The notes below the pieces were generated by a model. The model saw nothing but the letters and a program-made list of their open reading frames with translations. It was not told the origin of the DNA and searched no databases. This document shows, piece after piece, positions 1 to 64,000 of a stretch of DNA of 64,000 nt. Within the stretch, counting starts at the first letter, position 1. Each line of letters begins with the position of its first letter. The stretch comes from an uncultured Bacteroidota bacterium (GTDB lineage: Bacteria > Bacteroidota > Bacteroidia > Flavobacteriales_D > Sanyastnellaceae), in contig CAIZGX010000064.1 in assembly GCA_903932685.1 (NCBI GenBank), positions 62,001-126,000 on the forward strand. The letters are read 5' to 3'. Position numbers and translations under genes: made by a program.

Positions 1-128
1 GCGTCCTTCCAAATCTCTTTGGTTGCCATGGAGAAGTTCGCAAGTTTGCCTCCGTTGTCGAAGGTCTTGACTTCTGGGTTTCTACCCAGGTGACCCACTA
101 GGATCACTTTGTTGATGGTGTTTGACAT
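1..128 (-). CDS. ssb: single-stranded DNA-binding protein, N-terminal part (runs off window)
   Basis: Reverse complement reads [47 protein letters not shown]-fold N-terminus. Confidence 0.85.
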
Positions 129-200
129 AAAAATAAATTTTAGTTATGGCCCAAAACTATTTCAGTCAAACACCCTCGAAAAGCAATGCTTATGCGGTTT

Positions 201-1238
201 TCATATATGAATCTCTTTAACGTACTTCATAAGCAACGCTGAAATACCTGTTTTCAAAAGCTCTTCAGTGTTTTTTGTTGAAGGGAATTCGTCGGGCATA
301 TTTCGACATAAGCAACTGAAAAATTGCGCTGAAATCTTTCGGTGACTGAGCACGTGTGTGTAAATACTGTCTTTCTTCCATGTGACATTTTGGGTGGAAG
401 GGAAGCGTTTTTGGAATTCGAGAAGCACTTCTTCTTCGCTCAAAGGAACCTTCGATTCAACAAAAGGAAAATCGTAAAGGCCAGCCCAAACGCCCGATTC
501 CGGTCGTTTCTTCACTATATAACCTGAAGGCATTTCTATTGCCGCGTAGTACAAAAACAACGGCTCTACTTTCGTTTTAGAAGCCTTAACTGGAAAGTTT
601 GAAACGGTTTGTGCGCTCCGGGCCGCGCAGTTCTGGGCAAGCGGACATTCGGAACACTTCGGATTCTTCGGCGTGCAGACCGTGGCGCCCAGTTCCATCA
701 TGGCCTGATTGAAGTCGGCTGGGGCGTGAGCAGGAATCCATTCATTTAGCAACAATTGAAACGTCTTTCTCGTGGTACCCTTGTCAATGGGAAGATCAGA
801 CGCTAAAAAGCGAGTGATCACGCGGAAAACGTTTCCATCTAAAACAGCAACGCGTTCGTTAAAGGCGAACGAAGCAATTGCCGCAGCGGTATAAGGACCA
901 ATGCCTTTCAATTCAAGAAGTGAAGTATAGGTTGAAGGGAAATTTCCCAATTCTTCAATTTTTTTTGCTGTCGCGTGCAAATTTCTTCCACGACTGTAAT
1001 AGCCCAATCCTTGCCACAGCGAAAGCACCTCATCTTGGTCTGCATTGGCCAAATCGTTTACGGTAGGATAATGCCCTAAAAGCTTGTGATAGTAAGCCAT
1101 TCCTTGATCTACCCTCGTTTGTTGAAGAATGACTTCCGAGAGCCAAATGGCATAGGGATCGTTCGTGTTTCGCCACGGCAAATCGCGCTTCTCTCTGTTA
1201 TACCACTCCAATAAGGCGGTTGTGTCGCGCGAATTCAT
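201..1238 (-). CDS. mutY: A/G-specific adenine glycosylase
   Basis: LPWRNTNDPYAIWLSEVILQQTRVDQ, ELKGIGPYTAAAIASFAF, C-x6-C-x2-C-x5-C Fe-S cluster; start set to internal MNSRDTT. Confidence 0.95.
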   Translation of the reverse strand: MNSRDTTALLEWYNREKRDLPWRNTNDPYAIWLSEVILQQTRVDQGMAYYHKLLGHYPTVNDLANADQDEVLSLWQGLGYYSRGRNLHATAKKIEELGNFPSTYTSLLELKGIGPYTAAAIASFAFNERVAVLDGNVFRVITRFLASDLPIDKGTTRKTFQLLLNEWIPAHAPADFNQAMMELGATVCTPKNPKCSECPLAQNCAARSAQTVSNFPVKASKTKVEPLFLYYAAIEMPSGYIVKKRPESGVWAGLYDFPFVESKVPLSEEEVLLEFQKRFPSTQNVTWKKDSIYTHVLSHRKISAQFFSCLCRNMPDEFPSTKNTEELLKTGISALLMKYVKEIHI

Positions 1239-1248
1239 AAGGCAATCG

Positions 1249-1278
1249 TTTGATTTTAAGATTTTAGACGTATATTTG
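1249..1278 (+). promoter_or_regulatory. Bacteroidota-type promoter for HU gene (TTTG-N18-TATATTTG)
   Basis: TTTG at 1249-1252 and TATATTTG at 1271-1278 upstream of HU start. Confidence 0.6.
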
Positions 1279-1322
1279 CAGCCCCAAAATTGAGAAAAGA
1301 AAATCAAACAAAACGGAATAAG

Positions 1323-1622
1323 ATGACGAAAGCGGATATTGTAACAGAAATTTCGAATAAAACGGGAATTGACAGAAACGACGTGTTAGCGATAGTAGAA
1401 GGATTCATGGGCACTGTGAAGAAATCTATGGAAGCAGGAGAGAATGTGTATTTAAGAGGATTTGGAAGCTTCATCGTAAAGAAGAGAGCTGCGAAATTGG
1501 GAAGAAATATCTTGGCTAAAACCACGGTAACTATTCCTGCTCATAACATTCCAGCATTCAAGCCAGCGAAAGAGTTTGTTGATGCTGTGAAAGAAAAAGT
1601 GAAGGTTGCAGAGAATGCGTAA
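1323..1622 (+). CDS. HU-family DNA-binding protein
   Basis: MTKADIVTEISNKTGIDRNDVLAIVEGFM...NVYLRGFGSFIVKKRAAKLGRN. Confidence 0.95.
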   Translation: MTKADIVTEISNKTGIDRNDVLAIVEGFMGTVKKSMEAGENVYLRGFGSFIVKKRAAKLGRNILAKTTVTIPAHNIPAFKPAKEFVDAVKEKVKVAENA

Positions 1623-2205
1623 ATCGTATCTCATAGCCCTTATTATTAGTGTTGCCCTTGGGCTTATCGTTCTTTTTTTATTATTTCCCACTCAACCGAA
1701 GTCGGCCGTAGATAAGGCGAATAGCCCTATAGCAGACAGCGTGAAGATTCAACAAGCGATTGAGCTAGTTAACGGACCACAACCTATGCAGGGCATACAA
1801 ATGCTTCTGTCTATGGTAGAAGAAAATCCGAAAAATGTTGAAGCTCATTTCGTACTTGGTGAATTTGCTATTCGCTCGGGCCAAATGGAAAAAGCGGTTG
1901 CAAGATTCAATACAATTATTGAACTTCAACCACAAAATACATTAGCCTATATTTACAAAGGCGAAGCGTTAATGCAAATGGATAGCTTGCCTGCGGCCCT
2001 AGCCACTTTCAAGTCAGCAATAGCGACAGATTCTACATCAGGTATTGCCTTGGTGTATGCTGGGAAAATGAGTGAGCAGTTGGGAAACTTTAACGAGGCG
2101 AAAACCTTGTACCAACAGATTCTTCGTCACAACGAAGACCCTATTGTTAGAGACAGTGTGAATGCATTTATTAGAAAAATAGATATTAAATTAAAAAATA
2201 AGTAA
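1615..2205 (+). CDS. TPR-repeat protein with N-terminal membrane anchor
   Basis: Hydrophobic N-terminus then TPR-like repeats (AHFVLGEFAIRSGQMEKAVARFNTIIELQP); overlaps HU stop. Confidence 0.85.
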   Translation: MRKSYLIALIISVALGLIVLFLLFPTQPKSAVDKANSPIADSVKIQQAIELVNGPQPMQGIQMLLSMVEENPKNVEAHFVLGEFAIRSGQMEKAVARFNTIIELQPQNTLAYIYKGEALMQMDSLPAALATFKSAIATDSTSGIALVYAGKMSEQLGNFNEAKTLYQQILRHNEDPIVRDSVNAFIRKIDIKLKNK

Positions 2206-2206
2206 T

Positions 2207-2302
2207 ATGCCTTGCGGTAAAAAAAGAAAGCGCCATAAAATGGCTACGCACAAAAGAAAGAAGCGTCTAAGAAAGAATCGTCACAAGAAAAAAGTTCGCT
2301 AG
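2207..2302 (+). CDS. 31-aa basic protein MPCGKKRKRHKMATHKRKKRLRKNRHKKKVR, AURKAIP1/COX24 (mS38-like) small protein
   Basis: Complete ATG-TAG ORF absent from ORF track; composition and HKMATHKRKKRLRKNRHKKK pattern of COX24_C-type proteins. Confidence 0.75.
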   Translation: MPCGKKRKRHKMATHKRKKRLRKNRHKKKVR

Positions 2303-2326
2303 AACTTTGCTTGATACATCTGTATT

Positions 2327-2358
2327 GACGGAAGGCGCTTTCATGCGCCCTTCCCGTC
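2327..2358 (+). promoter_or_regulatory. strong hairpin just upstream of rng start
   Basis: GACGGAAGGCGC tttcat GCGCCCTTCCCGTC, near-perfect stem with two 1-nt bulges. Confidence 0.55.
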
Positions 2359-2379
2359 GTGCATTAATCTTAGAATAAT

Positions 2380-3942
2380 TTGAACGCTGAACTTGTCATT
2401 AACGCTTCCTCCAAGGGAGTGGAAATTGCCTTGCTTCACGACAAACTCTTAGTTGAGTTACATCGTGAGGTTAGTAATACGCAGTTTGCTGTGGGCGACG
2501 TATACCTTGGAAGAGTGCGGAAAATGGTTCCCCACTTGAACGCTGCCTTTGTAGATGTTGGCTACGAGAAAGACGCATTTTTGCATTTTCTCGACCTTGG
2601 GCCACACTATCCTACAATGAACAGATATGTGCGCCCCATTCTTGGCGGCGAGCGTGCTTCTGGTGATTTAACCGGACTTCAAAAAGAGCCCGAGTTGAAA
2701 AAAGATGGTGTAATCAAAGACGCCATTGGACAAGGGAACATCATTCTTGTTCAAATTGCTAAAGAACCTATTTCTGCGAAAGGTCCAAGACTGACTGCTG
2801 AGATTACCCTAGCCGGAAGGTATTTGGTGTTGGTTCCGTTTTCAAACAAAGTTTCTCTTTCAAGCAGAATAACCAACGAAGATGAGCGTGACCGTTTGAA
2901 AAAACTCATGCAAAAAATTCGCCCACAAAACATGGGTGTTATTGTGCGAACTCAAGCGGTAGATACAAGTGTTGAAGAACTTGACCAGGATCTGACTGAC
3001 TTGGTTTTACGTTGGGAAGAGTTGGTGAAAAACCTTCCGAATGCCCTTCCTCCAAAACGAATTCTCAGCGAAATAAAGAAGACCTCTTCTGTTCTTCGCG
3101 ATTTGTTGAACGACTCGTTCACTGCCATTCACGTGAACGACGAAAAGCTAGGTGCTGAAGTTCGTACCTACATGCACAGCATTGCTCCTGATCAAGAGGG
3201 CATTGTTAAGGTTCACAAGACCACAGACTTATTCGACACATTCAATATTTATCGTCAGATTAAAGCCGGCTTTGCAAAGCAGGTGAATCTTAAATCTGGC
3301 GCATACCTTATTGTAGAGCACACGGAAGCCATGCACGTTATTGACGTGAACAGTGGAAATCGCAAGAGTGCCTCTGCGAAAGATCAAGAACAAAATGCCC
3401 TTCAAACCAACCTCGAGTGTGCGAAAGAAATTGCACGACTTTTCCGTTTGCGCGATATGGGTGGAATTATTTGCGTAGACTTCATAGATATGCAGCAGAA
3501 GGAAAACCAAAAAGCCCTTCACGATGCGTTGAAAGAGTATATGCAAGGCGACAAGGCAAAGCACAACATTCTTGCACCAAGCCGTTTCGGTGTGGTGGAA
3601 ATTACACGTGAACGTGTGAAGCCGGTTACCGAAGTTGTAACACAAGAAACTTGTCCGAGCTGCAGCGGTACTGGAAAGATTGAAGCTGCTTTGTTGTTCG
3701 AAGATGAAATTGAAAACAACATTCGCTTAATTGCAGAGACTACCGCTCACAAACATATTGTCGTTGCTATTCACCCGATGGTGGAAGCTTATCTAACAAA
3801 GGGTTGGTGGTTCAACACCATCTTAGCTCGTTGGAAAAAACGCTTCCAGATAAAAATTGAATTGCAGTCTTCGAGTAATAATGCTCTTTTAGAGTATAAG
3901 ATCTTTGATGCCAACTCTGAGGCTATTACTATCTCAAAGTAA
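2380..3942 (+). CDS. rng: Rne/Rng family ribonuclease (TTG start)
   Basis: S1-like N-terminus (GDVYLGRVRKMVPHLNAAFVDVGYEKDAFLH), IDVNSGN, CVDFIDM, CPSCSGTGKI. Confidence 0.93.
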   Translation: MNAELVINASSKGVEIALLHDKLLVELHREVSNTQFAVGDVYLGRVRKMVPHLNAAFVDVGYEKDAFLHFLDLGPHYPTMNRYVRPILGGERASGDLTGLQKEPELKKDGVIKDAIGQGNIILVQIAKEPISAKGPRLTAEITLAGRYLVLVPFSNKVSLSSRITNEDERDRLKKLMQKIRPQNMGVIVRTQAVDTSVEELDQDLTDLVLRWEELVKNLPNALPPKRILSEIKKTSSVLRDLLNDSFTAIHVNDEKLGAEVRTYMHSIAPDQEGIVKVHKTTDLFDTFNIYRQIKAGFAKQVNLKSGAYLIVEHTEAMHVIDVNSGNRKSASAKDQEQNALQTNLECAKEIARLFRLRDMGGIICVDFIDMQQKENQKALHDALKEYMQGDKAKHNILAPSRFGVVEITRERVKPVTEVVTQETCPSCSGTGKIEAALLFEDEIENNIRLIAETTAHKHIVVAIHPMVEAYLTKGWWFNTILARWKKRFQIKIELQSSSNNALLEYKIFDANSEAITISK

Positions 3943-3943
3943 G

Positions 3944-3975
3944 AGAAGATAAGAAAGGGGAAGAGAGGGGAAGAA
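3944..3975 (+). repeat. polypurine tract module, shared with 61894-61932 and (reverse strand) 57212-57260
   Basis: AAGATAAGAAAGGGGAAGAGAGGGGAAGAAA versus AAGATAGGTTAAGAAAAGGGAAGAGAGGGGAAGA. Confidence 0.7.
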
Positions 3976-4050
3976 AGTTGCAACGCAACGAATGTCTACG
4001 ACGAATGTTTTCAACGAATGCCTTCGGCGGATATAGTCTGAACAGGTGTA
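3976..4050 (+). repeat. mini-hairpin array, CGAATG linker
   Basis: GTTGCAACGCAAC-GAATG-TCTACGA-CGAATG-TTTTCAA-CGAATG-CCTTCGG-CGGATA. Confidence 0.8.
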
Positions 4051-4075
4051 CTACATATTTCCCTAAATTTGCCCC

Positions 4076-5293
4076 ATGTTAAAACGCAAAATGATCAATG
4101 ATCCGGTTTACGGATTTGTGACTATACGCCATGCGTTCGTTCTTGAATTAATTAATCACCGCTATTTCCAAAGACTCAGAAGAATTACCCAATTGGGTCT
4201 TTCGTCGTTGGTATATCCGGGTGCCGGACATAACCGCTTTCAGCACGCGATGGGCGCAATGCATTTGATGCAAAACGCCATTGATGAATTGCGATTGAAG
4301 GGACATGCTATTTCGCATGAAGAAGAAGTTGGATTGCTTTGCGCCATTCTCCTTCACGACATTGGACACGGTCCGTTCAGTCACGCGCTAGAAAGTTCCA
4401 TTGTGAACGAAGTTCACCACGAACATATTTCTTCTTTCGCCATGCAGCGCTTGAACCAAGAGTTCAAGGGTCAATTAGATCTTACGCTTGAAATCTTCAA
4501 TGGAACGTATCCACGAAAATTCATGCATCAATTGGTGAGCAGTCAGCTCGACATGGATCGTCTCGACTACTTGGCCCGAGATAGTTTTTTCAGCGGTGTT
4601 GTTGAAGGACAAGTGGGAAGCGAGCGATTGATTAAGATGCTCGATGTGGTGAATGATCAACTTGTGGTTGAAGAAAAAGGAATTTATTCCATTGAGAAAT
4701 TCATTGTCGCGCGAAGATTCATGTATTGGCAGGTTTACTTGCACAAGACCGTTTTAAGCGCAGAATACATGTTGGTGAATGTACTTCGTCGCGCAAAGCA
4801 GCTAGCGGACCAAGGCGAGCAGCTATGGGCCTCTCCGGCCTTGCAATACTTCTTGAACAATAAGATTTCTCTTTCTCATTTTGAAGGAAGCGACGAAGCG
4901 TTCGAGATGTTCATGAAGTTAGACGACATTGACATTCTTGGCGCCTTGAAAGTTTGGGCCTCACATTCCGATTTCGTGCTGAGTCAGTTAGCAACGCGCA
5001 TAGTCGAACGCAGACTTTTCAAGATTGAAATTTCCCGAACTGAAATCCCTGAAAGCAGCATTCAGCAAGCCATTCAGGATATTCAAAATCAGTATAGCAT
5101 CTCAACTGAAGAAGCTCGCTATTTCGTGTTGAACGGAAAAGTCGACAATCGCGCATACAACAGCATGAATGAAGGCATCTTGGTGAAGATGAAAAACGGT
5201 GACATCATAGACGCAGCGAAAGCCAGCGATCACGATAACCTTTCGGCATTGAGTGCTCCTGTTGAGAAGTACTTTTTGGCCAAGGCCAAATAA
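4076..5293 (+). CDS. HD-domain phosphohydrolase (dGTPase-like)
   Basis: MINDPVYGFV, HNRFQHAMGAMHLM, LLHDIGHGPFSHALE HD motif. Confidence 0.9.
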   Translation: MLKRKMINDPVYGFVTIRHAFVLELINHRYFQRLRRITQLGLSSLVYPGAGHNRFQHAMGAMHLMQNAIDELRLKGHAISHEEEVGLLCAILLHDIGHGPFSHALESSIVNEVHHEHISSFAMQRLNQEFKGQLDLTLEIFNGTYPRKFMHQLVSSQLDMDRLDYLARDSFFSGVVEGQVGSERLIKMLDVVNDQLVVEEKGIYSIEKFIVARRFMYWQVYLHKTVLSAEYMLVNVLRRAKQLADQGEQLWASPALQYFLNNKISLSHFEGSDEAFEMFMKLDDIDILGALKVWASHSDFVLSQLATRIVERRLFKIEISRTEIPESSIQQAIQDIQNQYSISTEEARYFVLNGKVDNRAYNSMNEGILVKMKNGDIIDAAKASDHDNLSALSAPVEKYFLAKAK

Positions 5294-5371
5294 TGCCACT
5301 TGGGCGAATGTGCAAGCACGAATGTTGCGAAGCAACGAATGTCTTCGACGAATGTTTTCCAAACTAATGTG
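5293..5371 (+). repeat. mini-hairpin array, CGAATG linker, starting at HD-gene stop codon
   Basis: TAATG-CCACTTGGG-CGAATG-TGCAAGCA-CGAATG-TTGCGAAGCAA-CGAATG-TCTTCGA-CGAATG. Confidence 0.85.
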
Positions 5372-5472
5372 CTAGCGCACGAGGGCCGATGGCGACAACT
5401 CGATCTTAACGGAAAATTCCTCGATGTGCTTTAAGAGATTCACGTTTTTAATGGTTCGGAAATTCAGAAAAT
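5372..5472 (-). pseudogene. 3' remnant of an MNT nucleotidyltransferase gene, homologous to the C-terminus of the 12030-12350 CDS
   Basis: Reverse strand encodes DFLNFRTIKNVNLLKHIEEFSVKIELSPSALVR*, cf. VDLVNFRTIKNENLLKHIEDFSVQIELSPSALVR*; no upstream remainder. Confidence 0.85.
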
Positions 5473-5514
5473 CTTCGATTTTATTCCTCCCGATAGCTAT
5501 CGGGATTCGTAATT
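5468..5514. repeat. palindromic element: AAAATC-TTC-GATTTT hairpin plus 18-bp palindrome TCCCGATAGCTATCGGGA (5488-5505)
   Basis: Second copy at 56571-56632 with covarying first hairpin. Confidence 0.85.
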
Positions 5515-5537
5515 CCTACAAAGTAATTGGAAATGCG

Positions 5538-5650
5538 TTGCTAAATCGTCGAAGACATTCGCCATCGGCATTCGTGCTTGCACATTCGTTGCTTGCAACA
5601 TTCGTCCGCAGGACATTCGTTGCTTCGCAACATTAGCCTCCGGCATTACT
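5538..5650 (-). repeat. mini-hairpin array (CATTCG on + strand), abutting stop of the 5646-8330 CDS
   Basis: GTCGAAGAC-ATTCG-CCATCGG-CATTCG-TGCTTGCA-CATTCG-TTGCTTGCAA-CATTCG-TCCGCAGGA-CATTCG-TTGCTTCGCAA-CATTAG-CCTCCGG-CATTA. Confidence 0.9.
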
Positions 5651-8330
5651 CTTTCACCAAACGCATTGTCTTCCCGGCCGCTCTTACCAAGTAAACCCCA
5701 GCGTTCCATTTAGCAACAGAGATTTCCATGCGGTCTGATTGGGCTTTGTCTTTGAATAATATTCTTCCAGTTAAGTCGTAAACTTCCACAGAGGTTCCTT
5801 TTTCCAAACCAACCAAATTCACGTTGTTTTTCGCTGGATTCGGATACAAGTTTATCTCTGTTTTAGTAGCCGGAGCCTCTTCCACCTGAACCCCACATGC
5901 CATGGTGTAGACAGGACTAGTCATTGCCGTTTGCATATTGTTGCCCATGTCGTGAACGTTGAATTGAACTTCTGTTCCGCAAGCATATGGACCTTTCAAT
6001 GTTTGTCCAGCTGCATTCATTACAGAAACTGGTTCGTTCAATGAAGAAACCACTCCGTAAGGACCACCTGTTCCCATTGACGAAAGATTCATTGAAACGA
6101 AGAACTGTTCATTCGCCGGGTCTTCCATTAATATCATACCCATGTTTGGAAGCTCAACATCATACACACATGAGCCATCGTCGAACTGTGCATCTCCGCC
6201 GTAGTTCAAGGCCATTGGATCTAAACATCCACCGCAGTAATACAAACAACTTCCAACATCACAAGTTGCTAAACTGTCGTAGTTACAAGCCATTGGATCT
6301 GTACATCCCACTATTTCATTCGCTCCTGACACGAATGCCTGTAAGTAACCGAAGTCGGCTAAATTACCATTTAGAACCACTTCACCTTGCGCATTGGTAA
6401 CTGTAACTGAAGAGTTATCGGGCATGAATGAATACAACACCAACTGATAACAATCTGCTGCATTCATGCAATAGCCTGTCGCGTATGGATATTCGTTAAA
6501 GGCACCTTCACCCGTATTCGGATTAAACGCGTAGAAAATAACTTGTCCGCCTGAAGTAACCGTGTTCCAGTTTTCAGCTGAACAACAAGTGCCGTTATCT
6601 ACGGTAGCATCTGCATTGTAATTCGGAGCGGTAGGATCGGTGCAACCTTGACAAGAATAATCGCATAAAGTGGCGTTTGTGCAAGTCGCATTCGGATTGT
6701 AATTACAAGCGAAGAGATCGGTGCAACCAACGACTTCATTCACTGAGAAGTATTCGTTTACATAGGGATTAACATTTCCAGTTGTTTGATAGAATACGCT
6801 TCCGTCTGGACCATAAATGGTTATTTGGAAAGGCTGAACCGTTAAGCTCCATGCGCTGAATGAAAAGCAGTCTTGCTCCATACAGAATCCCTGAAGCATA
6901 TTGTTGTATCCTCCTTGCTGAGTTAACCCGTCTGAAGAAGTAACATACCATTCCAACCAAGAAGAAGATTCAACGGTGTACCAATTGTTGAAGCAGCAAG
7001 TGCCATTGTCAACTGTTGCGTTTGAATCGTAGTTGTTTGCCGTTGGGTCTGTGCAGCCAAGGCATGAATAATCGCAGAATGCAAGTTCATTGCACGTTGC
7101 AAGTGGGTTGTAGTTGCATGCCGAAGGCTCTGTGCAACCGGGCACTACAACACCCCAAAGGAAGGTGTATGGAATTCCAGTTTCCATGGCATTTGTTGAA
7201 CCTTGTGAAACAATATAACCGGTAGAATCTGTAATTGTGATATACGTGGTCTCTCCATTTTGATTGAACGGATCGAAAGTAATCGGATAAGAATTCAAGG
7301 TGTAGCATCCGCTGCTTATGCACAGTGTGCTATCGTTCGGTGTTGTACCGTATTGGTAATATCCCAATGAACTCTGAATAGTCCATGTTGAAGGCACCGA
7401 TGTAGTAATGGTCGCCATGTCAGCGTAGCAGCACTTTGCGTTATCGGAAGTTGCATTGGGATCGTAGTTCGTTGCAAGCGGGTCTGTGCAGCCGCTGCAA
7501 GAAGCGTAATCACATGATCCGTCGTTACAAGTAGCTTCAGCATTGTAGTTACATGCATTTGGATCTACACACCCGTATACTGCGTTCAACGAAACCGTGG
7601 TATAGAGGTAGTTTGAATCTACTGCTCCAGTAATCCAAACAGAACCATCTTCAAGGGTTACAGTGAAATTCTGGTTTACAGAAGCTTCGTCCAAAGAATA
7701 AACTTGCAGCGCATAACAGCTGTTTCTCACGCAGAACTGGTTGTTCACGAGATTATCTCCGCCTGTCATATAATATTGCTCACTGTACAACCAAATTCCC
7801 GCTTGTCCTTGCTCTACGCTGAAGGTCGCCCAATGGTCTGTGCAACATGTATTGTTATCTACAGTTGCATTTGGATTGAAGTTGAATGCGTCTGGGTTGG
7901 TGCAACCTAGGCAAGAGTAGTCGCAAGAATTATAATCGATACAATTGGCATTCGCATTGAAATTGCACGCGTTTGGATCTGTACAACCGTCTGTCACGTT
8001 GTTTGAGATATATCCAATGAAATAGTATTGACTGCCTAAATTTTCAATGTTTAGTTGATTTCCCTGATTATCTTGAATGAAAAATTCAACGGGTTGAGGA
8101 ATACCCGCACCCTCTGATGCAATAACAATCTTAAAACATCCGTCTGGAATACAAAAGGCATTCCAACCTGGTCCAGCCCCTCCTGCTACTTCATAATTGA
8201 GGTTATTTTGCACCGAAAAATAACCTGGTTGCAAAAGCCCAATGGTATAGCAATTCTGATTTTGTGCAGAAACAGAAAAGGTCAAAGCACTAAGAAGAAG
8301 GAAGTATATTAGTTTTTTCATTGTTTGCAA
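5646..8330 (-). CDS. secreted repeat protein with T9SS C-terminal sorting domain
   Basis: Signal peptide; repeated GCTDPxACNYNxxATC...CDYSCxGCTDPxAxNYxxxATxDNGTCC modules; C-terminus INLYPNPAKNNVNLVGLEKGTSVEVYDLTGRILFK...LVRAAGKTMRLVKE. Confidence 0.88.
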   Translation of the reverse strand: MQTMKKLIYFLLLSALTFSVSAQNQNCYTIGLLQPGYFSVQNNLNYEVAGGAGPGWNAFCIPDGCFKIVIASEGAGIPQPVEFFIQDNQGNQLNIENLGSQYYFIGYISNNVTDGCTDPNACNFNANANCIDYNSCDYSCLGCTNPDAFNFNPNATVDNNTCCTDHWATFSVEQGQAGIWLYSEQYYMTGGDNLVNNQFCVRNSCYALQVYSLDEASVNQNFTVTLEDGSVWITGAVDSNYLYTTVSLNAVYGCVDPNACNYNAEATCNDGSCDYASCSGCTDPLATNYDPNATSDNAKCCYADMATITTSVPSTWTIQSSLGYYQYGTTPNDSTLCISSGCYTLNSYPITFDPFNQNGETTYITITDSTGYIVSQGSTNAMETGIPYTFLWGVVVPGCTEPSACNYNPLATCNELAFCDYSCLGCTDPTANNYDSNATVDNGTCCFNNWYTVESSSWLEWYVTSSDGLTQQGGYNNMLQGFCMEQDCFSFSAWSLTVQPFQITIYGPDGSVFYQTTGNVNPYVNEYFSVNEVVGCTDLFACNYNPNATCTNATLCDYSCQGCTDPTAPNYNADATVDNGTCCSAENWNTVTSGGQVIFYAFNPNTGEGAFNEYPYATGYCMNAADCYQLVLYSFMPDNSSVTVTNAQGEVVLNGNLADFGYLQAFVSGANEIVGCTDPMACNYDSLATCDVGSCLYYCGGCLDPMALNYGGDAQFDDGSCVYDVELPNMGMILMEDPANEQFFVSMNLSSMGTGGPYGVVSSLNEPVSVMNAAGQTLKGPYACGTEVQFNVHDMGNNMQTAMTSPVYTMACGVQVEEAPATKTEINLYPNPAKNNVNLVGLEKGTSVEVYDLTGRILFKDKAQSDRMEISVAKWNAGVYLVRAAGKTMRLVKE

Positions 8331-8428
8331 TTGGATGTCACAAGGTAAGACAACAAAAGGTAGAACAAAGTTCGCTGGGAGGCAAAATTTCTTTGAATAT
8401 TACGCGTCAACGCGCTAGAATAACTCGA

Positions 8429-8493
8429 ACTCTTAATCATTGTTGGCATGAGCTCACACTCATGCCTGTGCGTTTGTGTCGCCCCGAGGGGCT
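8429..8493. repeat. REP-like palindromic element at 3' end of RAYT gene
   Basis: CTCTTAATCA...GGCATGAG-ctcaca-CTCATGCC (8-bp perfect stem) then GTCGCCCC-GA-GGGGCT. Confidence 0.75.
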
Positions 8494-8918
8494 AATGAAT
8501 GATCATTTAGAAGTTTGTTTTCCTCTTCGAGATAAGAGTAGTAGGTGTGATGATTCTTTTGGTTTTTAATGTATTGAATGACACGTTTTCGGTCTTTGTA
8601 GTAAACGGAAAACACGGCATATCCGGGTTGCCAGGTGAAATCGGCTAGGGATTCGTGTTGCGATTTCATCCATCGCGAAGAGTTTGATTTGGCGGCTTCA
8701 GCGAGTTTCGCGGTTGTTAATGTGCGCGGTAATTCGCAAAGAATGTGCACGTGGTCGTAGTATCCGCCAATGGCGTAGACTTCCGATCCCTTGTTGTTAA
8801 AAACGCCAATGAGGTAGGCGTGCAAACCTTGTTCAACCTGAAGAAAAATTTTCGGTTCGCGGTATTTGGTTACGAATACGAAATGTAGAACGAGACGGCT
8901 AAGAGAAGATGGGTTCAT
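8460..8918 (-). CDS. REP-associated tyrosine transposase / IS200-like Y1 transposase (RAYT)
   Basis: LVLHFVFVTKYREPKIF, GGYYDHVHILCELPRTLT, WQPGYAVFSVYYKDRKRVIQYIKNQKNHH, YLEEENKLL; flanked by palindromic repeats. Confidence 0.88.
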   Translation of the reverse strand: MNPSSLSRLVLHFVFVTKYREPKIFLQVEQGLHAYLIGVFNNKGSEVYAIGGYYDHVHILCELPRTLTTAKLAEAAKSNSSRWMKSQHESLADFTWQPGYAVFSVYYKDRKRVIQYIKNQKNHHTYYSYLEEENKLLNDHSLAPRGDTNAQA

Positions 8919-8980
8919 TGCGCAAAAATGAAAGGCAATCTCTATTCGTTAAAGGAATGTTTATGGGAAGCTCATCCGCG

Positions 8981-9063
8981 AGCCCCTTGGGGCGACATTA
9001 CCCGCGTAGCAGGGCTGTTAGGCCCTGCGAAAGAGAGCGGTTTTCGCATAAATGCGCATAAGG
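8981..9063 (+). repeat. REP-like 83-bp repeat copy 1
   Basis: AGCCCCTTGGGGCGACATTACCCGCGTAGCAGGGCTGTTAGGCCCTGCG...GCATAAATGCGCATAAGG, identical to 12828-12910. Confidence 0.9.
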
Positions 9064-9145
9064 TTGAACCGTTGTTAACTCGCGAGGAGCGTTCGTTTGC
9101 TTGATCACTTTTTGCATTGGCGTCATCACGCAAAAACAATTCTGA

Positions 9146-9200
9146 CTCTTAATCACCATTTGCATGGTCTAACACCCATGCCTAGCCGTTTATGTCGCGC
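9146..9200 (+). repeat. second copy of the CTCTTAATCA...GCATGG...CCATGC...TGTCGC element
   Basis: Aligns with 8429-8480 in same orientation; GCATGG/CCATGC stem. Confidence 0.7.
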
Positions 9201-9220
9201 CGTCAATAGAAGTGACTGTT

Positions 9221-11863
9221 TTATCTAACAAGCGTAATGTGCCCTTCAACTTTTTTCAGGGTATTATCTATTCCCAAAAATTGAATTTTCCATATGTAAG
9301 CGCCATCAGGCGAAATGTATTCGCCATTCCTGTAATTCCCATTCCAGCGAATATTAATATCGGTTGAATGAAAAATCTCTACTCCCCACCGATTAAAAAT
9401 CTTAAAATCAAATTCACTCAACAAATCACTATTCTCGAAAATTGGAAAAAACTCCTCGTTAAGTCCATCTCCATTTGGTGAAAACGCGTTAGGAACATTC
9501 ATTTGATATGTTTTACTGACGATAACGTTATGACAGATAGAATCTCGACATCCAAATTGACTTTCCACCTCCAAGCAAATCTCATAAGTCGCTGGTTGAA
9601 AATATTCCAACGTAATTTCAGTATTCTCCGAATTACTAAAGAAATCATTATTACTGAACCACTCAAAATTTGTTCCTCTAACAGATTTATTAATTAATTG
9701 AACGAGAGGAGCGTCCTCAGGAATAATATTTGGACTGGTCGTAAACTCTGCTATTGGATTTGCCCACCCTACCGCATTAATTTGATTAGAAGCAAGACAT
9801 TGCTGCAAGGAATCACCTACCAAAAGATTAAGAGTAATAATATTATGCCCAGGTCCTGCCGATGCATAATAACCATTTTCAAGATTACCTAAACTTGAAT
9901 TACTTACCACCCAATTTTCATCCAACAAATTTCCCCAAAAATCTGAAGAAGTATAATTCACTTCTTCCGAAAACGGCAAGCAATGCGCAAAATCTCCAGG
10001 TGAAATTAGGATTTCTGGCACTGGGTATACCAAAACTTCAAATGAGGTGTCTCGCTCACATCCAAAATCACTTACCATATTCAATTCTAGCGTGTAATTT
10101 CCTGAATTGGCACTCATCTGCGAAAAAGGATCTTGGGTGCTTATTTGGCCTTGAAAATTCCAAAAATTAGTACAGCCCTCCAATGGAAAAATCAAGGGGT
10201 CATTTTGTATAAAAAGCAAATCGTCTTCACATATATAGAAATCCCCAACTACATCAAATTCGGGTATTCCGTGAACAAAAATAGTAGAGTCAAAAGTATC
10301 CGAACAAACCATGTCAGTGTATGCATTGGACACCGTCAAACTCAAATCATAAATACCCGATTGCACAACAGTTGTCTGCAATTCAAATAAATTCGAGTTA
10401 ATCGAAAGCTCCGGAATGTTCCATTCAAATTGGGAACTTACATTGTAATTCGAACTAAGGTTTGTTAGAGATAGAATTTCCCCTTCACAAATAGCGTTTG
10501 CAACGACCGAAGCTATTGGACTAGGTCTAATAATAACATCATGTATTGCAGAATCTAAACAGCCATTCAATGCCTCAACATTAAGTTGAACCGGAAAAGT
10601 GCCGTGTGTATTAAAAGTGAATTGAACGGCAGTTCCTGGCAAACTATTATTTTGTATATCCCAAAATGTGTTGACAATATCGTTTGTTGAAATTTGACTT
10701 GTCGACAGAAAATCGATGGTTTCCCCTTGACATATATTGCTTGGAATAAATTCGGCGACAGGACTCTCTAAAATTTCTATTTCATATTGAACGGAATCAA
10801 CACATCCCGCATCAGATTGAACCCATAATTCAATTGGATAAATCCCAGGCGCGTTAAAGTCATGATTGAAAATTAACGCGTTGGATTGATAACCATCTCC
10901 TGAGCTCCAGTGCAAAGAATCCAATACTGAATTTTGAAACACACTGGAATTCTCTATAATTGTTTGACCCGTGCAATTTGACTGTACAACATAATTAGCA
11001 TCTAATGTGGTTGGTTCCAAAGTCGCGCTCAGCATTGCCTGACAACCTGTTACCGATGTTACCAAACATGTATACAAATCACCTTCTACAGAATTGACCA
11101 CGGTGATATTCGCGGTTGTTTCTCCGGTGCTCCATAAGTAGCTTGCGAATCCTTCTGGAGCAGACAGGTAAGCCACTAGATTCTCGGAATTCAGACAAAA
11201 CCGCGCATCAATTTCAAGCGGTGCACAGGATGCTTCAACATAAGCATAGGCAAAATGACCACCAACGGCACAGTCTCCGGTAGCTAAATCTAATGTCACA
11301 ATTTGTCCCATATAGGCAGATGCATCTACGCCAACAGTTGTCCAATTCTTATATACCAACTCTCCACAGTTTTGAAATCCATCTATTTGAGAAGATGCAA
11401 CAACTTGATAAAAGGTACACGGAATCGGCTGCCCATCAGACGTTCTCAACTGAGCTTCGAATCTCGGCTGTTCTGCGGGATCGTGACCGGGATCTTCAAG
11501 GACTACAGCGTATCTATAAATTATCAAATTGGAAGTAGGAGTAATTGAAAAGTCGAATGTTATTCTTTCGGCTTCAGCGCCAATATCTGAATTTCCCAAT
11601 TGTATTGAATAATTTCCTCCTGGATAAACTGTTGGAATTTGCTCACATCCAATTAACACGGGGTCAAAACCGGGGGTCGTTATCGTATGCCTTCCAGTAA
11701 CAATTCCCGGAATTGGTGTGTTTATTCCACAGCAATTACCTGTAAATCCCATCCAATTGACTGTAGACCCAAGTTCAAGATCTGCATTTACGCACTGCGC
11801 ATGTATGTTCTGAGAAACAAAACCAACACAGAATAGGAAAAATAAATAAAAACATTTCCCCAT
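9221..11863 (-). CDS. large secreted protein with gliding-motility-associated C-terminal domain (T9SS type B sorting)
   Basis: PKD-like repeats; C-terminus MNVPNAFSPNGDGLNEEFFPIFEN...FKIFNRWGVEIFHS...WNGNYRNGEYISPDGAYIWKIQF. Confidence 0.9.
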   Translation of the reverse strand: MGKCFYLFFLFCVGFVSQNIHAQCVNADLELGSTVNWMGFTGNCCGINTPIPGIVTGRHTITTPGFDPVLIGCEQIPTVYPGGNYSIQLGNSDIGAEAERITFDFSITPTSNLIIYRYAVVLEDPGHDPAEQPRFEAQLRTSDGQPIPCTFYQVVASSQIDGFQNCGELVYKNWTTVGVDASAYMGQIVTLDLATGDCAVGGHFAYAYVEASCAPLEIDARFCLNSENLVAYLSAPEGFASYLWSTGETTANITVVNSVEGDLYTCLVTSVTGCQAMLSATLEPTTLDANYVVQSNCTGQTIIENSSVFQNSVLDSLHWSSGDGYQSNALIFNHDFNAPGIYPIELWVQSDAGCVDSVQYEIEILESPVAEFIPSNICQGETIDFLSTSQISTNDIVNTFWDIQNNSLPGTAVQFTFNTHGTFPVQLNVEALNGCLDSAIHDVIIRPSPIASVVANAICEGEILSLTNLSSNYNVSSQFEWNIPELSINSNLFELQTTVVQSGIYDLSLTVSNAYTDMVCSDTFDSTIFVHGIPEFDVVGDFYICEDDLLFIQNDPLIFPLEGCTNFWNFQGQISTQDPFSQMSANSGNYTLELNMVSDFGCERDTSFEVLVYPVPEILISPGDFAHCLPFSEEVNYTSSDFWGNLLDENWVVSNSSLGNLENGYYASAGPGHNIITLNLLVGDSLQQCLASNQINAVGWANPIAEFTTSPNIIPEDAPLVQLINKSVRGTNFEWFSNNDFFSNSENTEITLEYFQPATYEICLEVESQFGCRDSICHNVIVSKTYQMNVPNAFSPNGDGLNEEFFPIFENSDLLSEFDFKIFNRWGVEIFHSTDINIRWNGNYRNGEYISPDGAYIWKIQFLGIDNTLKKVEGHITLVR

Positions 11864-11957
11864 GGTTACAATTTATATTTCGCAAATTAAGTCAGCTTAA
11901 ACTTTAAGAAAGTTCATTTGACGACAAGGTTTTCTTGATTTTTTCTTTTCTAAAAAG

Positions 11958-12052
11958 GGGGGGGGTGGCTTCGCGAGGGCAACTAACGTTGCGAGGGTGA
12001 ATACTTCACGAGGGTCTGCGACGAGGGTGCTATCGCACGAGGGCCGATGGCG
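11958..12052. repeat. mini-hairpin array, CGAGGG linker, overlapping last codons of MNT gene
   Basis: CGAGGG-CAACTAACGTTG-CGAGGG-TGAATACTTCA-CGAGGG-TCTGCGA-CGAGGG-TGCTATCGCA-CGAGGG-CCGATGG. Confidence 0.85.
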
Positions 12053-12350
12053 ATAGTTCTATCTGAACGGAAAAATCCTCGATGTGCTTCAGAAGATTTT
12101 CATTCTTTATGGTTCGGAAATTCACCAAATCCACCAATTGAGGAATATTTAAATCTTCCAATTCACCTGCAATAAAATTAAGATCGGAAAACGTTAGCTC
12201 CTCACCAAATAAACAAATGTCAATATCTGAACCCTCTCGGTAAGTGCCCATAGCGCGAGACCCGAAAATCTTTGCGGCTTGAACGCGCTCATTCGAATAG
12301 ACAACATTCGCTATTGCTCGAAGTGATTTCTGACTTAATCCCGTTTCCAT
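12030..12350 (-). CDS. MNT-type nucleotidyltransferase (HEPN/MNT module)
   Basis: IFGSRAMGTYREGSDIDICLFG = GSRAxGxxxxxSDIDI motif. Confidence 0.9.
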   Translation of the reverse strand: METGLSQKSLRAIANVVYSNERVQAAKIFGSRAMGTYREGSDIDICLFGEELTFSDLNFIAGELEDLNIPQLVDLVNFRTIKNENLLKHIEDFSVQIELSPSALVR

Positions 12351-12354
12351 TCCA

Positions 12355-12783
12355 CTAAATTAATTCATTCATGCGACCTTCCAATTGCTCGAATAAAACA
12401 GGATATTGACTGACTACTTTTTCAAAGACTTCTTCCAAGATTGATTCATCATACAAATGAGACGTTTGATTTCGAGTTGAAATTGTTTCTAACCACAACT
12501 CCCCATTTAAGATTAATTGATTCTGATAAGCCAAACGAAAAGCATCACGAGATCCTACAATTTCTTTAATTCCCTGATGCTTAAGATAATCTTGCAACAC
12601 CTTCCACGACATCTCTTGCGTAAACTCGAAGGCTTGAATTAGCCCTTGCTTCTCCAGCGATGAAAGTTCTCTCGATTTCGATAATTCCAATCCAGATAAA
12701 AATTGCTTCCGTGCATTTTTAAAATTCTCGAAACGCTGCTTCCAACGAATTTCATTTGTATTCATGATACGAAATTCATTCAA
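12355..12783 (-). CDS. HI0074-family HEPN protein (nucleotidyltransferase substrate-binding-like)
   Basis: RWKQRFENFKNARKQF, FEFTQEMSWKVLQDYLKHQG, STRNQTSHLYDES (RNxTSHxY); 4 bp from MNT. Confidence 0.9.
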   Translation of the reverse strand: MNEFRIMNTNEIRWKQRFENFKNARKQFLSGLELSKSRELSSLEKQGLIQAFEFTQEMSWKVLQDYLKHQGIKEIVGSRDAFRLAYQNQLILNGELWLETISTRNQTSHLYDESILEEVFEKVVSQYPVLFEQLEGRMNELI

Positions 12784-12827
12784 TTCACTTCCAAAAGCAA
12801 ATTTCTCCTATGCGCTAACCAACGCGG

Positions 12828-12910
12828 AGCCCCTTGGGGCGACATTACCCGCGTAGCAGGGCTGTTAGGCCCTGCGAAAGAGAGCGGTTTTCGCATAAAT
12901 GCGCATAAGG
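12828..12910 (+). repeat. REP-like 83-bp repeat copy 2
   Basis: Base-for-base identical to 8981-9063. Confidence 0.9.
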
Positions 12911-13065
12911 CAAGGGCGAATGCTTCGCGAAGGCAACATCGTTGCGAAGGTGCAAGCACGAGGGTCTTCGACGAGGGCAACTGGCGTTGCTTATCAATCA
13001 ACGTTCGCAGAACCCTCGCAAAGAATTTGCCTTCGTCTGAAAGACCCTCGCAACAGCAGTTGCTC
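12911..13065. repeat. mini-hairpin array with internal orientation switch (CGAGGG to CCCTCG)
   Basis: CAACATCGTTG-CGAAGG-TGCAAGCA-CGAGGG-TCTTCGA-CGAGGG-CAACTGGCGTTG ... CCCTCG-CAAAGAATTTG-CCTTCG-TCTGAAAGA-CCCTCG-CAACAGCAGTTG. Confidence 0.85.
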
Positions 13066-13093
13066 TTAGGCCCTGCGAAAGGGAGCGGTTTTC
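13066..13093 (+). repeat. partial third REP copy (28 bp, one mismatch)
   Basis: TTAGGCCCTGCGAAAGGGAGCGGTTTTC. Confidence 0.75.
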
Positions 13094-13094
13094 C

Positions 13095-13652
13095 CTACTT
13101 GAAATAATAATGCATTCCGGCACCGTATGTAATTTCATACCCAGATGTACCTGGCTCCAAAACTGACCCCATAGAGCCAAAGGCACCCCTGATGTATATG
13201 CCACAATTCTTTCCTAAAAACTTTGGAAAAACTTCTACGCCACTTCCTAAACTCCAACCCGTCCAATTATAATCTTCTACTGGACCAAAAACTGACTTAT
13301 CAAAACTGACTAATCCCTTGTTAAATGCTACGAAACAATATGGATACCAAAAGCCGAGCAGTCCGTCTGTGCTAAACATGGCATAATCTAATTCAGCAAT
13401 TAAATCGGTTGATTTCACCGTCGGATAATTTCTATTTCCATACATCACCTGAACTTTAATATTTTCGGTAATTCCTATGCGAGCTCCAAATCCCGCATTG
13501 CGACTTCCATAATTCAGTCCAACACCAATGGTATGATTACCAACATCTCTCTTAATAGGTTGATTTGAAAGATTAGATGTATTCCCGCTTTGTGCAAAAA
13601 GCGCATTCGAGAAAACGAAAAGTATGGATAAAACAAAGAGGACTTTTTTCAT
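13095..13652 (-). CDS. outer-membrane beta-barrel-like protein
   Basis: Signal peptide, alternating amphipathic strands, C-terminal GAGMHYYFK. Confidence 0.6.
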   Translation of the reverse strand: MKKVLFVLSILFVFSNALFAQSGNTSNLSNQPIKRDVGNHTIGVGLNYGSRNAGFGARIGITENIKVQVMYGNRNYPTVKSTDLIAELDYAMFSTDGLLGFWYPYCFVAFNKGLVSFDKSVFGPVEDYNWTGWSLGSGVEVFPKFLGKNCGIYIRGAFGSMGSVLEPGTSGYEITYGAGMHYYFK

Positions 13653-13751
13653 AGTTTGAGTTGTTTAATAATCAAATATAATCATTCAATTCAAGAATTA
13701 AATTAATTTGTCTGACGTAAATCCCATTCATTCTCATCCAACCCCAACTAT

Positions 13752-13786
13752 CATCCGCAACATTCGCCCTTCGGGCATTCTACTGC
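13752..13786 (-). repeat. short mini-hairpin array at stop of scoB
   Basis: Sense strand: TAG-AATG-CCCGAAGGG-CGAATG-TTGCGGATG. Confidence 0.65.
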
Positions 13787-14412
13787 GTAAGCAGTTTCCC
13801 CGCTGTCTTCGCCACCACCTCTTCCAACGTCACTTCCGGAGCCAATTCAACCAAATGAAACGCGCCGTCGCGGATGTCGAAGACACCCAAGTCGGTGACT
13901 ACTTTTTTAATGCAATGAATGCCCGTTAGAGGTAGAGAACACTGTGGCAATAACTTCGAGTTACCAGCCTTGTCGCAATGCTGCATGGCCACAATAATAT
14001 TCTTCGCACTGGCCACCAAATCCATGGCGCCGCCCATGCCTTTCACCATCTTACCCGGAACTTTCCAATTCGCAATGTCGCCATTCTCACTCACTTCCAT
14101 GGCACCCAAAATGGTAAGATCCACCTTCTGCGCTCTAATCATTCCGAAACTCATGGCACTGTCGAAAATGGAAGACCCGTCACGCAACGTCACCGTCTGC
14201 TTCCCTGCGTTAATCAAGTCTGCATCCTCTTCTCCTTCGAATGGAAAAGGTCCCATTCCTAAAATACCGTTCTCACTTTGCAATTCAACTTCCATTCCTT
14301 CCGGAATGTAATTCGCTACCAAAGTAGGAATGCCAATACCTAAATTGACATACGTTCCGTCTTGAACCTCTTGCGCAATGCGCTTCGCTATTCCAATTTT
14401 ATCCCAAGCCAT
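13780..14412 (-). CDS. scoB: 3-oxoacid CoA-transferase subunit B
   Basis: RIAQEVQDGTYVNLGIGIPTLVANYIP, LQSENGILGMGPFP, GGAMDLVASAKNIIVAM. Confidence 0.93.
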   Translation of the reverse strand: MAWDKIGIAKRIAQEVQDGTYVNLGIGIPTLVANYIPEGMEVELQSENGILGMGPFPFEGEEDADLINAGKQTVTLRDGSSIFDSAMSFGMIRAQKVDLTILGAMEVSENGDIANWKVPGKMVKGMGGAMDLVASAKNIIVAMQHCDKAGNSKLLPQCSLPLTGIHCIKKVVTDLGVFDIRDGAFHLVELAPEVTLEEVVAKTAGKLLTQ

Positions 14413-14414
14413 AA

Positions 14415-15119
14415 TTATATTCTTTGACGAACAGTACGCTGCTCAATTCTCTTTTCGTAATTCACTCCCTGAAAAATGCGGTGCACATAAATGCCCGGCG
14501 TATGAATATGATCGGGGTCCAACGCTCCAAGCGGAACCAACTCTTCCACCTCTACAATGGTAATTTTTCCGGCCATGGCCATCATCGGATTGAAGTTGCG
14601 CGCCGTTGAACGAAACACCAAGTTACCCATAGCATCGCCCTTCCAAGCCTTCACCAAGGCGAAGTCTGCGTCGAAAGCTTCTTCCATTAAATACTTCTTC
14701 CCCTTGAACTCCCGGACTTCCTTTCCTTCCGCCACCTCTGTTCCTACTCCGGCTGGAGTGAACACCACCGGCATTCCGTATCCAGCTGCCATGCATCGCG
14801 TTGCCAATGTTCCTTGCGGAATCAATTCCACTTCCAACTCACCACTCAACATCTGACGCTCGAATTCGGCATTCTCGCCAACGTATGAGCTAATCATTTT
14901 CTTGACTTGCTTTTGTTGAAGTAACAATCCCAATCCGAAGTCATCTACCCCAGCATTGTTCGAAATGCATGTGATGTCTTTCACACCCATCCTTACCAAT
15001 TCGTTAATGCAATTTTCCGGTATTCCACACAGGCCGAATCCGCCAACCATGAGCGTCATTCCAGAGGTAATGCCTTCACATGCCTCCGCAGCGGAAGCCC
15101 TTACTTTATTAAATCCCAT
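14415..15119 (-). CDS. scoA: 3-oxoacid CoA-transferase subunit A
   Basis: [66 protein letters not shown]. Confidence 0.93.
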
Positions 15120-15127
15120 AGTCTATT

Positions 15128-17524
15128 TTATTCTGGCACGTCGCCGTCAAATTCCAATTCACCGTTGAAGAACTCTTCCATACTAGCGTCTTCGCCATCG
15201 TAGAACAAGTCACCCATTCCACCGCTTGTGCATTGAAAGCGTAACGGATCATATTCCGTGGGCGCTTCGAAATCACCTTTCGATAAGGAAATTCTAGAAT
15301 CCTTGTAAATACTGTTCATGTAATAACCGAATATCGGAAGCCCTGTGTTGGCGCCTTGTCCAAGAGCAGTGCTAGAAAAACGAACCGTCGGATCTTGCGC
15401 ACCTACCCAAACTCCCGTTACCAAATCAGGCGTCATTCCAACGAACCATCCATCTGTATTGTTCTGCGTGGTTCCTGTCTTTCCAGCCAATGGATAAGGA
15501 ATCTTTCCGTACTTCGGATTGGAACGAATGCGTGCTGCTGTTCCGAAATCACACACCCCTTTCATGAGTTTCACTGTTTCATAAGCAATTCCGGGTTCCA
15601 ACGCCTGATCAATAACCGGATCTGCTTCGTAAATTAAATTTCCATTCTTGTCTTCCACACGCATAATGAAGGTAGGCTCTATGTACAAGCCGTGATTGAC
15701 CAAGGAAGCTTGCGCTCCTACCAATTCAAAGACTGAAAGTTCGCATGCTCCTAGCGCTATCGAATAGGCCATTGGAATGTAACTCTTCACACCCATGTGA
15801 CGCATCATAGCAATCACGGGCTCGGGTCCGAAACGCGCAATGAGCGTGGCTGCTATCGAGTTCACGGATCCTGCTAAAGCCTTTGCCATGGTATAAGTTC
15901 CGCCGGCTCCACCCTTCGGACACCAGCGCGTACCATTCGGTAAGTCTATGCATCCAGCACCTGTAATCTGATCGCACGGCTTCATGCCCATGCGCATGGC
16001 CATGGCGTAAATAAATGGCTTGAAGGTAGATCCAACCTGACGCTTCGAAAGAAATACGTTATCGTATTTGAAGTACTTGTAATCAATTCCTCCAACCCAC
16101 GCTTTTACAAATCCATTGCGCGGATCCACAGACATCAGACTCGCATGCAAAATTGTTTTGTGATAAACAATGCTGTCATAAGGTGTCATGGTGGTGTCGC
16201 GATATCCCTTGTGGTTGTATATCGTCATGCGCACAGGCTTGTTGAATTCAGCAAGCACCTCTTCTTCCGTTCGCATATTCCAAACATGACCGCACCCGCC
16301 TGCGTCTTCCTTGCAATGAAAATGTCCGTCTTTGGTTTCGATATACGAAGCAGGTCTTCCGCAATCGGGACACATTTTTCCCGAAAGCTTTTTGTAGCGA
16401 TCACTTGTTGTGATGGCCTTCCTCATTATCGCTTCCTTGTCGCCAGTTGAAATCCCAGAATAAAACGGATATTTATCTTTCGGACGTTGCCTCACATTTC
16501 GAGTAAACGCTGGTTGCAGCTCTTTTCTCAAATGCTCTTCCACGGCGGCTTCCGCATGAATCTGCATGTTCTTATCCAAGGTGGTGTATACCTTTAATCC
16601 GTCTTCGTATATGTTAAAAGCAGTGCCGTCGCCCTTCTTGTATTTCAGCTCGCCGTTAGCATCGCGTGTCTCTAAAATTTCTGTGAGTTTATGTCGAACA
16701 GCTTCGCGGAAATAAGGGGCTTGTCCTTCATCGTGAGAGACACGCGCAAACTTTAATCCTAAGGGTTCCGCTCGATATTTTTCATAATCGGCTTCCGAAA
16801 GTTTTCCGTATTTCACCATTTGCGACATGACTACTTCACGTCTTTTGGTAACCAAAGAATCGCGTTTAATTGGATTAAATAAAGACGAGTTCTTCAACAT
16901 ACCTACCAACATAGCGCCTTGGGGAATCGTAAGCGAATCGGGCGATGTAGAGAAATAGATATTTGCTGCACTCTTCAATCCAACCGCCTGATTCAAGAAG
17001 TCGTACTGATTCAAATACATGGTCAGAATTTCTTCCTTCGTGTACACCCGTTCGAGACGAAGCGCAATTACCCACTCTTGTAATTTCTGTCCAATTCTAG
17101 TGAAGATGGTCACGTCTTCAAAGTCCCGTGTGAACTGTAATTTCGCCAGCTGTTGCGTAATTGTACTTCCTCCTCCGTCTGCTCCTAACGATACTGCAGC
17201 GCGCATTAAACTTCTCACATCAATTCCACTGTGCTGTTTGAAACGCACGTCTTCCGTGGCGAGTAGAGCATCTATAACATGTGGCGGAATTTCTTGAAAG
17301 GTAATGTCTGAGCGATTTTCTTTGTAGAATGAACCAATGGTTGTTCCGTCTGAAGCGTATATCTGAGAGGCCAATCCAATTTTCGGGTTCGCTAATAAAT
17401 CAATGTTTGGAAGTCCGCTTAAAAGAACCGCACCAAGGACAAGCGTAAAAAAAATCCATGGCGACATTCCGAGCCACCAAAGAATCTTAGCATATTTTTT
17501 TTCCTGTTCCGGTGTGTTTTCCAT
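15128..17524 (-). CDS. class A penicillin-binding protein (PBP1A-like transglycosylase/transpeptidase)
   Basis: ATEDVRFKQHSGID, GGGSTITQQLAKLQF, KRQVGSTFKPFIYAMAM, AGKTGTTQNNTDGWFVG. Confidence 0.93.
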   Translation of the reverse strand: MENTPEQEKKYAKILWWLGMSPWIFFTLVLGAVLLSGLPNIDLLANPKIGLASQIYASDGTTIGSFYKENRSDITFQEIPPHVIDALLATEDVRFKQHSGIDVRSLMRAAVSLGADGGGSTITQQLAKLQFTRDFEDVTIFTRIGQKLQEWVIALRLERVYTKEEILTMYLNQYDFLNQAVGLKSAANIYFSTSPDSLTIPQGAMLVGMLKNSSLFNPIKRDSLVTKRREVVMSQMVKYGKLSEADYEKYRAEPLGLKFARVSHDEGQAPYFREAVRHKLTEILETRDANGELKYKKGDGTAFNIYEDGLKVYTTLDKNMQIHAEAAVEEHLRKELQPAFTRNVRQRPKDKYPFYSGISTGDKEAIMRKAITTSDRYKKLSGKMCPDCGRPASYIETKDGHFHCKEDAGGCGHVWNMRTEEEVLAEFNKPVRMTIYNHKGYRDTTMTPYDSIVYHKTILHASLMSVDPRNGFVKAWVGGIDYKYFKYDNVFLSKRQVGSTFKPFIYAMAMRMGMKPCDQITGAGCIDLPNGTRWCPKGGAGGTYTMAKALAGSVNSIAATLIARFGPEPVIAMMRHMGVKSYIPMAYSIALGACELSVFELVGAQASLVNHGLYIEPTFIMRVEDKNGNLIYEADPVIDQALEPGIAYETVKLMKGVCDFGTAARIRSNPKYGKIPYPLAGKTGTTQNNTDGWFVGMTPDLVTGVWVGAQDPTVRFSSTALGQGANTGLPIFGYYMNSIYKDSRISLSKGDFEAPTEYDPLRFQCTSGGMGDLFYDGEDASMEEFFNGELEFDGDVPE

Positions 17525-17580
17525 AGATGTGGTTTAACGCGTTTTTGAGCGTAAAATTTCAACAATCAAAACTAAACTAT

Positions 17581-19386
17581 CTACTGCGCCTTGCCGAAAT
17601 AATTCTTTATTTTTTCAGCTATTTTTTCCCCTACGACTTGTTCAATTTCTTTTTGAGTTGCCGCTTTTATTCGTGCAACCGAAGAAAAATGTTGAAGTAA
17701 TTTCTCAATGGTCTTCGCTCCAACACCTGCAATGTTCTCCAATTCAGAATGAATGGCGCCCTTGCTGCGACGTTGTCTGTGTTTGCTCAATCCGTATCTG
17801 TGCGCTTCATTTCGCAAGTGCTGAATGATCTTCAAACTCTCGCTGCGCTTGTCGAGGTAAATGGGAATACTGTCTCCAGGAAAGAAAATTTCTTCCAACC
17901 GCTTGGCAATTCCAATTACAGCAATCTTTCCACGAAGACCTAACAAATCCAATGATTCCATGGCGGAAGAGAGCTGTCCCTTTCCACCATCAATAATCAA
18001 AAGCTGCGGCAAAGGCTGCTCCTCTTGAAGCAAACGCGCATACCTTCTGTAAATGGCTTCACGCATAGAGGCGAAGTCATCTGGTCCAACAACAGATTGT
18101 ATGTTGAAGATGCGGTAATCTGCCTTACTTGGCTTAGCGTTCTTGAACACCACACATGCACTCACCGGATTGGTTCCTTGAATGTTCGAGTTGTCGAAAC
18201 ACTCAATGTGAACTGGCAATTCAGGAAGGCGCAAATCTTTTTTCATCGTTTCCAAAATGCGTTGCGTGTTGCGCTCGGGGTCAAGGAAAGCGGCACGCTT
18301 GCGTGCTTCCAACAGAAAATGATTCGCGTTTTTTAAGGAAAGTTCAATCAACTTTTTCTTATCGCCTCGCTGCGGAACATGGAGCTCCAATCCAGGAATT
18401 TTTTCGTGTATATCGAAGGGAATAAGCGCAGACTTCGCTTGACTCTTCATGCGCTCGCGAAAGGAACGAATAACGAAAGCCAACACCTCTTCATCAGTCT
18501 CATCAAGCTGTCGAACCACCTCTGCAGTATATACATGTACAATACTTCCGCGCATGATGTGCATGTAATTCGCGTAGATACTTTGCGCATCTGAGGCAAT
18601 GGAAAAGACTTCCACATTGTCAATGTCTGTATTAACAATGGTAGATTTCGCCTGGAAATTTTCCAAGGTTTGAATACGCTCTTTCAACTGCTGAGCTTGT
18701 TCAAATTTTTGATCTGAGGCAAGCAGAAGCATGTCTTTTTTCAAGGTCTTCACAGCCTCTAAATATTCTCCTTTAATAATTCGCTTGATGTGCTGAACGC
18801 CTTGTTGATAGTCTTCTTCACGTTGCTTACCCACACAAGGACCCAAGCAATTTCCCAAATGATATTCCAAACACACCTTGAACTTTTTCGCTTGAATATT
18901 TGCCTTTGAAAGGTTCAACGTGCAGGTTCGAAGGGGGTACAATTCCTTAATTAAATCAAGAATGGAATACAACGATTTTCCTGAAGTGTATGGACCGAAA
19001 TAGGTCGAACCGTCGTTTAAAATTTGACGCGTACTGAACACACGCGGAAAAGGCTCGTTCTTAATCACAATACTCGAGTAAGACTTATCGTCTTTCAACA
19101 AGATGTTGTACCGCGGCTTGAACTTTTTAATGAGCGAGTCTTCCAACAACAACGCGTCCGATTCGGTTTCAACAACCGAATACTTGATGTCGCGAATTTT
19201 CTTGACCATTAACTTGGTCTTGATGCTCTCGTATTTATTCTTGTTGAAATAGCTCGTCACGCGGTTCTTCAACACCTTCGCTTTGCCCACATACAAGATG
19301 GAACCGTTCTCGTCGAAGAACTGGTACACACCTGCCTTTTCAGGCAGGGCTTTTAAAATGCTTTTGATGTGATCGGAAACTTCCAC
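17581..19386 (-). CDS. uvrC: excinuclease ABC subunit C (GTG start proposed at 19386)
   Basis: LPEKAGVYQFFDENGSILYVGKAKVLKNRV; UVR motif; ECFDNSNIQGTNPVSACVVF; LLIIDGGKGQLSSA; HhH at C-terminus. Confidence 0.95.
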   Translation of the reverse strand: MEVSDHIKSILKALPEKAGVYQFFDENGSILYVGKAKVLKNRVTSYFNKNKYESIKTKLMVKKIRDIKYSVVETESDALLLEDSLIKKFKPRYNILLKDDKSYSSIVIKNEPFPRVFSTRQILNDGSTYFGPYTSGKSLYSILDLIKELYPLRTCTLNLSKANIQAKKFKVCLEYHLGNCLGPCVGKQREEDYQQGVQHIKRIIKGEYLEAVKTLKKDMLLLASDQKFEQAQQLKERIQTLENFQAKSTIVNTDIDNVEVFSIASDAQSIYANYMHIMRGSIVHVYTAEVVRQLDETDEEVLAFVIRSFRERMKSQAKSALIPFDIHEKIPGLELHVPQRGDKKKLIELSLKNANHFLLEARKRAAFLDPERNTQRILETMKKDLRLPELPVHIECFDNSNIQGTNPVSACVVFKNAKPSKADYRIFNIQSVVGPDDFASMREAIYRRYARLLQEEQPLPQLLIIDGGKGQLSSAMESLDLLGLRGKIAVIGIAKRLEEIFFPGDSIPIYLDKRSESLKIIQHLRNEAHRYGLSKHRQRRSKGAIHSELENIAGVGAKTIEKLLQHFSSVARIKAATQKEIEQVVGEKIAEKIKNYFGKAQ

Positions 19387-19415
19387 AACACAAATATCGG
19401 TATATCTTCGCCACA

Positions 19416-20423
19416 ATGAATTTTGTAACAGGGGCAACAGGTTTAATTGGAAGTCATCTTGTTCTTCGATTGGCAGAAGAAGGCATGCCTGTTACCGCAT
19501 TATTTCGAAATGAAAATGGAAAAGCGGAAGTCCTAAATTTGTTTCGTTTCTATGGAAAAGAAAACTTGTTTCAGCAGCTGCTGTGGGTGAAAGGAGATGT
19601 GGAAGATGCCGATGATATGTTCGATTTAACCGAAGGAATGCGCTCTGTCTTTCATTGCGCAGCAATCGTTTCTTACCATAAAAAAGAAGCGTCGCGCATG
19701 ATGGAAGTGAACATTAATGGAACAAAAAACGTGGTGAATGCGTGTATTGAAAATGAAGTGAAACACTTGATTCATGTCAGTTCAATTTCTGCTTTAGGCG
19801 ATTCAAAAGGAGAAGTTATTGATGAAGAAGCGCCGCGCGATTTCAACGATTATCATTCAAATTATTCGAAGGGAAAATATCTTTCTGAACAAGAGGTTTG
19901 GCGTGGAATTCAAGAAGGTCTGAATGCGACCATTTTGAATCCGGGAGTCATCTTCGGTCCGAACAATTGCACTCGCAGTTCGGGAACCATGATTGCTCGT
20001 ATTGAAAAAGGCCTTCCAGCCTTGCCCGCTGGAGGAAGCGGAATTGTTTCAGTCTTAGACGTTGTGGAAGTGATGATTCGCGCAGCGAAACAAGAGCCGA
20101 CCAATGAGCGCTACATTCTGTGCGCAGAGAACATTCGCATGTCGGAACTCTTCACAAAAATTGCCGACGCCCTTCAAGTAAAAATTGGAAAAACCATTGC
20201 GAAGAGGTGGCAGATTGTTTTAGTGTTTTATATGGAAGCGTTGGTGGAGTTGTTTACTGGAAAACGTGCAACAATTACGCGTGAAATTATTCGCAATTAC
20301 GACGAAGTGAAACGATTCGATGGAAGCAAAGCCACGCGTGTGTTCGGATTTGAATATCGCGATACTTTTTCAAGTATTGAAGATACAATAAGGTACTATA
20401 AGGTTCTATCGAAAGGTGCTTAG
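19416..20423 (+). CDS. NAD-dependent epimerase/dehydratase family protein
   Basis: MNFVTGATGLIGSHLVLRLAEEG Rossmann motif; YSKGKYLSE. Confidence 0.9.
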   Translation: MNFVTGATGLIGSHLVLRLAEEGMPVTALFRNENGKAEVLNLFRFYGKENLFQQLLWVKGDVEDADDMFDLTEGMRSVFHCAAIVSYHKKEASRMMEVNINGTKNVVNACIENEVKHLIHVSSISALGDSKGEVIDEEAPRDFNDYHSNYSKGKYLSEQEVWRGIQEGLNATILNPGVIFGPNNCTRSSGTMIARIEKGLPALPAGGSGIVSVLDVVEVMIRAAKQEPTNERYILCAENIRMSELFTKIADALQVKIGKTIAKRWQIVLVFYMEALVELFTGKRATITREIIRNYDEVKRFDGSKATRVFGFEYRDTFSSIEDTIRYYKVLSKGA

Positions 20424-20440
20424 CAAGCTGACTAGTAAAG

Positions 20441-20473
20441 AAAAAGCCCCTTCAACAACGTTGAAAGGGCTTC
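20441..20473 (-). terminator. intrinsic terminator (minus-strand polarity)
   Basis: Minus strand AAGCCCTTTCAAC-GTT-GTTGAAGGGGCTT followed by TTTCTTT. Confidence 0.7.
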
Positions 20474-20507
20474 TTAAACCAAACCAAACCTCATTACCTA
20501 AATCGTA

Positions 20508-20561
20508 TTATCTGTCGGCGTAAATCCAAACGCCAAGCTCGATGTTCATGTGCTTTTCCAT
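20508..20561 (-). CDS. possible 17-aa peptide MEKHMNIELGVWIYADR
   Basis: ATG-TAA mini-ORF directly upstream of the minus-strand terminator; no other gene on that strand. Confidence 0.35.
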   Translation of the reverse strand: MEKHMNIELGVWIYADR

Positions 20562-20625
20562 AGTCTTTGTTTTTTCTTTTAACAAAAATGTAAAAGACAT
20601 TCCTTCCAAATTTTTCGGATAAAGC

Positions 20626-20657
20626 AAAGGCCCCGATAAACTGATTATCGGGGCCTT
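20626..20657. terminator. strong bidirectional hairpin
   Basis: AAAGGCCCCGATAA-actga-TTATCGGGGCCTTT (allowing loop). Confidence 0.65.
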
Positions 20658-20802
20658 TCAATTCAGAAGTGGTTTTTATTATTCCACAATAAGCCGATTA
20701 GTTGCATTTCTCTGGCGCCCTTTCGAAAGTGTTAAACACTCAACGTTTAAAAAAAACTCGGTTGTAGGAAACTTAAATCATTCGTTAACGTACTTTTCCA
20801 AA

Positions 20803-21642
20803 GTGAAACAAATTACAATACTCCTTTTCCTTGGACTTGCCAACTTAGTTGTTGGACAAGATTTTCGCGCAGCAGCCATTCAGCAATATGCCGAAGGGAA
20901 TTATGATGTCGCCCTGCACAGCATTAATCAATTGGAAAAACTCGAGTCTTGCGATTACTTCATTAAAGCAAATGCACTTCAAAAACTTGGGCAATTTCAA
21001 CAAGCGAGTTTGAACTACAACGAAGCAAAATCAAACGGATGCAAGGACGAATCTCTCTTGCTAAATAACGGAATTTGTGAATACTCGCTTGGTAATTTAA
21101 GCGAGTCAGTTCAATTGTTGAAACTATACGCCCGCGAGCACAAGGCGAATTTTCAAGGACACTATTGGCTAGCTTCGGCGTATTATCTTCAACATAAATA
21201 TTCGAAAAGTCGTCAAGCACTCGAAACCGTTTTTTCGTTGAATGAAAACTATGCTCCTGCGTATTTTCTTGATGCTGCGATTCACCAAAGCAGAAAACAA
21301 TACGGCGCGGCTGCGGAAACTTTTCTCGAGGCATACGCGATAGATAGCACCTTAGAAGAGGCGCACCTGCAAGCGGGGATATCACTTCTCGACTTTCAGA
21401 AGTATGAAGAGGCTTTGACTATCTTCAAGCAAATGGCGAAGCCATCTAGTAAATCCTACATTCAAGCCTTGTATTATGTGGGTGAAACTTCCTACTTGCT
21501 GAAGGAAAACGAAGAGGCCTGTAAATACTGGAAAGCCGCAGCTGAGGCAGGAGATTACGATTCGAAGGAAATTGTTCGTACGTGGTGCGAAAACAAAAAG
21601 ACCCCTATTTTCAAAATACGATCTTCACGATTGAAGTTCTAG
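20803..21642 (+). CDS. secreted TPR-repeat protein (non-ATG start)
   Basis: Signal peptide then TPR repeats. Confidence 0.8.
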   Translation: MKQITILLFLGLANLVVGQDFRAAAIQQYAEGNYDVALHSINQLEKLESCDYFIKANALQKLGQFQQASLNYNEAKSNGCKDESLLLNNGICEYSLGNLSESVQLLKLYAREHKANFQGHYWLASAYYLQHKYSKSRQALETVFSLNENYAPAYFLDAAIHQSRKQYGAAAETFLEAYAIDSTLEEAHLQAGISLLDFQKYEEALTIFKQMAKPSSKSYIQALYYVGETSYLLKENEEACKYWKAAAEAGDYDSKEIVRTWCENKKTPIFKIRSSRLKF

Positions 21643-23207
21643 TTAAGAACCACCTTCACGCTCCAATTGGCGCGCACTTCAATGGGTTTGGCAAAGACGC
21701 TCACTGGTTCGCATCTTATTTTTTTCTGAAGATCGGCAATGTCCCATTGATTATTTCGGTTCACGTCGTGAACCAATCGAACAGTGTACTTACCGGGCTG
21801 AATACCACTAAATACGAGTGTTTCAGAATAGTCGACTTTTCGAACCACTGTTCCTTTTTCATTGCGCAATTCAACAAATTTTTTGAAACTCTTGTCTTCA
21901 ATCAATGGAATAGATAGCTCCAGGTTTCCTAATTTTTCAGGAGAAGCAAATTCGAAATTGCTTTGAAGCGTATCATTGGTGGTGCCGTAGGCAGTTTCCC
22001 AAGCACCCGGCAAAATGCGCATACTTCCCTTTCCAATAAGCTCGCTTGCATTTGCATCTACTTGAATTGCGAAATGAAGCGGTGAATTTGTCTCTGCAAT
22101 GGTACCCGTAGCTTTAATACCTTGAATTGTAACGTCGCATGTGTTTCGCTTCAACACCGCATAAGCGGGAGCTCTTACTAAAATTAATGACTTCGGATCT
22201 TGCTGAATGGCTCCTGAAAATTTGAACTTCTTCAACTTTGCTGACTTTGCTACAAAAACACTTAAGGTATCTGCTGGCTGTTGATTGAAAGAATAAGTTA
22301 CTCCTTCGAAATTGTTGTTCGCAGCTAGACCTTCTCTTCCGCCTAATGCAAAAAACAGGGTGTCGCTGTTGTTCAATGAGCCGTATCTGAAAGGTACACT
22401 CGCTGTTATTGGAGCTAATTTAATTTTTTCAATCATTCCATAGGCGCCAACAATGAAGCCACTCCCAACAGAATCTGTCTTGAACATTTCTTCCGTAATC
22501 TCTTCTACTTTCTTCGGAGAAAAACGTAGGTTCAACGGATAATTATTTTGGGTGGAAAAAGGATTTTCGATGAAATCTCCGATTTCATTTTCATCCCAAA
22601 TTCGGTTTTCATTCAAATCTGAAAAGGCCGCTATGTGGAAATTCGCTTTGGGTAAATAGTTAAAGATAAACTCACCGTTCCCGCTTACCTTTTTTGCGTA
22701 GGCCACCGACCCCATCAAACTATCGGAATACAGAATTACTGTAGCCTTTTCAGGCAATCCACCTTTCTGAGCATCATATACCGCTCCGCTAATTGACGCG
22801 GAATCGAGGGTACTTCCAGTCGAAAAAACAAAATTCAAAGAAGTTTTATTTCCTTCTGTAATATCTGAAACGGCGTTGCCGAATTCTATTGTGTAAGTCG
22901 TGTTCGATTTCAACGTGTCGTTCCACGAAAGCATGGCCATGCGCTTGTTACAGATGAGCGTTGGCGGCTGTTTCAGAGCGGGAGAAATGATAACCTCGTT
23001 CGCAGCACCTGCTTGAACAAACTCATCAAAGTTTAAAACGAGTGTATTTGTAGCGACATTCGTCGCGAAGGAATCTATGCTTTGTGTAAGCAGATTCGGC
23101 GGAGTGACATCCTTCGCTCCTCCGTTCAATCCGCGCACTTGCGCACATCCCACAGCAACGAGAGCGCTTCCGATAACGACATTATTTCGAAAGTTAAAAA
23201 ACTTCAT
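21639..23207 (-). CDS. lipoprotein-like protein with N-terminal Ig-like (SbsA/Big_5) domain
   Basis: GAKDVTPPNLLTQSIDSFATNVATNTLVLNFDEFVQ, SDLNENRIWDENEIGDF, HDVNRNNQWDIADL. Confidence 0.75.
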   Translation of the reverse strand: MKFFNFRNNVVIGSALVAVGCAQVRGLNGGAKDVTPPNLLTQSIDSFATNVATNTLVLNFDEFVQAGAANEVIISPALKQPPTLICNKRMAMLSWNDTLKSNTTYTIEFGNAVSDITEGNKTSLNFVFSTGSTLDSASISGAVYDAQKGGLPEKATVILYSDSLMGSVAYAKKVSGNGEFIFNYLPKANFHIAAFSDLNENRIWDENEIGDFIENPFSTQNNYPLNLRFSPKKVEEITEEMFKTDSVGSGFIVGAYGMIEKIKLAPITASVPFRYGSLNNSDTLFFALGGREGLAANNNFEGVTYSFNQQPADTLSVFVAKSAKLKKFKFSGAIQQDPKSLILVRAPAYAVLKRNTCDVTIQGIKATGTIAETNSPLHFAIQVDANASELIGKGSMRILPGAWETAYGTTNDTLQSNFEFASPEKLGNLELSIPLIEDKSFKKFVELRNEKGTVVRKVDYSETLVFSGIQPGKYTVRLVHDVNRNNQWDIADLQKKIRCEPVSVFAKPIEVRANWSVKVVLN

Positions 23208-23679
23208 TCGCTAAAATATTCGCTATTTCTTCCAATCCGGTTAGATCATCTTCGTCGAAAAAATCGAGGTGTTCGCTGTCAACATCTAGCACACCAATGA
23301 CTTCATTTCCTTTTATGATGGGAACTACAATTTCGCTTTTCGAAGCGCTGCTGCAGGCAATGTGTCCGGGAAAATCATCTACGTTCGGAACAATAATCGA
23401 AGCGCCGTTCGCCCACGATGTACCGCAAACACCCTTGCCGTGCTCAATCTGCGTGCAGGCCACAGGACCTTGAAAAACGAAGAGGTTCAGGGAGTCGTTG
23501 TTCACGATATAAATCCCTACCCAAAGGAAATCGAAATTTTCTTTGAGCAAAGCCATCACATTTCCTGCTTTCGCAATAAAATTAGGCTCGCCATTACACA
23601 AGGCAAAAGCCTGAGCACAAGCGGCTTTGTAGCGTTTTTCCTTCGAAAGCTCTTTCGAGATAGTTGGTAATTCAGACAT
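23194..23679 (-). CDS. GAF-domain protein (free methionine-(R)-sulfoxide reductase-like)
   Basis: FDFLWVGIYIV, QGPVACTQIEHGKGVCGTSW, GHIACSSASKSEIVVPI, VLDVDSEHLDFFDEDD. Confidence 0.88.
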   Translation of the reverse strand: MSELPTISKELSKEKRYKAACAQAFALCNGEPNFIAKAGNVMALLKENFDFLWVGIYIVNNDSLNLFVFQGPVACTQIEHGKGVCGTSWANGASIIVPNVDDFPGHIACSSASKSEIVVPIIKGNEVIGVLDVDSEHLDFFDEDDLTGLEEIANILANEVF

Positions 23680-23740
23680 AGAAGTTCAAAAGTACAACAC
23701 CTTGATAAAAATCTTGTGATTTGTGTAGAAAGGCGTAACC

Positions 23741-23748
23741 TATATTTG
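23741..23748 (+). promoter_or_regulatory. -7 element TATATTTG for gcvP
   Basis: TATATTTG 20 nt upstream of gcvP ATG. Confidence 0.5.
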
Positions 23749-23768
23749 CTCACCTAAAGACAAAATGT

Positions 23769-26600
23769 ATGTCATCAACTAATTTTAGAGATCGCCACAA
23801 TGGCCCTCGCCAAGAAGAAGTATCACACATGTTACAAACCATTGGTGTGAACTCTATTGACCAACTGATTAACGAGACTGTTCCTGCGCACATTCGCTTG
23901 AAGGCCCCGTTAAATATAACGAACGCGCTAAGCGAAGACGAGTATCTAAGTCACGTTTGGGAGCTAGGAAAAATGAATGTAGTTGCGAAAAACTACATCG
24001 GATTGGGATATCACCCAACCCTTACTCCAACAGTAATTTTAAGAAACATATTTGAAAATCCGGGATGGTACACCGCCTATACTCCTTATCAGGCAGAGAT
24101 TGCGCAAGGACGTTTAGAAGCGTTGTTGAACTTCCAGACCATGGTTACCGACCTTACTTCATTGCCTATTGCAAACGCTAGTTTGTTAGATGAAGGAACT
24201 GCTGGTGCGGAAGCCATGATTTTGTTCTTCCACAGTCGTTCAAGAGCGAAAGAGCAAGCCGGCGCAAACAAGTATTTCGTAGATGCGAAGACTTATCCTC
24301 AAACCATTGACGTATTGAAAGGACGCGCTTTCCACCTCGGCATTGAGTTGGTGATTGGCGATTACAAGACACACGTATTTACTCCAGAATTCTTCGGTGC
24401 TTGCGTTCAATTCCCGAATGCTGAAGGAAGTGTAGAAGACTATTCTTTGTTCTGTGAAGGTGCGCATGCAAACGACGTTTACGTTTCTGTAGCATCTGAT
24501 TTAATGGCGTTGGCTACCTTAACACCTCCGGGTGAGTGGGGAGCTGATTTGTGTTTCGGAAACTCGCAACGCTTCGGTGTTCCAATGGGATTCGGCGGAC
24601 CACACGCTGCCTTCTTCGCAACGAAAGAAGACTTCAAACGTAACATGCCAGGACGTATCATTGGTGTATCGAAAGATCGTCACGGAAACACTGCCTATCG
24701 TATGGCACTTCAAACGCGTGAGCAACACATTCGTAGAGAAAAAGCAACTTCAAACATTTGTACTGCACAAGCCTTGTTAGCTGTAATGGCTTCTATGTAT
24801 GGTGTATACCACGGTCCAAAAGGCGTGAAGAGCATTGCAACGCGCATTCACACGTACACGCATTCATTGCGTAACGCCTTGGTAACTGCTGGAGTGAACG
24901 TGGTGAACACTTCATTCTATGACACGTTAACGATTGCTTCAACAGACGCCGGAATTCAAGAGCGTGCAGGTTCACACAACGTGAACATGTACTTTCATGC
25001 AGGCGGAGTGAGTCTTTCATTGAATGAAGGAACGAAGCCTACAGATTTGAATGAATTGTATTTTGTTTTAACTGGAAAAGAAGGATCGGTTAGTTTAACT
25101 ACCGAATGTTCATTCGGCTCAATGGCCAGAACGTCTTCATTCATGACTCATCCACATTTCAACTCTCATCACAGTGAAACTGAGATGTTGCGTTACATGA
25201 AGAAGTTAGAGAACAAAGATTTGTCATTGGCACACGCAATGATTCCATTGGGATCATGTACCATGAAATTGAATGCTACGAGCGAGATGATTCCATTGTC
25301 TTGGCCGGAGTTCAATAGCATTCATCCTTTCGCGCCAGCGAATCAAACCGCAGGTTACCAAAAAATGTTGGTTGAACTTGAGAAAGATTTGTGCGAGTGT
25401 ACTGGTTTCGCTGGAGTGTCTCTTCAACCAAACTCAGGTGCACAAGGTGAGTTAGCAGGATTGCTTGTTATTATGGCTTACCACAGAAGTCGCGGTGATC
25501 ATCACCGTAACATTTGTATCATTCCATCATCTGCCCACGGAACAAACCCGGCATCTGCTGTAATGGCTGGTTTAACAGTTGTAGTAACGAAGTGTGACGA
25601 AAACGGAAACGTTGACGTTGCTGACCTTCGCGAAAAAGCAGAATTACACAAAGACAATCTTGCTGCATTAATGGTGACTTATCCTTCTACACACGGTGTA
25701 TTCGAAGAAGCCATTAATGAAATTACAGATATTATTCACGCCAATGGCGGACAAGTTTATATGGACGGCGCGAACATGAACGCTCAGGTTGGTCTTACCA
25801 ATCCGGGTAACATTGGCGCAGACGTTTGTCACTTGAACTTACACAAGACCTTCGCTATTCCTCACGGTGGTGGTGGTCCTGGCATGGGTCCTATTGGTGT
25901 TGCTGCGCATTTAACACCTTTCCTTCCATCGAATGCATTGGTGAAAACAGGCGGAGACCATGCCATTAACGGTGTTAGTTCTGCTCCATTCGGAAGCGCA
26001 TTGATCTTATTGATTTCATACGGTTACATTAAGATGTTAGGATTCGATGGATTGGCAGACGCAACGAAAGTTGCAATCTTCAACGCGAACTACATGAAGG
26101 CACGTTTGAAATATCATTACGATGTTCTTTATACTGGAACGAATGGACACGTTGCGCATGAAATGATTTTGGATTGTCGTTCATTTAAATCTTTCGGGGT
26201 TGAAGTGGAAGACATTGCGAAGCGTTTAATGGACTACGGTTTCCACGCACCAACCGTATCTTTCCCTGTGGCAGGAACATTAATGGTTGAACCAACCGAA
26301 AGTGAACCATTGGTTGAAATGGATCGTTTCTGCGATGCAATGATTCAAATTAAAAAAGAGATTTTAGATGTTGAAAGCGGTGCAGCCGACAAACATGACA
26401 ACATGTTGAAGATGGCTCCACACACAGCGCAAGAATTAACTGCAGACGAATGGAACCATTCTTATTCTCGCAGTGCTGCTGCTTATCCAATGCCTGGTCT
26501 TCGTGAGAATAAATTCTGGACTAGTGTGGGTCGTGTAGACAACGCATACGGAGATAGAAACTTGGTTTGTACCTGTCCGCCAATGGAAGCGTTCATGTAA
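23769..26600 (+). CDS. gcvP: glycine dehydrogenase (decarboxylating), single-chain P protein
   Basis: [82 protein letters not shown]. Confidence 0.97.
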
Positions 26601-26619
26601 GACAATCCTTACACTTTTC

Positions 26620-26648
26620 AAAAAGCCTCACCTCGGTGGGGCTTTTTT
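26620..26648 (+). terminator. intrinsic terminator after gcvP
   Basis: AAAAAGCCTCACC-tc-GGTGGGGCTTTTTT. Confidence 0.85.
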
Positions 26649-26675
26649 ATATCTTAGCCCGATAAATATTTTAAT

Positions 26676-27350
26676 ATGAAAAAATCACTTTTACTCTTTT
26701 CAGTTGTTCTTTTCACACTTTCAGCTAGTGCGCAATTTGCAATTAAGTATACTCCGCTGGTATTTTTAAGAAACATGAAGTACACCGTTCATGCGGAATA
26801 CATGATCCCAAACTCTCCACGCATTTCGGTTGCTCTAGGATTCAGTCAAAACCTTGTTCCTAAATCATCTGGTTTAGAGAATTACGCAGGAGGAACATAT
26901 TTCCAAAGAAACCTGAATAGCGGTAACGCGGGATTCTCTATTGATCCTGAGGTACGCATGTATACTAGAAAAAATATGGAAGGTTTCTATTTCGGATTGT
27001 ACAGTTCTCAGCGTTTTTCAAGCTCATCACTTGATGAATACACCGATTATTTAATGGATCCGGTAGATTCAACTTACTACTATGCCAATCCAACGGGTGG
27101 CGTTCAGGATTTAAACACACGTGTTTCGATTTATGGAGCACAAATCGGATATCAAAAATTCCAAGGAAAAGATGATCGCTTCATAATTGATGTATACGCA
27201 GGTGGTGGTACTAAAATCACTTCAAGAAAATATTCCGATGGAAATTCTATGCTCGTTGGTGGTTTCACCAATTCTGTGAAGAGCGGTATTGCGCTTCGCT
27301 TGAATTTTTCAATCGGATTTTTATTGTCGAAAGGAGACGAATCTAAATAG
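26676..27350 (+). CDS. outer-membrane-protein-like secreted protein
   Basis: Signal peptide (MKKSLLLFSVVLFTLSASAQ), beta-barrel-like pattern. Confidence 0.6.
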   Translation: MKKSLLLFSVVLFTLSASAQFAIKYTPLVFLRNMKYTVHAEYMIPNSPRISVALGFSQNLVPKSSGLENYAGGTYFQRNLNSGNAGFSIDPEVRMYTRKNMEGFYFGLYSSQRFSSSSLDEYTDYLMDPVDSTYYYANPTGGVQDLNTRVSIYGAQIGYQKFQGKDDRFIIDVYAGGGTKITSRKYSDGNSMLVGGFTNSVKSGIALRLNFSIGFLLSKGDESK

Positions 27351-28563
27351 CTTCAATAAGCAATTCCAGCGGCTTCCATGATAAATCGAAAGTCGTTGCA
27401 ATGTCTTCATTGGTAAGGGTTCCGTGATAGAGGTAGACTCCATTGCGGAACCCTTTCTGATTTCGAATCAGATTCACGATTCCCCCTTCATCACCTAAAT
27501 CTAGAATTACAGGAGCGAAAATATTGGAGAGCGCATACGACGCTGTTCTTGAAACGCGCGCTGCAATGTTCGGAACACAATAATGAATAACACCGTGCTT
27601 GCGGAAGGTCGGATTCTCGTGATTAGTCACTTCCGATGTTTCGAAACATCCACCGCGGTCAATACTCACATCTACAATCACACTTCCTTCTTTCATTCCT
27701 TGAACCATCTCGTCGGAGACCACGACAGGAGTTCTTCCTTTCTTGGCGCGAATAGCGCCTATCACAACATCTGCGTAAGTAAGCGCACGTTTCAATTCCG
27801 AAGGCTGAATGGTGCTAGTCCACAAGTGAACACCCAAATCATTCTGAATGCGCTTCAATTTATAAATACTGTTGTCGAATAACTTCACACTTGCTCCTAA
27901 ACCCAGAGCAGCGCGTGCGGCGTTTTCACCAACGGTTCCAGCGCCTATAATGACTACCTCGGTTGGACGAACACCTGTTATTCCACCGAGCATAAGTCCT
28001 CTTCCGCCGGTGCGGTGACTGAGGTATTCTGCGGCTAGCATAATGGATGTGTTTCCTGCTATTTCGGCCATGGCGCGAACAATGGGGTAAATTCCTTTTT
28101 TATCTTGAATGTAATCCCACGCAATGGCAGTAATCTTTTTTGCTGCAAGCTGAACGAAACACTCTTTCGATTGAACCGGCAAATTCAACGCTGAGATTAG
28201 CGTTTGCTTTCCCGGCATGAGTTCTATTTCTTCCAAACTCGGCGGGGCCACCTTCATGATTGTATTGGCCTGAAAAACTTGTTTGCGGTCGTATACAATA
28301 GTCGCACCGCTCTCGCTGTAATCGTGATCTAAAAAATTACTCTCGTTTCCTGCTCCCGATTCTATAATAACCTCATGCCCTCTGCTTACCAGCAGGGCAA
28401 CGCTTTCAGGAGCCAGAGCAACTCTGCGTTCTTGAAACGACGTTTCCTTTGGAATACCAATGGTTAAGCGTTGCATGTTCTTTCCAACATGCAGCATTTC
28501 TTCTTGCGGAGCAAGCGCCGCTTCGTGCGCAATAGAATGATAATGTTTATTCGGAAGGGCCAT
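27343..28563 (-). CDS. ald: alanine dehydrogenase
   Basis: IGIPKETSFQERRVALAPESVALLVSRGHEVIIESGAG, VVIIGAGTVGENAARAALGLGASV. Confidence 0.93.
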   Translation of the reverse strand: MALPNKHYHSIAHEAALAPQEEMLHVGKNMQRLTIGIPKETSFQERRVALAPESVALLVSRGHEVIIESGAGNESNFLDHDYSESGATIVYDRKQVFQANTIMKVAPPSLEEIELMPGKQTLISALNLPVQSKECFVQLAAKKITAIAWDYIQDKKGIYPIVRAMAEIAGNTSIMLAAEYLSHRTGGRGLMLGGITGVRPTEVVIIGAGTVGENAARAALGLGASVKLFDNSIYKLKRIQNDLGVHLWTSTIQPSELKRALTYADVVIGAIRAKKGRTPVVVSDEMVQGMKEGSVIVDVSIDRGGCFETSEVTNHENPTFRKHGVIHYCVPNIAARVSRTASYALSNIFAPVILDLGDEGGIVNLIRNQKGFRNGVYLYHGTLTNEDIATTFDLSWKPLELLIEAI

Positions 28564-28610
28564 AGGATGAGTATTCTCATCACCGAAGTTACGAAACCTT
28601 GCTTATTATT

Positions 28611-28641
28611 TTTGAAAGGACGGAATTATCTGCTATTTTTG
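28611..28641 (+). promoter_or_regulatory. Bacteroidota-type promoter TTTG-N19-TATTTTTG
   Basis: TTTG 28611-28614, TATTTTTG 28634-28641. Confidence 0.55.
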
Positions 28642-28659
28642 GGGCTCAAATTAAAAACT

Positions 28660-28962
28660 ATGTCACATTCAGATTCTCCGAAGCAAGGTTCATTGTTCTT
28701 GTGGTTCATCATTCCATTCGCTGCAATTTTAACTTTAATGTTTGTAAGCATTAATCACAACGCTGCTGCTCCTATGACTAAGCTCCCTGGAGAAGTTCCA
28801 GCAAAAGAGGTGGAAGAGGTTAAACACGAAGACCACAAGGCTGCTTCAGATACTTCAAAACATGCAGAAGGTGTTCACGCTGAAGAGGTGAAAATTGAAG
28901 ATCAAAAAATTGTTGTAGAAGCAGCTCCTGCGGTTGCTCCAGCTCACAAAGCTGCTCACTAA
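28660..28962 (+). CDS. 100-aa single-pass membrane protein with charged/Ala-rich tail
   Basis: MSHSDSPKQGSLFLWFIIPFAAILTLMFVSINHN then low-complexity EVK/HKA tail. Confidence 0.65.
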   Translation: MSHSDSPKQGSLFLWFIIPFAAILTLMFVSINHNAAAPMTKLPGEVPAKEVEEVKHEDHKAASDTSKHAEGVHAEEVKIEDQKIVVEAAPAVAPAHKAAH

Positions 28963-29360
28963 AATTCAAATACGCGCTTTCCTTCTTCTTCGCGAATGCG
29001 AAGGAAATTAGGATTGTCCATATAGTCGAAAGCCACTTCCGGCCATTCGATGAAAACATACCGAGCGCCGAATAAATAATCTTCGAAGCCGAACTCTCGC
29101 AGTTCGGCTTTTGATTTTACACGATACAAGTCGAAATGATACATGCGCTCGTTGTTGCGCAAATGATATTCATTCACCAAAGAAAAAGTGGGTGAGCTTG
29201 TATTTTCTTCACCCAATAATTTTGCAATCAGTGAAATGAAGGTTGTCTTGCCCGCGCCCATTTCCCCTTCCACACAAAATACTCCTGAAGGATGTATCTG
29301 TATGAATTGCTGAGCAAGCGGCTCTAATTCTTCCAACGAATAAATTTCAAACTGCTGCAT
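28959..29360 (-). CDS. tsaE: tRNA threonylcarbamoyladenosine biosynthesis ATPase TsaE
   Basis: GEMGAGKTTFISLIAKLLG, SSPTFSLVNEY, YHFDLYR, FIEWPE. Confidence 0.93.
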   Translation of the reverse strand: MQQFEIYSLEELEPLAQQFIQIHPSGVFCVEGEMGAGKTTFISLIAKLLGEENTSSPTFSLVNEYHLRNNERMYHFDLYRVKSKAELREFGFEDYLFGARYVFIEWPEVAFDYMDNPNFLRIREEEGKRVFEF

Positions 29361-29361
29361 A

Positions 29362-30921
29362 CTATTTCGATTGTAACACGATGAATGGAATGATCATTTC
29401 CTCTAACGAAATACCTCCATGCTGAAACGTATTCTGGTAATAGTTCATGAACTGATTGTAGTTATTCGGATAAACAAAGAAATCGTTGTTCGTAGCGAAT
29501 ACGTATGCCGTGCTTATGTTCTGCTTCGGCAAATGCGCTTCACTTGGGTTGCGAATTTCAAACACATCTTTCGGATTGTAATCTAAATTTCTTCCTGCTT
29601 TGTAGCGCAAATTTGAATTGGTATTTCGATCTCCAACGATGCGAATCGGATTTTCAACGCGAACGGTTCCGTGATCGGTTGTAATAATAACCTTGCACTT
29701 CTTCTCAGACAAATGCTTGAGCATTTCCAACAGCGCGCTGTGCTCGAACCAACTTTCAGTTAAAGACAAATACGCCGGCTCGTCATCTGCCAATTCCTTA
29801 ATCACATCCATTTCAGTGCGGGCATGACTAAGCATGTCCACGAAATTGTAAACGATCACATTCAAGTTGTTCTTCAACAAATTCGTGAATGAATCGGCCA
29901 ATTTTTTTCCAGCATGGTAATTTGTAATCTTGTTATAAGACCACTTCACATCGAGACCCAAACGCTTCAGTTGTGCACCTAAGAAATCTTCTTCATGCAA
30001 GTTCTTTCCGCCTTCGTCTTCTTCACTCTTCCACCAATTCGGATAAAGTTTCTGCATTTCAGATGGCATTAATCCAGAGAACAGCGCATTGCGCGCATAA
30101 TGCGTGGCTGTGGGAAGAATGCTGAAAAATAAATCTTCTTCTTCAATTCTGTAAAAAGGTTTTATGTGTGGAATAAGGGTCTTCCATTGATCGTAACGCA
30201 AGTTGTCTATGACCAACATAAACACAGATTCATCGGCCTTCGCGGAAGCAACCAACGGGGCAACGCGCTGACGAAAAACAGAATTCGTAAGCAAAGGTGC
30301 CTTCGAAAAATCTTTCATCCATTCGAGGTAATTCTGCTTTATGAATTTCGAGAATTGCTCGTTCGCTTCTCTGCGTTGTGTCTTGAATATTTCATTCATC
30401 CCTTCGTCGTTCGAACCGCGAAGCTCTTGCGACCAAAAAGTCATTTTCTTAAAGAAATTTTTCCACTCTTCCGCGTTCATGCGCTGACCAAGCTGCATAC
30501 TTATCTCTCGAAATTCCTGACGATAATCGTTGGTCGTCTTCTCGCTCACCAATCGCTTTTCATCGAGATTCTTTTTAATGGTCAATAAGATCTGATTCGG
30601 ATTAACGGGTTTAATGAGGTAGTCGGAAATTTTCGAGCCTATGGCATCTTCCATAATATGCTCTTCTTCGCTCTTTGTAATCATAACAATTGGAAGCGAA
30701 GAGTCTATTGCCTTCATGTCTTGAAGCACCTGTAAACCGCTTAATCCAGGCATGTTCTCATCTAAAAAAACAATATCGAAGAATTCCTTCTTCACCCAAT
30801 CGATTGCAGACCTTCCGTTGTTCACGGTTGTAAGCACATAGCCCTTTTGTTCAAGGTAAAGAATGTGCGGTTTTAGCAATTCAATTTCGTCGTCGGCCCA
30901 GAGTATTTTTACAGGATTCAT
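29362..30921 (-). CDS. porX: T9SS response regulator PorX (receiver plus alkaline-phosphatase-like domain)
   Basis: ILWADDEIELLKPHILYLEQKGY, VFLDENMPGLSGL, VIDNLRYDQWKTL, VIITTDHGTVRVENP. Confidence 0.93.
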   Translation of the reverse strand: MNPVKILWADDEIELLKPHILYLEQKGYVLTTVNNGRSAIDWVKKEFFDIVFLDENMPGLSGLQVLQDMKAIDSSLPIVMITKSEEEHIMEDAIGSKISDYLIKPVNPNQILLTIKKNLDEKRLVSEKTTNDYRQEFREISMQLGQRMNAEEWKNFFKKMTFWSQELRGSNDEGMNEIFKTQRREANEQFSKFIKQNYLEWMKDFSKAPLLTNSVFRQRVAPLVASAKADESVFMLVIDNLRYDQWKTLIPHIKPFYRIEEEDLFFSILPTATHYARNALFSGLMPSEMQKLYPNWWKSEEDEGGKNLHEEDFLGAQLKRLGLDVKWSYNKITNYHAGKKLADSFTNLLKNNLNVIVYNFVDMLSHARTEMDVIKELADDEPAYLSLTESWFEHSALLEMLKHLSEKKCKVIITTDHGTVRVENPIRIVGDRNTNSNLRYKAGRNLDYNPKDVFEIRNPSEAHLPKQNISTAYVFATNNDFFVYPNNYNQFMNYYQNTFQHGGISLEEMIIPFIVLQSK

Positions 30922-31037
30922 TTCAATTTTTTATGTTGGAAGCAACAGTACAAATGTCGTAACGAAGTAAAGCGAATAAATTGCATGGTCGTAAAAATTA
31001 TGCAGACTATATTTGTAGGACTAACATAAACTTCATC

Positions 31038-32717
31038 ATGAAAAAATTTCTACTTCCTCTATTTGCAATTCTATTCGGTGGCCTGAATGCATTCGCTCAG
31101 CCGGGCACTTTAGACCTGACCTTCGATACTGACGGTATTGTTTTAGTGAATCCAACGAATGTTTTTGATAACGCGCAAGACGTGATTGTGTTAGGGGACA
31201 ACAAAATTTTCATTTGCGGAACTACGGGCATGTTTACCGATTTCGATATGATGGTTGCGAAGTTGAATGAAGACGGAAGCTATGATACTTCCTTCGGAAA
31301 CAACGGTGTTTTCACACTTGCGAATACCGCAGGATCTGATTTCGCTTATGACATGACTCTTCTTCCCAACGGAAATATTCTTGTTGTTGGTGCTAAAAGC
31401 TTAACAGCTGCCGATACACAATTCGCTGCTTGGGCCATTAAACCAGACGGTACGTTAGATCCATCTTTCGCTGTTAACGGAGTTTATGAGAACAATCTAG
31501 ACACAGGTGAGGAATATATCTACCAAGCCTTGATTCACAACAATTTGATTTATTTAGTTGGAAGAAAATTCACACCTGGATTCAGCTACAATTCCATTGC
31601 TGTTCAATGTTTAGATCTTCAAGGAAGCCTGGTTACCTCTTTCGGAACAGGGGGAACTGCAACTTATGAAACAAGCAGCACAGACGAGTTTAATATAACC
31701 GGTGCAACCATTGTTACGGAAGGTGCAATTGCCATTTGTGGAGACAAGTACAATGTAAATACGTTTACTTCAGTGCCGATGATCATGCTCATGACCTTGA
31801 CTGGCGGTCCGGTTGGTGCTTTCGGAACAAACGGATTGTGGTTAGACGCAGCGGGTGGAACATACTACGACATTGAATATGCGAATTCAAAATTGATTGC
31901 TGTTGGAACCAATGGTTCTTCTTCTATGGCTCGCAGACATAACATTGATGGTTCTTACGATAATTCTTTCGGAACCAACGGAACATTTGCTAACGCGGTG
32001 GGCGGATACAGCGCTTTCTACGATTGCACGTTAGGAGCAGACAACAAATGGTACGCTTGCGGAACAACAAGCTCTGGATTCATGGTTCGCGATTTCGTTA
32101 GCTCAAGATTCAGCTTCGACGGTGTGTTAGACGCGACTTGGGGTGGTTCAGGAAACGTTGTTACCTCATTAGGAACTTCTTTTGATGATGCATATGGTAT
32201 TGGCCTTCAAACCGACGGAAAAGTGGTTTGTGCAGGACTTACTTCACAGCCTGGTGGAAATGACATGGGTGTTGTTCGTTATCTAGCAAGTGGAGATGTC
32301 GTTATCGTTAACGGTTGCACATCGGTAGATGCTTGTAATTACAATGCCGCGGCTAATCAAGAAGACGGCTCTTGTTATTTTATCGGAGATCCTTGCGACG
32401 ATGGTTTAGTCTCAACAGAAAACGATGCTTACAATGCGAACTGCATCTGCGAAGGTGTTAGCAGTGTTGAAGAAAATAACGCATTCGGACTGGCTATTTT
32501 CCCAAATCCTTCACACAATGAAATTACTTTAACAAGTGATGTTGTTGGAAATGGAACGGTTAGCATTGTAGACATGACTGGTCGTGTGGTGCTTCAAAAC
32601 AAAATGGTCTTCACTGCTTCGCAACGCCTAAACATTCAAGACTTAACGAATGGAATTTACTCGTTGGTAGTCACTGTTGATCAGCAGCAATCTGTCGTTT
32701 CATTCGTGAAAATGTAA
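31038..32717 (+). CDS. secreted delta-60-type beta-propeller protein with T9SS sorting domain
   Basis: GTLDLTFDTDGIV, DGSYDTSFGNNGVF repeats; NGCTSVDACNYNAAANQEDGSC; LAIFPNPSHNEITLTSD. Confidence 0.85.
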   Translation: MKKFLLPLFAILFGGLNAFAQPGTLDLTFDTDGIVLVNPTNVFDNAQDVIVLGDNKIFICGTTGMFTDFDMMVAKLNEDGSYDTSFGNNGVFTLANTAGSDFAYDMTLLPNGNILVVGAKSLTAADTQFAAWAIKPDGTLDPSFAVNGVYENNLDTGEEYIYQALIHNNLIYLVGRKFTPGFSYNSIAVQCLDLQGSLVTSFGTGGTATYETSSTDEFNITGATIVTEGAIAICGDKYNVNTFTSVPMIMLMTLTGGPVGAFGTNGLWLDAAGGTYYDIEYANSKLIAVGTNGSSSMARRHNIDGSYDNSFGTNGTFANAVGGYSAFYDCTLGADNKWYACGTTSSGFMVRDFVSSRFSFDGVLDATWGGSGNVVTSLGTSFDDAYGIGLQTDGKVVCAGLTSQPGGNDMGVVRYLASGDVVIVNGCTSVDACNYNAAANQEDGSCYFIGDPCDDGLVSTENDAYNANCICEGVSSVEENNAFGLAIFPNPSHNEITLTSDVVGNGTVSIVDMTGRVVLQNKMVFTASQRLNIQDLTNGIYSLVVTVDQQQSVVSFVKM

Positions 32718-32720
32718 TTC

Positions 32721-33059
32721 ATGATAGACAACATTCCAGATTTCGTCCCCTATACTTTTATCGTATTACTATCGATTGGAATTGGTGTCTACATATTCAA
32801 AGACACCGTTCGCTTCGCACTAAAAAGTGAAAAGACCCCGGGAAGAATTGTCAATTGGATGAGCGCAACCGAGAAAGGAAAGAAATATTTCTATCCGGTT
32901 ATTGAATACACTCCGCAAGGAAGTGAAACGATTCGTGTCCGAACTGAAGACCGCTGCGAAAAAGAACCAATTTATGCGGTAGGCTCAGCGGTAACGGTGA
33001 AATACGATCCGGCAAACTTCAAAACGATTCGTGTCGAATACCCGAGAAAAACTTCCTAA
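32721..33059 (+). CDS. DUF3592-like small membrane protein
   Basis: TM segment then YFYPVIEYTPQGSETIRVRTED...GSAVTVKYDPANFKTIRV. Confidence 0.65.
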   Translation: MIDNIPDFVPYTFIVLLSIGIGVYIFKDTVRFALKSEKTPGRIVNWMSATEKGKKYFYPVIEYTPQGSETIRVRTEDRCEKEPIYAVGSAVTVKYDPANFKTIRVEYPRKTS

Positions 33060-33129
33060 CGAATAGGTGTTGTAAGAATCGGATTATCAATACGGTTTCT
33101 GAGGGAAGAAAAACCTAATTTGCGGAAGT

Positions 33130-33780
33130 ATGTGGGATTTCATTCAAAGTATTACTAACCCTGAGCAAATTTTGCACATTGGCGGATTAGCGCTGGTACT
33201 CATTATTCTATTCGCTGAAAACGGGATTATCATTGGTTTCTTTCTTCCGGGAGACTCGTTGTTGTTTTTCACCGGGCTTATCACTTCCACTCAACCGCAA
33301 CTTATAGATACTCCCATCTTCAATTTACTCTTGTATATGTCCACAGCCTCGCTAGCCGGATGTCTCTTTGGTTATTACTTCGGGTGGCGCTTGGGGCCGT
33401 CTATTTTCAACCGAAAAGATTCTTTTTTCTTCAAAAAGAAATACGTAGATGTTACGCGAACCTTTTACGAAAGACACGGAGGAAAGACTCTCATACTTGG
33501 TAAATTCCTTCCCTACATACGAACCTTCGCGCCCATTTTAGCGGGAGTAATCCGTGTGCCGTTCAAATCATTTTTAGGCTTCAACGTGGTTGGAGCTATT
33601 GCTTGGGTCTCGTCGCTTACCCTCATGGGATATTTTTTAGGCGAAGAATTCCCAGGAATTAAAGACTACCTCGAATATATTATCCTCGGATTTATTGTCG
33701 TAACGAACGGTTTCGTTGTCCGCGCCTATCTTAAAGAGCGCAAAAAATCAAAGGCAAAAGAAAGCGAGGTCATCGATTGA
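33130..33780 (+). CDS. DedA-family membrane protein
   Basis: LFAENGIIIGFFLPGDSLLFFTGLI, LGKFLPYIRTFAPILAGV. Confidence 0.9.
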   Translation: MWDFIQSITNPEQILHIGGLALVLIILFAENGIIIGFFLPGDSLLFFTGLITSTQPQLIDTPIFNLLLYMSTASLAGCLFGYYFGWRLGPSIFNRKDSFFFKKKYVDVTRTFYERHGGKTLILGKFLPYIRTFAPILAGVIRVPFKSFLGFNVVGAIAWVSSLTLMGYFLGEEFPGIKDYLEYIILGFIVVTNGFVVRAYLKERKKSKAKESEVID

Positions 33781-33786
33781 CGTGCT

Positions 33787-33794
33787 TATCTTTG
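33787..33794 (+). promoter_or_regulatory. -7 element TATCTTTG, 4 nt before lpdA ATG
   Basis: TATCTTTGcaccATG. Confidence 0.5.
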
Positions 33795-33798
33795 CACC

Positions 33799-35205
33799 AT
33801 GGAAAATTTCGATGTCGTTGTTGTTGGCGCGGGTCCAGGAGGATACGTTGCAGCTATTCGTTGCGCGCAATTGGGTATGAAAACCGCATTGGTTGAGCGT
33901 TATTCAACACTTGGCGGAACTTGTCTGAATGTTGGATGTATTCCTTCAAAAGCACTTCTAGACTCTAGCGAGCACTACCATCAAGCGGTTCACACGTTTG
34001 AAGCACATGGAATTGATCTAGGTACGAAGCCTAAGGTGAACTTGGGACAAATGGTGAAACGTAAGCAAGATGTGGTAGACCAAACAACAAAGGGCATTGA
34101 TTATTTGATGAAGAAAAACAAAGTGACTGTTCTTCACGGACACGGTACTTTCACTTCTTCAACTGCTCTTTCCATTGCGAAAGCAGACGGAACAAACGAA
34201 GAGGTAAGCGGAAAGAATTTCATAATAGCAACAGGGTCAAAACCGGCGAGCTTGCCTTTCATTCAAATAGATAAAAAACGCGTTATTACCAGCACCGAAG
34301 CATTGAAGTTGGAAGAAGTTCCAAAGCACTTGATTGTGATTGGTGGTGGAGTAATTGGACTAGAACTGGGTAGCGTTTATGCGCGTTTGGGTTCGAAGGT
34401 AAGTGTGGTTGAATTCATGGACGGAATTATTCCGACTATGGATAAGACTATGGGGAAAGAACTTCAAAAATCATTGACCGCAATTGGCTTCGAATTCTTC
34501 CTTTCACACAAAGTGAAAGAAGTTACAGCGAAAGGAAAAACAGTTACGGTGAAAGCAGACAACGCGAAAGGAGAGGAGTTAACCCTTGAAGGAGATTACG
34601 TTCTTGTTTCTGTTGGAAGAAAGCCTTACACAGACAATTTAGGATTAGACAAAGCGGGTGTTCAGTTAGACGAGCGCGGAAGAATTGTAACGAACGATCA
34701 CCTTCAGTCAAGTGTTCCTAACATCTACGCCATTGGCGATGTGGTGAAAGGCGCAATGCTTGCGCACAAGGCCGAAGAAGAAGGAACATTCGTGGCTGAA
34801 GTTATTGCTGGACAAAAACCGCACATCAACTACAACTTAATTCCTGGTGTGGTTTACACTTGGCCAGAGGTTGCAAGCGTTGGCTATACCGAAGAGCAAT
34901 TGAAAGAGATGGGTAAGAACTACAAAGTAGGAAGCTTCCCATTCAAAGCCAGCGGAAGAGCGCGTGCGAGTATGGACACCGACGGATTGGTGAAAGTATT
35001 AGCAGACAAAGACACCGATGAAATTTTAGGCGTTCACATGATTGGTCCGCGTTGCGCAGACATGATTGCTGAAGCGGTTGTGGCCATGGAATTCCGTGCA
35101 AGTGCGGAAGACATTGGACGCATCTCTCACGCTCACCCAACATTCACCGAAAGCTTCAAGGAAGCGGCGTTGGATGCGACGGCGAAGCGCGCTATTCACA
35201 TCTAA
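33799..35205 (+). CDS. lpdA: dihydrolipoyl dehydrogenase
   Basis: GAGPGGYVAAIRCAQLG, GGTCLNVGCIPSKALLDSSE, HAHPTFTESFKEAAL. Confidence 0.95.
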   Translation: MENFDVVVVGAGPGGYVAAIRCAQLGMKTALVERYSTLGGTCLNVGCIPSKALLDSSEHYHQAVHTFEAHGIDLGTKPKVNLGQMVKRKQDVVDQTTKGIDYLMKKNKVTVLHGHGTFTSSTALSIAKADGTNEEVSGKNFIIATGSKPASLPFIQIDKKRVITSTEALKLEEVPKHLIVIGGGVIGLELGSVYARLGSKVSVVEFMDGIIPTMDKTMGKELQKSLTAIGFEFFLSHKVKEVTAKGKTVTVKADNAKGEELTLEGDYVLVSVGRKPYTDNLGLDKAGVQLDERGRIVTNDHLQSSVPNIYAIGDVVKGAMLAHKAEEEGTFVAEVIAGQKPHINYNLIPGVVYTWPEVASVGYTEEQLKEMGKNYKVGSFPFKASGRARASMDTDGLVKVLADKDTDEILGVHMIGPRCADMIAEAVVAMEFRASAEDIGRISHAHPTFTESFKEAALDATAKRAIHI

Positions 35206-36074
35206 TCCGCAGGATTTTTCTTCTTTCCTCCACCAAAGTAGGTTCCGATAGACCACGAGCGTTCCATGAATGTAATGGCTTGTTGAGCGCGTGCGTTTTT
35301 GTCGCCGTCTTCCAACATGATGTCACCTAAGTAAGATCTTCCGAATTGTGCGCCAACTTGTGCGAAGAAGTGTTTACCCATTTCCATGCGAAGTCCAGAT
35401 GACGCGCTCCAGCCCCATCCTGCAACGTGCAGCCAATTGAGGTGACGTTCTCCGTAAAAGGTGAAATCGGTCCAAGGCAAGAAGATGCCTAAGTTTCCAG
35501 AGCACCACATGTACAAGCCATACTTATTGGTTTTGTCTTTCCAAACAGGAGCACGGTATTCCGCAGCAGCACGAATAAAATTGAATCCGTTGCTGTGATG
35601 GAAATCCATGAAGCTGGTGGTGTATAAAATTTGTTGATTGTTGAAGTTCCCCGTGTATTGTTGTCCCGCGTATTTCGTTGTGTCGATATAACCGTTTAAG
35701 ATGCACGTCTGCGTAGGTGTTAAACGATACTTCATGTGATCCCATCCTACAGAAACAGAAAACTGATCGGTAAGAAAGCGACCAAAGCGAACATTGAATT
35801 GAGGCACACTGAAATACTTAATATTTAGGTAAACGTTTGGATCAAACTTCGCGGGCATATCGCTTGCACTCGCCTCTTTCAATTCGAAATCGTATCCATC
35901 TCCCTTGAAATGAATGTAGCTTCTTAGGTAGGAAGCCCGGTTATAACCCCAATAAATATAATTCTGTCCCTTGCGGTCAGAAACTCCGCCCCATGAAGAC
36001 TGTGGCTCGTTTGAATTCTGCGCGAAAGTTGTTATGCCCATAAAGACAAACATGAAAACAAGAAGGTTTTTCAT
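35202..36074 (-). CDS. secreted/outer-membrane beta-barrel-like protein
   Basis: Signal peptide MKNLLVFMFVFMGITTFAQ. Confidence 0.65.
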   Translation of the reverse strand: MKNLLVFMFVFMGITTFAQNSNEPQSSWGGVSDRKGQNYIYWGYNRASYLRSYIHFKGDGYDFELKEASASDMPAKFDPNVYLNIKYFSVPQFNVRFGRFLTDQFSVSVGWDHMKYRLTPTQTCILNGYIDTTKYAGQQYTGNFNNQQILYTTSFMDFHHSNGFNFIRAAAEYRAPVWKDKTNKYGLYMWCSGNLGIFLPWTDFTFYGERHLNWLHVAGWGWSASSGLRMEMGKHFFAQVGAQFGRSYLGDIMLEDGDKNARAQQAITFMERSWSIGTYFGGGKKKNPAD

Positions 36075-36112
36075 AAACTGAAATAATTTGCAGCAAATGT
36101 AAATGCTTAACC

Positions 36113-36478
36113 ATGAATCACACCGCATTAGGAAAAAAAGGCGAAGCGCAAGCGCTTGAGTTCTTGAAGAAAAAAGGATACAAGGAAGTCGCCATGAACT
36201 GGCGAATAGATCCCTATGAAATTGATTTGATCATGATTGATAAAGATGATCTCGTCTTTGTTGAAGTAAAAACACGCAGCACAGACGCTTTCGGTAATCC
36301 GCTCGATGCGGTTAATCCACGTAAGCGACAGAAACTCATTCGTGCAGCTCACTTGTTCATTGTGCTTCACAACCATTCGCTAGAGCCTCGATTCGACGTG
36401 ATTTCTATCGTAGAACAAGAAAACGCCTCTACAAAAATCTTTCATTTCGAAGAGGCGTTTTATCCTTTAGTCAGATAA
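36113..36478 (+). CDS. YraN-family (UPF0102) endonuclease-like protein
   Basis: LGKKGEAQALEFLKKKGYKEVAMNWR, EIDLIMIDKDDLVFVEVKTRS. Confidence 0.92.
   Translation: MNHTALGKKGEAQALEFLKKKGYKEVAMNWRIDPYEIDLIMIDKDDLVFVEVKTRSTDAFGNPLDAVNPRKRQKLIRAAHLFIVLHNHSLEPRFDVISIVEQENASTKIFHFEEAFYPLVR
36420..36461 (+). terminator. perfect 11-bp inverted repeat inside 3' end of yraN CDS, terminator-like
   Basis: AAAACGCCTCT...21 nt...AGAGGCGTTTT. Confidence 0.5.
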
Positions 36479-36484
36479 GTTAAC

Positions 36485-36553
36485 TCCTTCGGATCAATCG
36501 AAACAAGTTTCGATCAATCTCTTCGAGATCAATCCGACTTTGTCGGATCAAAG
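36485..36553. repeat. mini-hairpin array with TCAA linker between convergent genes
   Basis: TCCTTCGGA-TCAA-TCGAAACAAGTTTCGA-TCAA-TCTCTTCGAGA-TCAA-TCCGACTTTGTCGGA-TCAAAG. Confidence 0.9.
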
Positions 36554-38284
36554 TTTCACTATTTGTTTTCTAAGAGTGCGATCTCCCGTTTGTAATTCAA
36601 GAAGATAATTTCCTGAAGACAAATTGGAAAGATCAAGCACAGCGTTTCCATTCGCTACGCGCTCTGAAAGAACCAGTCTTCCGGAAAGATCGCGAATGGA
36701 AAGGTTTGCACTTTCATTCGTGTTTTTCCATTGAACGTTCAACACATCGGTAACCGGATTCGGATAAATGTTCAGTTGGTCTTCCAATGCCATTTCTTCC
36801 ACCCCAACATTCACGGTTATAATATCCGATGTTAGGACGCAACCGTAACTATTAGTAACCTGCACGGCATAAACTCCGTTTGGTGGGCTAATCAAATAAT
36901 AGGTAATTGCACCTTGTAAAAGCATTCCGTTATAGAACCACTGATAGGTGTCGTAACTATCCGCAACTGACAATTGATCGGCAGCAGCATTCCAAAACAC
37001 CTCTATGGGTGCGCAGTACAAGTATGGTTCACTTGTAGAAGAGCATCCGAATTCGTTTTGCAAATACACCGAATAATAACCGGATTCAGTCATGGTTAAA
37101 CTTGAACCCGATTCCCCTGCTATTAATATGCCGTTGTAATACCAGAAATAGGTCGGCACGGTGTCGTTCGCGCAAGAGATGACATCGCCGCTCACACTAA
37201 CCGTTGCATCGGGTTGAGGGAAGACACTGACTGCAGTAGATGCTGAAATATTCGTCACTTCGTTCAATGAGATGTTAATGGTTCCTGAAGTTCCGTTACC
37301 AGAACTGAACGACTGAGAACCCACACCAATGTTGAAAGAAGATGTTCCCAAATTATCGTCCTGCGAGATATCATCCGAATCCCAAAAAGTAATCGTGTAA
37401 GGAGGATTCGAAAGCGTAAAATTCACATTCGAGTATGAAGCACTTGTTTGATTATTTACTGTCCCGCTCGTGTAAACAGCACTTCCAGCAGCATTGTTAA
37501 TGGTGAAATAAGGATCCGCTGTATTGAATAAATCATCAACATCGCCATTCCAGTTTCCATTCACTCCGGCAAGGTTTACAGAGGTAATTACATAATTTGA
37601 AATAACGGTTTGAAGGGAAGCCGTATAAGTTCCCGGCGCACCATAATTAACTGGTGCAGGATCTGCAACATTTCCCGTTTGTCCGTTACCAAAATCCCAT
37701 ATGTAAGTGGTCATTTGCGAAGCATCGCCACCAATGGTTGCAACATAATCTACATCAATGGCACCGCATCCGGCAGATTGGTCGAATGTAAAAGTTGAAG
37801 TTCCTCCAGGACCTTGTTCAACAATTAACGTAATTATAAAACTATCATTTTGAGTGACCTCAAATCCAAAAGCTTCGGCGAGTGCTGTAATACTAATCAC
37901 GATGTCGTATGTTCCGGGCAATACTGGGGTTCCGCATATGGTTGCACAACCGGAATTTTCTCCTTGAGGCGGATAAAAAATTCCATCGGCATCGTTCAAT
38001 GTAAATTCCAATCCAAAAGGTAATCCTGAAACATCGGTAATCGTCAACTGAAGCAACGTTGCATTCACACCTGAGCCAGGATCTGTAACATCCGTTGGAA
38101 TAAAGAACGTCATGACCTGCTCGTAATAAACACCTGTGGTGGCGTTCGGCGGAATAGCCGGACAAATCATGGGTGTGCCCGTGGTGTTTGTGCATGTGGG
38201 GTCTGGAGCGCACGTCGGACATTGTGCGTGTGTGGAAATAATTCCAACAAAGAACAAAGCTAAAACGAAGTAGATATTTTTCAT
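36548..38284 (-). CDS. secreted PKD/Ig-like protein with T9SS sorting domain
   Basis: Signal peptide; TYIWDFGNGQTGNVADPAPVNYGAPGTY; LNIYPNPVTDVLNVQWKNT...LRKQIVKL. Confidence 0.88.
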   Translation of the reverse strand: MKNIYFVLALFFVGIISTHAQCPTCAPDPTCTNTTGTPMICPAIPPNATTGVYYEQVMTFFIPTDVTDPGSGVNATLLQLTITDVSGLPFGLEFTLNDADGIFYPPQGENSGCATICGTPVLPGTYDIVISITALAEAFGFEVTQNDSFIITLIVEQGPGGTSTFTFDQSAGCGAIDVDYVATIGGDASQMTTYIWDFGNGQTGNVADPAPVNYGAPGTYTASLQTVISNYVITSVNLAGVNGNWNGDVDDLFNTADPYFTINNAAGSAVYTSGTVNNQTSASYSNVNFTLSNPPYTITFWDSDDISQDDNLGTSSFNIGVGSQSFSSGNGTSGTINISLNEVTNISASTAVSVFPQPDATVSVSGDVISCANDTVPTYFWYYNGILIAGESGSSLTMTESGYYSVYLQNEFGCSSTSEPYLYCAPIEVFWNAAADQLSVADSYDTYQWFYNGMLLQGAITYYLISPPNGVYAVQVTNSYGCVLTSDIITVNVGVEEMALEDQLNIYPNPVTDVLNVQWKNTNESANLSIRDLSGRLVLSERVANGNAVLDLSNLSSGNYLLELQTGDRTLRKQIVKL

Positions 38285-38390
38285 AAGTCAAGGTTTGAAC
38301 CAACGTTCATTCAAGATTAGGTGTTTTTTTTTAAATGTGCAATGCTTTCCACAATAAAAGCAGTAAAGAGATTCTATCTTCGCGTACACT

Positions 38391-38987
38391 ATGAAACAGT
38401 CTATTTCCAGAAAATTATTCGCCTACCTCATAAACGGTTTAGTGCTTGCTCTTCCGATATACATTACGGGATATGTTTTGTACACAATCTTTGATTCTTT
38501 GGATCGCATTTTACCTATAGAACACAAATACCCAGGTCTTGGAATTTTAATTCTGTTAATCGCCTTAGTAATACTTGGATTTTTAGGAGCGAAAATTATT
38601 AACGACCAGATCAGAAGTCGCTTTTTAAAGTTCTTGGATCGCATTCCCTTTATTAAAACCATTTACAAAAGCATTACCGACATGCTGGGGGCATTCGTGG
38701 GAAATAAAAAAAGATTCAACAAGCCTGTTTTGGTTCGAATAAGTAAAGAAAACGATGTTGAAGTTATTGGCTTTGTTACCGACGAAGATCTTCAAGAAAT
38801 CGGAGAAGCCGAGGCTGGAAAAGTTGGGGTTTATATTCCAATGAGCTACAGTTTTTCTGGACACTTGGTCATTGTTCCTCGAAGCAACGTTAAGCTTATT
38901 ACAGGGAATTCTCTTGAGCTCATGAAGTACGTGGTGAGCGGCGGTGTTGTTGAATTCGAGCACGAAAAAAATGAAGGAACGAAATAG
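38391..38987 (+). CDS. DUF502-family membrane protein
   Basis: YLINGLVLALPIYITGYVLYTIFDSLD, RIPFIKTIYKSITDMLGAF, GVYIPMSYSFSGHLVIVP. Confidence 0.85.
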   Translation: MKQSISRKLFAYLINGLVLALPIYITGYVLYTIFDSLDRILPIEHKYPGLGILILLIALVILGFLGAKIINDQIRSRFLKFLDRIPFIKTIYKSITDMLGAFVGNKKRFNKPVLVRISKENDVEVIGFVTDEDLQEIGEAEAGKVGVYIPMSYSFSGHLVIVPRSNVKLITGNSLELMKYVVSGGVVEFEHEKNEGTK

Positions 38988-39843
38988 AGCTCTCGTCTTA
39001 CTTCACTTTATTGTATTTCTTTGGGGATTCACTGGAATCCTTGGAAAAGAACTGAGCTTTTCTGTGACAGTATTGGTTTTCTTGCGCATGATGGTGGCTC
39101 TGGTCTCTATTGCGATTTATAAATATTTCTGGAAGAAATCTTTTGTGGTTTCGCGCTTCGATCTGATTAAGCTTTTATTCGTTGGTGTGCTCACTGCTGC
39201 ACATTGGTTAAGCTTTTTTTACAGCATTCACATCAGCAATGTCAGCACAGCGCTTGCTGTAATTAGCACAACAGCCTTTTTCGTGGCACTCGTTTCTCCA
39301 TTGTTCACGCGAAAGAAATTCGTGTGGAAGGAACTTGCGTTGGGCACGCTGGTAACCGCTGGTGTCGCAGTTATTTTCAATGTTGAAATGGAGTACGCTT
39401 GGGGAATAGTCTTCGCGCTTTTGGCTGCATTATTCGCCGCTATTTTTTCTTCTTTCAACGGAAGGTTTATTCGCACGATACACGCGAGTAACATTGCGTT
39501 TTATGAAATGTTAGGTGGGAGTGTCGTCCTAGTTGCTGTCATTTCATTTCAACAAGAATGGCACATTATATCCGAATTATCGAGCTACGACTGGCTCTTA
39601 GTTATATTACTTGGCACAGTTACAACGGCCTTCGCCTTCATTGCGAGTGTGAATGTCATGAAGCATCTTTCTCCGTTCTCCTGCGCCATTGCCATTAACC
39701 TCGAGCCTGTTTACACAATTGTATTGGCCTTACTTTTTTACGGACAATCGGAACACATGCGTCCACTTTTTTACGTCGGAGCATTGCTTATTCTATCGAG
39801 TGTTTGGCTAGAGAGTTTGTTGCGGAAAAGGGTCGGAAAGTAA
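38971..39843 (+). CDS. EamA/DMT-family transporter
   Basis: Ten-TM pattern; LHFIVFLWGFTGILGK. Confidence 0.88.
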   Translation: MKERNRALVLLHFIVFLWGFTGILGKELSFSVTVLVFLRMMVALVSIAIYKYFWKKSFVVSRFDLIKLLFVGVLTAAHWLSFFYSIHISNVSTALAVISTTAFFVALVSPLFTRKKFVWKELALGTLVTAGVAVIFNVEMEYAWGIVFALLAALFAAIFSSFNGRFIRTIHASNIAFYEMLGGSVVLVAVISFQQEWHIISELSSYDWLLVILLGTVTTAFAFIASVNVMKHLSPFSCAIAINLEPVYTIVLALLFYGQSEHMRPLFYVGALLILSSVWLESLLRKRVGK

Positions 39844-40266
39844 TTAAGACAATTTGGATTTATACTCCGACATTTTCACCCAATAAATTATCCAAACTAC
39901 AAAATATGCTATGCTAGCAAACCCGCCTAAAACAGGAATAAATCCACATAGGCCTAACACAGCCATAGCAGTTCCAAGAGACTTGCCATAGTCCCCGTTG
40001 TCAGCTAAACCTCTTTTCAAAAATTCATTTTTCAACGATTCCGATACTTTAGGATATAATATAAAAGAGTAGACCAAACTAAAAAGGGGAATCAACATTA
40101 GCCAAACTTTACCTGGTTCTATAACTCTATTTTCAGTCGCAACTACCTTTAAAAGATTCTGAAGGGTTAGCAGATATAGGACTGCTACAACAATTCCAAT
40201 AAGTGCTGAAAAGAGAAGAACTACAATCCCTATTCCCAACAATAATTCCAAAGCTTCATTATTCAT
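39844..40266 (-). CDS. small multi-pass membrane protein
   Basis: Three hydrophobic segments. Confidence 0.6.
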   Translation of the reverse strand: MNNEALELLLGIGIVVLLFSALIGIVVAVLYLLTLQNLLKVVATENRVIEPGKVWLMLIPLFSLVYSFILYPKVSESLKNEFLKRGLADNGDYGKSLGTAMAVLGLCGFIPVLGGFASIAYFVVWIIYWVKMSEYKSKLS

Positions 40267-40311
40267 ATTTAGATATTTTTTTCAATTTAAGACAATTCCT
40301 GAAGTCTGAAT

Positions 40312-41196
40312 TTATTTTATTGAATACCCCCTCACATAATCCACCACAAAATTGTTCTTTTCAAAAACCGAACGTTCATTCGATTGTTGAACCGCCATGT
40401 CTACCAAGAGTTTCATGGGTGATCTAGGGAAGACATTTTCTTCTCTTCCCGCTTCAATCTTTCCGTCTTTGCGGTCGCTCGGTTTTTTATATCGATAAAG
40501 CGTTCGCATTTCTTTTCCGTCGGTGTACCAAACAATGGCGTTCTCTGTCCACAACACGCCATAGGTGTGCATGCCTTCTGATCCATCGAACGGTAACTTC
40601 GTACCAACACCCGACATTTTTTTGTTGTAATGCGTGGTCATATGTTGAACCCTTGATAACTTCTTCTGACTAAAACCACCAAAAACATTCTCTTCATTCC
40701 AAAACTCGAAAACGTCAATCTCGTTGTTCGTTCCATTTGATTCTCCGTACAACCAGAACGCTGGCCAAGCATTTCTTCCCTTCGGTAATTTGCAACGGAT
40801 CTCATAATACCCCCAAAGAAACATTTCTTTCGATTCGAACTCGCCCGTGTCGTAGTTGAAATTACCCTTGCGTTCTTTCATTCCGTCTGTAATCCAAACG
40901 TAAAAGGTCTGATCCTTTCTTTCTTTAGGCACAGTCGTAATAACAGCCACACCCTCTTTTACTTTAACACTCTCCTTAGTGAGCCATTGCTGCGTAATCT
41001 TCTGATCGGCATCGCGAACAACACCTTCGCGAATGATCCATTTCTGCTCGTTAAGTTGAGTACCCGTAAACTCATCGCTGAATGAAAGTTTCATGGGAAT
41101 ATTCATTCCGCGGAAATTAATTACCGTGTCTTTCGGCTGTGCGAAAACCAATGAAGGCGCCATTGCGCAAACAACAACAAGCAACTTCTTCCACAT
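40312..41196 (-). CDS. glycoside hydrolase family 16-like secreted enzyme
   Basis: FSDEFTGTQLNEQKW, GYYEIRCKLPKGRNAWPAFWLYGE, NEIDVFEF catalytic motif. Confidence 0.88.
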   Translation of the reverse strand: MWKKLLVVVCAMAPSLVFAQPKDTVINFRGMNIPMKLSFSDEFTGTQLNEQKWIIREGVVRDADQKITQQWLTKESVKVKEGVAVITTVPKERKDQTFYVWITDGMKERKGNFNYDTGEFESKEMFLWGYYEIRCKLPKGRNAWPAFWLYGESNGTNNEIDVFEFWNEENVFGGFSQKKLSRVQHMTTHYNKKMSGVGTKLPFDGSEGMHTYGVLWTENAIVWYTDGKEMRTLYRYKKPSDRKDGKIEAGREENVFPRSPMKLLVDMAVQQSNERSVFEKNNFVVDYVRGYSIK

Positions 41197-41202
41197 AAAA
41201 TA

Positions 41203-41724
41203 TTATTTTTTAGGTTGAAACCACGATGAATATAGTACATAGTTATTCGCTATGCGCTGCACTTCACCTTGAAACAATCCCGGAGAAAGGTCTTTGATTT
41301 TTTTTGCTGGAATTCCTGCGTACACACTTCCGCTTGTCACATGCGTTCCCTCGGTAAGAATAGCGCCGGCTGCAATAATGCAATTCTCTTCTATCACACA
41401 ATTGTCCATGACTATTGCACCCATTCCAATAAGCACGTTGTCGTGAATGGTGCATCCGTGAACCATGGCCCTGTGGCCAATGCTCACGTTGTTTCCAATT
41501 TTAGTTCCGGCTTTCTGATAGGTGCCGTGAATAATAGCACCGTCTTGAATGTTTACTTTATTGCCTATTTCAATGGTGTTCACGTCGCCGCGAACCACAG
41601 CTGTGAACCACACGCTGCACTGATCTCCCATGGTTACCTGACCGACAATTGTTGCGTTTTCAGCAATGAAACATTCGTCGCCCCAAGTTGGAGCAACACC
41701 GTTAACAGGCAAGATCAAAGGCAT
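41203..41724 (-). CDS. gamma-class carbonic anhydrase-like hexapeptide-repeat protein
   Basis: CSVWFTAVVRGDVNTIEIGNKVNIQDGAIIH, IGHRAMVHGCTI. Confidence 0.92.
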   Translation of the reverse strand: MPLILPVNGVAPTWGDECFIAENATIVGQVTMGDQCSVWFTAVVRGDVNTIEIGNKVNIQDGAIIHGTYQKAGTKIGNNVSIGHRAMVHGCTIHDNVLIGMGAIVMDNCVIEENCIIAAGAILTEGTHVTSGSVYAGIPAKKIKDLSPGLFQGEVQRIANNYVLYSSWFQPKK

Positions 41725-41733
41725 AATAAAAAA

Positions 41734-43275
41734 TTACAATGGAATATTTCCGTGCTTCTTGCGAGGCATTTTCTCTACTTTGTTCTCAAGCATTTCAAAT
41801 GCACGAATCAACTTCTCGCGCGTCACTGCTGGCTCTATTACTTCGTCTACATATCCGCGTTCAGCAGCGCTGTATGGATTTGCAAATAGGGTCGCATACT
41901 CGGCTTCTTTTTCTTTCCACTTTGCGTCTTTGTCTGCAGCTTCTGCAATTTCTTTTTTGAAGATAATTTCCGCGGCTCCTTTAGCGCCCATAACTGCAAT
42001 CTCTGCCGAAGGCCAGGCGAAGTTCATGTCGGCACCAATGTGCTTGCTGTTCATTACGTCATACGCTCCGCCGTAAGCTTTGCGTGTGATAACAGTAACT
42101 CGAGGAACCGTTGCTTCGCTGAAAGCGTACAACAACTTCGCTCCGTTTGAAATGATTCCATTCCACTCCTGATCGGTTCCCGGTAAGAATCCAGGAACGT
42201 CTTCCAACACCAATAACGGAATGTTAAACGCATCGCAGAAACGCACGAAACGTGCAGCTTTGTTGCTGCTCTTAATATCTAATACACCAGCTAAAAATGC
42301 TGGTTGATTAGCGACAATACCAATGCTTCTTCCAGCAAGGCGTGCGAAACCGACAACAATATTTTCAGCGTAATCTTTATGTACTTCCAACCAAGACTCT
42401 TCGTCTACCACAGCAGCAACAACTTCTTTGATGTCGTAAGGTTGATTCGGATTTGCTGGAATAATTCCGTTTAAACCTTCTCTTCTTTCGTTGCCGGCTT
42501 CGTAAGGCAAGCGCGCTGGAGTTTCCTCGCAGTTTTGCGGCATGTACGAAAGCATTTGACGAATCACCTTCAACGCAGCAACATCGTTCTCTGCCGTCAA
42601 ATGCGTAACACCACTTTTCGTGCTGTGTGCACTTGCACCGCCCAAATCTTCACTGCTTACTTCTTCGTGTGTTACGGTCTTCACTACGTTCGGACCAGTG
42701 ACAAACATGTAGCTCGTGTTTTCCACCATAACAATGAAATCTGTTAAAGCCGGAGAATACACAGCACCGCCAGCGCATGGACCCATAATCGCACTCAACT
42801 GTGGCACTACTCCGCTGGCTTGAACATTCTTGTAGAAGATGTCGGCATAGCCGCCAAGACTCACCACGCCTTCCTGAATACGCGCACCACCACTGTCATT
42901 TAGACCAATCAACGGCGCACCGTTTTTCATGGACAAGTCCATGATTTTGCAAATCTTCTGCGCGTGCGCTTCAGCAAGCGATCCGCCCATTACGGTAAAA
43001 TCTTGAGAGAAGACATACACCAAGCGACCGTTGATTTTACCGTATCCGGTAACCACACCGTCGCCCAAATATTTTTCATTTTCTAATCCGAAATTGGTAC
43101 TCCGATGTGTTACCAGCATTCCAATTTCTTCGAAAGAGTTTGAATCTAACAATACCTCCAAACGCTCACGAGCGGTGAGTTTTCCTTTCTTGTGTTGCGA
43201 CTCTATGCGCTTCGCACCACCACCCAATAAAGCTTCTTGCTTCTTCTGTTCGAGATTGGCTAATTTTTCTTGCAT
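41734..43275 (-). CDS. acyl-CoA carboxylase beta subunit
   Basis: [73 protein letters not shown]. Confidence 0.95.
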
Positions 43276-43290
43276 GTGGCAAATTTAGGA

Positions 43291-43713
43291 TTATTCCGCT
43301 GTGCCTGCTACATCGAATTCCACAACTACCTCCGTTCCGCCGTTGTTAAACGTGCATCTGTCGGCCAAGCGTTGCATCAAAAAGACACCTCTTCCGTGAG
43401 GCAATTCGATGTTTTCAGGAGCGGTGGGATCTGGTAGATTTTCATAATCGAAACCCGGACCCTCATCAGAAATAATAAATCGCAAAGTCTTTTCATCCGC
43501 CAACTCGAAGGTCAGTGAAACCTGAAGATCTGTGCTCATGCGGTTTCCGTGAACAACTGCGTTATTCACTGCCTCCGTAAGACATATCAATACTTCCCCG
43601 TAATAATCTTCCTTTACCTTGTATTCACTGCAAACATCATCTACTAGCTTTTCAGCTATATGAATGCTTTCAAGCACGGATGGAAAACGAAGTTGTCTGC
43701 GACCTTGGATCAT
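43291..43713 (-). CDS. anti-sigma-factor-type HATPase (RsbW-like)
   Basis: LTEAVNNAVVHGN, ISDEGPGFDYENLPDP, HGRGVFLMQRLAD. Confidence 0.88.
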   Translation of the reverse strand: MIQGRRQLRFPSVLESIHIAEKLVDDVCSEYKVKEDYYGEVLICLTEAVNNAVVHGNRMSTDLQVSLTFELADEKTLRFIISDEGPGFDYENLPDPTAPENIELPHGRGVFLMQRLADRCTFNNGGTEVVVEFDVAGTAE

Positions 43714-43771
43714 GAATTAATTTTTGCGTATCAAAAATGAGAAAAAAAACGCCACTTTCAATTTATTTCTT

Positions 43772-46700
43772 TCAGGAATTTCTGAAGTAGCGTTGCGTTT
43801 TCTCCTTGTAATAGGGTTTTAAGTTGGGTGAAACAGAACGTAAAGTCTCAACGCCCTTCTGCTTGTTCTTTAAGAACTCTTCATATTTCTTGGGGTTTCC
43901 CACGGGTGCATTCACTGCTTCGTTGCTCTTACGCTCTTCGTCCATCTCGCGAACTCGCTCGGCTTGCTCAGCCTTCAATAAGCGAATCATAATGTCATTC
44001 TGACGTAGTACACTCTCTTCGGTAATCTGATTGTTCACGATGTCGCGCTGAAGCTTCTCCATCTCCTTAGCAATTTGCTTCATTTCGTTCCCCGCGCCAC
44101 TTCCGTCTTCGTTCAGTTCATTGCCCTTCTCTTCCATCATCTTGCGAATAGCAGCTTGCTTAGCGGCCATCTGCGCCAATTCTTTCGCCTGGCCTTCGTC
44201 GCCGCCGCTCTTCGGCCCACCTGAATTGTTCTTGCCTTGATTCTGTCCTTTTTTCTTCGCCTCTTCCAACTGCTTCTGCAAGCCTTCCTGCATGCGCTTC
44301 ATCTGCGCGGCTGAAGCTTTGCTCTTGCCTTTCCCTTTGCCCTTTCCGCCAGGTTTGTTGCAACTGCCCTTGCCTTCTTTTTTCGATTGCGCCTCAGACT
44401 GCATTTGCGCTTGCATTTGCTGAAGGGCGTCATCTAGTAACAATGCTAAGTTGTTGTAACCGGTCATAGCCGCTTGCTGATTCTGCGTAATGCGAGGCAC
44501 GTTTCCATCTGGAAAATCTTTCATAACGCGATCGAGGTTCGCGTTGATCTCGTTGATCTCGTGATTCACAGTAGAACTAATCTCAGGCACACGTTTGCTC
44601 AATGCAAAAAGACTGTCTTCGATCATGCGCGAATCGTCTTTCAGCTTACGCTGACGCTGCGCCAAGGTCTTAATGCGCGGGTCATTGGCCATGGTCTTGT
44701 TCGATTCCTCCATAAGCGCTTCCTGATCGAAACTCACAGAAAGAATATTTTCCAACAAGGCGCGCAAGGCCTCCATGTCTTCTTCGTGTTGCTCTTGCTC
44801 TGCGGCTTCCATGCCGTCTTGCATTTCATTCGCCATCTGCTTCATCTTCTCCGCAGCTTTTTTCTGAGCCTTCGAAGCGTTAGCTTTTTTGTTTTGTTTC
44901 AATTCGGAAGAGGACTTTTCTTGCTCGTCGTCAATCTCTTTTTTCACCCCTTCTGTATCAGGAATCTCCTGCGGCGTTTCAAGTTCTTTGTTCAACTCTT
45001 CCGCCTCTTTTAATTCTTTCTTCACGTCTTCGAACTCTTTGTTCAACTGCTCTTGCTCTTTCAGTTTTTCTTCCGCACTCTTCGATTCGTCGTTGGCTAA
45101 CTTCTCTTGCTTATCGGCCAATTCATTGAGTTTCTCTGCGGCTTCCTTCAACTTTTCTTCAACTTCTAATTCTTTGAATTGCTCCAATGCGCGATCCAAT
45201 TCCTTCTCTAAATCTTCGGTCGAAAGATTCATTTTTTCGATCTCTTTTCGAAGCTCATCTTTATTCAGTTCGTTCATGAGCTTTTGCAATTCCTGCATCA
45301 TCTCTTTCATTTCCGGACTAAGCATTTCGTTCATCAGGCGTTCCAGCTCTTTCTGCTTTTCAGCCATCTGCTCGTCTTTCTGCTCTTGGTTGCGTTGCTG
45401 GTTTTGCTTTTGAATTTCTTGAACCTGCTCTTCCAGTTTTTTCTGACGTTCAATGAGGTCTTCCAATTTCTTCTTGTCTTGCCAATTCAGATTTTGCTTC
45501 TCGAGCATTTCGCGTTCGAGTTGCTTCATTTCTTTTTGAAGTTTTTCCGCTTCGCGAAGGCTCGATTCCAATTGGTCTTTGATGCTTTCGCTTTGCTCGT
45601 TGCGCATTTCCTTCAGTTCTTCTTCCGTAGGATTTACAAATTGTCTTACTTGGGAGCGTGTACTCTTCGCGCCGTGTACGCCGTCGTTGTCCCACACTTC
45701 GAAGAAGTAATTCACTTCGTCACCGGGTTCTAAATTGAATATTGAAAAATCTACTGCGTGGAAAAACTGATCGCCTGTTGTTCCGACTTCAAACTGAACA
45801 GGTAACACGGTTGCGCTTTCTACGGCCTTACCGTCGCGCATCTGAACGGCGGTGAAGGTTAGTTTCGTAAGGCCGTAATCGTCTTGAATTCCGCCGGTGA
45901 AATAGTGAACGTAACGCGAAGTAGAGTCGGTTTCATCTTGAACGCTAATGCTCGGGTAACCGTCGGCTACCACGTTCACTTGATACGACAGGGCGTTTCC
46001 ATTTTGCACTTGATTGTTTTGTGGAATGACACTATAGGCAAAATTCTGCGAAGCATTTTCGCGGTGCTCGAATCCGTTTGAAGTTTCTTCGAACGGCAAT
46101 TTACCTGCAGCTGTTTCGAAGAGAACAGCGGAGGTATTTTCACCGGCGATTTTCCAGGTGAGTTGTGTGCCTTCGGGAACCAATAGATCGCCGGTGTTGT
46201 TCACCACGGCGTTCTCTTTTTTCAAGTAAGAAGGGTAGTTCACTTCAATCTGAAACTGCGTCAGCTTCGGCATTTGAAGCACGTCGAGGTTATATCCATT
46301 GCTATGAAATTTTCCACCATAGAAAACAATCACCGCATCTTCCTTCACATTCGAAAGGGTGTATGAAAAGTCAATGTTGCTCTTCTTCACCATCTGAAAT
46401 TTCTGTCCGTTTACTTCAATGAAAACCTGCGCAGGAATTTCCTTTCCTGTCACTTGCATGCGCACTTCGTAGTCTGTGTTTTCAATCGCAGTTAAGGTGT
46501 CGTTCAGCATGTCCATGGTGAAAGGCGCCTCCTCTTCAATGATCTCATTGTAGCGCAGCAGACGGTCGGTAGGTTTCAGAATGAAGGAAGGTGTAATTAA
46601 AAACAACACCCCGAAAACACCCACCAAAGGAAGCAAGTAGCGCAAATATTTTTTGTTCTTCTTCACATCAATGGCTGCGGTGAACGGTACGGGACGAAGC

Positions 46701-47110
46701 GATTGCATGCGCTGTGCGATGCTCGCTTGAAGCAAACTGCTTTCCGCATGTTCGTTCAATTGTGATTGAAGTTGAAGAGTGTTCAACAAGCGATCGTCAA
46801 CGTCGGGGAAGTGCCTTCCAATAATCGAAGCGGCTTGCTCATAGGAAATGTGCTTGCCCAATTTTAACATAGAAAAAAATGGTAATGCAATTCTCGAAAC
46901 GAAGAAGTAAGCAGCAGATGCTAAAAATCCGAAGAAGAAAAAGGTTCTAACCGTTGGACCGAAGTGGCCGAAAAATTCCAGAGTAACGAGAATCAAATAC
47001 AACCCTAAGAAAAGCGCAGCTACGTAGAGAAGACCCTGAGCCATGCGGTTCTTGTAGTACTTCCGAATGAAGTCGTCTAAGCGTTGTATGAGTTGTTCGT
47101 ATGCGTTCAT
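43772..47110 (-). CDS. DUF4175-like large membrane-anchored coiled-coil protein
   Basis: N-terminal TMs, DDYGLTKL region, long E/K/Q coiled coil. Confidence 0.75.
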   Translation of the reverse strand: MNAYEQLIQRLDDFIRKYYKNRMAQGLLYVAALFLGLYLILVTLEFFGHFGPTVRTFFFFGFLASAAYFFVSRIALPFFSMLKLGKHISYEQAASIIGRHFPDVDDRLLNTLQLQSQLNEHAESSLLQASIAQRMQSLRPVPFTAAIDVKKNKKYLRYLLPLVGVFGVLFLITPSFILKPTDRLLRYNEIIEEEAPFTMDMLNDTLTAIENTDYEVRMQVTGKEIPAQVFIEVNGQKFQMVKKSNIDFSYTLSNVKEDAVIVFYGGKFHSNGYNLDVLQMPKLTQFQIEVNYPSYLKKENAVVNNTGDLLVPEGTQLTWKIAGENTSAVLFETAAGKLPFEETSNGFEHRENASQNFAYSVIPQNNQVQNGNALSYQVNVVADGYPSISVQDETDSTSRYVHYFTGGIQDDYGLTKLTFTAVQMRDGKAVESATVLPVQFEVGTTGDQFFHAVDFSIFNLEPGDEVNYFFEVWDNDGVHGAKSTRSQVRQFVNPTEEELKEMRNEQSESIKDQLESSLREAEKLQKEMKQLEREMLEKQNLNWQDKKKLEDLIERQKKLEEQVQEIQKQNQQRNQEQKDEQMAEKQKELERLMNEMLSPEMKEMMQELQKLMNELNKDELRKEIEKMNLSTEDLEKELDRALEQFKELEVEEKLKEAAEKLNELADKQEKLANDESKSAEEKLKEQEQLNKEFEDVKKELKEAEELNKELETPQEIPDTEGVKKEIDDEQEKSSSELKQNKKANASKAQKKAAEKMKQMANEMQDGMEAAEQEQHEEDMEALRALLENILSVSFDQEALMEESNKTMANDPRIKTLAQRQRKLKDDSRMIEDSLFALSKRVPEISSTVNHEINEINANLDRVMKDFPDGNVPRITQNQQAAMTGYNNLALLLDDALQQMQAQMQSEAQSKKEGKGSCNKPGGKGKGKGKSKASAAQMKRMQEGLQKQLEEAKKKGQNQGKNNSGGPKSGGDEGQAKELAQMAAKQAAIRKMMEEKGNELNEDGSGAGNEMKQIAKEMEKLQRDIVNNQITEESVLRQNDIMIRLLKAEQAERVREMDEERKSNEAVNAPVGNPKKYEEFLKNKQKGVETLRSVSPNLKPYYKEKTQRYFRNS

Positions 47111-47156
47111 GCTACTTTTTTCAGCATTGAAAGATACAAACGAATTTGTTTGCCAC

Positions 47157-48605
47157 TTATTTTTTCGGAATGGAAATACATACGTTTTGTGCTTCGGTGA
47201 AGAAACGAAGCGCTTCCCATCCGCCTTCGCGGCCCACGCCCGATTGTTTCACTCCGCCAAACGGTGTGCGCAAGTCTCTTTCCAACCAACAGTTCACCCA
47301 CACAATTCCGGTTTGAAGATTTCCTGCAAGACGGTGCGCCACGGTAACGTTGGTGGTCCAGATACTGGCTGCTAATCCGTATTTCGTGCTGTTCGCCAAG
47401 GCCTGAACTTCCTCTTCCGTTTCGAAGGGTTGAAGGGTAATTACCGGACCGAATATTTCTTCCTGATTGGTTCTACAGGAAGCTTTCAATCCCTCGATAA
47501 TCGTAGGTTGCATAAAATATCCGCCAGCGTTTTCTCCTTCAAGAATTACACGTTCGCCACCGCAAATAACGGTGCCGCCTTCTTGCTTCGCCAATTCAAC
47601 AAAAGAAAGCACTTTGTTTAAATGTGGTTCGCTGACTAAAGCGCCCATTTTCGTTTTGTCTTCGGAAGGATTTCCAGGGACGATGCGCGAAACTTTTTCG
47701 ATTAAAGCCGTCTTGAATTTTTCGTAAATGCCGCTTTGCACGTAGAGGCGAGATCCGCAAAGGCATATCTGTCCTTGGTTTGCGAAGGATGTGCGAACAG
47801 TGGTTGAAAGCGCTTCATCGAAATCGCAATCGTTGAAGATGATGTTCGCATTTTTTCCACCCAACTCCAACGACATCTTTTTAAACTTCGGCGCTACCAC
47901 TGAAGCAATGTGGGCACCGGTTGCGGTGCCGCCTGTGAATGAAATGGCCTTAATGCCGTTGTGCTGCACAATGGCCTCTCCGGCTTCCGGACCGTAACCG
48001 TGAACAATGTTTAAGACACCAGCAGGCATGCCAGCTTCGGCGCAAAGTTTCGAAAACAAATAAGCAGTGTAAGGTGTAATTTCTGAAGGCTTCGCCACCA
48101 CGCAGTTTCCTGCGGCCAAGGCCGGGGCTATTTTCCAAGTGAATAAATACAACGGAAGGTTCCAAGGTGAAATACATCCGACCACACCAATGGGTTTGCG
48201 CAACGTGTAGTTGATGTACTCGGTGTTCGGATGAGCCTCGCTTGCGAAGTGCAAGATGCCTGTCGCGAAGAAGCGAATGTTGGCTTCAGCGCGAGGAATG
48301 TCCACTGCGCGAGAAAGCGAAATGGGCTTTCCATTGTCGAGTGTTTCAGCCTGAGCGAGTGCTTCAGAATTGGATTTTATAAGATCTGCGAGGCGAATGA
48401 GCACCTCTGAGCGGTTTTCTACAGAAAGATTCGACCACGAAGGGAAGGCCGCTTCAGCGGCCGTAACCGCCGCGTTTACATCGGCTTGTTCGCTGCGCGG
48501 AATAAGGCTGTACACCTTGCCGGTAGACGGATCTACGTTGTCAAGGGTCTTTCCCGAAACGGCAGAAACAAATTCTCCGTTGATGTAGTTCTGAAGTGAA
48601 ATCAC
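47157..48605 (-). CDS. aldehyde dehydrogenase
   Basis: SPWNLPLYLFTWKIAPALAAGN, FTGGTATG, LELGGKNANIIF, FANQGQICLC. Confidence 0.95.
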   Translation of the reverse strand: MISLQNYINGEFVSAVSGKTLDNVDPSTGKVYSLIPRSEQADVNAAVTAAEAAFPSWSNLSVENRSEVLIRLADLIKSNSEALAQAETLDNGKPISLSRAVDIPRAEANIRFFATGILHFASEAHPNTEYINYTLRKPIGVVGCISPWNLPLYLFTWKIAPALAAGNCVVAKPSEITPYTAYLFSKLCAEAGMPAGVLNIVHGYGPEAGEAIVQHNGIKAISFTGGTATGAHIASVVAPKFKKMSLELGGKNANIIFNDCDFDEALSTTVRTSFANQGQICLCGSRLYVQSGIYEKFKTALIEKVSRIVPGNPSEDKTKMGALVSEPHLNKVLSFVELAKQEGGTVICGGERVILEGENAGGYFMQPTIIEGLKASCRTNQEEIFGPVITLQPFETEEEVQALANSTKYGLAASIWTTNVTVAHRLAGNLQTGIVWVNCWLERDLRTPFGGVKQSGVGREGGWEALRFFTEAQNVCISIPKK

Positions 48606-48705
48606 AGGCTTATTATTATAAAACGAAGATAGAAACAGAAAAATACTTGGTGTTATGAAAAGAAAGTATTTATTTTGCAGTCGCTTTTCGAAGGAGAAGT
48701 GAGAT

Positions 48706-48776
48706 TGCCCGATCGTCTAATGGCAGGACAACTGTTTTTGGTGCAGTTTATATAGGTTCGAATCCTGTTCGGGCAA
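48706..48776 (+). tRNA. tRNA-Gln (TTG)
   Basis: TGCCCGA/TCGGGCA acceptor, anticodon loop TTTTGGT, GGTTCGAATCC T-arm. Confidence 0.93.
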
Positions 48777-48782
48777 CGATCG

Positions 48783-48812
48783 AAAAGCCGCTTCAATGAA
48801 GCGGCTTTTTTT
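48783..48812 (+). terminator. terminator after tRNA-Gln
   Basis: AAGCCGCTTC-aat-GAAGCGGCTTTTTTT. Confidence 0.85.
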
Positions 48813-48839
48813 ATTCTTAATTTGCAAAAAATATTCGCA

Positions 48840-49991
48840 TTGAAAAACATTGCTATTCTCGGTTCAACCGGCTCAATCGGAACTCAAACTCTTGAAGTGA
48901 TTCAAGAACATCTCGATCAATTTTGTGTGGAGGTGTTAACGGCGCACAGCAACAGCACGCTGCTTATTCAACAAGCGTTGAAGTTCAATCCGAATGCTGT
49001 CGTTATTTCCGATGAATCGAAATACGCTGAAGTGAAAGAAGGACTCGCTTCCACAGACATTAAGGTGTATGCGGGAAAGCAAGCGTTGGAGCAGATCGTA
49101 GAGATGGACAGCATTGATATTGTGCTAACGGCATTGGTAGGCGCAGCGGGACTTCCACCAACGGTGAAGGCTATTCTTGCAAAGAAAAACATTGCACTAG
49201 CGAACAAAGAAACCTTGGTTGTTGCGGGAGAAATTATCACGCAGTTAGCAAAAGAAAACGGGGTGAATATTTATCCGGTCGACAGCGAGCACAGCGCTAT
49301 TTTCCAGTGTTTGGCGGGCGAGTGGCACAACCCTATTGAGAAGATTATTCTTACTGCGAGTGGTGGTCCATTCAGACAAAAGCCTGCTGAAGAGTTAGCT
49401 GAAGTGACGAAGGCACAAGCCTTGAAGCATCCGAATTGGACCATGGGCGCGAAGATTACCATTGACTCTGCAACCCTTATGAACAAAGGGTTAGAAGTTA
49501 TTGAAGCGAAATGGTTATTCAACTTGAAGCCTTCGCAAATAGACGTGGTGGTTCATCCGCAAAGCATTATTCACAGTTTGGTTCAATTCGAAGACGGCAG
49601 CATGAAAGCGCAGTTGGGATTGCCAGACATGAAGTTACCGATCTTGTATGCCATGGCTTATCCGCAACGCGTGAAAACCGACTGGCCGCGATTCAACTTC
49701 ATGGATTATCCGCAGTTCACCTTTGAGAAACCACGTATTGAAGTGTTCCGTTGTTTGGGTCTTGCCTTCGAAGCTTTGGAACAAGGCGGAAACGCTCCGT
49801 GTATCTTAAATGCTGCAAATGAAATTGCGGTTGCTCGATTCTTAAACGACGAAATTAAATTCCTTCAAATAGCCGAAACCGTAGAGAAGACGCTTCAAAA
49901 AGCAACCTTCATCGCAAAGCCCTCGTTGGAAGAATTAATTGCGAGTGATGCGGAGGCGAGAGGGATTGCGCGGGGAATTTCTTTAGCGTAA
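48840..49991 (+). CDS. dxr: 1-deoxy-D-xylulose-5-phosphate reductoisomerase (TTG start)
   Basis: KNIAILGSTGSIGTQTLEVI, TASGGPFR, HPNWTMGAKITIDSATLMNKGLEVIEA. Confidence 0.96.
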   Translation: MKNIAILGSTGSIGTQTLEVIQEHLDQFCVEVLTAHSNSTLLIQQALKFNPNAVVISDESKYAEVKEGLASTDIKVYAGKQALEQIVEMDSIDIVLTALVGAAGLPPTVKAILAKKNIALANKETLVVAGEIITQLAKENGVNIYPVDSEHSAIFQCLAGEWHNPIEKIILTASGGPFRQKPAEELAEVTKAQALKHPNWTMGAKITIDSATLMNKGLEVIEAKWLFNLKPSQIDVVVHPQSIIHSLVQFEDGSMKAQLGLPDMKLPILYAMAYPQRVKTDWPRFNFMDYPQFTFEKPRIEVFRCLGLAFEALEQGGNAPCILNAANEIAVARFLNDEIKFLQIAETVEKTLQKATFIAKPSLEELIASDAEARGIARGISLA

Positions 49992-50014
49992 CTCCGCCGA
50001 ACAATCGGTTTGCA
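49990..50014. repeat. 25-bp word shared with pheT 3' end (51254-51278)
   Basis: AACTCCGCCGAACAATCGGTTTGCA versus AACTCCGCCGAACACTCGGTCTGCA. Confidence 0.65.
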
Positions 50015-50018
50015 TGCA

Positions 50019-50348
50019 CTAAGGCAAAACTTCTGAAATTTCAATCAAACCACCAGGAATTTGGGTTGTTTCGGTGTAGAGCAATTCCTTGTTTACATAA
50101 ACAGAGATGCTTGTTGTGCCAATTCCTGTGTTGATAGCAGAAAGAAATACATTGCCGCCTTTGGAATGTCTAAAAGAAACGTCCCAGCTACCTGAAACAG
50201 TTTCTTGTCGCACCGATGGTGTAACCATTGTATATGCAATTAATGCGGATCCACTAGAACTCACTTTGTATTCAACTCTTGGATGTTCCTCCTTGGAACA
50301 AGAAAGGAGCGTCAAAGACGCAAAAAGTATAGTTAGGATTGTCTTCAT
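50019..50348 (-). CDS. small lipoprotein
   Basis: MKTILTILFASLTLLSCSKEE lipobox. Confidence 0.7.
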   Translation of the reverse strand: MKTILTILFASLTLLSCSKEEHPRVEYKVSSSGSALIAYTMVTPSVRQETVSGSWDVSFRHSKGGNVFLSAINTGIGTTSISVYVNKELLYTETTQIPGGLIEISEVLP

Positions 50349-50624
50349 AAATTTTATTCGAAAAATGCTAGTCTACAAACAGGCCAACCTAATTGTATAT
50401 TTCCTTAAATGTAGTGTTTAATGTCAGCATTCTTTCAGATTAATGCAAGCTGACTCGCAAAACACCTGCGGAAATTTTACACTCAATTGTGTGTACAGGA
50501 TAGTTATCTTCGGGTGTATGCAACTAAATCAATCATAAGAAGGTCTAAAGACTGAGCAGATAAAAATAAGGGCAAGCTCTCAATCCAATTGCCCAATCGT
50601 TAAACAATTAAAAACAAACAAAAC

Positions 50625-51155
50625 ATGAAAAGATTATTACTAGGAGCTTTACTACTATTGAGCACAACCAACGCATTCTCACAAAACAACACAATTGAAG
50701 GCAAATGGAAAATGCAAAACTTCGACAATACGCTGTATATTTTTGAAAATGGTGAACGGTTCACCTATTATTGTACCGCAGGAAATTGCGATTCCTTATA
50801 CAACACCTTTGAGGCTGGAGATGGAAATCATATTCCTGGAACAGAAGATTATACCGTGTCTACCGATACAATTACTATGGATTACCATTTTGGAAATATC
50901 TTAGTTACTAGTATGGTATTTAGCTGTGAAGGAAACATCGTCACATTCGTCGACCAAAGTAATTTGAATTACATTCGTTTAGGAACAAATATTAACGACT
51001 GTAATTCGGTGTCAATTACTGAAGAAACTCAAAATCCGTCATTAACGAATGGTAAATACTACGATTTATTGGGTAGAGAAATTAAGGACATAACAACATA
51101 CCCAATACATTCTCTCTACATCAAGAACGGTAGGAAATATATGAAAGCTCAATAA
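50625..51155 (+). CDS. secreted protein with short T9SS-like C-terminus
   Basis: Signal peptide; C-terminus YYDLLGREIKDITTYPIHSLYIKNGRKYMKAQ. Confidence 0.55.
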   Translation: MKRLLLGALLLLSTTNAFSQNNTIEGKWKMQNFDNTLYIFENGERFTYYCTAGNCDSLYNTFEAGDGNHIPGTEDYTVSTDTITMDYHFGNILVTSMVFSCEGNIVTFVDQSNLNYIRLGTNINDCNSVSITEETQNPSLTNGKYYDLLGREIKDITTYPIHSLYIKNGRKYMKAQ

Positions 51156-51246
51156 CAAACTGTGCCAAATTTACTAATGGCAGCTGCAAACAGTTATCAT
51201 AACAAATGGTTTAAGGCGCGGTGACTCGCGGTGAATAAATCCCTAC

Positions 51247-53664
51247 CTACCTCAACTCCGCCGAACACTCGGTCTGCAAGCTTTGCAAGATGCGCTGCAT
51301 GCTCTTCTCTACAACCTCATCGGTTAGGGTTTGTTGGGCGTCTTGAAGAATGAATTTCAAAGCATAAGATTTCTTTCCTTCCGGAAGATTCTTGCCTTCG
51401 TAAACGTCGAACAAATTCACTTCCTTCAATAATTTCTTTTCACTTTTTAAAGCAGACTGACGAAGGCTTTCGAACGTTGTTTCCTTGTTCAACAACAACG
51501 ATAAATCGCGACGAACCCAAGGAAATTTATTCAACGGTTGGAAAGCATTGCGCTGCTGCGCTTTCAACTTCTCTAACGTATCGAAATCAAATTCCGCATA
51601 AAATACTTCCTGCTCCACATCTGTTGCTTCTTGAATTTCTGGACTCACACGTCCCATCTTCACCAATGACTTTTTCTGAGATGAAAGCTCCATTCCATAA
51701 GCGAAAATGGGAGAGTCTTGAATTGAAATTACATCGACTTGCTGAATGCCCAACGCATTCAAAATATTTTCTACCGCTGCTCTCAACTGCGCCAACGACG
51801 AAGCATTGCCGCTGTTCTTCCAAGACTCAGCGCTTTCCTTTCCACACAACCACAACGCCAGTTTGCGTTTCTCTTTGTATCCGTTTTCCGTCTTGCGGTA
51901 CTCCTTTCCAATTTCAAACAAACGAAGATCCGTAGCGCGGTGCTTTTCATTCAACGAAATGCTTTCCATTCCACCAAACAACAACGTGCTGCGCATGTGC
52001 GACAAATCTTTGCTCAACGGATTCAACAACGAAACGCTGTTCACACCTAACGCTGCATCGAACGCTTCCGCGTACTTGCTCTTAGTAAGCGACATGTTCA
52101 TGATTTCAGTGTAGCCCTCTGCCACCAACAAGTCGGCAAGACGGAAGTGCAAGCTCTCCGTTTTCCCCTTGGTATTCAAGGAAAGCGTCATGCGCGATGG
52201 AAGCTCTACTTTGTCGTATCCGTAAATACGAAGTACCTCTTCCGCAACGTCTGCCGGACGCGTTACTTCCACGCGATTGTATGGCACAAGGACCATCCAG
52301 CCGTCTTCGGTTGAAGTAACCTCGAACTGCAAATCGTTCAATATGGAAACAACCGTTTCGCTTGGGATGTCAATTCCCAACAACGATTTCAGATAATTTT
52401 TCTGAACTGAAATTTCTGTTTTTGGAAGTGCAACCGGATAAACATCTTGCGCTTCAATCAACTCAGCATTCGGATTTTCCGCTTGAATCAATTCCCAAGC
52501 ACGCGCCAACGCATTTGGAATTCCGTCAACAGCCACGCCTCTTTCAAAGCGAAACGAAGAATCGGAATGTATCTGATTGCGCTTCGCGCTCTTGCGCACA
52601 CGCACCGCATTGAAGCACGCACTTTCAAAAACAACGAACGAATCTCCAGCGCTCACGCCCGCATTTTTTCCACCCATAACACCACCCATGCAAAGCACTT
52701 CGTTTTGGTTGGAAATAACCACGTCTTCGCTGGTGAGTTTGCGCGAAACACCGTCGAGTGTTTCTAACGCTTCATCTGAATGTGCATTTCGAACAGTGAT
52801 CGTCTGATTCGGAAAATCATTCGCCTTGAACACGTGCAGCGGTTGACCCAATTCATGTTGAACATAGTTCGTAACGTCTACACACAAGTTCACGCTCTTC
52901 AAGCCAATAACGGCAAGGGTTTCCTTAATGAAGGTTGGCGTCTCTTGGTTTTCAATTCCTTTAATTACCGCGAACGCATAGCGCGAACACTCGGTGTTTT
53001 CTTGAAGATCTAATTTCCAATTTTTTTGTTGGAAGGAAATCGGCTTCGCCTCTGTGGAGGTAAGCGTAACTTTTTCATCGTTCTCAAGATTCCACGCTGC
53101 CGCGAAATCGCGCGCCACACCGGCGTGTGAAAGAGCATCTGTTCTATTCGGAGTAATACCAATTTCAAGGCATGCGTCGCTTTCAATATTCAATGCAACG
53201 GCTGCAGGAGTTCCCACTTCTGTTTCTTCTGGAAGAATAAGAATACCGTCGTGTGAAGCGCCAAGGCCTAGTTCGTCTTCGGCGCAGATCATACCAATTG
53301 ATTCCGCTCCGCGAATTTTACTTTTCTTAATGGTGAAGGCCTCGCCTGATGAAGGATACAACGTGGTTCCAACGGTAGCCACTAAAATTTTTTGTCCGGC
53401 TGCCACATTCGGTGCACCGCAAACAATTTGTACGGGTTCACCTTCACCTAGATTCACTTTCGTGATAGACAAACGATCTGCATCGGGATGCTTTGCGCAT
53501 TCGAGTACATGTCCGACTACCACGCCTTTTAATCCGCCTGGAATTTTCTCAACGCTTTCTACACCTTCCACTTCTAGCCCTGTTCGGGTAAGGGTTGCAG
53601 CAACTAGGTCGTGAGACGGAAGTGGTTGCACCAATTGAGAAAGCAGTTTATAAGAGATTTTCAT
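51247..53664 (-). CDS. pheT: phenylalanine--tRNA ligase beta subunit
   Basis: MKISYKLLSQLV, VVVGHVLECAKHPDADRLSITKVNLGEGEPVQIVCGAPNV, FPWVRRDLSLL. Confidence 0.97.
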   Translation of the reverse strand: MKISYKLLSQLVQPLPSHDLVAATLTRTGLEVEGVESVEKIPGGLKGVVVGHVLECAKHPDADRLSITKVNLGEGEPVQIVCGAPNVAAGQKILVATVGTTLYPSSGEAFTIKKSKIRGAESIGMICAEDELGLGASHDGILILPEETEVGTPAAVALNIESDACLEIGITPNRTDALSHAGVARDFAAAWNLENDEKVTLTSTEAKPISFQQKNWKLDLQENTECSRYAFAVIKGIENQETPTFIKETLAVIGLKSVNLCVDVTNYVQHELGQPLHVFKANDFPNQTITVRNAHSDEALETLDGVSRKLTSEDVVISNQNEVLCMGGVMGGKNAGVSAGDSFVVFESACFNAVRVRKSAKRNQIHSDSSFRFERGVAVDGIPNALARAWELIQAENPNAELIEAQDVYPVALPKTEISVQKNYLKSLLGIDIPSETVVSILNDLQFEVTSTEDGWMVLVPYNRVEVTRPADVAEEVLRIYGYDKVELPSRMTLSLNTKGKTESLHFRLADLLVAEGYTEIMNMSLTKSKYAEAFDAALGVNSVSLLNPLSKDLSHMRSTLLFGGMESISLNEKHRATDLRLFEIGKEYRKTENGYKEKRKLALWLCGKESAESWKNSGNASSLAQLRAAVENILNALGIQQVDVISIQDSPIFAYGMELSSQKKSLVKMGRVSPEIQEATDVEQEVFYAEFDFDTLEKLKAQQRNAFQPLNKFPWVRRDLSLLLNKETTFESLRQSALKSEKKLLKEVNLFDVYEGKNLPEGKKSYALKFILQDAQQTLTDEVVEKSMQRILQSLQTECSAELR

Positions 53665-53746
53665 ATTCGCGAATTAGACTGCAAAAATAAAGACAAACGC
53701 GGGGGCGAGGGCTTAGAATTTTCTTACTTTTGCTCCTCTTCAAAAA

Positions 53747-53819
53747 CGGGATGTAGCTCAGTTGGTAGAGTACACGTCTGGGGGGCGTGTGGTCGCAGGT
53801 TCAAGTCCTGTCATCCCGA
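53747..53819 (+). tRNA. tRNA-Pro (GGG)
   Basis: CGGGATG/CATCCCG acceptor, anticodon loop CTGGGGG, GGTTCAAGTCC. Confidence 0.93.
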
Positions 53820-53828
53820 CTAAAATCT

Positions 53829-53852
53829 AAGCTTTCTTCGGAAAGCTTTTTG
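53829..53852 (+). terminator. terminator after tRNA-Pro, TTCG tetraloop
   Basis: AAGCTTTC-TTCG-GAAAGCTTTTTG. Confidence 0.8.
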
Positions 53853-53890
53853 TTTGTCCAAAACCATTTTTTGACTAACTTTGTCAAATT

Positions 53891-54484
53891 ATGAAGAGCG
53901 TTGCCGAGTCACTTCGAGATATCAGAAAACAGGGTAAACTTACCTTGCAGGAGGTTTCAGGAAAAACGCGAATTGACGTTGGTATTCTTAGTAAGATTGA
54001 AAGGGGGCTTCGTCCTATTTCAATGGAACAACTAGAAACTCTTGCCACACTTTACAAATTGAATTTCATAGAGCTTAAGAAGAACTTAACCGCTGAGCAA
54101 ATTGTCGCTTTTGTTGCTTACGAAAGCAGTCCCGATGAAATCTTAAAGATTGCAGAACAGAAATTAGCATACGCAACAAAGACGATTAAGCCATTGAGCA
54201 AAATTGCTAGCGAACTCAAAGCTGTCTTCAAAAAGTTTCCTCAAATTCAGAAAGCATGGGTCTTTGGTTCATATGCCCGCGGCGAGATGACTTCAAAAAG
54301 TGATATTGATGTTGTGATTACTGTGGGGAAAGGATTCACCTATTTCCAATTGGCAGATGTTCAGTACCAAGCAGAAAATAAACTTGGAATTAAAGTGGAT
54401 ATCGGATTTAAAAGATCACTCGATAAAACAGTGAGTAAACACGCAGAAAAAGACATGAAACTGATTTATGGGAGAGGTGAATAG
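53891..54484 (+). CDS. XRE-type HTH fused to MNT nucleotidyltransferase domain
   Basis: N-terminal ESLRDIRKQGKLTLQEVSGKTRIDVGILSKIERGLR; C-terminal VFGSYARGEMTSKSDIDVVI. Confidence 0.9.
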   Translation: MKSVAESLRDIRKQGKLTLQEVSGKTRIDVGILSKIERGLRPISMEQLETLATLYKLNFIELKKNLTAEQIVAFVAYESSPDEILKIAEQKLAYATKTIKPLSKIASELKAVFKKFPQIQKAWVFGSYARGEMTSKSDIDVVITVGKGFTYFQLADVQYQAENKLGIKVDIGFKRSLDKTVSKHAEKDMKLIYGRGE

Positions 54485-54809
54485 AAATCTTTATCGCATT
54501 GGTCATATTTCAGATGCAATTCTTCAAATTGAAAAATTCACACTGAATTTCACTGAGGACAAATTCTGTAAAGATTACCTAGTACAAAGTGGTGTGCTTT
54601 ATCAGTTTTCAATCATTGGTGAAGCCATTCAGCACATAGATAGAGATACATTAGAAATGGTTGATTACCCTTGGCACATGGTTAGGGGATTTCGAAATTT
54701 CATAGCACATGAATACCATAAATTAGAAATGGAAGCCGTTTGGGGAATTGTTACAAATGATTTGCCCATACTAAAATTGAAGATTGAAGAACTTAAAAAA
54801 CATTGCTGA
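54468..54809 (+). CDS. HepT-like (DUF86) HEPN protein
   Basis: RGFRNFIAHEYHKLEMEAVWGIV (Rx4HxY); overlaps upstream MNT gene by 17 bp. Confidence 0.9.
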   Translation: MGEVNRNLYRIGHISDAILQIEKFTLNFTEDKFCKDYLVQSGVLYQFSIIGEAIQHIDRDTLEMVDYPWHMVRGFRNFIAHEYHKLEMEAVWGIVTNDLPILKLKIEELKKHC

Positions 54810-54812
54810 ATT

Positions 54813-55718
54813 ATGCACCCAAGAAATCAACACAAAGAAAACTACAACTTCCCAGAACTCATTCAAGCCGTTCCAGAGTTAGGGGCGTTTGTGAAAATGA
54901 ATGCTTACGGAAATGAGAGCATCGATTTCTTCAATGCGGAAGCGGTGAAGCTGCTGAATAAAGCGCTGCTGAAAAGCAACTACGGCATTGCGCATTGGGA
55001 CATTCCTGCGAATTATTTGTGTCCTCCCATTCCGGGAAGAGCAGAATACATGCACCAAGTAGCCGATCTGTTATACAAGAACAACCCGGAATATCTTCAA
55101 GATAAAAAATTGGGAAACAACATTCGTGTGCTCGATGTAGGCGTGGGCGCGAACTGCATCTACCCCATTGTTGGCGCGCACGATTACAACTGGAATTTTG
55201 TTGGAACCGACATCGATGAAAAAGCCATTGCCGCTTCACAAAAAATTGTAAACGAGAACGATTCACTTCAAAATAAAATTGAATTGCGTCATCAAAAAAA
55301 TCCGCACGACATCTTTCACGGAATTATTCTTCCAATTGAAAAATTCCACCTCACGGTTTGCAATCCGCCATTCCATGCGTCGCTTCAAGAAGCGCAACAA
55401 GGGAATCTTCGCAAAAACAGAAACCTGAAAAACACGCGCAACACCAAAGTGCAATTGAATTTCGGCGGACACGGAACCGAGCTCTGGTGCGAAGGCGGAG
55501 AAGAAACCTTCATTGAAAAAATGATACTTCAAAGCGCTGTTTACTCGAATCAAGTCTTGTGGTTCAGCACGCTCGTTTCAAAAGAAAGCACTCTCAAAAA
55601 AATTCAACTCAAACTCGAATACGTCGACGCTCGAGAAATGAAAATCCTTCCCATGCAACTCGGAAATAAGGTGAGTCGAATTGTTTGTTGGTCTTTTCAG
55701 AAGGAACTACGTTGTTAG
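54813..55718 (+). CDS. rlmF: 23S rRNA (adenine(1618)-N6)-methyltransferase
   Basis: MHPRNQHKENYNFPELIQAVPEL, VLDVGVGANCIYPIVG, LTVCNPPFH. Confidence 0.92.
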   Translation: MHPRNQHKENYNFPELIQAVPELGAFVKMNAYGNESIDFFNAEAVKLLNKALLKSNYGIAHWDIPANYLCPPIPGRAEYMHQVADLLYKNNPEYLQDKKLGNNIRVLDVGVGANCIYPIVGAHDYNWNFVGTDIDEKAIAASQKIVNENDSLQNKIELRHQKNPHDIFHGIILPIEKFHLTVCNPPFHASLQEAQQGNLRKNRNLKNTRNTKVQLNFGGHGTELWCEGGEETFIEKMILQSAVYSNQVLWFSTLVSKESTLKKIQLKLEYVDAREMKILPMQLGNKVSRIVCWSFQKELRC

Positions 55719-55758
55719 AACTGCGTTGTGGGAACTTCGTTGTGGGAACTTCGTTGTT
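55703..55758 (+). repeat. four 14-bp tandem units GGAACTWCGTTGTK, overlapping last codons of rlmF
   Basis: GGAACTACGTTGTT AGAACTGCGTTGTG GGAACTTCGTTGTG GGAACTTCGTTGTT. Confidence 0.9.
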
Positions 55759-55761
55759 AAA

Positions 55762-55872
55762 TCGTCGAAGACCCTCGTTGCTTGCAACCTTCGTCCGTAG
55801 GACCTTCGCAAAGCTATTTGCCCTCGTCCGAAGGACCCTAGTGAAGAATTCACCCTCGCAAAGCTATTTGCC
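55762..55872 (-). repeat. mini-hairpin array, CCCTCG/CCTTCG (+ strand) linker
   Basis: GTCGAAGAC-CCTCG-TTGCTTGCAA-CCTTCG-TCCGTAGGA-CCTTCG-CAAAGCTATTTG-CCCTCG-TCCGAAGGA-CCCTAG-TGAAGAATTCA-CCCTCG-CAAAGCTATTTG-CC. Confidence 0.92.
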
Positions 55873-56031
55873 TTCCTGCTCAAGCTTTTGCTTTTCATTA
55901 AAAGCTTTAAGTTTCGCTAGTGTTTCTGGTAATCTTTTCTTCGCTTCCTGAAATTTTTCGGAAGTGGGAATAGGCGTTGAAACAACCTCTGCAGGGATTG
56001 GGGTGCTATTTTGTATCGACGTTTTTTCCAT
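55864..56031 (-). CDS. 55-aa protein MEKTSIQNSTPIPAEVVSTPIPTSEKFQEAKKRLPETLAKLKAFNEKQKLEQEGK, partner of DUF6934-like gene
   Basis: Complete ORF absent from ORF track; 17 bp downstream of the 56049-56486 CDS, same strand. Confidence 0.6.
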   Translation of the reverse strand: MEKTSIQNSTPIPAEVVSTPIPTSEKFQEAKKRLPETLAKLKAFNEKQKLEQEGK

Positions 56032-56048
56032 GAATCTAATTTATTGAT

Positions 56049-56486
56049 TTATTTCCTCAGAATGAATATTGTTAAATACTTTTTATTGGCTTGAAACCTT
56101 TCAATTTCATTCTCAGTTTCGCCGAGCACCTGAAACTTATCAGCAATGAAATCTAAGTGATGAGAAATGAAAATGCTGTAAAGTCTTGATTTGCTCTGAG
56201 TATTACCTTGAAAAGAAACTATAGCTTCTGGGTGATTATTCAAAAAATCTAAAACAATTTCACTAATCGTAAAAAACAGCATTGAAAGTTTACTCGGTTG
56301 ACTTCTATTGGTGTCGGACCATGTTTTTTCTTCGGGTAAATAATCAAAAAGAGCTAAATTGAATAAACACTCTTCGTCAAGCTTATTGAATAAAATACTT
56401 TTAATGATCCAACCTGATTTCGTTGGGCAACTGATATAGTACCTGCCTTCAAAATACCAGAAATGGTAAATTTCTTTTACTTCCAT
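56049..56486 (-). CDS. DUF6934-like protein
   Basis: YYISCPTKSGWIIKSILFNKLDEECLFNLALFDY, VSFQGNTQSKSRLYSIFIS, FQANKKYLTIFILRK. Confidence 0.65.
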   Translation of the reverse strand: MEVKEIYHFWYFEGRYYISCPTKSGWIIKSILFNKLDEECLFNLALFDYLPEEKTWSDTNRSQPSKLSMLFFTISEIVLDFLNNHPEAIVSFQGNTQSKSRLYSIFISHHLDFIADKFQVLGETENEIERFQANKKYLTIFILRK

Positions 56487-56570
56487 CCAGCAAAAAGAAG
56501 AATAAGTCTTGAGGAAGTCAAGAAAAGCTTATGCGTTGAATCTTCTGTAATGACTGTTATTGTTGAGATT

Positions 56571-56632
56571 ATTACGCATAACTTTGAAAACCTACGGTTT
56601 TATTCCTCCCGATAGCTATCGGGATGCGTAAT
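56571..56632. repeat. compound palindromic element, copy 2, with TCCCGATAGCTATCGGGA at 56607-56624
   Basis: Outer ATTACGCAT/ATGCGTAAT, inner AAAACC-tac-GGTTTT, then 18-bp perfect palindrome. Confidence 0.85.
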
Positions 56633-56637
56633 TAAAA

Positions 56638-56700
56638 CAGTCGAAGACATTCGCACGAAGTGCATTCGTTCAGAGAACATTCGTCGAAGACATTCTAACT
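56638..56700 (-). repeat. mini-hairpin array at stop of DUF1456 gene
   Basis: GTCGAAGAC-ATTCG-CACGAAGTG-CATTCG-TTCAGAGAA-CATTCG-TCGAAGA-CATTCTAA. Confidence 0.8.
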
Positions 56701-57177
56701 CTTCTTCCCGCGCTGCTCCTCCCTCCCCTCACGTTTCTCCAACCCTTGAAAGAAATTCCGAATCACCTGGTTGTTGCATTCAACATACTGTCTTTGCGTG
56801 GGGCTGCGGAAGAAGGCGCTGAGTTCATGCTTGCTCATTTTCATGTCTGCAAGCGCAAGGATTTGAATAATGTCTTCGTCAATTAAATTCAGCGCGATGC
56901 GCATCTTTCGGAAGATGAGGTTATTCGTCAAGCGTTTCTCTGGAACCGGCAAAGGTCCGTCTTTTCGTCCGCGTTTATGAATGATGAATCCGTTTAGAAA
57001 AATGGAGAGCATTTCATCGTTAATATCCAGATACTCTTCGTGATCTTCCTTCTTCAACCAATCACTTACATCAGAACGCGTAACCATAACATCGGTCAAT
57101 CCGAAAATGTCTATCATCTGCTGATCAGAGAAGTCATAAATAAATCGAATACGACGGAAGATGCTGTTGTTGGTCAT
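56695..57177 (-). CDS. DUF1456-family (YehS-like) protein
   Basis: NNSIFRRIRFIYDFSDQQMIDIFGL ... NNLIFRKMRIALNLIDEDIIQILAL duplicated motif. Confidence 0.9.
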   Translation of the reverse strand: MTNNSIFRRIRFIYDFSDQQMIDIFGLTDVMVTRSDVSDWLKKEDHEEYLDINDEMLSIFLNGFIIHKRGRKDGPLPVPEKRLTNNLIFRKMRIALNLIDEDIIQILALADMKMSKHELSAFFRSPTQRQYVECNNQVIRNFFQGLEKREGREEQRGKKS

Positions 57178-57211
57178 GGCTGATAATAATGTTCTGCGAA
57201 TCTACGTCGAG

Positions 57212-57260
57212 ATTCCCCTCTCTTACCCTCTCTTAACTTCTCTTCCCCTCTCTTAACTTT
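57212..57260 (-). repeat. polypurine (minus strand) tract module
   Basis: TTCCCCTCTCTTACCCTCTCTTAACTTCTCTTCCCCTCTCTTAAC. Confidence 0.75.
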
Positions 57261-57262
57261 AT

Positions 57263-58264
57263 TTAGAGCGTTCCAAGCACTCTGCACAACTCAGGCGCGA
57301 GAGGTAACTCCGGATTCGAATACGTTTCAATATTCTTAGCTCGATCTAAAGGAGCGATTTTCAAAACATGATTCATGTTTTCAATAATAATAAAACGCGC
57401 GTTAAGCGGATGTGCCTTGAAAAGAATAACGGCATCTTCCTCTTTTACCTGAAGGTCGGTAGTACCTTGGACAATGACAATTGGAATTTTCAAATTCCAA
57501 ATTTCAACCGCTGGATCGTATTTCATCCAGGACATCATGTAAGGCTGAATAGAGGGCCGAAACAAGCCAAACAATTCTACAGGAGCGTCCTCAACCAACT
57601 TGCCTTCTTTGAGCTTCGAGAGGCCTTCATTCGCTGCGCGGAGAAGTTTCTTCTTTCCAGAAAGTTGTTCAGCAAGTTGTTCCTTCAAAATAACATCAAT
57701 GGACCTTCCTGCGCCTGCTAGCGAAACGAAAACATCGGCCTTCTCGGAAGCAAGCATTCCTATGAGCGAGCCCTCGCTGTGTCCTACAATGATTAGTCTG
57801 TTAAAACGCGGATCAGCTTTCAATTCAGACGCCCAAGCATTCGCGTCTTCCACATAATTCTCGAAACTCAATTGCTCTTCGGAAATCATTGCTGAAGCAC
57901 TCTTACCAATGCCTCGTTTATCATAACGAAGCGATGCAATTCCTTGCGCAGCGAGTTCATGCGCCAAGAGCAGCAACGAATTATTCTTCATCTGAGGATT
58001 GTTCCCGTTGCGGTCTGTGGGTCCGGATCCCGCTATTATCAAGGCAACAGGAACGGTTCCCTTCAAAATGGGAACCGTAAGCGTTCCTGATAATTCGCCT
58101 GTTGAAGTCTGTAGTGTTTGATCCAATTCGAAATAACCCAAACGATTTTCAGACTGCGCGAACGGTACACTTCCAACCAGAAAAAAAAGAAAAAGAAAAA
58201 CCCCAACGATTCGAAAGTTCTCGAATCGGCGGGGTTTCAATATGTTTAGGTAGGCCGAAGCCAA
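57263..58264 (-). CDS. alpha/beta hydrolase, secreted
   Basis: SLRYDKRGIGKSA, LIIVGHSEGSLIGMLAS nucleophile elbow. Confidence 0.88.
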   Translation of the reverse strand: MASAYLNILKPRRFENFRIVGVFLFLFFLVGSVPFAQSENRLGYFELDQTLQTSTGELSGTLTVPILKGTVPVALIIAGSGPTDRNGNNPQMKNNSLLLLAHELAAQGIASLRYDKRGIGKSASAMISEEQLSFENYVEDANAWASELKADPRFNRLIIVGHSEGSLIGMLASEKADVFVSLAGAGRSIDVILKEQLAEQLSGKKKLLRAANEGLSKLKEGKLVEDAPVELFGLFRPSIQPYMMSWMKYDPAVEIWNLKIPIVIVQGTTDLQVKEEDAVILFKAHPLNARFIIIENMNHVLKIAPLDRAKNIETYSNPELPLAPELCRVLGTL

Positions 58265-58270
58265 TATTTC

Positions 58271-58486
58271 TTAGATTATTGTGCCGTTCTTTTTTGCTTC
58301 GGCTGTGAAACGCTTCTGCATGCTAATCCACAAGTAAATTCCGAAGAACGCGCCTATAATGCAAATGATGCTGAAGGTGTTTCCAAGCGGCTCCATAACG
58401 TTACGAAAGAACCATTGTGAAATGTCTACGATTGGGGCAAGGATAGTTTGTAAGTTCATGTTCTGAATTATTTTCATGGCGAATTT
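58271..58486 (-). CDS. small membrane protein (DUF6341-like)
   Basis: Single TM; neighbour of the membrane protein at 58544. Confidence 0.5.
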   Translation of the reverse strand, partial: KFAMKIIQNMNLQTILAPIVDISQWFFRNVMEPLGNTFSIICIIGAFFGIYLWISMQKRFTAEAKKNGTII

Positions 58487-58543
58487 AAGCAATCCTTTTG
58501 AAAGTGGAGCATTTCTCCTCAATTTTGCTGCAATAACAAATCC

Positions 58544-59548
58544 ATGATCCTACGGCAATTTTCAAGCAATCAACCTTATCTTCTGTTTGTATTGCCGTTC
58601 TTAAACCTTTTGGTCTTCGTGCCGTGCCTTTTCGGATATGTCATTCCTGAAGTGCCGCAACAATTTCCATTCGATATTATTAATTTGGAATGCGTGCTTA
58701 CACCTTGGCTCGGTGCAGGCATTGCCTGGATTGTCATTACGCTTGGAGCCATTTTGTTCAACTGGGTGTATAACAGGCACGAGCTACACAACGGACCAAC
58801 CTACGTCCCAGCGCTTGTTTTCTCGAATCTCTTCGTTGTCATTTTCCTCCTGAATCACAGCGTCACCTTCCTCTTCGCTCAGATTTTTTTAACCATGGGA
58901 GCGAATCGCTTGTTGGAAGTGTACCGACAAAAAACGGCTTTAGACCCGTATTTCCGCGCTGGATTCTGGTTCGGTTTAGCAGCGCTGTGCTTCCCGTTGT
59001 ACCTGACTTTGCTGCCCATGCTGCTTGTTGCGGTGATTTTCACCAGAGGATATAATTTCAGAGAATATATTATGCCACTAGCGGGTTTTGTATTCCCCTT
59101 CATGTATTGCTTTTCCATGCAGTATTTGTTAATGGATAACTGGAATTTCTATTTGTTCAAGCGCATTATTAGTTTGAACACGCAAGACAATTGGATGATT
59201 CATTCCTATTCAAAATTATCATTCTACGCCCTGTGTGCCTTGTCGTTACTGTTCTCTATGCAGTCACTTATTGCTTCTGGCGACCGCAACACCAACAAAA
59301 ACCGGAATTCAAAGTGGATTATTCTATTCCTTTGCTTCGCCATGCTTGGCTCGGTAACAGCGGGGTGGTTATTCTTGAATCAGCTTATTATTGAAGGGGT
59401 TGGGCTTGGACTTATTCTCTGTCTTTCCCACTGGTATTCCAATTATCGCATCTCTCTTTTCGCTCCCGCATTCTTTTATATCTCAGTGGCCGTAAGCCTT
59501 TGGATATTGATGGAACAAACACAACTCATTCCTGTGTTTCAGTGGTGA
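58544..59548 (+). CDS. multi-pass membrane protein (DUF6427-like)
   Basis: Many TM segments; LFAQIFLTMGANRLLEVYRQKTALDPYFRAGFWFGLAAL. Confidence 0.7.
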   Translation: MILRQFSSNQPYLLFVLPFLNLLVFVPCLFGYVIPEVPQQFPFDIINLECVLTPWLGAGIAWIVITLGAILFNWVYNRHELHNGPTYVPALVFSNLFVVIFLLNHSVTFLFAQIFLTMGANRLLEVYRQKTALDPYFRAGFWFGLAALCFPLYLTLLPMLLVAVIFTRGYNFREYIMPLAGFVFPFMYCFSMQYLLMDNWNFYLFKRIISLNTQDNWMIHSYSKLSFYALCALSLLFSMQSLIASGDRNTNKNRNSKWIILFLCFAMLGSVTAGWLFLNQLIIEGVGLGLILCLSHWYSNYRISLFAPAFFYISVAVSLWILMEQTQLIPVFQW

Positions 59549-59582
59549 AAAGTTTAGCTTACTTTTGCAAAAATTCTCTTCT

Positions 59583-60269
59583 ATGAAATTCGGTGTCGTA
59601 GTATTCCCTGGTAGCAATTGTGATGAAGATTTGGTGTATTCCATGTCGCACATCATGGGACAAGAAGTGGTAAAACTTTGGCACAAAGACCGCGACCTTC
59701 AAGGGTGCGACTTCGTGTTTGTTCCTGGCGGATTCAGCTACGGCGATTACTTACGCAGCGGAGCCATTGCGCGCTTTTCTCCGATTATGGAAGAAGTGGT
59801 AGCACATGCGAATCGCGGTGGGTATGTGATGGGCATTTGCAACGGATTTCAAATTTTAACAGAAGCGAAATTGCTTCCTGGAGCCTTGTTGCACAATACA
59901 TCTAGAAAATTCATTTGCAAAAATGTACATTTGAAAGCGGCTTCAACTAGCGCGGTTTTAACCGCAGGATTGGATCGCGACAAAGCATTTCAAATTCCAA
60001 TTGCTCACGGAGAAGGAAACTTCTTTGCACCAGCCGATGTGTTGAAGCAAATTGAAGACAACGATCAAGTGTTGTTCCGCTATTGCTCTGCAGACGGTGT
60101 GGTAAATGAAGACTTCAATCCGAATGGCTCATTGAACAACATCGCGGGTATTTGCAATGCAGGTAAAAATGTATTTGGAATGATGCCTCACCCCGAGCGT
60201 GCCGCCGATTTTGAATTGGAAAACACCGACGGAAGAGAAATCTTCGAAGCACTTCTCGAAAGAATTTAA
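59583..60269 (+). CDS. purQ: phosphoribosylformylglycinamidine synthase subunit PurQ
   Basis: MKFGVVVFPGSNCDEDLVYS, GGFSYGDYLRSGAIA, GICNGFQIL, MMPHPERA. Confidence 0.95.
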   Translation: MKFGVVVFPGSNCDEDLVYSMSHIMGQEVVKLWHKDRDLQGCDFVFVPGGFSYGDYLRSGAIARFSPIMEEVVAHANRGGYVMGICNGFQILTEAKLLPGALLHNTSRKFICKNVHLKAASTSAVLTAGLDRDKAFQIPIAHGEGNFFAPADVLKQIEDNDQVLFRYCSADGVVNEDFNPNGSLNNIAGICNAGKNVFGMMPHPERAADFELENTDGREIFEALLERI

Positions 60270-60275
60270 TAGTCC

Positions 60276-60283
60276 TATCTTTG
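60276..60283 (+). promoter_or_regulatory. -7 element TATCTTTG, 8 nt before glyS ATG
   Basis: TATCTTTGccgccgttATG. Confidence 0.5.
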
Positions 60284-60291
60284 CCGCCGTT

Positions 60292-61824
60292 ATGGCAGCA
60301 CAAGAAGACAAATTAAAAGCGGTAATCTCGCACGCAAAGGAATACGGATTTGTATTTCCTTCATCTGAAATTTACGATGGCCTTTCGGCCGCCTACGACT
60401 ACGGTCAGTTGGGTGTTGAATTGAAAAACAACATCAAGAACTACTGGTGGACTGCCATGACGCGCATGCACCAAAATATTGTGGGCATTGATGCTTCGAT
60501 CTTCATGCATCCAACCACATGGAAAGCAAGCGGACACGTAGATGCGTTCAACGATCCGTTGATCGACAACAAAGACAGCAAGAAGCGTTACCGCGCCGAT
60601 GTTTTGTTGGAAGATTACATGGCGAAAAGCGAAGCGAAAATCACCAAAGAAATAGAGAAGGCGAAGAGCCGTTTCGGAGATGCGTTCGATGAAGAACAAT
60701 TCCGAGCAACCAATCCGAATGTCCTTCGTGCTCAAGAGAAAATAGACGCGGTGAAAACGCGTATGAAAGTCGCTTTAGAAGAAAGCGATTTAGAAGGATT
60801 GAAGCAATTGATTGAAGACTGTGAAATTGCTGATCCAGAGACAGGATCTCGCAACTGGACAGATGTTCGTCAGTTTAACCTCATGTTCAAAACAGAGCTC
60901 GGCGCAGTAAGCGGCGATGCTGGAATTATTTATTTACGTCCAGAAACAGCGCAAGGAATTTTCGTGAATTTCTTAAACGTTCAGAAGACGGGAAGAATGA
61001 AACTTCCATTTGGAATTGCACAGATTGGAAAGGCGTTTCGCAATGAAATTATTGCGCGTCAGTTTATTTTCCGCATGCGCGAATTCGAGCAAATGGAAAT
61101 GCAATATTTCGTGAAGCCGGGTACTGAAATGGAGTGGTACAACTACTGGAAGAACGAGCGTATTAAGTGGCACAACGCTTTAGGATTGGGCGAAGGAAAT
61201 TACAAGTTCCACGACCACTTGAAGTTGGCGCACTACGCCAATGCGGCTTGCGACATTGAGTTCAACTTCCCAATGGGATTCAAAGAGTTGGAAGGAATAC
61301 ATTCTCGTACTGATTTCGATTTGAAAAAACACGAAGAATTCAGTGGGAAGAAATTGCGTTATTTCGATCCGGAAACGAACGAAAGTTTTGTTCCGTATGT
61401 GATTGAAACCTCTATCGGATTAGACCGCATGTTCTTGGCAGTGTTGTCGAGTTCGTTTGTGGAAGAGAAGTTGGAAGATGGCAGTGAGCGCACGGTTCTT
61501 CGCATTCCGGCGGCATTGGCTCCTGTGAAAGTGGCGGTATTGCCGTTGGTGAAGAAAGACGGGCTTCCAGAAAAAGCAAAAGAAATTGTAGATCTGTTGA
61601 AGTTAGACTTCAACTTACAATACGACGACAAAGACGCTATTGGTCGCAGATACAGAAGACAAGACGCTATTGGAACGCCTATTTGCGTAACCGTAGACAA
61701 CGAAACCTTGGAAGACAATTGCGTAACCATTCGTCACCGCGACAGCATGCAACAAGAGCGCATTCCGATTGCAGATTTGCATGAGGCAGTGAGGAAGGTG
61801 GTGGCGTTGAATCAGTATTTCTGA
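60292..61824 (+). CDS. glyS: glycine--tRNA ligase
   Basis: FVFPSSEIYDGLSAAYDYGQLGVELKNNIKNYWW, RPETAQGIFVNFLNV, GIAQIGKAFRNEI. Confidence 0.97.
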   Translation: MAAQEDKLKAVISHAKEYGFVFPSSEIYDGLSAAYDYGQLGVELKNNIKNYWWTAMTRMHQNIVGIDASIFMHPTTWKASGHVDAFNDPLIDNKDSKKRYRADVLLEDYMAKSEAKITKEIEKAKSRFGDAFDEEQFRATNPNVLRAQEKIDAVKTRMKVALEESDLEGLKQLIEDCEIADPETGSRNWTDVRQFNLMFKTELGAVSGDAGIIYLRPETAQGIFVNFLNVQKTGRMKLPFGIAQIGKAFRNEIIARQFIFRMREFEQMEMQYFVKPGTEMEWYNYWKNERIKWHNALGLGEGNYKFHDHLKLAHYANAACDIEFNFPMGFKELEGIHSRTDFDLKKHEEFSGKKLRYFDPETNESFVPYVIETSIGLDRMFLAVLSSSFVEEKLEDGSERTVLRIPAALAPVKVAVLPLVKKDGLPEKAKEIVDLLKLDFNLQYDDKDAIGRRYRRQDAIGTPICVTVDNETLEDNCVTIRHRDSMQQERIPIADLHEAVRKVVALNQYF

Positions 61825-61893
61825 GCCCTGCGGGCGAATGTTGCGAAGCAACGAATGTGCAAGCACGAATGCCTTCGGCGAATGTCTTTTTAA
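61825..61893 (+). repeat. mini-hairpin array, CGAATG linker, directly after glyS stop
   Basis: GCCCTGCGGGC-GAATG-TTGCGAAGCAA-CGAATG-TGCAAGCA-CGAATG-CCTTCGG-CGAATG. Confidence 0.88.
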
Positions 61894-61932
61894 AAGGTAA
61901 GATAGGTTAAGAAAAGGGAAGAGAGGGGAAGA
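61894..61932 (+). repeat. polypurine tract module
   Basis: AAGGTAAGATAGGTTAAGAAAAGGGAAGAGAGGGGAAGA. Confidence 0.75.
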
Positions 61933-61935
61933 TAT

Positions 61936-61991
61936 AACAACGTAGTTCCAACAACGAAGTTCTAACAACGAAGTTACAACAACGTAGTTCC
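61936..61991 (-). repeat. four 14-bp tandem units AACAACGWAGTTNN, overlapping ddl 3' end
   Basis: AACAACGTAGTTCC AACAACGAAGTTCT AACAACGAAGTTAC AACAACGTAGTTCC; reverse complement of the 55703-55758 repeat. Confidence 0.9.
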
Positions 61992-62942
61992 TAGCACCGC
62001 TGAAATCAACTCCATCTTACTCATCCCTATAACCGCTGCTTGCTGAGGAATAATAGAGGCTGCGCTGAATCCTGGAACGGTGTTGACTTCAATGACACAC
62101 GGTTCTTCGTCGGGTAACAAAAAGTCTACGCGAATCATGCCGCCGCAATTCAAGTCGGTGTAGATACGTGCAGCTAATTCCTGAACACGGGCATAATGAA
62201 ACTCACTAATTGGGGCTGGAGTAATCTCCTTGCTTTTGCCTTCGTACTTCGCTTGAAAATCGAAAAATTCAGTCTCGCTCACAATCTCTGTAACAGGCAA
62301 GGCCGTTGGCTTTCCGTTCATGACAATAACCCCACATGTGACTTCCCTTCCTGAAATAAATTCTTCCACAATAATGTCCTCGTCTTCATTGCGTGCAAGC
62401 GATATGGCATTCATAATTCCACCCTCTTCATTCACACGCGAAGTGCCTATTGAACTTCCACCACAATTCGGTTTTACGAAACATGGCAAGCCCACTTTTG
62501 CAACCACTTCTTCGGCAGTAATGACTTCTTCCTTCCGAACAACAATGGAACGTGCAACGCGATAACCCATAGCGCCCAATGTACGTGTGGTAGCTTTCTT
62601 GTTGAACGTCAACGCCATGTTCAAGACATCGCCCGTTGTATACTTCATTCCAATGGTATCGAAATATCCTTGCAGCAATCCGTTCTCTCCCGGTGTACCA
62701 TGAACAATCATGAACACCCCGTCGAACGTGGTTTTCATTCCATCAAAAACTATCGAAAAATCATTGCGATCAACTGCAACTTCCACTTCATTCACCAACG
62801 CATACCAACGCTTTTGCTCAATCACAATCTGGGTGGGCTCGAACTTCGAACGGTCAATATTCTCCATCACCATCTTCGCACTGCGCATGGAAACAACCGA
62901 CTCGCCACTATAACCCCCACAAACCACTGCAATATTTTTCAT
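61974..62942 (-). CDS. ddl: D-alanine--D-alanine ligase
   Basis: MIVHGTPGENGLLQGYFDTIGMKYT, LPCFVKPNCGGSSIGTSRV, CVIEVNTVPGFSAASIIPQQA. Confidence 0.95.
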   Translation of the reverse strand: MKNIAVVCGGYSGESVVSMRSAKMVMENIDRSKFEPTQIVIEQKRWYALVNEVEVAVDRNDFSIVFDGMKTTFDGVFMIVHGTPGENGLLQGYFDTIGMKYTTGDVLNMALTFNKKATTRTLGAMGYRVARSIVVRKEEVITAEEVVAKVGLPCFVKPNCGGSSIGTSRVNEEGGIMNAISLARNEDEDIIVEEFISGREVTCGVIVMNGKPTALPVTEIVSETEFFDFQAKYEGKSKEITPAPISEFHYARVQELAARIYTDLNCGGMIRVDFLLPDEEPCVIEVNTVPGFSAASIIPQQAAVIGMSKMELISAVLGTTLL

Positions 62943-62998
62943 GCGTTTTTGTTTTTACAAAGATGACAATCTCCTTAACTTTCCAAAAATTATTTGTC

Positions 62999-64000
62999 GT
63001 GAAAAAATCAATTCTTTTTTCTTTCTTAGTAATAGCCACCTCTTTCGCTGCTTCTGCACAACAATTTACAATTGTTAAAGACAACGCTCATGGTGATATT
63101 GAAAACCAATGCAAGACAGGCACCTGCTGGAGTTTCGCAACAACTTCATTTATCGAATCCGAAATAATTCGCAAAGGGTACAAAGCTGTTGACCTTTCAG
63201 AAATGTACAACGTACGATTGACCTATCCAAAAAAAGCAGAGAGCTATGTGCGCTTTCAAGGCAAACAACAATTTGGTCCAGGCGGTTTAAGCCACGACGT
63301 TCTTGCCGTTATTGAAGAATACGGAATTGTTCCGGAAGAGGCTTATACAGGATTTGTATCCGGAAGTAAAGAATACGATCACACAACTTTAGATGAAAAA
63401 ATAAACAGTGTTGTAGTCGAAGCTGTTAAATCTCCAACAGCGGGATACCAAAAATATGTATCCGATATTTTAGACAACGAAATTGGCGCATTACCAACGG
63501 AATTCAAATACAACGGAGCCTTGTATACACCTGCTTCTTTCCGCGATGCCATGAAAATTAATGCAAAAGAATATGTCTGCTTAACTTCATTTACACACCA
63601 TCCTTTCTATTCGTCTTTCGTATTGGAAGTTCCAGACAACTGGGCGAAAAAATCATACTATAACCTGCCGCTCGATGAGTTTCAGCGCGTTGCAGATTTC
63701 GCTTTAGGTAAAGGGTTCACTGTTGCCTGGGATGCTGACGTAAGTGAAGAATCTTTCGATGCACAAAAAGGATTCGCATTTGTTGAATCGTTTCAAAATG
63801 AACCGACAATTGATCAAGTAAGAAGACAAGAGGCGTTCGATAGTTTCGAAACAACAGACGATCACCTCATGCATATTACAGGAACTGGTAAAGACGATAA
63901 AGGAAATGCCTACTACTTAGTGAAAAACTCATGGGGTACTGAAGGTCTTGCCAATGGCGGATTTCAATACATTTCAGTTCCTTACTTCCGTTACAAAACA
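62999..64000 (+). CDS. C1-family cysteine peptidase (aminopeptidase C/bleomycin hydrolase-like), GTG start, runs off window
   Basis: Signal peptide; QCKTGTCWSFATTSFIESE; HLMHITGTGKDDKGNAYYLVKNSWGTEG; no stop before 64000, so absent from ORF track. Confidence 0.88.
   Translation, partial: MKKSILFSFLVIATSFAASAQQFTIVKDNAHGDIENQCKTGTCWSFATTSFIESEIIRKGYKAVDLSEMYNVRLTYPKKAESYVRFQGKQQFGPGGLSHDVLAVIEEYGIVPEEAYTGFVSGSKEYDHTTLDEKINSVVVEAVKSPTAGYQKYVSDILDNEIGALPTEFKYNGALYTPASFRDAMKINAKEYVCLTSFTHHPFYSSFVLEVPDNWAKKSYYNLPLDEFQRVADFALGKGFTVAWDADVSEESFDAQKGFAFVESFQNEPTIDQVRRQEAFDSFETTDDHLMHITGTGKDDKGNAYYLVKNSWGTEGLANGGFQYISVPYFRYKT

Follow-up and report, generated by a model that had tools for sequence, protein, structure and literature searches.

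Arrays of small hairpins with unlike neighbours at gene 3′ ends in a genus of Flavobacteriales

The 64-kb window, the whole stretch of DNA that was analysed, includes two convergent genes and the short region between their stop codons (5291–5648). The HD-domain protein gene (4076–5293, + strand) is 95–99% identical in sister species, and the opposing gene (5646–8330, − strand) encodes a protein with a T9SS type A sorting domain. Two GAAT-family arrays of seven hairpins each lie between them. The first (5291–5393, +) is 3′ of the HD-domain gene and is fused to its stop codon TAA (5291–5293); the second (5548–5648, −) is 3′ of the T9SS-sorted gene and is fused to the stop of that gene (reverse TTA, 5646–5648). 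In both genes the stop codon forms the opening TAA of the first spacer, TAAT. The + strand array reads TAAT GCCACTTGGGC GAAT GTGCAAGCAC GAAT GTTGCGAAGCAAC GAAT GTCTTCGAC GAAT GTTTTCCAAAC TAAT GTGCTAGCGCAC GAGG GCCGATGGC, and the − strand array reads TAAT GCCGGAGGC TAAT GTTGCGAAGCAAC GAAT GTCCTGCGGAC GAAT GTTGCAAGCAAC GAAT GTGCAAGCAC GAAT GCCGATGGC GAAT GTCTTCGAC. A first-pass annotation had described two facing arrays; they do face one another, and are better described as each following the 3′ end of its own gene in sense. A perfect palindrome, CCCGATAGCTATCGGG, is found between the two arrays (5489–5504) and has 7 copies in 689 kb of genome G000 and 9 in 96 kb of G010.

Each unit consists of the 4-nt spacer GAAT and a hairpin word of about 8–15 nt that is closed by a G–C pair, with 3–6 pairs (only 3–4 in many stems) and mostly a 3-nt loop. 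The linker had been read as CGAATG, but the final G pairs with the C that opens the next CGAATG. Because these outer bases pair, the true spacer is the 4-nt GAAT, one of several spacer families. The central claim of the annotation, variable self-complementary words on a near-constant linker, was borne out: 306 of the 327 array-internal words (those with a perfect unit on both sides) are perfectly self-complementary, and a detector-free test found self-pairing arms in 92% of words between CGAATG-like spacers. A genome-wide pattern search of the kind that it had proposed gave 126 matches to CGAATG-N7-12-CGAATG in the own genome (2.37 Mb), against 3 for the reversed control. A detector of perfect hairpins with a shared spacer located 75 arrays, comprising 421 hairpins, in 689 kb, whereas five dinucleotide-shuffled versions yielded none; since this sample favours array-bearing contigs, the array density is not a genome average. 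Arm complementarity was also compared with shuffled controls, using 21 words not picked for pairing. In this set 96.4% of cells were paired, there were 16 double-sided changes versus 4.3 in shuffles, and the covariation score was above every slid register and was reached by none of 500 shuffles. The arrays are real, and chance is excluded.

At least six spacer families were distinguished (GAAT/TAAT, GAGG, ATGA, TCAA, AGG/AGA and CCAAC), most of them common to genomes G000, G006, G008, G010 and G011. In the GAAT family 33 stems were counted across five genomes, all behind the same spacer. The proposal of a small vocabulary is apt for the stems, which are few, with drifting loops, and generous for whole words, of which 93 are distinct among 210 units in G000. 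Words are reused in different orders, as had been noted, with the two-word orders shared between loci barely above shuffle (7 versus 2.4 in G000). An AGG-spaced array with a 12-nt unit (L039:11641-12861) runs in frame inside an open reading frame and encodes a GAMQGHSE peptide repeat. In another array type (L054 9100-9326 and others), hairpins of class AAAACCTTCGGTTTT alternate with hairpins of class TACTGCGTA, and the spacers are ATTGG/ATTCC.

Altogether the window carries ten arrays of three spacer families. Besides the focal pair, GAAT-family arrays of four hairpins each are found at 3977–4028 (+), 34 nt after an RNase E/G-family gene; at 61825–61879 (+), beginning with the base that immediately follows the stop of a class II tRNA-synthetase-like gene; and at 56640–56691 (−), just downstream of ORF 56695–57177 (−). 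The G011 orthologue of the array at 3977–4028 has additional units. The GAGG-spacer array at 11979–12051 (+, five hairpins) has the same G–C closing pair as the GAAT family. A GAGG/GAAG-spacer array at 12916–12990 (+, five hairpins) is faced by a GAGG-spacer array at 13004–13062 (−, four hairpins), and a further GAGG/GAAG-spacer array of seven hairpins lies at 55764–55871 (−). The one TCAA-spacer array (36485–36560, +, five hairpins) has a T–A closing pair, starts 6 nt after a called gene end, and is represented by orthologues in both G008 and G006. Intergenic positions 3943–3976 and 61890–61940 carry a purine-rich element, AAGARAGGGGAAGA, and its neighbours, with 32 copies in 689 kb of G000; the core of this element type was seen upstream of 8 of 73 GAAT arrays.

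Arrays are concentrated at gene ends: 43 of 134 are no more than 10 nt from a gene stop, compared with 2.5% under random placement, where genes were called as simple open frames with a codon score. Among GAAT arrays within 30 nt, 32 are sense and 3 antisense (p = 4e-7), a sense count that may be inflated for arrays cutting into a gene, as TAAT spacers give sense stop codons. The TCAA arrays divide into 10 sense and 2 antisense, and among GAGG and ATGA arrays there is no clear preference for sense. Exact junctions of stop and array are frequent (TAA|TG, TGA|TG, TAA|GCC), and the stop of some genes is inside the first hairpin, for example GTTGGC-TAA-GCCAAC. Few arrays lie between divergent genes and many between tandem genes; between convergent genes they are enriched, and both array orientations can occur at one locus. 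The gene-sense orientation speaks for transcription of the arrays.

Among the genera sampled, the arrays are confined to one genus (g1) of Flavobacteriales MAGs. When 399 genomes of the order were searched for the specific GAAT pattern, it was frequent only in this genus, where 8 of the 9 members had it (one with a single match); single matches were also present in two other genomes. About 670 kb of related Bacteroidota around an orthologous gene held no hairpin-word array outside the genus, nor did 315 kb from the same family, where the scoring loci were fixed-unit repeats. The conservation in related Bacteroidota that was to be checked extends across most of the genus and, in the sequence sampled, stops there. 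Matches in genus g11 (G031, G032, G037) were ordinary 7-bp tandem repeats of the CGARTGG type mimicking the search pattern. Such repeats (CGARTGG, ACTAGTC) likewise match CGAATG-N-CGAATG; unlike the arrays, they have a fixed unit decaying by substitution and lack hairpin words. Six matches in viral contigs look like chance. One member of the genus, G005 (95% complete), lacks the GAAT pattern genome-wide, and 196 kb of its sequence contain no array from any family; whatever the arrays do is therefore dispensable.

Orthologous arrays were paired by their flanks on both sides. In the orthologues of the array at 5291–5393 in G006, G008 and G011 the stems are the same and the loops differ, and G008 has lost the GTTGC unit entirely. 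Across 214 aligned units the per-base difference was 17.5% in loops, 12.1% in flanks, 7.6% in spacers and 1.6% in stems, and in 68 aligned units change was confined to the loop; units below 60% identity were omitted from this base-level count, so stem replacement is under-counted there. At the level of units, in 29 orthologous arrays, 58 were identical, 45 kept the stem and had another loop, 13 differed in the stem, and 75 had been gained or lost whole. Stem changes comprised 4 compensated pairs among 856 and 28 single changes, and the rarity of compensation speaks against the idea that stems stay constant through arm-to-arm copying. Recent gain or loss is shown by sites that are empty or nearly so in sister species, as for the G010 array L236:9840-9930 (compared with G000 and G011) and the G000 array L059:12225-12475 (compared with G005). 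At L214:14834-15119 in G011 a three-hairpin block of the TCAA family occurs in many successive head-to-tail copies whose loops drift, and looks like a recent block expansion.

Adjacent units seldom share a stem. Compared with units shuffled inside arrays, a shared stem was seen in 3 of 281 adjacent pairs in the GAAT family (22 expected), 0 of 90 in the TCAA family (9.4 expected) and 2 of 68 in the ATGA family (9.8 expected). Identical stems recur two, three or four units apart. Without the detector, the arms of adjacent words of the same length cross-pair 4 times versus 19 expected (P<0.001). This is the pattern expected from selection for independent local folding; the alternative is that identical neighbours are unstable. 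That neighbouring units are the least alike rules out decay of one ordinary tandem repeat, in agreement with the initial statement that this is not a fixed-unit tandem repeat. The neighbour rule was not found in the papers searched.

The arrays were compared with known systems. REP elements are palindromes present outside genes in high copy, often near stop codons, in which a short-loop hairpin adjoins a tetranucleotide; some GTAG REP families have loops of 2–3 nt and several stem variants, and G–T pairs are often observed in GTAG repeats (PMC3733652, PMC8266576, PMC12306157). In group 3 REP elements the tetranucleotide is followed immediately, on its 3′ side, by a short perfect hairpin whose loop is 3 nt long (PMC8266576). 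Like REP and BIME, the arrays are extragenic, palindromic, present in high copy and close to stop codons. They resemble REP in layout and place, and differ from it in tag, shared palindrome and cognate transposase: the tags are GAAT/TAAT, GAGG, ATGA, TCAA, AGG/AGA and CCAAC rather than GTAG or CGTC; there is no single palindrome consensus per family, about 30 stems being found behind one tag; and no cognate RAYT (TnpA_REP) with the same hairpin beside it was found for the arrays. They are also long head-to-tail strings with only the tag between hairpins and with unlike neighbours, and G–T pairs are not favoured in their stems, in contrast to GTAG repeats.

Inverted repeats in E. coli are enriched right after stop codons (PMC6060812). 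The intrinsic terminators of E. coli are single longer repeats with terminator features, whereas the arrays consist of many successive stems of 3–6 bp; the GC-rich hairpin with a T-run that marks a Rho-independent terminator was not found in them. CRISPR arrays share the alternation of a constant with a variable element. As the first-pass annotation had stated, the arrays are nevertheless not CRISPR: their constant part is 4 nt long, their variable words, of about 8–15 nt, are self-complementary and are reused within the genome, and they occur at dozens of loci in both orientations. It had matched them to no repeat class that it could name. None of the repeat classes tested fits the pattern, the only Rfam matches above gathering score in the window were two tRNAs, and literature searches (open-licence papers) found no description of such arrays.

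Whether the hairpins fold as DNA or as RNA bears on their nature. Among about 750 units, those with a single mismatch had G–T in 16 cases and A–C in 14, which speaks against a purely RNA-level constraint, with the caveat that stems so short may not bear a wobble pair. An early excess of A–C over G–T disappeared with more units. Loops of 3 nt are GNA or TNC in 63% (GAAT), 80% (TCAA) and 68% (ATGA) of cases. Loops of these types correspond to the compact mini-hairpin turn of DNA, on one strand, a turn known to be stable. With Vienna DNA parameters the observed loops did not differ in energy from random ones, so computed stability does not support the GNA-turn idea, and the loop class was not conserved between orthologues.

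Candidate agents were sought in the same genomes. An IS200-family Y1 transposase (Y1_Tnp, 152 aa) is encoded at 8460–8918 (−); in G008 and G011, relatives lie close to the same conserved gene. Y1_Tnp is present in the array-bearing genomes G000, G006, G008 and G011 and absent from the array-free G005; no match was detected in G009, G012 or the array-rich G010 (96% complete), where, the genomes being drafts, the gene was possibly missed. The hairpins that flank the Y1 genes (type GCATGGGTGTTAGCCCATGC) differ from those of the arrays, and the locus resembles a RAYT locus that carries a repeat of its own. A RAYT/IS200 enzyme is a weak candidate as spreader of the arrays in view of these flanks and of the arrays in G010. 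A repeat borne by a retroelement (retron, DGR or group II intron) was rejected, as none of the nine genomes of the genus has a reverse transcriptase (RVT_1) match. SbcD was not detected in the genus, and loss of SbcCD as a permissive cause explains nothing by itself, since SbcD was equally undetected in the array-free G005 and in most relatives searched.

The reading we prefer, tentatively and at a little under an even chance, is that the arrays are REP-like extragenic elements of a new kind, located at gene 3′ ends and selected for independent hairpin folding. Could they instead be mobile at the level of DNA? An HUH/Y1-type single-strand enzyme might read the tetranucleotide and recognise the shape of the hairpin rather than its sequence, so that units move, or are copied, in the form of ssDNA and collect after stop codons, where insertion is least harmful. 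The unit has the layout of group 3 REP, a tetranucleotide with a 3-nt-loop hairpin (PMC8266576), and the stems without G–T preference, the prevalence (63–80%) of loops of the DNA mini-hairpin class and the distribution of Y1_Tnp across four array-bearing genomes and not G005 are all in its favour. We nonetheless find it rather doubtful: three genomes including G010 lack a Y1_Tnp match, the Y1 genes have different hairpins of their own, conserved stems at orthologous copies are unexpected for decaying mobile elements, and an orientation that tracks the gene, with both orientations at one locus, is unlike lagging-strand-biased ssDNA transposition.

A purely mutational origin, in which replication slippage and fold-back template switching make and repair perfect mini-hairpins of no function, would account for the perfect arms, the short loops enriched in turn-favouring sequences, the block expansions (such as the three-unit repeat of L214 in G011) and a period-3 peak in TCAA arrays. 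It is an unlikely explanation, because copying of arms predicts about as many compensated changes as reversions and only 4 compensated pairs were seen, with 28 single changes, slippage predicts the identical neighbours that are depleted, and the fixed spacer and sense orientation are left unexplained. The enrichment between convergent genes, in sense and adjoining the stop codon, could also point to arrays of transcription terminators or pause sites. That is most improbable, given the many arrays between tandem genes and a terminator scan of the focal region that gave no hit in sense. T5 runs do not cluster downstream of arrays, and since no T-run follows or interrupts them, intrinsic termination is disfavoured. 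A bolder claim, that this is a categorically new element, we consider possible though somewhat unlikely. The spacer would then be a fixed recognition tag, the words free in sequence, constrained in shape and unlike their neighbours, and a dedicated factor, which most of the genus would have and G005 would lack, would install the units at stop codons in sense.

These genus-specific extragenic arrays are built from units of a spacer tetranucleotide and a perfect 9–15 nt hairpin, gained and lost as wholes and accumulating immediately after stop codons. Under the preferred reading, of REP-like elements selected for independent folding, selection would keep each hairpin self-folding, such that stems stay and loops drift, and neighbours would have to differ to keep arms from pairing across units. 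Points against this reading are the lack of G–T preference, the GAGG and ATGA arrays without clear orientation, the many stems of only 3–4 pairs and the array-free G005. Action at the 3′ end is probably the best-supported role: small hairpins that fold independently, in a row where transcription of the upstream gene ends, would most likely serve as a mechanical brake or insulator that slows run-on of the ribosome or RNA polymerase, or protects the 3′ end. The first-pass annotation had offered 3′-UTR processing, mRNA stability or a docking array as hypotheses for the function. The analogy is with REP elements near stop codons, which act in this way in E. coli, where those less than 16 nt from the stop codon lower translation (PMC12306157).

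A repeat whose shape is conserved, whose sequence is exchangeable and whose adjacent copies are unlike is the opposite of what tandem duplication yields. With arrays of several spacer families at many loci in each genome, flank identities of about 80–95% between sister species and one array-free member, the genus offers a natural experiment on the origin of small gene-end hairpins, on their selection, and on whether folding of DNA or of RNA is the target.

Follow-up and report, generated by a model that had tools for sequence, protein, structure and literature searches.

Strings of very small hairpins held on fixed four-letter linkers occupy the gaps just 3' of genes in one uncultured genus of Flavobacteriales. 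They are best explained, with a probability of about 0.45, as recently expanded DNA repeats of the REP/BIME kind that fill these gaps as far as the last codon that can be dispensed with. The window, i.e. the whole 64,000-nt stretch analysed, and further samples of the same genome (G000) were compared with eight other genomes of the genus (G001 to G008).

Architecture and abundance of the arrays

The repeated unit consists of a constant linker and a micro-hairpin of about 7-16 nt, in tandem. At least four linker dialects of 4 nt occur in G000 (GAAT, GAGG/GAAG, TCAA and ATGA), and the outer pair of the hairpin goes with the dialect, being G..C for GAAT and GAGG, T..A for TCAA and C..G for ATGA; the rest of the stem varies. 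Chains of at least four hairpins on a constant 4-nt linker number 57 in 759 kb of G000 versus 0.0 in shuffles, and the pattern CGAATGN{5,20}CGAATG is matched 158 times genome-wide, against 6 matches for the reversed pattern. These array statistics rest on samples, 759 kb for G000 and at least 400 kb for other species; as a second set of G000 stretches was picked for bearing arrays, densities are not to be read as estimates. Gene calling relied on a simple hexamer-based program made for the purpose, so that starts are approximate and a few small genes may be missed or spurious. The longest array seen carries 18 hairpins on the ATGA linker (L078:19252-19501). Pairs of arrays facing each other on opposite strands of one gap were also observed, as TCAA/TTGA and ATGA/TCAT, at L034:17048-17221 and G001:C16:7488-7762.

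As in REP/BIME repeats, each linker-hairpin unit joins a constant tag to one end of a short palindrome, and the arrays lie mostly between genes, near their 3' ends. On the contrary, the sequence of the palindrome is not conserved within an array family, 138 distinct hairpins being found among 301 GAAT segments. Long stretches shared between loci are few, a scarcity which speaks against the arrays being block copies of one another.

Arrays and gene ends in the window

Table 1. Arrays, associated genes and related repeats in the window
Feature	Position	Strand	Remarks
Purine repeats of 10 nt (3943-3976), then 4-hairpin GAAT array, 3' of RNase E/G gene	3943..4028	+	array begins 34 nt downstream of the gene, after the purine tract (3977)
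HD-domain gene (PF01966, PF19276)	4076..5293	+	last two codons (AK) in right arm of first hairpin
GAAT array 3' of HD gene	5275..5393	+	TAA stop (5291-5293) inside first linker
7-hairpin GAAT array, sense to convergent 5646 CDS	5548..5644	-	linker TAAT at stop
5646 CDS, Por secretion tail (PF18962)	5646..8321	-	stop at 5646-5648
Y1 transposase (Y1_Tnp, PF01797)	8460..8918	-	no array beside it
GAGG-linker array	11979..12051	+	convergent nucleotidyltransferase gene (12030-12350, -) has its TAG stop inside hairpin GTGCTATCGCAC
GAAG/GAGG array (12916-12990, +) and opposite-strand CCTC array (13003-13063)	12916..13063		no sense stop anchor
scoB end: ACTGC-TTAC-GCAGT hairpin, then AAT, GCCCGAAGGGC, GAAT	13762..13795	-	
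TCAA-linker array, 5 hairpins	36485..36560	+	6 nt 3' of a stop
Repeats of 14 nt of the AACTTCGTT type (55704-55757), and minus-strand GAGG/GAAG array (55764-55871)	55704..55871		
4-hairpin GAAT array 3' of DUF1456 gene	56640..56691	-	TAG stop at 56695-56697
GAAT array immediately 3' of glyS TGA	61825..61890	+	followed by purine tract, then AACNNNGTT repeats ending near 61991

Five junctions between stop and array had been quoted in a preliminary description of this DNA, and all of them are present as quoted: AAA-TAA-T-GCCACTTGGGC-GAAT at the HD gene, GAG-TAA-T-GCCGGAGGC-TAAT at the 5646 CDS, CAG-TAG-AAT-GCCCGAAGGGC at scoB, AGT-TAG-AAT-GTCTTCGAC at the DUF1456 gene and TGA-GCCCTGCGGGC-GAAT at glyS. 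The HD array reads, in order, TTTGGCCAAGGCCAAA-TAAT-GCCACTTGGGC-GAAT-GTGCAAGCAC-GAAT-GTTGCGAAGCAAC-GAAT-GTCTTCGAC-GAAT-GTTTTCCAAAC-TAAT-GTGCTAGCGCAC-GAGG-GCCGATGGC. Here the end of the coding sequence itself forms the first hairpin (TTTGGCCAAGGCCAAA, 5275-5290, TTTGGCC-AA-GGCCAAA), and the stop is in the linker that follows; in G002, the end of this gene reads TGGCGAAG-ATG-CTTCGCCA. The first hairpin at scoB (13782-13795, coordinates derived by hand) takes in the final codons together with the first letter (T) of the TAG stop. None of the GAGG/GAAG arrays at 11979, 12916, 13003 and 55764 is stop-anchored in sense orientation. An Rfam search of the window at the gathering threshold returned tRNAs only, and no array matched a known family.

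Other elements accompany the arrays. The AACNNNGTT repeats, with 5-nt linkers, lie at 55704-55757 and 61936-61991 and are frequently distal to an array of the GAAT or GAGG dialect. The nucleotidyltransferase gene (Polbeta, PF18765) stands beside an NTase_sub_bind/HepT-like gene (12030-12783, minus strand), both embedded in GAGG arrays and likely forming a HEPN-MNT toxin-antitoxin pair. A piece 84% identical to the 3' region of the nucleotidyltransferase (12027-12131) recurs at 5369-5473, 3' of the HD array, which is also where the end of that gene lies in G001, G004 and G006.

Position relative to stop codons

Stop anchoring of GAAT arrays is strong, although not universal. When each array was slid uniformly within its own gap, 1.8 of the 23 GAAT arrays of G000 whose nearest 5' neighbour is a sense stop were expected to start between -20 and +4 nt from that stop, and 12 did so (Monte Carlo p 5e-5). 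The corresponding figures in G000 are 5 of 12 for TCAA (expected 1.1, p 3e-4), 1 of 5 for ATGA and 0 of 4 for GAGG, which thus shows no stop anchoring. For all dialects of G000 together, 15 of 19 arrays in tandem gaps are nearer the stop than the next start, and 18 of 24 in convergent gaps are nearer the stop of the gene to which they are sense. Some arrays sit in divergent gaps. In the pooled multi-species sample, whose position counts include orthologous arrays, 7 of the 56 GAAT arrays lie next to an antisense start on their 5' side; the more reliable figures are those of G000 alone. The refuting conditions named in the preliminary description, uniform distances or frequent arrays in promoters or within genes, were not borne out, distances peaking at the stops themselves and 1 of the 32 GAAT arrays in the G000 samples lying inside a called ORF.

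Nonetheless, the preliminary claim that arrays start exactly at stop codons and are fused to them holds as regards proximity and is overstated as regards exactness. GAAT arrays start from -19 to +61 nt relative to the stop, and other dialects are looser; about half of the GAAT arrays begin 8-61 nt downstream, many after a purine tract. The stop often falls within the first unit, which may reach into the last codons, and the arrays frequently provide the stop together with the last 1-3 residues of the protein. That the stop replaces part of a linker (TAAT/TGAT, TAG-AAT) is correct for the HD gene and the 5646 CDS (TAA-T) and for scoB and the DUF1456 gene (TAG-AAT), being however one case among several, as stops are also placed in a hairpin loop (GTTGGC-TAA-GCCAAC at L096:8836; GTCC-TAAA-GGAC at L037) or arm (TCACC..GGTGA, TCACCTTCGGTGA, at the end of L094_5). 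Insertion targeted to stop codons is not supported in the form originally proposed, given this spread of offsets, the looser dialects and the reversed linker, CCTC, at the scoB ortholog of G002.

Many arrays without stop contact come after a 10-nt purine repeat, which itself often comes after a stop. This purine-rich tandem repeat (GGTAAGAGAG/GTTAAGAAAA/GGGGAAG) is found in the window at 3943-3976, 57216-57259 and 61892-61932, often between stop and hairpin array.

Turnover between species and C-terminal change

Across seven congeneric species the dialect at one and the same stop may differ, and a basal relative may have no array there. Orthologous gene ends L094_10 and L071_7, with proteins 96% identical, carry GAAT and TCAA arrays, respectively. 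At glyS the dialect is GAAT in G000, G005 and G006, GAGG in G001 and G002, and TCAA in G004, with nothing in G007, and the TCAA locus of the window has GAAT arrays in its G004 and G005 orthologs. The RNase E/G gene has the purine tract and array directly after its TAA in G000 and G006, and the TAA followed by a short gap in G004, reflecting either gain or precise loss.

Protein ends change as well. ScoB finishes in LLTQ in GAAT-bearing species and in LVV in others. Over the last four residues, identity is 0.56 in the 13 pairs in which only one ortholog was found to carry a stop-abutting array, versus 0.85 in the 160 pairs in which neither has one; the pairs are not independent, and the detector missed a short array in some pairs of the first class (e.g., scoB of G000).

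GAAT pairs number 158, 107, 138, 119 and 199 in G000, G001, G003, G004 and G006, respectively, and are near background in G007 and G008. GAGG counts are 93 in G002, 73 in G005, 16 in G008 and none in G007, and ATGA counts 204 in G004, 135 in G000 and 2 in G007. G007 is thus essentially array-free, and its lower protein identity (92% for glyS, 67% for DUF1456) suggests a basal position. Beyond the genus, no array was found beside glyS among 80 genomes of other Bacteroidota (the best glyS match, of 77%, being to an uncultured Flavobacteriales), and none that was convincing in 17 sampled stretches from other genera of the family; in genomes beyond the genus, ATCAAT pair counts mostly reflect the background of coding sequence.

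Stem pairing and a possible role in RNA

In 109 comparisons of orthologous hairpins, divergence was 0.155 per site in loops, 0.016 per nt in stems and 0.046 in linkers, these last having been filtered for at most one difference. Single mismatches in 623 segments of the four dialects include 14 sense G-U pairs versus 26 C-A mismatches, short stems weakening this test. Pairing is kept, yet not as would be expected if sense RNA alone mattered. Consequently, of the selection for stop-proximal RNA hairpins initially suggested, selection for pairing stands, stems being ~10x less variable than loops, and the RNA-specific part is left unsupported, sense G-U pairs being no more numerous than C-A mismatches.

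The main rival to a DNA repeat is nonetheless selection for the arrays as hairpins of the 3'-UTR RNA, which would protect mRNA ends or help termination, their place at the stop following from an action on the transcript; we consider this rather unlikely. It would account for the sense orientation, stop proximity and avoidance of starts, for the low divergence of stems, and for polar arrays that finish in GTC-TNC-GAC followed by T-rich sequence, with GTCTTCGAC as conserved terminal hairpin. Triloops are also strand-asymmetric, 66 distinct hairpins having TTC or TGC versus 20 with GAA or GCA (related hairpins among them not being independent), a bias compatible as well with a DNA repeat or with a strand-specific enzyme. 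The HD array folds as RNA with a z-score of -2.7, but as a single strand it favours long-range pairs over separate hairpins. Besides the G-U count, the transcript-level role is opposed by the scan of 4800-6200, around the HD array, which detected no intrinsic terminator, by an array in L095 lying downstream of a canonical U-tract terminator already available, and by GAGG arrays having no stop anchor.

Candidate enzymes and copying mechanisms

The only Y1 transposase found is of IS200 type, scoring 73.8 bits with the NCBIfam IS200 model (cut-off 55) and 21.7 with REP_Tyr, under its cut-off of 80. Y1_Tnp is present in the GAAT-rich genomes G000, G001, G004 and G006 and absent from G007 and G008. 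It was also not found in the array-rich G003 (GAAT), G002 and G005 (both GAGG), drafts in which absence is weak evidence. No dedicated RAYT with its own flanking repeats was found, only IS200-like Y1, whose absence from G003 may be an assembly gap. Repeats belonging to this IS200-like element (GAGCCCCTTGGGGCGACATTACCCGCGTAGCAGGGCTGTTAGGCCCTGC..; AGCCCC..GGGGCGACA) lie at 8404-8486, 8980-9063, 9120-9202, 12827-12910 and 13062-13093, and related copies adjoin or lie within arrays in G001, G004 and G006.

A strand-specific HUH (Y1-type) nuclease or transposase that places units at gene ends by recognising the tag and its hairpin would agree with the layout of the unit, the strand asymmetry and the four GAAT-rich genomes with Y1_Tnp, together with its absence from G007 and G008. 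Hairpins beside short target tags are typical of the IS200/IS605 group. This enzyme is nevertheless improbable, considering the array-rich genomes in which it was not found, the variable stop offsets, and a Y1 gene in the window that is IS200-like, with repeats of its own that differ in sequence, and no adjacent array.

Template switching in replication, a known process (PMC8794818), might make and repair the hairpins, the first by fold-back copying of the coding end, with arrays otherwise neutral. In the first hairpins of the HD gene (G000, G002) and scoB (G000, G002, G005, G007) the left arm is native coding sequence and the right arm its reverse complement, and wobble pairs are nearly absent. 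On the contrary, orthologous hairpins show 4 compensatory double changes versus 14 single breaks, no loop inversion was noticed among the listed differences, and fixed 4-nt linkers and dialects are left unexplained. Stems of 3-5 bp are also short for such switching. This origin is improbable. Finally, an origin by reverse transcription, prompted by the polypurine tract before some arrays, was rejected, as RVT_1 was found in 0 of the 9 genomes of the genus.

Proposed REP/BIME-like repeats at gene ends

A REP/BIME-like unit, tag tetranucleotide (GAAT, GAGG, TCAA or ATGA) and then micro-hairpin, in tandem, would thus have expanded recently within one genus, with fast turnover. Arrays would persist in the non-promoter gap 3' of genes because 93-96% of the DNA is coding, growing or being replaced as far as the last codon that is dispensable to the protein; the boundary would hence often be at the stop. 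They would spread as DNA elements, with a boundary set by tolerance and not by a stop-specific enzyme.

This REP-like reading is consistent with the stop enrichment and stop-side bias in tandem gaps, with orthologous stops bearing different dialects or none (L094_10/L071_7, glyS, window_31), with the reduced C-terminal identity, and with arrays being essentially lacking in G007 and not found in the other genera sampled. The G-U count, the array beyond a terminator and those in divergent gaps point in the same direction. Against it stand stems without the sequence conservation of REP families and the missing RAYT, with IS200-type Y1 likewise not found in three array-rich genomes. Moreover, tolerance alone does not readily account for first hairpins that pair with native coding DNA, and the conserved terminal hairpin and the T-rich sequence after it hint at a role in the transcript.

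GTAG- and CGTC-tagged REP/BIME repeats share with the arrays a tetranucleotide tag and palindrome, high copy number, clustering, and location for the most part between genes that converge or run in the same direction, near ORF 3' ends, where the tag provides TAG stops (PMC3733652); stop proximity alone is therefore not new. The unusual parts are freely varying stems in hairpins of about 7-16 nt on a constant linker, several dialects per genome in arrays of up to 18 units, and replacement of one dialect by another at one stop. The literature searched holds no description of these arrays, nor of variable stems and competing dialects. Mitochondrial repetitive hairpin-forming elements are likewise intergenic and optional, with conserved stems and variable loops, but their stems are long, they lack fixed 4-nt linkers, and the excerpted account describes no stop anchoring (PMC2800124). 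The TAACTGA repeats of Beggiatoaceae, as excerpted, are also short and intergenic with many sets, but are direct repeats of one heptamer without variable hairpins (PMC4679880). CRISPR arrays, with constant repeats, unique spacers and cas genes, differ from a layout of constant 4-nt linkers and self-complementary variable parts.

It is possible, if doubtful, that the arrays form a separate class of bacterial repeat with the 4-nt linker as its sole fixed part. Stems would arise anew yet be kept perfectly paired, and the repeats would spread behind genes, supplying stops, rewriting C-termini and, from one close species to another, displacing a competing dialect at a given stop. The same gene end with a different dialect or none, in proteins often 96-99% identical, provides a natural series for testing RNA selection against DNA spread, and for studying how repeats rewrite gene ends and C-termini.
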